25,602 nt of DNA from a virus. Position numbers and translations under genes: made by a program. Under the pieces are notes generated by a model. The model was not told the DNA's origin. It saw nothing but the letters and a program-made list of their open reading frames with translations, and did no database searches. The DNA lies in the IMG/VR virus record IMGVR_UViG_3300037245_000782, positions 1 to 25,602 of that record. One strand, 5' to 3'. Within the stretch, counting starts at the first letter, position 1, and each line of letters begins with the position of its first letter. This document shows, in pieces, positions 1-25,602 of the stretch.

Positions 1-3000
1 CTGGTGGTACAGATATATCCTTACCGCCTTCGACTCTGCTTGGCAATGCTCTCGGTCTTGAAGTATAGAGTGGGTCTCTTGCTATGTCGTAACCGTTAAG
101 TATCCTTGATGTTTCGTTGATCGCATCGGCTCTTAATGGAGTAAGTTCATTAGTCCAGTCAGCAAGGCCAGTAAGCATTGAATCTTTTCTGACAATCTTA
201 AGGACTTCTTTCAATTCAGCAAGACGATTAACTTTATCGTTACCCTGTGCATCTAGTGGGTAGTCGATAGTTTCCTTGCCAATAACCCAACCCTTTGTAC
301 TTAGTATAGCCTTAAGGTTTTCTGGACTCCTTGAATGAAGCTCTAATTTAACAAGGAAGTCTTTGGCTACTTTAATCTTCTTTCCGGCCAGAGTTATAGT
401 AACCTCTTCTGCTATTTGGTCTGTGTCATTGAACCCTAACTGTTCAAATCTTTCTTCTGACCTGTCAATCCACTCGTCTATCTTCTCTGCCGTCTTGCGT
501 TGTCCTTCGTGCAAGTCTGTGTCGAGAATCTTCTTGGTTATAGGCGAATTAGAATTAGTCGATAACTGAACAAGCGTATCGAGGTGGGAGTCGTCAAGTA
601 CTGTCAATTTCTTAGTGAACTCACCTGTCTTCTGTAACGCACCCTTCTCGGCAGTAAGCGGTTTGCCCTTCTTGGTCTTACGCTTAGCGGCAAATGTAGG
701 TGCTATCTCCTTCTCAGTGATGGTCTTTAATGCGCCATCTAAAGGTTTGAATCCCTTCTTAGTGAGCAACTGCCCTTTAAGTTTGGCGTTGTGGACTAGG
801 CTCTTGAGACTCTGTACGACAAGCTTTATATCTTCTGTATCTATCTCGTCTACATTCTTCTGAGTAAGGACATTAAGTTGACGGACTCTTTCATTAGGCA
901 ACTTTAATGCCGCCTCTGTAGCCTCATCTAACGCCTCAATACCGCCTGCGAGTTCAGTAGAAAGTCTCTGAGTAACCTGCTGTAAAGATTTAAGATCTGC
1001 ACCGAGCAGTTGCTCTCTACCTGTCCTAGCTTTAACATCTAGTTCGCCGAATGTTTTAACCGCATCTGGCGGAGGTTCAAGTTGGGTAGATATTTTCTTG
1101 AGACTTATCTCGTCAATGATCTCTATGAGCTTCTCACGTTGCGGTGACGGGACTTTACCGAGGCGCACCTTACCAAGTCGGTTCTTAGACTCGATAGCCT
1201 TTATAGTGGTCTTAAGTTCTCCTACGGCAATCTTGCGTTCAAACTTATCTATGCCAGCCTCTACCTCATCCATTAGCTTTCTGACATTCTTAATGGTTTT
1301 TACTTTATTTGCCCTGCTAATGAAATCTGCTCTAAGTCCTTTAGGGATGGCCTTTATCATGGATATGGCGTCGTTACGTAGGAATTCCTTAAACTCTACA
1401 GTTTCACGTACTTTGGCTATCTTAGCCTTAGACCCTTCAATAGTCTGTTCAAGTTTTATACTGGACTTCTCTTTCAAGGCATCTATCGCTGCCTGCCTCT
1501 TTAGGATTTCCTTATCAAGAGCAATCTCTTTCTTGGCTATCTCTTGAGCTTTGGCCTTTGTTTTCTCAAACTGCTTTTCAGCCTTAAGTTCTTCTCGCTT
1601 AGTTCTCAGGTCAGCTATCTGGTTCTCTTTTGTCTGGAGTTGTTTCCTAATCTTCGGGTCCGCAACTATCCTTGTCCCTTGAACTCCCTTTGCCTCTTTG
1701 AATGTTATGTGCATTGGGCCAGCTTCTTCTGGTGATACCAGTTTAGGCGGTAGTACCTTAGATGTAACCTTCTTGGCTTCAAGCAATTTCTTTGCGGCCT
1801 CAATAGCGATGGCTTCTTTAGTCCTCGGTGCTTGCTTGATTATCTTCTTTAGTATCTTTCCTGGCTTCTCTATCTCAGCGAACCCAGGTCTAAATCCTGG
1901 CAGTGCTTTACGAGTTGGCCTGACAACCGATGTCACTGGCTTCTTTGGTTTAAAGTTTATGGCAGATTTAAACTGGTTTGGATTGGTGGACTTTAAGTGC
2001 TTGAGAATTGAAACTACTTCTTCATGAGATATCTTTAAGTCTGGATTATTGAATAGTATCTTATCTGCTTGCTTATTGACTGGGAGGTTTTTTATCTCAT
2101 TAAACACAGCCTTCGCGCCAGAAAATATCACCTCAAGAGTAGCGCCTGTCAATGCGCCTATGCCAGTAGCCAGTGCTATGTCTTCGGCTCTACTGTCGAA
2201 TGTTTCACCTGCTTCTGGTGCTTGCAATGCAGTAAGTAGACCTGATTTTGTGCCAACCCCCAATGCAGCTTTAACTGTCTTCGGCAATGAGGTAAATACT
2301 TTAGCTTTACTAATGTCAGGTAACGCTGCGAAGTGTATCACTGATGCCGCTATGCCGCCAGTCTCTCCGCCTATTCTTGCCAGAAGGGTAGGGTCTTGAG
2401 CTACGACCTGTTCTCTGACTCTCGCCATCGACCTTATCCATATAGACTCATCGCCCTTGGGTATACCCAACAACGCCTCTGTAGGGCTGAAACCCTTGCG
2501 ACTTGTGAATTCAGGGAGACTAAATGCCAGTTTATTAAAGAAGTCAGTTCCGATAAGGGCTGTCAAGGGGAAATCTCTAACAGACTCTATGGCCTGTGGG
2601 ATAGTTTCTTTAATCCTAATCTCATCGCTAACTGCCTTTTGGATGCCATCACCGAACTCAAGCGGCTTATTCTCTATGGTCTCAAGGATAACCTTTAGGT
2701 CTTCCAGTGCCATACCTTTAACTTTATCCACCATCTTCTGATCTGGCTCTACTTCTAACTCAACATCAGACGGGTCTGCTCCTGCTTGTGGGAAATCCAA
2801 GAACGGTACAACGAAATCAGCGAGAGGGTCTCCTGTTACTTCTCTTTCTATTCCGAGGAAGTCCTTAACTACATTAACCCTCTTTGTTTCATCTAGCTTA
2901 ATCGACTCTCTGACAGTAGGAACTTTCTCTCCGCCTACGATTCCTATTTCGTCTAAAACATTTCTCGGTATGAACTGACCAGTATTCCTCCACCACATGT

Positions 3001-3319
3001 CCAGTCTTTGCTGTTTCTCTCCCTCTTTTGGCGGGAACAAATCATTGGCCCCCATAGAATTACTGAGGTCATTTTGTGCCGCCTCTATTCTTTCGGTCGT
3101 CCATTCGCCTGTCAATGAGTCTTGGTCTTTGGCGAATGGTATCCACGACAAGTCAAACCCAGCAGTATCTTCGACTAATGTGTCGACGGACAGTGGGTCT
3201 GCACCAGCCTGCTCAAAGTCAATGAACGGAGCGTCCTCTGGAGGCAATGATTGCTCTATATTGCCAGCAGTTACAGCATCCTCGGCTATGAAATTGTCAA
3301 GTTGTTCGTCTGTTATCAT
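1..3319 (-). CDS. Giant internal virion (polyvalent-type) protein, 3' end beyond the window
   Basis: The reading frame is open from an ATG at 3319 to the left edge, at least 1106 codons with no stop, so the C-terminus is missing. It begins inside the stop of the preceding gene (ATGA) with AAGGA ten bases upstream. The acidic N-terminal 190 residues hold a duplicated motif, PFIDFEQAGADP (residues 31-42) and PFLDFPQAGADP (172-183). An Ala/Gly-rich hydrophobic stretch follows near residues 330-415 (for example ALATGIGALTGATLEVIF), then several hundred Lys/Glu-rich residues likely to form helices and coiled coils. Size, composition and last place in the ejection-protein cluster match T7 gp16-like or 'large polyvalent' proteins carried in the head and injected with DNA. 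No enzymatic domain is identifiable in the visible part; one could lie beyond the edge. Role is inferred from position and architecture. Confidence 0.8.
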   Translation of the reverse strand, partial: MITDEQLDNFIAEDAVTAGNIEQSLPPEDAPFIDFEQAGADPLSVDTLVEDTAGFDLSWIPFAKDQDSLTGEWTTERIEAAQNDLSNSMGANDLFPPKEGEKQQRLDMWWRNTGQFIPRNVLDEIGIVGGEKVPTVRESIKLDETKRVNVVKDFLGIEREVTGDPLADFVVPFLDFPQAGADPSDVELEVEPDQKMVDKVKGMALEDLKVILETIENKPLEFGDGIQKAVSDEIRIKETIPQAIESVRDFPLTALIGTDFFNKLAFSLPEFTSRKGFSPTEALLGIPKGDESIWIRSMARVREQVVAQDPTLLARIGGETGGIAASVIHFAALPDISKAKVFTSLPKTVKAALGVGTKSGLLTALQAPEAGETFDSRAEDIALATGIGALTGATLEVIFSGAKAVFNEIKNLPVNKQADKILFNNPDLKISHEEVVSILKHLKSTNPNQFKSAINFKPKKPVTSVVRPTRKALPGFRPGFAEIEKPGKILKKIIKQAPRTKEAIAIEAAKKLLEAKKVTSKVLPPKLVSPEEAGPMHITFKEAKGVQGTRIVADPKIRKQLQTKENQIADLRTKREELKAEKQFEKTKAKAQEIAKKEIALDKEILKRQAAIDALKEKSSIKLEQTIEGSKAKIAKVRETVEFKEFLRNDAISMIKAIPKGLRADFISRANKVKTIKNVRKLMDEVEAGIDKFERKIAVGELKTTIKAIESKNRLGKVRLGKVPSPQREKLIEIIDEISLKKISTQLEPPPDAVKTFGELDVKARTGREQLLGADLKSLQQVTQRLSTELAGGIEALDEATEAALKLPNERVRQLNVLTQKNVDEIDTEDIKLVVQSLKSLVHNAKLKGQLLTKKGFKPLDGALKTITEKEIAPTFAAKRKTKKGKPLTAEKGALQKTGEFTKKLTVLDDSHLDTLVQLSTNSNSPITKKILDTDLHEGQRKTAEKIDEWIDRSEERFEQLGFNDTDQIAEEVTITLAGKKIKVAKDFLVKLELHSRSPENLKAILSTKGWVIGKETIDYPLDAQGNDKVNRLAELKEVLKIVRKDSMLTGLADWTNELTPLRADAINETSRILNGYDIARDPLYTSRPRALPSRVEGGKDISVPP

Positions 3320-4959
3320 TTAAACTGTTCCTTCAACCTATTGAAGAATCCTTCTTTAATATCTACTTTCTTTTTCCCTTTTGTATTTTTAACTGAACCT
3401 GAGCCAGACACTTCAAATATGCCTAGTGATACAGCTTCGTCTAGCAACGCCTTAGCCTCTGCCCTTCTGCCTTGCTTTAGCAATGCACCAACATTCTTCT
3501 TCAATGCGGTCTGTTGATCTTCTAAACTTTCAGCCAATCTCAACTGCCTTGCTGATGCTACTCTCAACTGTTGCTCTTCTGACATTGAGTATTTTCTCAT
3601 AAGCCTATTAACTTCCGAGTCTACTTGCTTTTTGTCATATTTCCCAGTTCTAAACTTATCATTCAATTCGATAACTGCTTTATTTGCAAAGTCTTTCAGT
3701 ATCTCTTCTGATTCCTCTGCTCCAAATAGATTAGGTTGCTTTTCAATTGAGTCTCTAAGTAACTTCTCTCTGCCTTTGAGCATAGCCGTTCTTTGCCGTG
3801 TCTCGCCATCCCCGGCCTCCTCAGATGCAGCAAACAGTCCGTTAATAAAGCCTTTTCCGTCCGTAGTGTTTATTGGCGAACTCTTGGCTATTAGATTATA
3901 AAATTCTAACGCACTAGTGAAGGACATATCTCCTGTTTTGACGTTAGATATAAGGGCAAGTGCCTGTATTCTTGTCTGGTCTGATGTTATCACGTTGTCC
4001 TTGTAACTCTTCACAGACGCAATATAGGAGTTTGCTAGTTTTATTTGCTTATTCTTTTCCGTCTCATCCATTGGTAATGAGTTTATAAATGTCTGTATAT
4101 CGCTAAGTTCATCGTTATTGAGCTTTTTATTTATATCATTAACAGAAGACTTAGTTGCTTCTTCAAGTTTAAGTTTGCCTTCTGCCCTGCGATTCGACAC
4201 TCTAGTCTTATATTCAGACTCAGCCTCTTGTTTGTCTTCTTCTGGTATATCACTTGCCTCAATAATATCAAATCCAGCATCGAGGTCTCCATCTGGATTC
4301 TCTGGAGTCACAGTAGCTTGCCATGCCTTAAAAGCAATACCCTGTGCAATTCCGATAGACCTGCCCTTGAGCACCTTCTCTACCGCTATCTCGTTCTGCA
4401 ATAGCTCCTTAGCGGCTTCTTCTTCGGTCAATACTCCAGTAACATCTCTAGCCATCTCCGTCATCAGATTAGCCATGTCAAGGTTTGTAGACTGTATGGC
4501 ACTTGCTCTGTTAGTGATGTGGTCGGCCTCGATGTTAGATTTTGATTTCTGCAAACCAAGAATCTTAACGTCTGACTCCCATCTATCTATGTTACGGCCA
4601 ATGATATCATTAAACCTCTTAGCACCGACTCCGCTTTCGGGCTTTAATGTCTTGATAGATTCAATAGTTTTATCGAACCCCTCTTGGTAAGTCTTAGGGT
4701 CGTTATTAAACGCAAGCCCAGCCTTGAACTCCCTCATCTGCGACTCTGCCTGAGTAGCCGCTGTAGCCGCCTCACTTGCTCCATTAGCTAGTTCTATCTG
4801 CTGTATAGCATCAGTCAATGAGCCTATGCCTTGGCCTAATGCGGCTAATCCTTGAGCCTCTATACCTTGTCCGGTAGAGGCTATGCTTTGTGGTATTACA
4901 GCACCCGACACTGCACCTGATGGAGTTACTTGTCTTGTATGTGTTGGTATTCTAGTCAT
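3316..4959 (-). CDS. Probable internal core / ejection protein (T7 gp15 position), 547 aa
   Basis: This gene lies between the gp14-like coiled-coil protein and the giant polyvalent protein, the place of gp15 in T7-like phages. It is shorter than T7 gp15 (about 750 aa). It has a Gly/Ala/Gln-rich N-terminus (residues 10-60, containing GLAALGQGIGSLTDAIQQIE) like many virion proteins that sit inside the capsid. A long, mostly helical charged body follows, with heptad-like stretches, and a lysine-rich tail. There is no signal peptide, membrane span or catalytic motif. An AGGA ribosome site precedes the ATG, and the TGA stop overlaps the next ATG (ATGA), implying coupled translation. I infer a structural part of the DNA-ejection channel; sequence identity to gp15 cannot be shown by eye. 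Confidence 0.75.
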   Translation of the reverse strand: MTRIPTHTRQVTPSGAVSGAVIPQSIASTGQGIEAQGLAALGQGIGSLTDAIQQIELANGASEAATAATQAESQMREFKAGLAFNNDPKTYQEGFDKTIESIKTLKPESGVGAKRFNDIIGRNIDRWESDVKILGLQKSKSNIEADHITNRASAIQSTNLDMANLMTEMARDVTGVLTEEEAAKELLQNEIAVEKVLKGRSIGIAQGIAFKAWQATVTPENPDGDLDAGFDIIEASDIPEEDKQEAESEYKTRVSNRRAEGKLKLEEATKSSVNDINKKLNNDELSDIQTFINSLPMDETEKNKQIKLANSYIASVKSYKDNVITSDQTRIQALALISNVKTGDMSFTSALEFYNLIAKSSPINTTDGKGFINGLFAASEEAGDGETRQRTAMLKGREKLLRDSIEKQPNLFGAEESEEILKDFANKAVIELNDKFRTGKYDKKQVDSEVNRLMRKYSMSEEQQLRVASARQLRLAESLEDQQTALKKNVGALLKQGRRAEAKALLDEAVSLGIFEVSGSGSVKNTKGKKKVDIKEGFFNRLKEQFK

Positions 4960-4967
4960 AAATAATC

Positions 4968-5597
4968 CTATTTGCCTAAGCCAAATGATGCTCTTGTTGG
5001 ACCTGTAGTCTTAGGTGATCCGAACCCTTGACTTCTCGCAATCCCCACGCTACCTACCGTGCCTGCTGCAATTCCTACAGATTGCAGGATAGACGCTCTA
5101 CTGGCCGCTCTACCTCTAGACTTTGCTGCACTACCCTCTGCTCTGAATATACCAGCTTGAGCTTTTGAGGTTCCAGCACGTATTACACCCTCCCTGAGAA
5201 GGGTCAGCCTGTCAGCTTCAAGGTTCTGCGCTGTGTCTACTATCACGCTTAGCGGTGAGCCTCTCAGTGCGACGCCTGACTTGGCTATAGCGGTCCTTTG
5301 GCGGGACTTGAGTGCTTTGCCCTGTCTCTCTAGCCTGATTGCTTCTGCTGCGGCAGCAGTGCGTTGCTCCTCTGCCTGTCGCTCTGCTAGTTGTGCGTTG
5401 CGTTGGGCTATCTTCTCTTGGAATTTACCTTGAGCCTTGGCCTGTTGTCCCTGTTGGACAGTAGATACCGTTGCTATTGAACCTGCTACTATTAGTCCAA
5501 TAGTCACTGGGTCGTGCCGGTTGAATAGCTGAGACTTTCCAAGTGGCATTGGTATCTCAAGATAGCCCCATCCTAGTTTTAGTTCTTTATATATCAT
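4968..5597 (-). CDS. Internal virion protein, T7 gp14-like, 209 aa
   Basis: I choose the ATG at 5597 because it overlaps the stop of the upstream gene as ATGA and has GAGG six bases upstream. The frame is open further upstream to 5717, but that would overlap the neighbour by over 120 bases. The protein has a short N-terminal hydrophobic segment (PVTIGLIVAGSIATVSTV, about residues 30-47), then an Ala/Gln/Arg-rich coiled coil (about 48-100) and a Gly/Ala-rich C-terminal half. T7 gp14 (196 aa), which is ejected into the outer membrane during infection, has the same size and layout, and many podovirus homologues share the pattern SGV.LRGSPL seen here near residue 110. It lies between the GNAT-like protein and the gp15-position protein. 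The family call rests on architecture and context. Confidence 0.78.
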   Translation of the reverse strand: MIYKELKLGWGYLEIPMPLGKSQLFNRHDPVTIGLIVAGSIATVSTVQQGQQAKAQGKFQEKIAQRNAQLAERQAEEQRTAAAAEAIRLERQGKALKSRQRTAIAKSGVALRGSPLSVIVDTAQNLEADRLTLLREGVIRAGTSKAQAGIFRAEGSAAKSRGRAASRASILQSVGIAAGTVGSVGIARSQGFGSPKTTGPTRASFGLGK

Positions 5598-6064
5598 TTT
5601 ATCCTCGCATACAAGATACAGTCTATTTGATCTGGTGTGTACTTCTTTGCGATACCTTCTGGCGTAAACCCTAGATGCCTGAATAGCGTGTGTGCCTGTG
5701 GAAAGTCCGTCCTGCACCAGCCCTGTAATCTTACAAAGTCATTATCGTCAATCAGTTGCTTAAGTCCCTTAAGTATGACTTCACCAGTCCTCATCGGGAA
5801 TCTATGTACTTCTGGAGATAGCATTAACCATACCTCGCCAACGCCGTTCCACATCTTCCTTATTCCACCACACCCAACTATTATACCATCAACTAATCCT
5901 GTCACGCTAAGTCCATGCTCTTCTGTTTGAGCAGAAAGCTCATTGATGTTCTGGTCTCCAAAGACCATACCAATGTCGCCCTCTTTAATCCCATCGCCAA
6001 CTATCCAAAGCATATCTTCTGCTTTGAATGGCCTAACTTCTGTTCTTTCGGCTAGGCTAATCAT
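5594..6064 (-). CDS. GNAT-fold virion-associated protein, T7 gp13-like, 156 aa
   Basis: The protein has the outline of a GCN5-related acetyltransferase: an N-terminal VRPF.AEDM strand-helix, a central beta hairpin (VDGIIVGCGGI, about 57-68), a strand VWLMLSP (about 77-83) and a C-terminal HTLFRHLGFTPEG segment (about 125-137), which resembles the conserved GNAT motif. The acetyl-CoA pyrophosphate loop (Q/R-x-x-G-x-G/A) is poorly kept: the sequence there reads RFPMRTGEV, so catalysis is doubtful. T7 gp13, a small virion assembly protein with this fold, occupies the same place between the tail tube genes and gp14. The start at 6064 has AGGAG seven bases upstream and overlaps the end of the nozzle gene by eight bases; the stop overlaps the next ATG. 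A virion-assembly role is more likely than an enzymatic one. Confidence 0.8.
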   Translation of the reverse strand: MISLAERTEVRPFKAEDMLWIVGDGIKEGDIGMVFGDQNINELSAQTEEHGLSVTGLVDGIIVGCGGIRKMWNGVGEVWLMLSPEVHRFPMRTGEVILKGLKQLIDDNDFVRLQGWCRTDFPQAHTLFRHLGFTPEGIAKKYTPDQIDCILYARIK

Positions 6065-9000
6065 TGTTGGCTCCTATGTCGTAGGTAAACGATAGGACTG
6101 TCATGGGCAAAGGCTGAGTCTGTTTCGCTACAATATCAGTATCTCTTGTATATCCGCCTGGAATCGATACTTTTTTGAATCCAGTGAATAACGAAGTCGA
6201 CTTAGATATGTCTTCTTGTCTTGAATCATCAGGACCGATGGTTCCGCCAATAGTCTCAAATACATTAGCGATCATTTTGTTGATTCGCTTAGTCGTAGAC
6301 AGTCCTGTTCCTTCTATGTCGATGTCCATTGGGATCAGAGTTGAATCATAGCCCAAGCCTACTTGATATTTGGTCGCTGTAGTCTCTGCGGTTATCTGTC
6401 CACCTGAAACAACCTTAGTTGCCTGGGCTAACCCATCGCCAAGAACTTGAACTGTCTCTCCTTCAAGATGGTCTAATCCTGTTATTGTAGTATCCCCACC
6501 CGTATCAGTTATGTACGAGTCAAGGAACTTATAGTCTGATGCACTAGTGGCAAGTTCTCTCTGGTTGAATCTCTCAATGTACCGAACTGTCCCACCGTCA
6601 ATAGTTCGCTTGACAGAAATCCATACTTCATCTTCTGATCTCGTTCCGCCATATATCACAGCAACAGATTCTATCTCACTGTCAGATGTAGAATCTACCG
6701 TAACAGTTCTATACCAGCTAAATACATTCTGGTCTCGTTCGTAAGTCATTGCGCATATTTGACCGTCAGTTCTGATACACCACAGGGTAGGGTCTGGTGT
6801 TCTCTGGAATGCAACCTCTAATATACCGTCACCTGTTATATGGTTGGCAAATACTGTCAGGTCGTCTGCTTTGTAGGAGTCAGAATCAAAGTTATATAAA
6901 AACTCACGTACTTTCTTACCGCCTCGCTGAATGAACAATGTAGCCTGGTTAACCAGCAGTGCCGCTATATCTTCTGATCCGTAGGTTGTCTGGAGTTTTG
7001 CCCTCACGTTAGTTGGGGTAAGAGCTTCTTCTTGCTTCGATGCACCGAGCAAGTGTTCACCTCCAACTGTACCCATTATCAATATCTCTTTAGAAAGCAT
7101 CCAACGTATTCTGTTCTGTTGACCTGTTCCAACTAAAGTGAATTGTATGCCATCTCCGTCATCAACGCCAAGCTCAAAGTTCTCGAAGTCTCCAACTGCG
7201 CTGCCCCATGTAGTGAGAGGCTCTGATAGATTGCCAGCGAAGGTAAGTCTTTCTTCGGCTGAAATCTTAACATCTATCGGATATCCCCTTCGGTTAGAGA
7301 ATGAACCCTCTGAGAATCTATGCGTCGGGTCTGTACTTCCAAGTGTTGTTAGGACTCTCGCTGTTGCTGACGTTGGACTTGATACTGTCAATATCTCAAC
7401 TATTCCAATATGAGATGTATCTCTTATAGAGAGTTGAATACTAGCGATTCCAGTACCATCAGCGACAGATACCCTTGTCCTGTAAATTGCATTAGCGTTG
7501 TCTTCTGTTTCTGATGCCACTGTGTTTTTGTTAGCCTTAGATGTCGTAGTAAATACTGTCTCGTAAGTTACTTCATCGTCATAACTTCTCTCGATAACTA
7601 TCGACGAAGGACCGCCAGTTCCCCATGTTCCGTTGGTAGTGTAGTCCCATGTGACACCTTTTGGTATTTCAAGGGTAGCAGATACAGCGTTTAGCACCGC
7701 CGAATCTAACTCTGCTGATATACTCGGAGTATTGCTGGCATGGACAAGTTTAAATAAAGCACCAGTCTGGCTCTTGGAAGTAGAGAGGTTACCACTTGGC
7801 TCATGTCCTGCTATGTTTCCTTCCACAAAGATATTCTCTCCATTGGCCGTTAAGGTTATATCGCCCGTAATTCCTGATGGAGTTATGGTTATTTCAGTAT
7901 CTGAATTCGGGTCTCTAAATGGGCCTGTTTTAAGGTCGATTACCCTTAATGTCCAATCGGTATCACTGAACCTCGAAAGAAGTCTTGTTTCGTAGTCTGG
8001 GTGAGAGATAAACATTACATCTGCTGATTGTTCAAACTTTAATGCTGGAATATCTGCCGTTAGGTATGGAGATTTAATTTCGTATATGAAGTTACCGGCG
8101 AAGATGGCGGCTACTTCTGTTGAGGTTAGAGCTCTGTTAAAGATAGCAGTGCTATCTAATTTGTCTGCCGTAATCAAACCCAGCCCATCACCCGCTACAA
8201 TACGCGCACCGATATAGACTTCTGTATCTGTATCCTCCATTGCGGTATATGTTCCAGTTGATGAAGTCGTACTAGCAACAGATGTACCGTCTACATACAA
8301 AGTAACTCCATCCGCCGCAGAAGAACCGCCGCTTCCATCGTAGGTCATTACGATATGTCTCCATCCATTAGCCATACCAGAATCAGTAAATTTTCTTTGC
8401 GCCGCTGAAGCCGACTGATCAAAGATAACCACTTGGTATCCCTTATTGGCTTCTATCTCTATCCACCATTCTCTTTCGTTTGTATGTGTATTGTCTTTTG
8501 CTATGAGCGTAGTAAAAGGGCTAGAGTTAGTTATAAAAACCCACATAGATACACTGAAGGCGCTATCGTCAGATCCGTCCCCAAAACTAAGCGATGGGCT
8601 GTCTCCGATAGACACAGCATATAGCCCAGCCATATCGAAACTGCCAGAGCCAACATTCCCTGTGTCTGCAACGACTGATGTATTTATATTACCCAAGGAC
8701 GAGTCTACCAATGTCCCAATAAAAGCCTCTGCCCCAGCCGAGTCATTAACTGTGGCATTATCGTCATCCTCTTCCATAGCCCAGTGAGCTATCATACCGT
8801 CAATTGACTGTAGATTATCTGTCGTGGATGTCTGCGTTAGTATCTCTCCGTCTTTGAAGAACCGGATAGACTGATTAGAAAATTCGAGTATATATGTATC
8901 GTCAACGGAATGTTCGAAAGGAACAAGCCTTGACTTCAAATCGTTATTCTTTGCTTCGGTAATAAACTCTAATCCCGGTCTACGCTCTGCCCCGCCATAG

Positions 9001-9128
9001 ATCAATGGGATAAAGTTCTCCATCGTCTTGCAACCAGAACCATATTTCTCCTGGTCGTTCCTTGAGTCCATCAAGGGAGAGAGTTCACCAGCATTAAACG
9101 ATTGTGTTATTTTATGTAGTTTAGGCAT
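6057..9128 (-). CDS. Tail nozzle (tail tubular protein B / stabilisation protein) with an inserted LamG domain, 1023 aa
   Basis: This forms the distal tube of the short tail below the adaptor. The N-terminus (ITQSFNAGELSPLMDSR, GGAERRPGLEFI) and the later signatures (SPYLTADIPALKFEQSADVM, ISAEERLTFAGNLSEPLTTW, GTVGGEHLLGA, ALTPTNV, TLFIQRGGKKVREFLYNFDS, DDLTVFANHIT) are those of the podovirus nozzle family, usually about 600-850 aa. Between DGEIL (about residue 97) and NFIYEIKSPY (about 346) lies an extra block of roughly 240 residues. It reads as a concanavalin/LamG jelly-roll: IDGMIAHWAMEE, FSVSMWVF, GWRHIVMTYDG, GVTLYVDGTSVAS, and AIFNRALTSTEVAAIF at its end. The start follows the preceding stop by three bases with only a weak ribosome site, so translation is probably coupled. 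The LamG block could bind carbohydrate on the host surface. Confidence 0.93.
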   Translation of the reverse strand: MPKLHKITQSFNAGELSPLMDSRNDQEKYGSGCKTMENFIPLIYGGAERRPGLEFITEAKNNDLKSRLVPFEHSVDDTYILEFSNQSIRFFKDGEILTQTSTTDNLQSIDGMIAHWAMEEDDDNATVNDSAGAEAFIGTLVDSSLGNINTSVVADTGNVGSGSFDMAGLYAVSIGDSPSLSFGDGSDDSAFSVSMWVFITNSSPFTTLIAKDNTHTNEREWWIEIEANKGYQVVIFDQSASAAQRKFTDSGMANGWRHIVMTYDGSGGSSAADGVTLYVDGTSVASTTSSTGTYTAMEDTDTEVYIGARIVAGDGLGLITADKLDSTAIFNRALTSTEVAAIFAGNFIYEIKSPYLTADIPALKFEQSADVMFISHPDYETRLLSRFSDTDWTLRVIDLKTGPFRDPNSDTEITITPSGITGDITLTANGENIFVEGNIAGHEPSGNLSTSKSQTGALFKLVHASNTPSISAELDSAVLNAVSATLEIPKGVTWDYTTNGTWGTGGPSSIVIERSYDDEVTYETVFTTTSKANKNTVASETEDNANAIYRTRVSVADGTGIASIQLSIRDTSHIGIVEILTVSSPTSATARVLTTLGSTDPTHRFSEGSFSNRRGYPIDVKISAEERLTFAGNLSEPLTTWGSAVGDFENFELGVDDGDGIQFTLVGTGQQNRIRWMLSKEILIMGTVGGEHLLGASKQEEALTPTNVRAKLQTTYGSEDIAALLVNQATLFIQRGGKKVREFLYNFDSDSYKADDLTVFANHITGDGILEVAFQRTPDPTLWCIRTDGQICAMTYERDQNVFSWYRTVTVDSTSDSEIESVAVIYGGTRSEDEVWISVKRTIDGGTVRYIERFNQRELATSASDYKFLDSYITDTGGDTTITGLDHLEGETVQVLGDGLAQATKVVSGGQITAETTATKYQVGLGYDSTLIPMDIDIEGTGLSTTKRINKMIANVFETIGGTIGPDDSRQEDISKSTSLFTGFKKVSIPGGYTRDTDIVAKQTQPLPMTVLSFTYDIGANND

Positions 9129-9131
9129 TTA

Positions 9132-9683
9132 TCACCAGTAAGACATGAATACTGCCATGTCGCCAACCGAGGTTAATATTTCAATATACCAGAATCTGTA
9201 ACCTGCTGAGTCTATCCAAACAGAGCTTACGCTATTGCCACCAGCAGTAGTAGCCTCTACGTCCTTTATCCATCTCTCGGCAGTCACTACGAGAGTATCC
9301 GCCCAGAACTTATTCGTAGCGTCAAGCCCGTTATGTGGATATTTAATTACCGCCTGAGAACCTAGTACACCAGTACCTTCTGCCGCTAATCTAGCAGGGC
9401 CATTCTCATTCTTCCATGCGTACAAATTCCAAGTAAAAGGATCATCGTTAGCATTTCCACCCGCAAAGAAGAACTCTATCCCATTAGTCAAGTTGTCTGC
9501 AATAACCTTTGTACTGCTATTGTCTACAGTAGGGTCAAGCTGGATAACATTCAATAGATCAACAGTACCAGTAGGCATATTGCCGAAGTTACCCTTAGTA
9601 GTTAGGCTGTCAGAGAACGAGGAGTCTGCCGCCGCTTCTGGCCTTGCTACAAATAACTTATGGAATGGAGTAGTCAGATTCAT
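9132..9683 (-). CDS. Beta-rich structural protein of unknown role, 183 aa
   Basis: The gene lies between the adaptor and the nozzle and is coupled to its upstream neighbour by a one-base TAATG overlap. The sequence alternates short polar strands (FTWNLYAWKNENGPARLAAE, KFWADTLVVTAERWI, SVSSVWIDSAGYRFWYIEI), a pattern I know from unnamed phage structural proteins with an immunoglobulin- or jelly-roll-like fold. It has no signal peptide, cysteine cluster or catalytic motif. It could decorate the capsid or the tail ring. The context makes it a virion component; the exact role is not known from sequence. Confidence 0.75.
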   Translation of the reverse strand: MNLTTPFHKLFVARPEAAADSSFSDSLTTKGNFGNMPTGTVDLLNVIQLDPTVDNSSTKVIADNLTNGIEFFFAGGNANDDPFTWNLYAWKNENGPARLAAEGTGVLGSQAVIKYPHNGLDATNKFWADTLVVTAERWIKDVEATTAGGNSVSSVWIDSAGYRFWYIEILTSVGDMAVFMSYW

Positions 9684-10063
9684 TATACACCGTAAATAGT
9701 TACATCAGCCGTGATGGTTGTGCCGGGGTCTGTAGCTGTGAGTGACAGTATAAAGTTTTGCCCTGCAAGTTGATTCTGCCCAAATTCTGTACCATCAGCA
9801 GCGAATACATATGTCGCTCCGTCAACGTCCGAAGTTGTATACAGTTCGTTCCCAGCGGAGTCTTGAATAGCCAATGTCATAGTTGCCGCACCTGCGGAGT
9901 ATGTAGCTACAATGCTCGTTATAATACCGTTGACATTGACCGCACTGGTATCTTCATTGGTTTCACCGTTAGCCCAGCTCATTTGGTCTAGCGTACAACT
10001 CCACACAGGCTTCTCTGGGGTATTACCTCTAAAATCTCTGATTGTATTTAGTATTGCCGCCAT
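9683..10063 (-). CDS. Small beta-rich probable virion protein, 126 aa
   Basis: A compact protein, rich in Thr, Ala, Gly and Asp, whose body (about residues 45-126) alternates hydrophobic and polar residues as in a beta sandwich (IITSIVATYSAGAATMTLAI, QNFILSLTATDPGTTITADV). It is overlapped by one base at both ends (TAATG with the adaptor upstream and with the 183-aa protein downstream), so it is made from the same message as the tail genes. The ribosome site GAAGG lies about nine bases before the ATG. I do not recognise the family; a decoration or minor tail protein is the simplest reading. Confidence 0.7.
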   Translation of the reverse strand: MAAILNTIRDFRGNTPEKPVWSCTLDQMSWANGETNEDTSAVNVNGIITSIVATYSAGAATMTLAIQDSAGNELYTTSDVDGATYVFAADGTEFGQNQLAGQNFILSLTATDPGTTITADVTIYGV

Positions 10064-10932
10064 TATATAAACCTTCCTGCGCCCGGTATATTGGGCAAAT
10101 TAAAACCATTATTAAGTCCATTATTAAATCCTCCTCTATGACCACGAAGAACCCATGATTGATCTTGCTCTTGTACAAACTTCTCTCTTGCGTCCATACC
10201 CTTCGCTCTTGGTAGGTACACTTCTTCTATTTCTTCTGTAAGTCTATCCTGCAATCTTTGACTTTGAGTCCTAGTATACAATAAATGTATCGCCAACTGC
10301 CGCCATAAAACATCTACGAAGTGAGGTGGAAAATCAGTTACTGTTAAGTCAGCCAAAACTCTTATGTAGTCCATCTCAACATCGTCATTCACCAGATTTG
10401 TCAGTATCCAATTTCCTTTACGAGTCCAATCAGGAACTGGTACGCCGCCGTCACGCATCTCTGTAACTCTAATTGAAGCAGGGCGGGCAAATCTATACTT
10501 ATACCGCTTGGATGTCCACTGTGCCGTGCCTGTGGCATCGTCAGCGACAAACGTAGCGGTAATATAAAAAGAATCTACATCTACTTTCGTAACAGTGAAT
10601 TCGCCGTTGTAACTTGTTGTACCAGTGATACATGCTAGGTCGCCTGTAACTAATCCATGTGTCGTAGACGAAACTAAGACCGTTCCGGCCACAGTGCCTG
10701 AATAATCTGCAAATGCCGTTATCGCTGTATTATCGACATTAACATCTGATATATCCCATCTTGCAAACAACCATCCTTCTTCTGGGCCAATACCTAATGT
10801 CTGAGCTACGACAGTTTCCCATATAGCATTGAACTCATCAGCAGATGTTGTGCCGTCAGTATCGACATCAGTAAACGCTTGTTCTCCAATGCGTATCATT
10901 GACATGTTGGCTAATTCAGTTTTAGTACTCAT
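10063..10932 (-). CDS. Tail adaptor (tail tubular protein A-like) with an inserted beta module, 289 aa
   Basis: This is the ring that joins portal to nozzle. Family features are the N-terminal helix (ELANMSMIRIGEQAFTDVD, with an EFNAIWETVVAQTL helix), EGWLFARWDI near residues 52-61, and the C-terminal half: KYRFARPASIRVTEM, GNWILTN, VEMDYIRVLADLTVTDFPPH and a long C-terminal helix. Between DI (about 61) and KRYKYRF (about 142) there is an additional stretch of about 80 residues. It contains THGLVTGDLACITGTTSYNG and FTVTKVDVDSFYITATFV, a beta module found in many phage structural proteins and resembling the E1 FCCH domain. Typical adaptors (about 190-230 aa) lack it. The ribosome site is AGAGG before ATG at 10932, and a strong hairpin lies just upstream (10950-10971). 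Confidence 0.87.
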   Translation of the reverse strand: MSTKTELANMSMIRIGEQAFTDVDTDGTTSADEFNAIWETVVAQTLGIGPEEGWLFARWDISDVNVDNTAITAFADYSGTVAGTVLVSSTTHGLVTGDLACITGTTSYNGEFTVTKVDVDSFYITATFVADDATGTAQWTSKRYKYRFARPASIRVTEMRDGGVPVPDWTRKGNWILTNLVNDDVEMDYIRVLADLTVTDFPPHFVDVLWRQLAIHLLYTRTQSQRLQDRLTEEIEEVYLPRAKGMDAREKFVQEQDQSWVLRGHRGGFNNGLNNGFNLPNIPGAGRFI

Positions 10933-10949
10933 ATCAACCTCTTAAGTAT

Positions 10950-10971
10950 GGACGCGCCCGAAGACGCGCCC
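10950..10971 (-). other. Stable intercistronic hairpin with UUCG tetraloop
   Basis: On the leftward transcript, GGGCGCGUC-UUCG-GGCGCGUCC forms a nine-pair stem (two G/U pairs) closed by the very stable C(UUCG)G tetraloop. It begins seven bases after the stop of the 143-aa gene and ends before the adaptor's ribosome site. No U-run follows it, so it is not a classic intrinsic terminator. It more likely protects the 3' end of the upstream message or marks a processing boundary. Confidence 0.75.
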
Positions 10972-10977
10972 TTATTA

Positions 10978-11409
10978 CTATAGTGTAATTACTGTAGCTG
11001 CGGTACTTGATGTCGTTCCATAAGCACCTATAACAATCCAACCAACAGTGTCGTCAACATATCTAAGCGTAAGCCCGTCACCAACTACCGTTAATACAGC
11101 AGTAGCCCATCCAGTAGCGGTTACTGGAGTTATTGTACCTGCACCGCCATCGGTAGTGACTGACATAGCAAGTTCTTGTCCAGCAGTCCCGTCTGCAAGC
11201 GTATAGGCAGATGCAGCACCTGTCGTTATAGACACATAAGAATGTGTTATCGGTATTGCACCATTTGCTGACGACTTAGTTGTGGCTCCCTGTGGCTGGA
11301 CTATACAAGTCTTAGCCCAATTAAGAGCGTCGTCCTTAGTTGGATTACCTGTCCACATGTACCCATTGACAAAGAGTTTTTTTACTACATCTCTTAGTAT
11401 AAATGCCAT
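10978..11409 (-). CDS. Beta-rich structural protein, probable decoration or minor head protein, 143 aa
   Basis: After a short N-terminal part (MAFILRDVVKKLFVNGYMW), residues 60-143 form a module seen in many phage virion proteins: AYTLADGTAGQELAMSV, then a Gly/Thr turn, TPVTATGWATAVLTVVGDGL and LRYVDDTVGWIVIGAYG. It reads as consecutive beta strands ending in a Trp-Val-Ile-Gly strand. It sits between the capsid genes and the adaptor, flanked by strong hairpins on both sides (11430-11453 and 10950-10971). The ribosome site AAGGA lies seven bases before the ATG. The role as a capsid or tail decoration protein is inferred. Confidence 0.7.
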   Translation of the reverse strand: MAFILRDVVKKLFVNGYMWTGNPTKDDALNWAKTCIVQPQGATTKSSANGAIPITHSYVSITTGAASAYTLADGTAGQELAMSVTTDGGAGTITPVTATGWATAVLTVVGDGLTLRYVDDTVGWIVIGAYGTTSSTAATVITL

Positions 11410-11429
11410 GATTTATTCCTTAAAGTTAT

Positions 11430-11453
11430 GGGGCAGACAATTAAGCCTGCCCC
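11430..11453 (-). other. Intercistronic hairpin downstream of the capsid genes
   Basis: On the leftward RNA, GGGGCAGGC-UUAAUU-GUCUGCCCC gives a nine-pair stem with one G/U pair and a six-base loop. It follows the stop of the Bbp16-like gene by eight bases and precedes the ribosome site of the 143-aa gene. Leftward, it is followed by AUAACUUU, a poor U-run. On the opposite strand it is followed by TGTTTTAA, so it could weakly stop antisense transcription. The likely role is an RNA stability or partial attenuation element separating the abundant coat message from tail genes. Confidence 0.75.
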
Positions 11454-11461
11454 TGTTTTAA

Positions 11462-11899
11462 TTAAGTGATGTTAGACAGAGTCTTCTGAGTGCCAAAATC
11501 AGACTCTGAACCTTGGTCGAGCCACGCATCAACAGTTCCGCCGCCATCGAAGGTGTCGGTGATATCGTAGTACATACCAATATACCTTTCCCTGTCAACG
11601 TCAACGGGGAGTCGCTGTCTAATTACCTGGTAGCCATCGACCATAGTGGCCTGAGCTATTGCTCCAGAAGTAATCATAGCGGTTCCGCTGTTAATTGAGG
11701 TTGCAGCCGAGTGAGTATAAAGTACAAAGTTTATACTCGTACCAGTCTCTGGCTGATTACCAATAACAACATTAAGCCAGATTTCACCATTACCCCAATT
11801 CACATCAGAGTTGGTAAGGTCTAGCACATTAGTAGATTGAGCGTCAGTGGTAAGCACTTGTGCGTCACTGAATTCGCCAATAATATCATACATAGCCAT
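11462..11899 (-). CDS. Bbp16-like capsid cement/decoration protein, 145 aa
   Basis: The N-terminus (MYDIIGEFSDAQVLTTDAQS, then TNVLDLTN) and the C-terminal strand (RERYIGMYYDIT followed by GGGTVDAWLDQG) match the small protein that follows the coat gene in BPP-1-like podoviruses. There, Bbp16 binds outside the capsid as a cementing dimer. Length (about 140 aa in BPP-1) and position immediately after the major capsid protein agree. AAAGGG precedes the ATG. The final Gln-Gly-Ser-Glu-Ser-Asp segment is polar. I am fairly sure of the family and less sure that it cements this particular capsid. Confidence 0.78.
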   Translation of the reverse strand: MAMYDIIGEFSDAQVLTTDAQSTNVLDLTNSDVNWGNGEIWLNVVIGNQPETGTSINFVLYTHSAATSINSGTAMITSGAIAQATMVDGYQVIRQRLPVDVDRERYIGMYYDITDTFDGGGTVDAWLDQGSESDFGTQKTLSNIT

Positions 11900-11913
11900 A
11901 ATATGACCCTTTC

Positions 11914-12942
11914 TTAAGTGAGGATAGCCTCGGTGTTAGTTAGCGATTGCTTGTCCATCCGGCGAACAGGCATGTCTTGGAACATCAACTGAGGACGACC
12001 GAACGGTGAGTTCATGTCCCACAATACGTTCTGCTTGTCCTTAGCAAGAATCTGTAGCTGAGTGAAAACAGTTTCATTACAGTACATAGAAATAGTTCCA
12101 GGTGTCTGGAAGTTATTTCTAATCTGAATAATCTTGTCTTCGTCAAGAGTGTTAGTCGTGCCAGCAACAGAGTCGATATTAGCGAGGCGTTTGACTGATC
12201 GTTCGTCTTCAACGACCAGACCAACTTCCCAACTGAACTCAGTAATGAACGCCCAAATCTGGGCAGTAATGCCAGCCGCAGCCGCAGTATTGTCAGCGTT
12301 GGTAAGTTGAAGACCTTTATCTTCTTTCTTAAGTCCACCGCCTGTACTATTGCGAGGATATACAAGGTAAGTCTTGCCTGGCCCCCACTGAACAAACCAT
12401 ACCGAAGTATTGTCCGAACCAGTAGTATTGCCATTATTAAGAACATAACTTGCATCCGCAGCACCTGTGCCAATATCGGCAGCACTAGAAAGAGTGTTGT
12501 ATCGACTCTCGAAACCATTGAACTCTTCAGGAGAACCAGCCATACTACCGCTGATTACAGTCCTTGAGAACTCTTGTCCCATCGCTTCGATATAAGCTCT
12601 TTCCTGCTGTTGCCTTGCCTTCGCAGGATTCGGTTGTAGGTCAAGAACCTGCTGCGGTGCTTGATACCTTGCCCGCATAGTTGCGATACCTTCTCTGTGT
12701 TGCGTGATAAGACCTGCGGTTGGAGACCAACCTGCACCAACTTTTGTCCACGTTGGGACAGGCATGGTGGTTCGACGTGCCACTACATGAGATGTAATAT
12801 CGTTAGCCTGTTGCACATGTGCATCGACAACCATATCATTAGTCTCATTTAGGACTTCTGCAACGTCTATAATCTCCTGATTGTGAGTCATCTGCGCAAT
12901 ATTGAGCAGATTTTCGCGACCCGTAAGAGTGTTTGTTGCCAT
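11914..12942 (-). CDS. Major capsid protein, HK97-fold, BPP-1-like, 342 aa
   Basis: This builds the icosahedral shell. Family features in order are: IIDVAEVLNETNDMVVDAHV (24-43), the turn RRTTMPVPTWTKVGAGWSP (57-75), QERAYIEAMGQEFSRTVISG (113-132) and PEEFNGFESRYN (138-149), followed by TSVWFVQWGPGKTYLVYP and GGGLKKEDKG. The last are the hallmark stretch of this family of podovirus and siphovirus coat proteins. The C-terminal portion (QLQILAKDKQNVLWDMNSPF, FQDMPVRRMDKQS) matches the strand and substrate-like loop of the P-domain. The length is typical, and no protease or delta-domain is needed because a separate scaffold gene lies upstream. AAGGA precedes the ATG by eight bases. The 161-base gap upstream carries a folded leader. 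Confidence 0.95.
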   Translation of the reverse strand: MATNTLTGRENLLNIAQMTHNQEIIDVAEVLNETNDMVVDAHVQQANDITSHVVARRTTMPVPTWTKVGAGWSPTAGLITQHREGIATMRARYQAPQQVLDLQPNPAKARQQQERAYIEAMGQEFSRTVISGSMAGSPEEFNGFESRYNTLSSAADIGTGAADASYVLNNGNTTGSDNTSVWFVQWGPGKTYLVYPRNSTGGGLKKEDKGLQLTNADNTAAAAGITAQIWAFITEFSWEVGLVVEDERSVKRLANIDSVAGTTNTLDEDKIIQIRNNFQTPGTISMYCNETVFTQLQILAKDKQNVLWDMNSPFGRPQLMFQDMPVRRMDKQSLTNTEAILT

Positions 12943-12985
12943 GATTTAATTCCTTAATCATACATTTACATTGATCGTAGGAATT

Positions 12986-13056
12986 ACCCGCAACGAACGG
13001 ATTCTTACTACCTTAACGCTGGTCTGCGGCATGACTAACATGCTTGCTTTGCGGGT
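12986..13056 (-). promoter_or_regulatory. Structured 5' leader upstream of the major capsid gene
   Basis: The 161-base gap between scaffold and coat genes is the longest in the structural operon. On the leftward RNA, ACCCGCAA (13056-13049) can pair perfectly with UUGCGGGU (12993-12986), enclosing a nested perfect hairpin, GCAUG-UUAGU-CAUGC (13043-13029). The rest of the gap shows no convincing sigma-70 promoter and no reading frame with a ribosome site. An RNA element controlling coat translation or message processing is plausible but unproven. Confidence 0.5.
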
Positions 13057-13103
13057 CTTTCGATTATCCGCCTAACTTGTACCTTGCTTTATCCTTACGG
13101 AAC

Positions 13104-13880
13104 TTAGTACGTATGACCTCTCTGGGTGAAGTACTTTCTAGCTTTTACGCTATCTTCGTCAGAGCCATTCTTATACATATCTGGACTATCAGGGAATGAC
13201 GGAACAAAATCAGTATCAAGAGGCGGTTGCCCATTACCCTTAATAAATACATCGTCCATCTGTTTCTTTCCAATATCTGCAAACATCTCAATGAATGCAG
13301 GTTCGTTCTTAAGCGATTCATACTTCGGCTGGTCGAGGATATTCCTTAAATCTTCGCTGGCATATTCTGTATACGCCCTAGAAGAAAGCTTAATATTCTC
13401 ATCGTAAGCAGCACCCATCTTTTCATGGAGTATTCTATCGCTTTCTGTTTTGTGTCTCTCGTACTCAACGTCACTAGCCTCTGCGGTAGACTGTTTAATA
13501 GCTGATTCCATCTCGATATACTTCTCGGCCAGAGCAGAGAACTGTTCTTTTGATACGCCATTGTCAAATGCTGCTTGTGTCAAACTGCCGACTAATTCCT
13601 CGTTATAGGAGTTACCTTCTGCTAGCTCTGGCATAGCATATCCGGCGGCATCATCAGGTCTTCCAAGCTTGCCATAAAATGCACTCTTGTCTTCTGGAGT
13701 AGTATCTTCACCGGGAAGTTTCACTCTACCACCCATGCTCTTCTCAAGTTCTACATACCCTTTGGCGAGATTCTCTACACTATCAAACTTAGAAACACTT
13801 GCTCGATAGTCTTCCGATACTGCTTCGTTCCAATTCGTTGTTACGGGATTATCCAGTACTGCTGGGTCGCCTTCACTCAT
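13104..13880 (-). CDS. Capsid scaffold protein, 258 aa
   Basis: A highly charged, acidic, mostly helical protein directly upstream of the coat gene, as scaffolds usually are. Features include NWNEAVSEDYRASVSKFDSV and NLAKGYVELEKSMGGRVKLP (about residues 16-55), then GLGRPDD-type wording (KLGRPDDAAGY, near 70-80), which is the typical scaffold motif linking a P-x-D-x-x-A turn to helices. A long Glu/Lys helix (115-160) follows. The C-terminus is polar and Ser/Asp-rich. I use the ATG at 13880 (AAGGAAAGAG immediately upstream); a TTG five codons earlier would put the ribosome site inside the gene. It overlaps the 81-aa gene by eight bases. Confidence 0.87.
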   Translation of the reverse strand: MSEGDPAVLDNPVTTNWNEAVSEDYRASVSKFDSVENLAKGYVELEKSMGGRVKLPGEDTTPEDKSAFYGKLGRPDDAAGYAMPELAEGNSYNEELVGSLTQAAFDNGVSKEQFSALAEKYIEMESAIKQSTAEASDVEYERHKTESDRILHEKMGAAYDENIKLSSRAYTEYASEDLRNILDQPKYESLKNEPAFIEMFADIGKKQMDDVFIKGNGQPPLDTDFVPSFPDSPDMYKNGSDEDSVKARKYFTQRGHTY

Positions 13881-14118
13881 TCTCTTTCCTTTCAATTCTT
13901 GGTAAATTCATCAGGTCGGTTACGTACCGATCTATGTTTTCTATGTTGTACTTCCCTGTCTTTGTTAATATCGTCTTTACAAAGTTACTAACTGCTTGAT
14001 CTTCTGCCGTATGTTCATAATCAAAGAACTTTGCCTCTATTAGCAGGTTAGCAAGAACTCGCTTGCCTGACTCACTTGAGAAACACGTTATGTAATAGTC
14101 TACTGTTTTATCTTCCAT
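13873..14118 (-). CDS. Bbp19-like small protein, 81 aa
   Basis: This small gene is wedged between portal and scaffold, with a one-base overlap upstream (TAATG) and an eight-base overlap downstream. The pattern FSSESGKRVLANLLIEAKFF (about residues 13-32), followed by a helix ending YNIENIDRYV, fits the Bbp19-type family of small proteins found next to portal genes in BPP-1-like phages (consensus roughly F.tpeGk.VL.dLl...). It is helical, without cysteines or membrane spans. No biochemical role is established for the family as far as I know; position suggests head assembly. Confidence 0.7.
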   Translation of the reverse strand: MEDKTVDYYITCFSSESGKRVLANLLIEAKFFDYEHTAEDQAVSNFVKTILTKTGKYNIENIDRYVTDLMNLPRIERKENE

Positions 14119-15836
14119 TAAACAGCCTCCGCTACTTGAGATATAACAGAGTTAGGTTCAACTGATTTGCTCAAGCCAGGTGCAACTTTGGCGGCTTCAA
14201 GAGCTAATTGCTGCTGCTGTGCCTTTTCTGCTGCCTCTGCTCTCGCCGTTCTTATTCCTTCTCTTGTTGCCTTGTCGTTAATTGCTATTTGTGGATAAGA
14301 GCCAGCTTCGACTATAATCTCCGACAGTTCATCTTTATTTATTATATCAAGCATCTCAGGTCCTAATGTGGCGGCAGACTGAGACAGGAGGCCAATAGTA
14401 TCCTCTATTGGCTGAATCACTCTTATGCGACGTTGTGCTTGCGCCAGCGGGCCAGTGAGAATGAAGTTGATAGTCCCGCCTGCCTCTGCTATCTCTTCTG
14501 GCATAGGTGGCATACCAGCGTCCTCAGTAAATGCACCTCTGCGGTCTTCAATATCTGACACAATGTCGAATATCTTTCTTAGACCTTCAATGTAAAGTCT
14601 GTCAACTTGCGCACTCATCAGGCCAGCTTGCTCACCTTTAATTGCCATGATTTCGGTTGCTGTGGCTTCGCCCTGCCTACCAATGAATGCCCTAAAGAAT
14701 TCAACTCTAAATTTATCTTCCATCGACCTTTGGAGTCTTTCCTGCTGGTCAATGCCTATCGGGTAGTTAATTCCTTGATTGATCGCGGATATTACTCGGT
14801 CTTTCTTGTCGTAGTAGTTATAACCATGAGGTTCTATTCTTACACGACCTCTCATCTCAGACGGTACATTTAAAGCAGGATCAACTGACTTATGTGCTGC
14901 CTGTAATAAGGTCATGCCAATCTGGTTCAGACTAAACACCTCTGTCAGTGCATCAGCAGAAGGGCTTCTTCCGTAAATCTCGTCTGAGTTCTTTCTGAAT
15001 CTCCATACCGCATAAGGGTTAATATCAAAACCAGAATCTCTATTTATGAACGCTGTTTGGTTCCCACTACCCTCGCCTGCTTCTACATATACACTTCTAA
15101 ACTCTTTATTCGTAGAAGTTCTTTTGCCAGGTATCCTATCCTTGTTCGGGAATACAGCATGTATGAATTGATATTGCTTGCTCGGTTCAGTTTCATTTGC
15201 CTGTGAAACCGTATCAGAAACTTTATCACCGAACATCTGAACAGCCTGCCTTGCTGTCATCATGAACTTGCGATGGATTGTATCAACCTCGCCAAACATA
15301 TTCTCTGCTACAAATATTTCTCTTGGATGGACTGATAGATGTGCAATCCTACCAGTGCCTACCTCTTCTTGAGTAAATAGCGTAGCAGTACCAACAGACC
15401 CAGCATCTCTAAACCATTCAGGAAGTACCGCATAGAAATTCCCTCTGTCAAAAGCAGCGTACATCTTAAGATCGTAAGCTTGTAGCCATTGTCTTACGGA
15501 GTCGATTTTATTTAATACCGGATTACTCATTACACTCTTGAACCAGCGATTTGAAATTAAGAACCCCTGCATCCCATCAGCCCATGTATTCAATGCACCT
15601 AAAGGAGAACCGTCATATACATCTTGTCCAAGATTCTGACCCTTATCATCGTGCTGGCTATCTAAGCGTATCTGCGACCTACGAGGGTTTACGAAACGGG
15701 TAATGTCCTGCCAAAGACCTCTCTCGTAGAATTCGCGGATAGTCTCCATCTTGCCCTGTCTACGGAGTATGTCCATGCCCATCTTGTTCTGCTGGGTAGC
15801 ATTATCAAACTCTACAACTGTTGGCACGAAAACCAT
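14118..15836 (-). CDS. Portal (head-to-tail connecting) protein, 572 aa
   Basis: This is the dodecameric ring at the packaging vertex. Podovirus portal features are the N-terminal helix REFYERGLWQDITRFVNPRR (34-53), the LGQDVYDGSPLGALNTWADG stretch followed by MQGFLISNRWF, an FRDAGSVGTATLFTQEE segment (about 142-158), and NPYAVWRFRKNSDEIYGRSP near residues 275-295 (the 'YGRSP' motif). After these come the long clip/wing helices with SLNQIGMTLLQAAHKSVDPA, and a Gln/Ala-rich C-terminal coiled coil (about 530-560) that may form a barrel. Length is typical. AGGA lies eight bases before the ATG, and its stop overlaps the next start. Confidence 0.95.
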   Translation of the reverse strand: MVFVPTVVEFDNATQQNKMGMDILRRQGKMETIREFYERGLWQDITRFVNPRRSQIRLDSQHDDKGQNLGQDVYDGSPLGALNTWADGMQGFLISNRWFKSVMSNPVLNKIDSVRQWLQAYDLKMYAAFDRGNFYAVLPEWFRDAGSVGTATLFTQEEVGTGRIAHLSVHPREIFVAENMFGEVDTIHRKFMMTARQAVQMFGDKVSDTVSQANETEPSKQYQFIHAVFPNKDRIPGKRTSTNKEFRSVYVEAGEGSGNQTAFINRDSGFDINPYAVWRFRKNSDEIYGRSPSADALTEVFSLNQIGMTLLQAAHKSVDPALNVPSEMRGRVRIEPHGYNYYDKKDRVISAINQGINYPIGIDQQERLQRSMEDKFRVEFFRAFIGRQGEATATEIMAIKGEQAGLMSAQVDRLYIEGLRKIFDIVSDIEDRRGAFTEDAGMPPMPEEIAEAGGTINFILTGPLAQAQRRIRVIQPIEDTIGLLSQSAATLGPEMLDIINKDELSEIIVEAGSYPQIAINDKATREGIRTARAEAAEKAQQQQLALEAAKVAPGLSKSVEPNSVISQVAEAV

Positions 15837-15840
15837 GTCG

Positions 15841-16071
15841 TTATCCTAGTAGTGACTTCTTATTTGTTTCCAGTGGAGCTTCTGTAAGTATTGTACTCCG
15901 TCTGCCTCGTTGTGCTGTCAGCCTGCGTCTCTCGGCTTCACCTTTCTGAAGAGACTGTATATCAATATCCTCTGGCGTTGGAGATGGAGCAGGGGGGGGA
16001 GGCAGTTTACCGCCTCCTCCACTGCCTGTGAATCTATTGAACTGACTTTCAACTGGAGTAAATAGCTTCAT
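15841..16071 (-). CDS. Small conserved phage protein between terminase and portal, 76 aa
   Basis: The central part is low-complexity (SGGGGKLPPPPAPSPTPED). The C-terminus carries a pattern seen in many small phage proteins at this genomic place: RRLTAQRGRRSTILT, then a short spacer, then KKSLLG as the last residues. The middle (IQSLQKGEAERRR) should be helical. Function is unknown; the location suggests a head assembly or packaging accessory. AAGGAATAAGAT precedes the ATG. The proline run is encoded by a run of eight C on the coding strand, which is prone to slippage and sequencing error. Confidence 0.8.
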   Translation of the reverse strand: MKLFTPVESQFNRFTGSGGGGKLPPPPAPSPTPEDIDIQSLQKGEAERRRLTAQRGRRSTILTEAPLETNKKSLLG

Positions 16072-16081
16072 ATCTTATTCC

Positions 16082-17755
16082 TTATAAGCCCCACTTGAGA
16101 GGAGAGTAATCTGTTTGTTCTTGATAGCCACCGCCTACTGGTTGTAGTTCAAAGTCGCTTAGGTTCATTAAAGCCAAGAGAAGGTAATTTAAACAATGTC
16201 GATAATGTTCGTTCTTATCTCCAACCGGACGGTATCTGTAAACTCTGTCGCCAGTATCTGTATTAACCTCTAAGGTCTTGGCTGTATTGCATACTTCTTT
16301 TGCAAATATATTAACTTCTTCGCATTTACGTGGTATCTCAAGCTTGCCACTTCGCACCCACGACTGAGACTTGTCCATCATCTCTGTACGAGACACAACA
16401 TATAATCCGCTTTCCTCGTCCGTCTTAACCATAACACGTTGTTTATCACGGTACTCCGAACCAAAGACCTTAACCCCAATACCGTCGCATCGCTTCTGGA
16501 ACTTTCTAAATGACTCTTCGTAAGGTCGTAAACAAATAACAGCACTCTTGACATTGAACTGCTGAACAAGATCGAACAAAGCATCAAACCCAGAAATACG
16601 AGCCATATAGATTATCTTGGCTTTCTCTTCGCCCTTTTTCTCTGCTATAACAACACGGTTGGTCTTCATTATATCGGCGGCCATACATGTAGGAGTGACC
16701 GAAGTAGTCTTCATATTGTCGTTACCACAGCAACTAAACACGTCCTGCTGTACCAATCTATCTTCTATAGGGATATAAGCATGGCCTAAATACTTATTCA
16801 TAAACAAGCCCATCATACTTTTATCAAGCTGGGCCTTTTCGTATTTCGCCATTACCAGGCTAAGATTACACTTTGGAGTTATGAAGTGAGATACATGATA
16901 GCCACTTACACCTTCCATTGGATAGTCTGGGTTATACCTCTCAGGGTATTTAGCAACATAATAACCATTATTTACATATATTTCTTTACCACATTTTATA
17001 CACCCATAATACGGACTAAACTTGCCATGAGATGTCTCTTTTTTATATTTAACTGAATTCGGAAACTCGTCAGCGATACAAGTAAACTCATTACAAGCCT
17101 CGCACTTAACCATCCAATGCTTCTGATCGGACTCACCAAATATTCTATCAATACCAAAATCAGGAATAGTAGGAGTTCCAAGGTCTACAACTCTTTGTAA
17201 GTCTGAGCCAAGAAGTCTATCTTCGGTCATCTCAGCCATCTCGTCATCAAACAAGTCACGCTCGTCTCGAATAACTGAATCAGCCGGAGTAGACCGAACA
17301 GCATTAGAGTCCTTCTTACCCTGAATATTAGCCGTAGCCTTACAACCCAACAAAGAAAGCATTGCCTTGCCAACCTGCTTAATAGAAACACTATCAGTGC
17401 GCTTAAGGTGCTTCTTAATACAAGGGTTATCCCTAACTAGAGGAGTAAAGCGAGTCTTAGAAAAACCCTCAACCGCAACCTTGTCTGGGAAATAGTAAAT
17501 AGAACCCTGTGGATAATACCGATATATCAAAGCATGAATCTCACGCAACATAAACGCAGTAGTAATACGAGCCTGCGCACCCTTAATAACAGCAATATGC
17601 CGGGCAGGGTCACGCATGATGTCGCCCATGTACTGACAACCATCCAGAGTGAACTCAATACCACCAAGTAGACGTACCTTGCTTCGCTCTGCCCAGAAAC
17701 AGCAGTCAGCTTGCATCATCTTCTCTAGAAGTTTTGGGTCGTCTGTTATGTCCAT
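16082..17755 (-). CDS. Terminase large subunit, lambda GpA-like, 557 aa
   Basis: This is the DNA-packaging motor ATPase and nuclease. The ATPase part has a degenerate Walker A region (IKGAQARITTAFML, residues 57-70), the YYFPDK strand (87-92) and a Walker B-like SVIRDERDLFDDEM (160-173, acidic pair D164/E165). A zinc knuckle typical of GpA-type terminases follows: C218, C221, C252 and C255. The nuclease half starts near CMAADIMKTNRVVI (D361 as the likely first metal ligand). It ends with EHYRHCLNYLLLAL and a C-terminal tail. Length is normal for a compact GpA protein. AAGG lies before the ATG at 17755 and partly overlaps a possible promoter -10 element (17762-17767). A second pair of ATGs 36-39 bases downstream also has a GAGAAG site. 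Confidence 0.95.
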   Translation of the reverse strand: MDITDDPKLLEKMMQADCCFWAERSKVRLLGGIEFTLDGCQYMGDIMRDPARHIAVIKGAQARITTAFMLREIHALIYRYYPQGSIYYFPDKVAVEGFSKTRFTPLVRDNPCIKKHLKRTDSVSIKQVGKAMLSLLGCKATANIQGKKDSNAVRSTPADSVIRDERDLFDDEMAEMTEDRLLGSDLQRVVDLGTPTIPDFGIDRIFGESDQKHWMVKCEACNEFTCIADEFPNSVKYKKETSHGKFSPYYGCIKCGKEIYVNNGYYVAKYPERYNPDYPMEGVSGYHVSHFITPKCNLSLVMAKYEKAQLDKSMMGLFMNKYLGHAYIPIEDRLVQQDVFSCCGNDNMKTTSVTPTCMAADIMKTNRVVIAEKKGEEKAKIIYMARISGFDALFDLVQQFNVKSAVICLRPYEESFRKFQKRCDGIGVKVFGSEYRDKQRVMVKTDEESGLYVVSRTEMMDKSQSWVRSGKLEIPRKCEEVNIFAKEVCNTAKTLEVNTDTGDRVYRYRPVGDKNEHYRHCLNYLLLALMNLSDFELQPVGGGYQEQTDYSPLKWGL

Positions 17756-17761
17756 GTCAGC

Positions 17762-17790
17762 CTTATAACATATGTTTGTTAGTTTGTCAA
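17762..17790 (-). promoter_or_regulatory. Candidate sigma-70 promoter at the large terminase gene
   Basis: Reading leftward, TTGACA (17790-17785), 17 bases, TATAAG (17767-17762) is close to consensus. It shares TTGACAAAC with the promoter at 20468-20495. The -10 ends only six bases before the ATG, so a transcript from it would begin at or next to the start codon. It lies in the 68-base gap behind the exonuclease gene. Confidence 0.5.
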
Positions 17791-17823
17791 GATAATAATT
17801 AGAATGTTAAGTAAATAGTTAAC

Positions 17824-18321
17824 TTATCTGTCTTTTATTTCTTGTAGATACTCATACGCCCTTTTAGTCCAGCAAGCGTCAAATAAAGCATCATGCTCAT
17901 CCTTACCTATCTCTGGAAGTTTTGGATTACCTAGGCTATCGCACAGTTGCTTTACATCTTTAGTGTACATCGGCATACCTTCAGGTAAATCCATCATCGT
18001 ACCAAATAACCAGCATAAAGCAACGTGGTCGTAATCTGCATAATAAGCCCATAGTTCAATAGGATGGTCTTTAGTAGGTAATATAAAGTCTATCACTGCG
18101 TCCCTAATCTCGCATCTCGGCATCCAAAACGATAGACTCTTAGGAGGCAACTTAGATATTACATTATCCTTAACCCAATCACTAGCCTTCGACTCGTCAA
18201 ACTCATTCGAAATTGCATAGAAGCTTCGGCCGTTCTCGTCCACAATCCCAATACTTATCAGGTCAATACAGCCCGGATATTCGATAAATTCTGTATCGTA
18301 AAAGAACTTTCTTTTGCTCAT
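17824..18321 (-). CDS. DEDDh 3'-5' exonuclease (RNase T/exoribonuclease-like), 165 aa
   Basis: A single-domain RNase H-like exonuclease. Catalytic residues are visible: D9 and E11 in FFYDTEFIEYPG (Exo I), D96 or D98 in YYADYDHVAL (Exo II), and H143 with D148 in EHDALFDACW (Exo III, H-x4-D, the DEDDh type). The IDLISIGIVDENGRSFYAIS stretch is the usual second and third strand. It resembles small stand-alone 3'-5' exoribonucleases of phages and actinobacteria rather than polymerase proofreading domains. It uses two metal ions to remove 3' nucleotides, perhaps from RNA, to recycle nucleotides or trim message. The GAGAGG ribosome site overlaps the end of the 57-aa gene just upstream, so the two are probably coupled. 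Confidence 0.85.
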   Translation of the reverse strand: MSKRKFFYDTEFIEYPGCIDLISIGIVDENGRSFYAISNEFDESKASDWVKDNVISKLPPKSLSFWMPRCEIRDAVIDFILPTKDHPIELWAYYADYDHVALCWLFGTMMDLPEGMPMYTKDVKQLCDSLGNPKLPEIGKDEHDALFDACWTKRAYEYLQEIKDR

Positions 18322-18324
18322 AAT

Positions 18325-18498
18325 CTAACCTCTCAATCCATAAGCACTAATTATCTGGTCCTGATCTCTACGACTCAGCGTAGAAGTCTTTACTATCTGA
18401 TGAGCAAGGTCGGTATCGCCACAAGACACAGCCTGCTTAAACATGGTAGCGTCCGCGACAGCCTTAGCCTCAATGTACATTCGGTCTTTTTCGTTCAT
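18325..18498 (-). CDS. Small protein of unknown function, 57 aa
   Basis: ATG at 18498 with AAGG five to six bases upstream; it stops four bases before the exonuclease start. The product begins MNEKDRMYIEAKAVADATMF and ends SRRDQDQIISAYGLRG. It is predicted helical, charged, with one cysteine and no membrane segment. It overlaps the MGKGS gene by 29 bases in another frame. The tight packing on both sides, with its own ribosome site, is the main support. I do not recognise the family. Confidence 0.65.
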   Translation of the reverse strand: MNEKDRMYIEAKAVADATMFKQAVSCGDTDLAHQIVKTSTLSRRDQDQIISAYGLRG

Positions 18499-18580
18499 TC
18501 TTAACCTTCCTGAATATCCTGTCGTAGTTCTTCCTGTACCTATCTATGTCGCAGGGACGGGGTTTTGAGCCTTTGCCCAT
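18470..18580 (-). CDS. Tiny conserved phage protein of the MGKGS-PRP type, 36 aa
   Basis: The product starts MGKGSKPRPCDIDRYRKNYD and continues with RIFRKVKNERKRP. Small proteins starting MGKGS.PRP, followed by a (Y/W)D.IF helix, recur in many unrelated phages, and this one fits closely. It is strongly basic. Function is unknown. AGG lies nine bases before the ATG, and it overlaps the 57-aa gene downstream. Only the recognisable sequence makes so short a gene convincing. Confidence 0.75.
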   Translation of the reverse strand: MGKGSKPRPCDIDRYRKNYDRIFRKVKNERKRPNVH

Positions 18581-18697
18581 AATTAACCTAGATATAATAA
18601 TAACTTAACAAAACAATAAACAACGCCCGTGAAAAATATAAAAAAAATAATGTTAGCCAAAATATATAACAAGATGAAAAACGAGGCTGAGAGTATA
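18581..18697. other. AT-rich intergenic gap
   Basis: This gap of 117 bases holds a run of eight T on the leftward strand and the AT-rich leader of the MGKGS gene. No stem precedes the T-run closely enough for an intrinsic terminator. TTGTTT with TATTAT about 18 bases later could be a weak promoter; I do not call it. Confidence 0.4.
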
Positions 18698-18862
18698 TTA
18701 CGCATACCAAAAAATCCCATTCTCAAATCTAGTACAGTCGTAGCCAAGATCAGTCAAAGCCTCTACGAGAACATCCTCGGCATCCCAATGAGCACACTCT
18801 GAGTCGTAACCGCAGTCGGGGAGGATGTCAGCTAGCTTCTGTTTGAATACTTCTTTGTCCAT
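18698..18862 (-). CDS. Small acidic protein of unknown function, 54 aa
   Basis: ATG at 18862 preceded by AGGAG at eight bases; the ribosome site overlaps the stop of the preceding gene. The product begins MDKEVFKQKLADILPDCGYD and continues SECAHWDAEDVLVEALTDLG, then YDCTRFENGIFWYA. It is acidic, helical and has three cysteines. The wording resembles small phage proteins in which a helix pair is followed by an aromatic tail. I cannot assign a function. Confidence 0.7.
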   Translation of the reverse strand: MDKEVFKQKLADILPDCGYDSECAHWDAEDVLVEALTDLGYDCTRFENGIFWYA

Positions 18863-18866
18863 TGGA

Positions 18867-19058
18867 CTACTCCTGTCCTTTATTTCTTGAGTGGGGTAAG
18901 CTTAAAATATCTCGCCTTAAACTTGTTGTGGATAAAGGCATGGCAGAGGTCTTGAATTGGCTAAATGACTTAGGTTTAACTGTGGACTCTATAGAGGATG
19001 ACCCTACCCCCGGTTCCCCCTCCCCCACCCCTTGTCTTTTCGGATTCTTGTTTATCAT
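18867..19058 (-). CDS. Small low-complexity protein of unknown function, 63 aa
   Basis: The ATG at 19058 overlaps the TGA stop of the Zn-finger gene (ATGA), with AAGG seven bases upstream, and its stop lies inside the ribosome site of the next gene. It is the only open frame between those two genes. The product is Ser/Gly/Lys-rich (GVGEGEPGVGSSSIESTVKP) with no fold that I recognise. The coding stretch contains G-runs that depart from the usual composition. Support is positional only. Confidence 0.45.
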   Translation of the reverse strand: MINKNPKRQGVGEGEPGVGSSSIESTVKPKSFSQFKTSAMPLSTTSLRRDILSLPHSRNKGQE

Positions 19059-19579
19059 GGCTGTACCTTCCATTGCGGTATCTTCTGTCCGTCTTCGGTC
19101 AGCTCCTTGCACGTCCATGTTATTAGCCTGTAGCATATCTCTGCATATTCGCTTGAAGCCTTCCATGCCTGCCCTGTGTAGGTGCTTACTGCTCGGTGTA
19201 GTTCTTGACTGGTCTTGGTGGCTGTGTCTGCTGTTGGCTGCCCTGTGGGTCGCATGACACCGCCTGGTAGCTTGGCTTTGGCCTTATCCCATTGTGTGTT
19301 GATTACGGGTGTTTGTTCGGGTTGCTCTAAATTCTTATCGTCCGTATTTCCAGAGCCTGAGAGGGGTTTTTGTTCGTTTTGGGGTGTAATTTCAGGCTCT
19401 TTTGTTACGGTTGGAGCATTATCAGTGGGATTTACACTGTCTTTTGCTATGGCTTGGTCTATTTCTTGTGTGGTTACTGGGTTGGTTCTGCCTCGATAAG
19501 CGGCCTGCTTGCAAGAGACCGAACAATACTTGCCTTTACCCGATACCGCTTTATTGCATTGTAAACAGTGTTTGCTCAT
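19055..19579 (-). CDS. Zinc-knuckle protein with disordered linker, 174 aa
   Basis: The N-terminus has a small zinc site, C5-x2-C8-x10-C19-x3-C23, in the wording CLQCNKAVSGKGKYCSVSCK followed by AAYRGR, like short Zn fingers in many phage and bacterial proteins. A low-complexity Pro/Thr/Gln/Glu-rich linker (about residues 35-95) follows, then a helical C-terminal domain (about 120-174) with AWKASSEYAEICYRLITWTC. GGGAGAAG precedes the ATG. Position just downstream of the small terminase and upstream of the exonuclease suggests a nucleic-acid related accessory, but partner and role are unknown. Confidence 0.75.
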   Translation of the reverse strand: MSKHCLQCNKAVSGKGKYCSVSCKQAAYRGRTNPVTTQEIDQAIAKDSVNPTDNAPTVTKEPEITPQNEQKPLSGSGNTDDKNLEQPEQTPVINTQWDKAKAKLPGGVMRPTGQPTADTATKTSQELHRAVSTYTGQAWKASSEYAEICYRLITWTCKELTEDGQKIPQWKVQP

Positions 19580-19700
19580 TATCTAACTTCTCCCTTTATC
19601 TTCGATTCTATTATAACGCAACAGGAAGCCAGTGCGGGCTATTAGTCTCTATTTAGTACCATAGGTCGAGTGGACGTGAGCAATTGCCTACATCGGCCTC
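19580..19700. other. Gap after the small terminase gene
   Basis: A 121-base gap. A perfect AGGAGG sits at the small terminase stop and is followed by ATG TAG, a start codon directly followed by a stop. A TATAAT (19615-19610, leftward) lies 30 bases before the Zn-knuckle gene but has no matching -35. No other coding signal is seen. Confidence 0.4.
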
Positions 19701-20138
19701 CTATGCGGTGTTTTCATGTAGTTTAGGCTTGCTCATACTGACCGCAAGCTCTCTAAGCCTTTCAAGCTCCTCAGTGGTGATCTTATCCGGTTCCTGCTTG
19801 TCAGTGCTTGCATCCTTGTCCATGCCATATAAGCGGGCAATGCCTGTAATAGCACTTACGCCGGAGCTAGGCTGGTTGTTTTGCTTGCTTAGGTCAAACA
19901 TCTCAAGATACATTTCTTGTACCTTCTCTATCGTCATGTCGCCATCAACCGCATTTTTAGCCTGTATCTTAGCAATAGCTTCTTTTACTCGGTCATTATC
20001 AAATAGTTTAAGACCCACGTTGTTTGCATAAGAAGTGCTATATCCGGCGTCTAATAAGGCATCTACCTTGCGTAAGCCGTTAGTCATGTAATTACTTGCT
20101 ATTAGCCCTGCTTTCTCTTTTGATAGTCTATTAGCCAT
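19701..20138 (-). CDS. Terminase small subunit, 145 aa
   Basis: The N-terminal half carries the helix-turn-helix of small terminases: NGLRKVDALLDAGYSTSYAN (about 20-39), then the helix DRVKEAIAKIQAKN (about 49-62). 'A-x-x-x-AGYS-x-x-x-A' is the family signature. The rest (65-145) is helical with a Glu/Lys-rich C-terminus. It recognises phage DNA at the packaging site and hands it to the large subunit, here encoded about 2 kb downstream rather than adjacent. The ATG at 20138 overlaps the end of the 51-aa gene by eight bases, with AGGG about ten bases upstream. Confidence 0.85.
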   Translation of the reverse strand: MANRLSKEKAGLIASNYMTNGLRKVDALLDAGYSTSYANNVGLKLFDNDRVKEAIAKIQAKNAVDGDMTIEKVQEMYLEMFDLSKQNNQPSSGVSAITGIARLYGMDKDASTDKQEPDKITTEELERLRELAVSMSKPKLHENTA

Positions 20139-20286
20139 TGATTAAGCCCTTGAATCTTGTCTTGTCGAATCCCTGCTCATTGGTGAATATATGCTTTTTA
20201 TTGCTTAGTATCGCCCTTGCTGCCCTGTTGATCTCTTCTTTGGTTGCAAGTGCTTGTATTGTTGTATGGTCTTTTATGCTTGGCAT
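20131..20286 (-). CDS. Small protein of unknown function upstream of terminase small subunit, 51 aa
   Basis: ATG at 20286 with GAGAAGG seven bases upstream; it ends eight bases inside the small terminase gene. The product begins MPSIKDHTTIQALATKEEIN and is basic and helical, ending RFKGLING. It follows the 47-aa gene after a one-base gap. Tight packing, a ribosome site and the promoter upstream support it. The family is not recognised. Confidence 0.65.
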   Translation of the reverse strand: MPSIKDHTTIQALATKEEINRAARAILSNKKHIFTNEQGFDKTRFKGLING

Positions 20287-20287
20287 G

Positions 20288-20431
20288 TTATCGCCTTCTC
20301 GGTGTTACGCCGTCACTACAGAATTCTTGTTTAATTTGCTTCTTGTATTCTTTATGTTGTTCTATGGCCTTTGTAATATCTCTGGCTGTTGTTATACGGT
20401 CAATTCTATTCTTTATCTCTGTGCCTGACAT
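20288..20431 (-). CDS. Small basic protein, first gene of the leftward operon, 47 aa
   Basis: ATG at 20431 with AAGGGA about nine bases upstream. It lies about 30 bases downstream of the transcription start expected from the consensus promoter at 20468-20495. The product, MSGTEIKNRIDRITTARDIT then KAIEQHKEYKKQIKQEF, is a Lys/Arg-rich amphipathic helix with one cysteine. No family is recognised. It could be a leader gene or a small regulatory protein. Confidence 0.65.
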   Translation of the reverse strand: MSGTEIKNRIDRITTARDITKAIEQHKEYKKQIKQEFCSDGVTPRRR

Positions 20432-20648
20432 GCTTAAATCCCTTGTGTTTGTTGCTTTGTTTCTTATATTATACAGTGTGTTAACTGTTTGTCAAACTAA
20501 TTCCAAGGGTTTTTGGTTTATTTTTACAGTCTATTCCCTATTTGCAGTAAAATGCAGTATTATAGTGGATTTGTTTAATGTTATTGGGTATATTTAACGA
20601 TAGTAAGAGTATTGATGTTAATCGTATTTTATCTTAAGGGTTTTAATT
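20432..20648. promoter_or_regulatory. Divergent control region between leftward and rightward operons
   Basis: This 217-base AT-rich gap separates the two transcription directions. Its left third holds the strong leftward promoter. The middle has two direct repeats TGCAGTA (20543-20549 and 20553-20559) ten bases apart, one helical turn, suggesting a regulator site. The right third ends in the ATGTTAAT box (20615-20622) and AAGGG before the first rightward gene. No good rightward sigma-70 promoter is visible. Confidence 0.6.
20468..20495 (-). promoter_or_regulatory. Near-consensus sigma-70 promoter for the terminase operon
   Basis: Leftward: TTGACA (20495-20490), 16 bases, TATAAT (20473-20468), with the first ATG at 20431. 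Both hexamers are perfect. Two short palindromes overlap it: GTTTG-T-CAAAC (20487-20497) across the -35, and ACAGT-6-ACTGT (20473-20488) filling the spacer. They could be operators for a repressor. Confidence 0.85.
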
Positions 20649-20804
20649 ATGGCAACGACAAGAGATGTCATCGAAACAATGAAACAAGCTATTGAGGATC
20701 ATCCGCTTGTGTGCTCCGAGTGTGGATCATGGAAACATGCCAGCGAGATGATATGCGAACAATGCAGAATTGATATTACTGTTGAAAATACATCTACACT
20801 TTAA
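20649..20804 (+). CDS. Small zinc-ribbon protein, 51 aa, first gene of the rightward operon
   Basis: ATG at 20649, AAGGG ten bases upstream, stop at 20804. A zinc site is plain: C22-x2-C25-x10-C36-x2-C39, in the wording LVCSECGSWKH then MICEQCR. An N-terminal helix (RDVIETMKQAIED) precedes it, and a short acidic tail follows. Small ribbons of this kind are common among phage early proteins that bind nucleic acid or host transcription proteins; which applies here is unknown. It leads a run of twelve small rightward genes. Confidence 0.75.
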   Translation: MATTRDVIETMKQAIEDHPLVCSECGSWKHASEMICEQCRIDITVENTSTL

Positions 20805-20819
20805 TAAAGGGATTTAACC

Positions 20820-21005
20820 ATGCAGACTATCGAAAGAACAATAGAAGTTACAAAACAGAATCGCACTAATAATATATATATCTGTTATATTGAGCTAGAT
20901 CGCTTTGGTGTTTCGCTTGCCAAACGTGTATTATTTAGCAGTTGTGCAGATTACGAGCTTGATTCTAATCTTAAGCAGGCTGAAAACCTTAAACATATCT
21001 ACTAA
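20820..21005 (+). CDS. Small protein of unknown function, 61 aa
   Basis: AAAGGGATTTAACC precedes the ATG, 15 bases after the previous stop. The product has a Lys/Arg/Thr-rich N-terminus (ERTIEVTKQNR), strands (NIYICYIELDRFGVSLAKRV) and a charged C-terminal helix. The sequence could form a small beta-beta-alpha unit. No family is recognised. The tight spacing shows co-expression with its neighbours. Confidence 0.7.
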   Translation: MQTIERTIEVTKQNRTNNIYICYIELDRFGVSLAKRVLFSSCADYELDSNLKQAENLKHIY

Positions 21006-21019
21006 CTATCGGAGTCATT

Positions 21020-21226
21020 ATGTCACTAACTAAAAAAGAAGTCAAAGCAAATGCCGATGAGGCTTATATTCGATACGCCCGCTTAAGCAAGCTTGGATCA
21101 TATCCTGGCAAGAACTTTGATCCAAAAAACGGGTCGTTTGACATTGAAAGAGATATTTGTAAATGCAACGCCCTTGAAGCTCACGGTGAGCACGTTGCTT
21201 ATATGAATGTATATAACGCTATGTAG
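21020..21226 (+). CDS. Small protein of unknown function, 68 aa
   Basis: GGAG lies seven bases before the ATG, 14 bases after the previous stop. An N-terminal helix (KKEVKANADEAYIRYARLSK) is followed by a loop with GSYPGKNFDPKNG and a short His/Cys-containing segment (DICKCNALEAHGEHVAYMNV). The cysteines and histidines are too few for a confident zinc site. Function unknown. A 15-base pyrimidine tract of C-runs directly follows the stop. Confidence 0.7.
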   Translation: MSLTKKEVKANADEAYIRYARLSKLGSYPGKNFDPKNGSFDIERDICKCNALEAHGEHVAYMNVYNAM

Positions 21227-21282
21227 CCCCCCCCTCCCCCCTTGCCGATGTAATCCGGTCGTATGCTTCAATGCTAGCAAGG
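21227..21282 (+). repeat. Poly-C tract and inverted repeat in the gap after the 68-aa gene
   Basis: Eight C, one T and six C (21227-21241) lie immediately after the stop codon, in otherwise AT-rich DNA. CCTTGC (21240-21245) can pair with GCAAGG (21277-21282) across 31 bases. The ATGTTAAT box of the next gene follows at 21290. Confidence 0.55.
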
Positions 21283-21320
21283 TGTTTAAATGTTAATTAT
21301 CTTATTGAAAGGGTTTAAGA

Positions 21321-21641
21321 ATGAATGCAATGAAATCAAAAGACGGGTTAAGAAGGTTTGATGTTACGATTAAAATCAGGGTTTCACTTTGGGATTTGCT
21401 TGTTGTGGCGTGCTCTTATACTGAACAAACAGACAAACGGCTCGCAAGTACCTCGGCCATCATCGCCGAATACAAAAAGACCACTTTAGAGTATGGGCAG
21501 TTTTGGGATACTGACATTTGGTGTGATGATTTTACAAAAGTTTGTAGGAATGAATTTCCTTATTATATCGACCTGATGGGGCTTTATTTCAATTCCCTAG
21601 ATGTTGAGCATGCATACAAAACTCTTCAGATGTACTGTTAA
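21321..21641 (+). CDS. Protein of unknown function, 106 aa
   Basis: AAAGGG sits about eight bases upstream of the ATG, and the ATGTTAAT box is 31 bases upstream. The product shows a strand-rich start (RRFDVTIKIRVSLWDLLVVA), where a hydrophobic stretch of about 10 residues is too short to be a membrane span. A middle helix and an aromatic C-terminal half (FWDTDIWCDDFTKVCRNEFP) with three Cys and many Tyr/Asp follow. I do not recognise it. The context implies an early, probably non-essential phage protein. Confidence 0.72.
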   Translation: MNAMKSKDGLRRFDVTIKIRVSLWDLLVVACSYTEQTDKRLASTSAIIAEYKKTTLEYGQFWDTDIWCDDFTKVCRNEFPYYIDLMGLYFNSLDVEHAYKTLQMYC

Positions 21642-21655
21642 CCCTTTTAACCTTC

Positions 21656-21686
21656 AACCGGCCATCGGTTCTTATCGGTGTCCGAT
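21656..21686 (+). promoter_or_regulatory. Double hairpin in the leader of the 69-aa gene
   Basis: AACCG-GCCAT-CGGTT (21656-21670) and ATCGG-TGT-CCGAT (21674-21686) are two perfect five-pair stems in tandem. The ATGTTAAT box follows at 21690-21697, 38 bases before the start codon. The second hairpin, with a five-pair stem and three-base loop, is followed by A/T-rich sequence but not by a long T-run. Confidence 0.55.
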
Positions 21687-21727
21687 TAAATGTTAATCTT
21701 TTATTCTTATTAAGGGAGTATTGAAAA

Positions 21728-21937
21728 ATGAGCATTTCAACAGACATTGCAACACGGTACAAAGAAGAACATGCCCTTATGCTATCGGCATTGAGTAATC
21801 TATCAATGGAGCATAAGCAAATGAACAACATGCTTACATCTCTTGGCAGGGGTGTGTCTGAGGACAGCGTTTCACCTGCTGGTATGGCCGAGGCTGCTAT
21901 ATTAACAGTCACAACAAAGGTTAAAATGAAATCCTAA
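21728..21937 (+). CDS. Small helical protein of unknown function, 69 aa
   Basis: AAGGGAG lies about ten bases before the ATG. The N-terminal half is a Met/Leu-rich amphipathic helix (TRYKEEHALMLSALSNLSME), and a Gly/Ser turn leads to a second helix with a lysine-rich end. The heptad-like spacing suggests a small coiled-coil dimer. No recognisable domain. It is a member of the rightward small-gene operon. Confidence 0.7.
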   Translation: MSISTDIATRYKEEHALMLSALSNLSMEHKQMNNMLTSLGRGVSEDSVSPAGMAEAAILTVTTKVKMKS

Positions 21938-22029
21938 TTAAACCCTTCAACCAACCCGCCGGGCCTTCTCTCGGCTGGCTGTTAAATGGTTTTAATGTTA
22001 ATTATGTTTAATCTTATGGAGTATGTATT

Positions 22030-22644
22030 ATGAAAGAGTCAAAACTAGTAAAAAGTCAGTCTAAAAAGTTGCCCGCTATTAGATACACTGAAAACGGGTC
22101 AGTTTACAATCTGATTATATCATTGCGATATGATGACAATTGCGGTAATGGTCATAATTCGTTCGCTATTACTGCCGATATACGTTCAGGTACTCGATTA
22201 GAGGCTTGCGGTTGCTGTCATGACGATATAATCAAACATGCCCCTGAATACGCTCATCTTATTAAATGGCATTTATGTAGTTCTGACGGCCCTATGTATT
22301 ATGTCGCTAATACTGTTTACAATGCAGATCAACATGGTCCCACTAAATGTCATATTAAATTCAATGACGAAAAAAACGGACTAACACAGTCTAGCCTTAA
22401 GTATTGCCAGATTAAAGAAGGTCAGGCAATAGTCGATTCTCACCCCGATCTATATTCTATGGAGATAGACTTATCTACTGCTAAAGAAGCCAACTATGAC
22501 CATGCCCGTTCAAATGCCATATGGCCCGAAGCTACTGATGAAATGCTGGCTAGTCCTGACCTAAAGGACGCCCTAGATGCTCGCCTACCCTCCTTGCTGG
22601 CTGATTTTGCCGCTACAATGGAATCGCTAGGCTTTACCTATTAG
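22030..22644 (+). CDS. Conserved hypothetical phage protein, 204 aa
   Basis: The largest gene of the rightward operon. The middle resembles a protein I know from several phages: GNGHNSFAITADIRSGTRLE, then ACGCCHDDIIKHAPEYAHLI, KWHLCSSDGPMYYVANTVYN. The C-G-C-C-H-D-D and W-H-L residues are in the same places and could bind metal. A two-helix C-terminus ends ADFAATMESLGFTY. Function is unknown in the family. GGAG lies about ten bases before the ATG. Confidence 0.82.
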   Translation: MKESKLVKSQSKKLPAIRYTENGSVYNLIISLRYDDNCGNGHNSFAITADIRSGTRLEACGCCHDDIIKHAPEYAHLIKWHLCSSDGPMYYVANTVYNADQHGPTKCHIKFNDEKNGLTQSSLKYCQIKEGQAIVDSHPDLYSMEIDLSTAKEANYDHARSNAIWPEATDEMLASPDLKDALDARLPSLLADFAATMESLGFTY

Positions 22645-22650
22645 ATCGAA

Positions 22651-22682
22651 ACGCCTTCGGGCGTCTACCGTTTGTTGCGGTA
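22651..22682 (+). promoter_or_regulatory. Tandem hairpins (one with UUCG loop) before the 67-aa gene
   Basis: ACGCC-TTCG-GGCGT (22651-22664) is a perfect five-pair stem with the stable UUCG loop. TACCG-TTTGTTG-CGGTA (22666-22682) follows at once. Then come AT-rich DNA and the ATATTAAC box (22697-22704). There is no T-run, so termination is unlikely; message protection or processing is more plausible. Confidence 0.6.
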
Positions 22683-22725
22683 CTGATGAGATCATTATAT
22701 TAACCCCTTTTAAGGAGTATTAACG

Positions 22726-22929
22726 ATGAAAAACCCAAAGATAGAATTTGAAGACACTGGCGAAGTCAAGTTATATGTCCGGTCAATGGGTAAAATGCTG
22801 CGAATTACTGCCGCTTTCACTGATACCGATAAAACAAATGATTATCTGGCTAAACATGACGATCAAGGTGTTGTTGCCGAAATTGAAAGCACTATCTTAA
22901 TTGCTAACCTTTACGACAAAGGAATTTAG
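22726..22929 (+). CDS. Small protein of unknown function, 67 aa
   Basis: AAGGAG lies ten bases before the ATG. The product is predicted to be beta-rich at the start (EFEDTGEVKLYVRSMGKMLR, then ITAAFTDTDK), with a helix and strand after it (NDYLAKHDDQGVVAEI). It is acidic overall, with no cysteine. The next gene starts after a three-base gap, so the pair is translated together. Function unknown. Confidence 0.7.
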   Translation: MKNPKIEFEDTGEVKLYVRSMGKMLRITAAFTDTDKTNDYLAKHDDQGVVAEIESTILIANLYDKGI

Positions 22930-22932
22930 ACG

Positions 22933-23187
22933 ATGAGTTACTCACAGGCTATGAGATGGCATAAGAAGCACCCCAGAGGCGGCAAGGCTCAATATATGGG
23001 CTTTGATACCTCATCGGCCCCTATATTCCAGACAGAAGCGGAGATCAGAGAGTTTCACCGCACTAAATACCTTAGCTATCACTATAAGAACAAAACCAAT
23101 AAAGATATAGTGCAGTCAGAAGACGCCTATGTTAAAACGTCCCAAGAATGTTACCAAAGAGATTTAATCAAATGGAATAATCGCTAA
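22933..23187 (+). CDS. Conserved hypothetical phage protein, 84 aa
   Basis: Its start, MSYSQAMRWHKKHPRGGKAQ, resembles a short protein found across several phage groups with the wording (M)(S/T)YSQA.RWHKKHPRG, so I consider it real and conserved. The rest is polar (TEAEIREFHRTKYLSYHYKN) and rich in Lys/Tyr/His. AAAGGA precedes the ATG, and the gene follows its neighbour after three bases. Function is unknown; the basic N-terminus suggests nucleic-acid binding, but this is only a guess. Confidence 0.75.
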   Translation: MSYSQAMRWHKKHPRGGKAQYMGFDTSSAPIFQTEAEIREFHRTKYLSYHYKNKTNKDIVQSEDAYVKTSQECYQRDLIKWNNR

Positions 23188-23193
23188 CCCTCT

Positions 23194-23238
23194 CCCCTCT
23201 CACCGTGTCGGCGTGTGGCATTCAATTGCAATGAGGGG
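23194..23238 (+). repeat. Long-range inverted repeat in the gap after the 84-aa gene
   Basis: CCCCTC (23194-23199) pairs with GAGGGG (23233-23238), enclosing a GC-rich stretch and a small CATT/AATG stem. The GGATTAAC box (23237-23244) overlaps its end, 28 bases before the next start. Confidence 0.5.
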
Positions 23239-23264
23239 ATTAACCTATTATAAAGAAAGGATTT

Positions 23265-23573
23265 ATGAACATGTACACATCAACCATAATTGAATCAGTA
23301 ATAGACTGCGGGCTTAAAAGCCTGTGTGACGAGGATATTAAAAACATCGAAAAAGACTTAAGAGGTGCTTTTGTCTTTGCTTTGCAAGACCAACAGTTTA
23401 TAACCCTATTTGAGACCCTTCTAAAGAAAGCTCGAACTCACATTGCCAAGACTGACCCCCAATGCGGTCAACCTCACACACCAGCAACTCACCTTGACGA
23501 CCGTATAGCACTTGCCTTACATAACCTTAAGAAGGCTAAAGAACAAAGGTATGACTTAATGCTGAAGATTTAA
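23265..23573 (+). CDS. Helical protein of unknown function, 102 aa
   Basis: Two nearby starts are possible: ATG at 23265 (GGA three bases upstream) and ATG at 23271 (GGA nine bases upstream, better spacing). The product is helical and charged: a short first helix, then FVFALQDQQFITLFETLLKK (35-54), a polar loop with DPQCGQPHTPATH, and a Lys-rich last helix. No family is recognised. It sits in the rightward small-gene operon. Confidence 0.7.
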   Translation: MNMYTSTIIESVIDCGLKSLCDEDIKNIEKDLRGAFVFALQDQQFITLFETLLKKARTHIAKTDPQCGQPHTPATHLDDRIALALHNLKKAKEQRYDLMLKI

Positions 23574-23591
23574 ACCAGAAAGGGCGTTATC

Positions 23592-23657
23592 ATGATTGAT
23601 TTCTTTTTCCCCTTAACCGTGTTAATGTTTTATCGTATTGTAAGGAGATGCTTGTGA
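23592..23657 (+). CDS. Possible 21-aa hydrophobic microprotein
   Basis: ATG at 23592 with AAAGGG about eight bases upstream. The product is MIDFFFPLTVLMFYRIVRRCL, given here as residues 1-20 MIDFFFPLTVLMFYRIVRRC plus L. A hydrophobic half and basic C-terminus resemble a small membrane peptide. Its TGA overlaps the GTG start of the next frame (GTGA). The frame is short and could be chance; overlap and ribosome site are the only support. Confidence 0.4.
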   Translation: MIDFFFPLTVLMFYRIVRRCL

Positions 23658-23737
23658 AAACTATTGTCGGATTACTATTAACCCTTATATTGCTGGCTTG
23701 GCTGGCAGAACAGGAACAAAATGAGCAAGAAAGATAA
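23654..23737 (+). CDS. Probable 27-aa single-span membrane peptide
   Basis: GTG at 23654 with AAGGAG seven bases upstream. The product begins with MKTIVGLLLTLILLAWLAEQ and ends in a Glu/Gln/Arg tail. The first 18 residues form one membrane span. It overlaps the helix-turn-helix gene by 17 bases. Such small spans occur in phage holin-like or membrane-modulating peptides. The near-perfect ribosome site makes it more convincing than its length suggests. Function is unknown. Confidence 0.55.
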   Translation: MKTIVGLLLTLILLAWLAEQEQNEQER

Positions 23738-23915
23738 TCGCTATGTCAATGTTAAACAGGTTGCCGAGATGTTCGGCTGTTGCGTCCGTAAAGTCCATTA
23801 CATGCAAGCTGCCGGAGAACTGCCAAATACCTGTCATTTCCCTGGCGTTGGCTTTACAAGGTGGAAAAGGAAAGAGATCGAGCAGTTTATTGAAGATGGC
23901 TTTAATGCAGAATAG
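23721..23915 (+). CDS. AlpA/MerR-like helix-turn-helix protein, 64 aa
   Basis: A compact winged helix-turn-helix of the excisionase/AlpA type: YVNVKQVAEMFGCCVRKVHY (8-27), where VKQVAEMFG-x-x-VRKVH is helix 1-turn-recognition helix. The wing MQAAGELPNTCHFPGVGFTRW and the last helix KRKEIEQFIEDG follow. The order 'LP...GFTRWKRKEIEQFI' is characteristic of the family. It probably regulates transcription or acts as a recombination directionality factor. No integrase is present here, so regulation of this operon or the divergent promoter is the more likely role. It is the last rightward gene, followed by a terminator. Confidence 0.8.
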   Translation: MSKKDNRYVNVKQVAEMFGCCVRKVHYMQAAGELPNTCHFPGVGFTRWKRKEIEQFIEDGFNAE

Positions 23916-23936
23916 TTATGGACTTGTAAGAGAACT

Positions 23937-23973
23937 AACAGCCGCTTGGTGTATCCTGGCGGCTGTTTTTGTT
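23937..23973 (+). terminator. Intrinsic terminator between convergent operons
   Basis: AACAGCCGC (23937-23945) and GCGGCTGTT (23959-23967) form a perfect nine-pair stem with a 13-base loop, followed by TTTTTGTTT. It ends the rightward small-gene operon. The leftward beta-helix gene ends at 23973, just beside it, so leftward transcripts pass the same stem, though with a poorer T-run. Confidence 0.85.
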
Positions 23974-25481
23974 TAACCTAGTAAGCCACTAAGCGGCATT
24001 ACTCCACCACCTGCCCCGCCGCCTGCCTCGGCACATAAGGCTCCTATTGTATCACCTGTGCCGCCTACTCCTGCATCGTTAAGTATTGAGCTTTCCCCAG
24101 GCCTTAAGAATCCTGTTTCTCCTGGTGTCTCGCTTACAAAACCGGGGTCGCCTGAGATGTCGTTTTGGCTTGGTATTGTGCCTGTTAGGTCTGTTGCTGC
24201 TGTGCCGTTGCCGTCAAAGTGGTTGAAATCGAGATAAATACAGACATTCGGCGTGTCGTGCTGGAACTCTATTCCGTAGTCTACATTATCAACAAAAGAG
24301 TTGTTGTGTATAATATAACCGTTGTCACCTGTGTCATTACTAAGCTTAATTCCCGAACCAGTCCCATTGCCGTTACTGAAAAATGTATTGTTTGCGACAA
24401 TTATACGCCCTGTAGTGTTAGAACCAAACAACATCCCATTTTCTAGGTTGTTATAAACTCTGGTATTTTTCAATATGCCTGTTGCGTTGTTGATCTCCCA
24501 CGCATTGCCTCCACAGTCATGAATTGAACCACCCTCAACTAAGAAAGAGCCTCTATTGCCTGACGAGTGATTAATTCCATTAGACCCGGCTGTTATGCCA
24601 TTGCCTGCGTGATGATTATTACAGTTCATAAAGAACCACGTAAAGACCACCGACCCCCTTACATTTATATTATGGCGAGTAGCATTGTGGATTTCGCAGT
24701 TCTCAAATACGTGGTAAACTGAATTATCGTCAGCACTGAATATCACATCAGTCGCACTGTCTCCACCGTCAAGGTCGAAACCGTACCATTGAGTATAGGT
24801 GCTAGCTGTAAAGAACTGTAATATGGCCGTTATTGCCGATGCTGTGTCTATTGTAACTGCACCATCTGACCTGATAAAACTGCTGTCACAGCTTATAGTC
24901 CTGACTTTTGTAGTCGTTGACCCTGATATATTGTTTATGTTGATGGTATCTGTTAAAGTGAGGGCGTCCACGGCATGAGCGTATATATCGAGATTGTTTA
25001 TTGCATTTCCATCTGTCGCACCACAATCACTGCTTATATTATCAAGTGAGTCTTGCAGGTGGACTGTGGTGTCTAAGACGTTCCCTATCCCTCCGATAGA
25101 ATAACTGATATTTTCATCAAGCGTAATGCCTGAAATCTGCCCGTTAAGTGAATCTGGTTCTATGGTTATGTCAACATTAGTCTGCACATTGACTATCTTA
25201 TAGTAACCCGGAAAATTCAAAGCAGGGCTGTTAACGAAACAATACATGTCTATCAAAATACCAGTTGTGTCAGATATAGCAAGCGTTGGAAAGCTTATAT
25301 TTCCATTCAGTACCGTAGAATCTGTGTTATCTGAGCTTATATAATCGCCGTCTGTACCGTAAAAAAGCGTTGCATCTCCCGCTGCATCCCATAAAGACTT
25401 AAGGAATACACCCGGAAAATCGAAATTCGCAGCAGAAAAGTCATTGACACTGCCAAACATTGTAACTACTGATTCAGCCAT
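23973..25481 (-). CDS. Right-handed beta-helix protein, probable tail spike, 502 aa
   Basis: The central and C-terminal parts (about 130-460) consist of repeating turns of a parallel beta-helix, with Asn/Asp/Gly/His/Val-rich rungs: VYHVFENCEIHNATRHNINV, NHHAGNGITAGSNGINHSSG, NAWEINNATGILKNTRVYNN, TGRIIVANNTFFSNGNG, YIIHNNSFVDNVDYGIEF. The cap DPGFVSETPGETGFLRPGES with GGTGDTIGAL is typical of bacterial and phage pectate-lyase-like proteins. Residues 1-130 would attach to the virion. I use ATG 25481 because GGAGG lies six bases upstream; an ATG three bases earlier is also possible. It probably recognises or cleaves surface polysaccharide. The C-terminus ends in a glycine-rich MPLSGLLG. No catalytic Glu/Asp arrangement can be assigned by eye. 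Confidence 0.85.
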   Translation of the reverse strand: MAESVVTMFGSVNDFSAANFDFPGVFLKSLWDAAGDATLFYGTDGDYISSDNTDSTVLNGNISFPTLAISDTTGILIDMYCFVNSPALNFPGYYKIVNVQTNVDITIEPDSLNGQISGITLDENISYSIGGIGNVLDTTVHLQDSLDNISSDCGATDGNAINNLDIYAHAVDALTLTDTININNISGSTTTKVRTISCDSSFIRSDGAVTIDTASAITAILQFFTASTYTQWYGFDLDGGDSATDVIFSADDNSVYHVFENCEIHNATRHNINVRGSVVFTWFFMNCNNHHAGNGITAGSNGINHSSGNRGSFLVEGGSIHDCGGNAWEINNATGILKNTRVYNNLENGMLFGSNTTGRIIVANNTFFSNGNGTGSGIKLSNDTGDNGYIIHNNSFVDNVDYGIEFQHDTPNVCIYLDFNHFDGNGTAATDLTGTIPSQNDISGDPGFVSETPGETGFLRPGESSILNDAGVGGTGDTIGALCAEAGGGAGGGVMPLSGLLG

Positions 25482-25602
25482 CATCTACCTCCAGCCACTC
25501 CCGAAACGCCCTTTTTAGCTTCTCCTTGCCTGTTAAGTGGCTTACACCCTGTAATGTAAGGTAATCCTCCATCTGGTCAAATCTTGTGAATAGTGCCGCT
25601 TT
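25474..25602 (-). CDS. C-terminal fragment of a gene upstream of the tail spike, cut by the right edge
   Basis: An open leftward frame enters from the right edge and ends with a TGA overlapping the beta-helix start. Only 42 residues are visible: KAALFTRFDQMEDYLTLQGV, then SHLTGKEKLKRAFREWLEVD, then DG. They form one polar helical stretch. It is probably a small tail-associated or unknown virion protein. The start lies outside the window. Confidence 0.6.
   Translation of the reverse strand, partial: KAALFTRFDQMEDYLTLQGVSHLTGKEKLKRAFREWLEVDDG

Follow-up and report, generated by a model that had tools for sequence, protein, structure and literature searches.

Comparison of the window, the whole 25,602-nucleotide stretch of DNA that was analysed (a 25.6 kb virus record from a tailed phage), with an uncultured relative, L049, showed that four leaders in the early gene clusters of the two match in colinear order. 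Because these leaders keep their order and nearly their entire sequence although unrelated genes follow them, it is concluded from the sequence comparison that fixed leader positions hold exchanged genes, and the leaders are judged to be real regulatory sites. The repeats would be regulatory leaders that one phage lineage conserves at set places in its cluster of early accessory genes.

The window encodes leftward head and tail genes (GpA-type terminase, Head-tail_con portal and GP7 capsid) and a divergent rightward cluster, the last gene of which (23721-23915) encodes an HTH_17/Xis-like protein. No near relative of the window was found in the annotated phage set, and searches for Rfam families and tRNAs gave none. 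In the leaders a box, a T-rich tract and a ribosome site recur, and the stretch from the preceding stop codon to the box often contains hairpins and C-rich sequence. The features are as follows.

20649 to 23915, plus strand: rightward cluster of small, mostly ORFan genes, divergent from the head and tail genes.
20615 to 20648, plus strand: leader 1, with the ATGTTAAT box, a T-rich tract and an AAGGG ribosome site, preceding the first rightward gene (20649-20804).
21227 to 21320, plus strand: leader 4, with a C-run, a weak hairpin, the box at 21290 and AAAGGG, preceding the gene at 21321-21641.
21642 to 21727, plus strand: leader 5, C-rich after the stop codon, with a hairpin (z -2.7), the box at 21690 and AAGGGAG, preceding the gene at 21728-21937.
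21938 to 22029, plus strand: leader 6, C-rich after the stop codon, with a hairpin (z -1.9), GCTGTTAAATGGTTTTAATGTTAATTA including the box at 21995, and GGAG, preceding the gene for a 204-aa protein (22030-22644).
22645 to 22725, plus strand: leader 7, of a second type, with two small hairpins and TATTAACCCCTTTTAAGGAGTATTAACG, preceding the gene at 22726-22929.
23188 to 23264, plus strand: C-rich start, hairpin (z -0.8) and GGATTAAC, preceding the gene at 23265-23573; an unsupported member.
23619 to 23653, plus strand: GTGTTAAT upstream of the GTG start at 23654; a doubtful member.
20468 to 20495, minus strand: leftward sigma70 promoter TTGACA-16-TATAAT (12/12 consensus, score 14.8), outside the module and given for contrast.

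Leader 4 (21289-21316) matched L049 10468-10442 at 26 of 28 nt (E 2e-5), leader 6 (21971-22004) matched L049 10042-10009 at 32 of 34 nt, 27 of them in one identical run (E 5e-10), and leader 7 (22698-22729) matched L049 9427-9397 at 31 of 32 nt (E 2e-9). The match of leader 5 (21682-21697 with L049 10230-10215, 15/16 nt) had an E value of 0.24 when taken alone, but it lies at the colinear position. The ribosome site and start region of leader 1 could be aligned with L049 10449-10428 (20/22 nt, E 0.005). The longest exact runs common to the window and L049 were 27 and 25 nt, compared with a maximum of 16 nt in 200 shuffles and 13 nt on the opposite strand. The genes behind the four colinear leaders were unrelated, with Smith-Waterman Z values of 0.1, -1.3, -0.4 and 0.1 between window and L049. 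Since the proteins shared by the two phages are so diverged that unselected DNA should not stay similar, we infer that either selection on the leader or repeated homogenising recombination is needed. The original prediction of a 'reusable promoter or RNA-processing cassette' is borne out as far as reuse is concerned, as the module recurs in two related phages with colinear leaders and differing genes; its RNA-processing part gained no specific support. For the question of how phages can exchange small host-takeover genes and still keep them expressed, the PeSLs and SAS/ESAS elements discussed below are the main known cases. Leaders that stay near-unchanged and colinear against differing cargo, large terminase and portal could offer handles for cargo genes and for the factor that reads them.

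The two relatives that carry the module, L049 and L051, are both uncultured. A scan of 2.9 million viral contigs for a box followed by a spacer, a ribosome site and an ATG, which may miss other lineages with diverged boxes, resulted in 34 stretches; many of these were coding and the rest isolated, with several leaders only in L020, so that a wide spread in phages was rejected. L020, of which L049 is the whole record (18.5 kb), contains three such leaders on one strand. An exact 21-mer search returned only L020 and L048, and the L048 match was a coding coincidence. A lone leader before a gene in L044/L028 was set aside, as this contig has no detected relation. The gene layout of L049 is that of the window, a divergent small-gene cluster followed by a small-terminase homologue (29% identity) and a zinc-finger-like protein (39%), with a large terminase (Terminase_3) and a portal (P22 type) of families other than those of the window. 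L051 was identified by a protein search with the zinc-finger-like protein that adjoins the small terminase, and a methyltransferase-like gene in it is preceded by its one boxed leader, in which the hairpin is strong (-23.5 kcal/mol, z -6.3). L052 has the zinc-finger-like protein in common with the window, but no box was seen in it. Among GenBank phages only weak DNA matches were obtained, and no prophage or host relatives were found in the genome collection.

The positions and distances proposed for the boxes proved correct throughout: those at 20615, 21290, 21690, 21995 and 23619 are located 34, 31, 38, 35 and 35 nt upstream of the starts at 20649, 21321, 21728, 22030 and 23654, respectively, ATATTAAC at 22697 is 29 nt upstream of 22726, and GGATTAAC at 23237 is 28 nt upstream of 23265. 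Of the six long gaps in the rightward cluster, four contain the exact ATGTTAAT, 31-38 nt upstream of the start. As originally noted, it is absent before the tightly packed genes at 20820, 21020 and 22933 (gaps of 15, 14 and 3 nt). Over the whole window and both strands RTGTTAAT was observed 6 times versus 2.7 expected, with at least 6 copies in 5 of 100 shuffles, a weak genome-wide enrichment. Five of these six copies have one orientation and lie upstream of genes in one 3 kb cluster; across 3,000 dinucleotide shuffles RTGTTAAT was found in at most 2 of the six long gaps. The enrichment over shuffled gaps that had been expected was confirmed, as no 8-mer was common to four gaps in 2,000 dinucleotide shuffles. 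Leave-one-out scores were 9.8-20.4 for eight of nine sites, and in a scan of 237,000 positions, with a profile built from the same leader sites that the scan recovers, all hits of at least 16 bits were leaders, plus one antisense hit within a leader gap. Among 25 early leaders, 7 had ATGTTAAT between -22 and -45, versus none of 36 late leaders. The box ends 21-30 nt upstream of the start, in a small sample of eight good box sites from three phages.

The list of boxes originally drawn up holds for ATGTTAAT at its four gaps, and three further sites have to be judged differently. GTGTTAAT at 23619 scored -0.4 bits against the other sites in the leave-one-out analysis and lies within a possible 21-codon ORF (23592-23657); it may be a chance occurrence. 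For GGATTAAC at 23237 no support as a module member was obtained and no L049 counterpart was found. ATATTAAC at 22697, described as a diverged box, belongs instead to the second, separately conserved type of leader (leader 7). A gap of over 60 nt and a hairpin are not obligatory companions of the box, because the L049 box at 10467 lies in a gap of ~30 nt without a hairpin.

Hairpins between the stop codon and the box, which had been said to precede most boxes, have, taken together, a clearly higher stability than shuffled sequences (Stouffer Z -7.8 for 12 gaps of the window and its relatives; about -3.5 for the five window gaps alone), but each of those in the window is weak by itself (z -0.8 to -2.7). 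Intrinsic terminators were rejected, as none of the listed window gaps combines a GC stem with a T run; likewise, no terminator U-tract was seen by eye at the hairpins of L049 and L051. Within 25 nt downstream of the stop codons, 118 C and 52 G were counted. Such a C-rich, G-poor composition is the bias of Rho loading sites, and Rho termination is only a possibility here. A homopolymer-like C8TC6 run is located at 21227-21241, immediately 3' of a stop codon.

An ordinary sigma70 promoter (-35/-10 hexamers with 15-19 nt spacing) at the boxes is disfavoured, because the boxed leaders score close to background (5.6-9.1 versus a background median of 6.5) while other operons have strong TTGACA/TATAAT elements. 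Clear promoters of these phages score 12-15, with 14.8 and 14.0 for the leftward operons of the window and 15.2 and 12.3 for the first early genes of L049 and L051. These two first genes have a strong sigma70 promoter and no exact box; the first rightward gene of the window has a box and no strong sigma70 promoter. This reciprocity, which rests on three cases, favours a promoter-like box.

The best reading is that lineage-specific, PeSL-like leaders restart expression of each cargo gene and that the box acts as a promoter of one element, recognised by a phage factor; it is put forward tentatively, with somewhat less than even confidence. The hairpin would end or insulate the upstream transcript, possibly together with Rho on the C-rich stretch, and the leader would then restart expression of the cargo gene. 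TTTAATGTTAAT would function as a single-element, -10-like promoter; the RNA polymerase factor that recognises it would be encoded or modified by the phage, and the resulting mRNA would have a 5' UTR of ~16-25 nt. Common leaders might let phages exchange cargo genes through recombination, an idea that has been put forward for the PeSLs of T4. The three partial contigs, the proteins of which are partly annotated, yielded no phage sigma factor or RNA polymerase, nor a regulator that would read the box. T4-type late promoters consist of a single AT-rich box without a -35 element at a short distance from the ribosome site and start. The module box is likewise single, AT-rich and close to the ribosome site and start, but differs in sequence and in its position on early-type rather than structural genes, and no gp55-like sigma was found. 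A more far-reaching version, in which the ordered leader positions with their own sequences are read by a transcription factor or an RNA-binding protein that the phage dedicates to them and unrelated host-takeover genes are inserted and replaced, is conceivable though rather doubtful.

Nearly as likely as the promoter reading is a leader that acts on translation, which is possible and would place the function in the RNA. The genes would be co-transcribed from an upstream early promoter, the U-rich tract with TTTAAUGUUAAU would enhance initiation or be recognised by an RNA-binding regulator, and the hairpins would insulate the cistrons. Indeed, the T-rich tract and ribosome site are conserved along with the box in two leader pairs (from the box to the ribosome site in 4/d and 7/h, and up to the start codon in 7/h), which fits an RNA-level role equally well. 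A single strong promoter heads the cluster in L049 and L051, and the boxA-like GTTCTTTAACAATTT in the L049 leader suits antiterminated read-through. Although the exact box is missing at the first genes of L049 and L051, the related TTTAATAG is found there at the same distance, behind the sigma70 promoters and inside their mRNA. T amounts to 48% at -30 to -14 in early leaders versus 23% in late ones, but many of the late stretches used for comparison reach into coding sequence and are thereby biased in composition. An exact octamer is more specific than enhancement by S1 or a U-rich tract requires, and the spacing between box and ribosome site varies by several bases.

That the boxes are operators of a phage repressor or activator is unlikely. 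The near-palindromic TTAAtgTTAA, the presence of GTGTTAAC also inside the leftward promoter and the HTH protein encoded at 23721-23915 would fit, but the good copies all have one orientation and a narrow range of distances to the start, and neither L049 nor L051 was found to have the HTH gene. Cleavage by an endonuclease in the AU-rich box 3' of each hairpin, separating the cistrons, is very unlikely: a hairpin followed by an AU-rich single strand would suit it, but the L049 leader at 10467 is boxed without a hairpin in its gap of ~30 nt, and no cleavage motif was seen beyond richness in A+U. Chance similarity of AT-rich gaps bearing ribosome sites, with which the mild genome-wide enrichment of the octamer agrees, is contradicted by the gap shuffles, the profile scan and the early/late counts, and can be dismissed on the 27-34 nt leader matches to L049.

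Three further candidates were rejected. A short upstream ORF that would use the ATG of the box as its start (Met-Leu-Ile) is contradicted by a single-base indel between the members of the conserved pair 4/d; moreover, most boxes are not preceded by a ribosome site, and the reading frames have different ends. Sequestration of the ribosome site by the C-rich stretch could be drawn in some leaders only, the others having no such complementarity. The box is not a boxA/nut antitermination site (CTTTAACA core), as it reads TTTAATGTTAAT and a boxA-like site is present only in the L049 early leader.

Among known systems, the PeSLs (promoter early stem-loops) of T4-like phages are described, in papers that cite them, as a stem-loop and an expression-start signal in the gaps between exchanged genes, with a proposed role in cargo swapping (PMC4503421, PMC3950731). 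As in that account, the module stays conserved in related phages while the genes on its sides are exchanged and non-homologous; it differs from it in that the boxed leaders have no sigma70-type early promoter, and occurs in another phage group. Hairpins are present in the leaders, and none of those in the window gaps was listed as terminator-like. In cluster K mycobacteriophages the 13 bp SAS (GGGATAGGAGCCC) overlaps the ribosome site 3-7 nt from the start, and ESAS repeats combine a conserved sequence with a SigA-like promoter (PMC3203893, PMC11373665). The module resembles these in having a short, conserved, asymmetric box in one orientation before non-structural genes of different families (none of the 36 late leaders has it), with an inverted repeat upstream of some. 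However, its box has another sequence and lies ~30 nt upstream, separate from the ribosome site, and its hairpins have neither a conserved sequence nor a SigA-like promoter. Because the module lacks the sigma70 feature of both families as well as the SAS sequence and position, it is concluded by analogy that it works like PeSLs and SAS/ESAS and is a member of neither family. In the haloarchaeal virus HGTV-1, compared by layout, a TATA-like box and an inverted repeat precede most genes in one half of the genome (PMC3950731), but the promoter is of the archaeal type.

Several additional observations were made. GTGTTAAC at 20478-20485, one base from GTGTTAAT, is located between the -35 and -10 of the strong leftward promoter. 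A sigma70 promoter, TTGACA-17-TATAAG, lies upstream of the large terminase (17755-17830, minus strand), and its -35 and -10 are recognisable in the near relative L003. On the minus strand of L049 (~11420-11330; L020 ~9250-9155) the early cluster opens with TTGACT-17-TATACT (extended -10), followed downstream by the boxA-like GTTCTTTAACAATTT; a second GCTCTTTAACATA is located near L020 5690 on the minus strand. The boxA-like sites suggest boxA-type antitermination in L049. The 204-aa protein (22030-22644) belongs to phrog_17696, of unknown function, with relatives in Vibrio, Shewanella, Achromobacter, Pseudomonas and Bacteroides phages, the Shewanella one inside the terminal repeat of KASIA. 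Directly after this homologue, at 10764 of L006 (KASIA), a GC hairpin is followed by ATGTTAAT 28 nt upstream of a gene for a DNA-binding protein, a single case that may be due to chance. The protein encoded at 19055-19579, adjoining the small terminase gene, has an N-terminal zinc-finger-like cysteine pattern. It was not found in GenBank phages by tblastn and is kept in L049, L051, L052 and L053; the motif YAE..YRLITWT is present in the proteins of both the window and L049. Between the small and large terminase genes, an Rv2179c-like 3'-5' exoribonuclease domain is encoded at 17824-18321.
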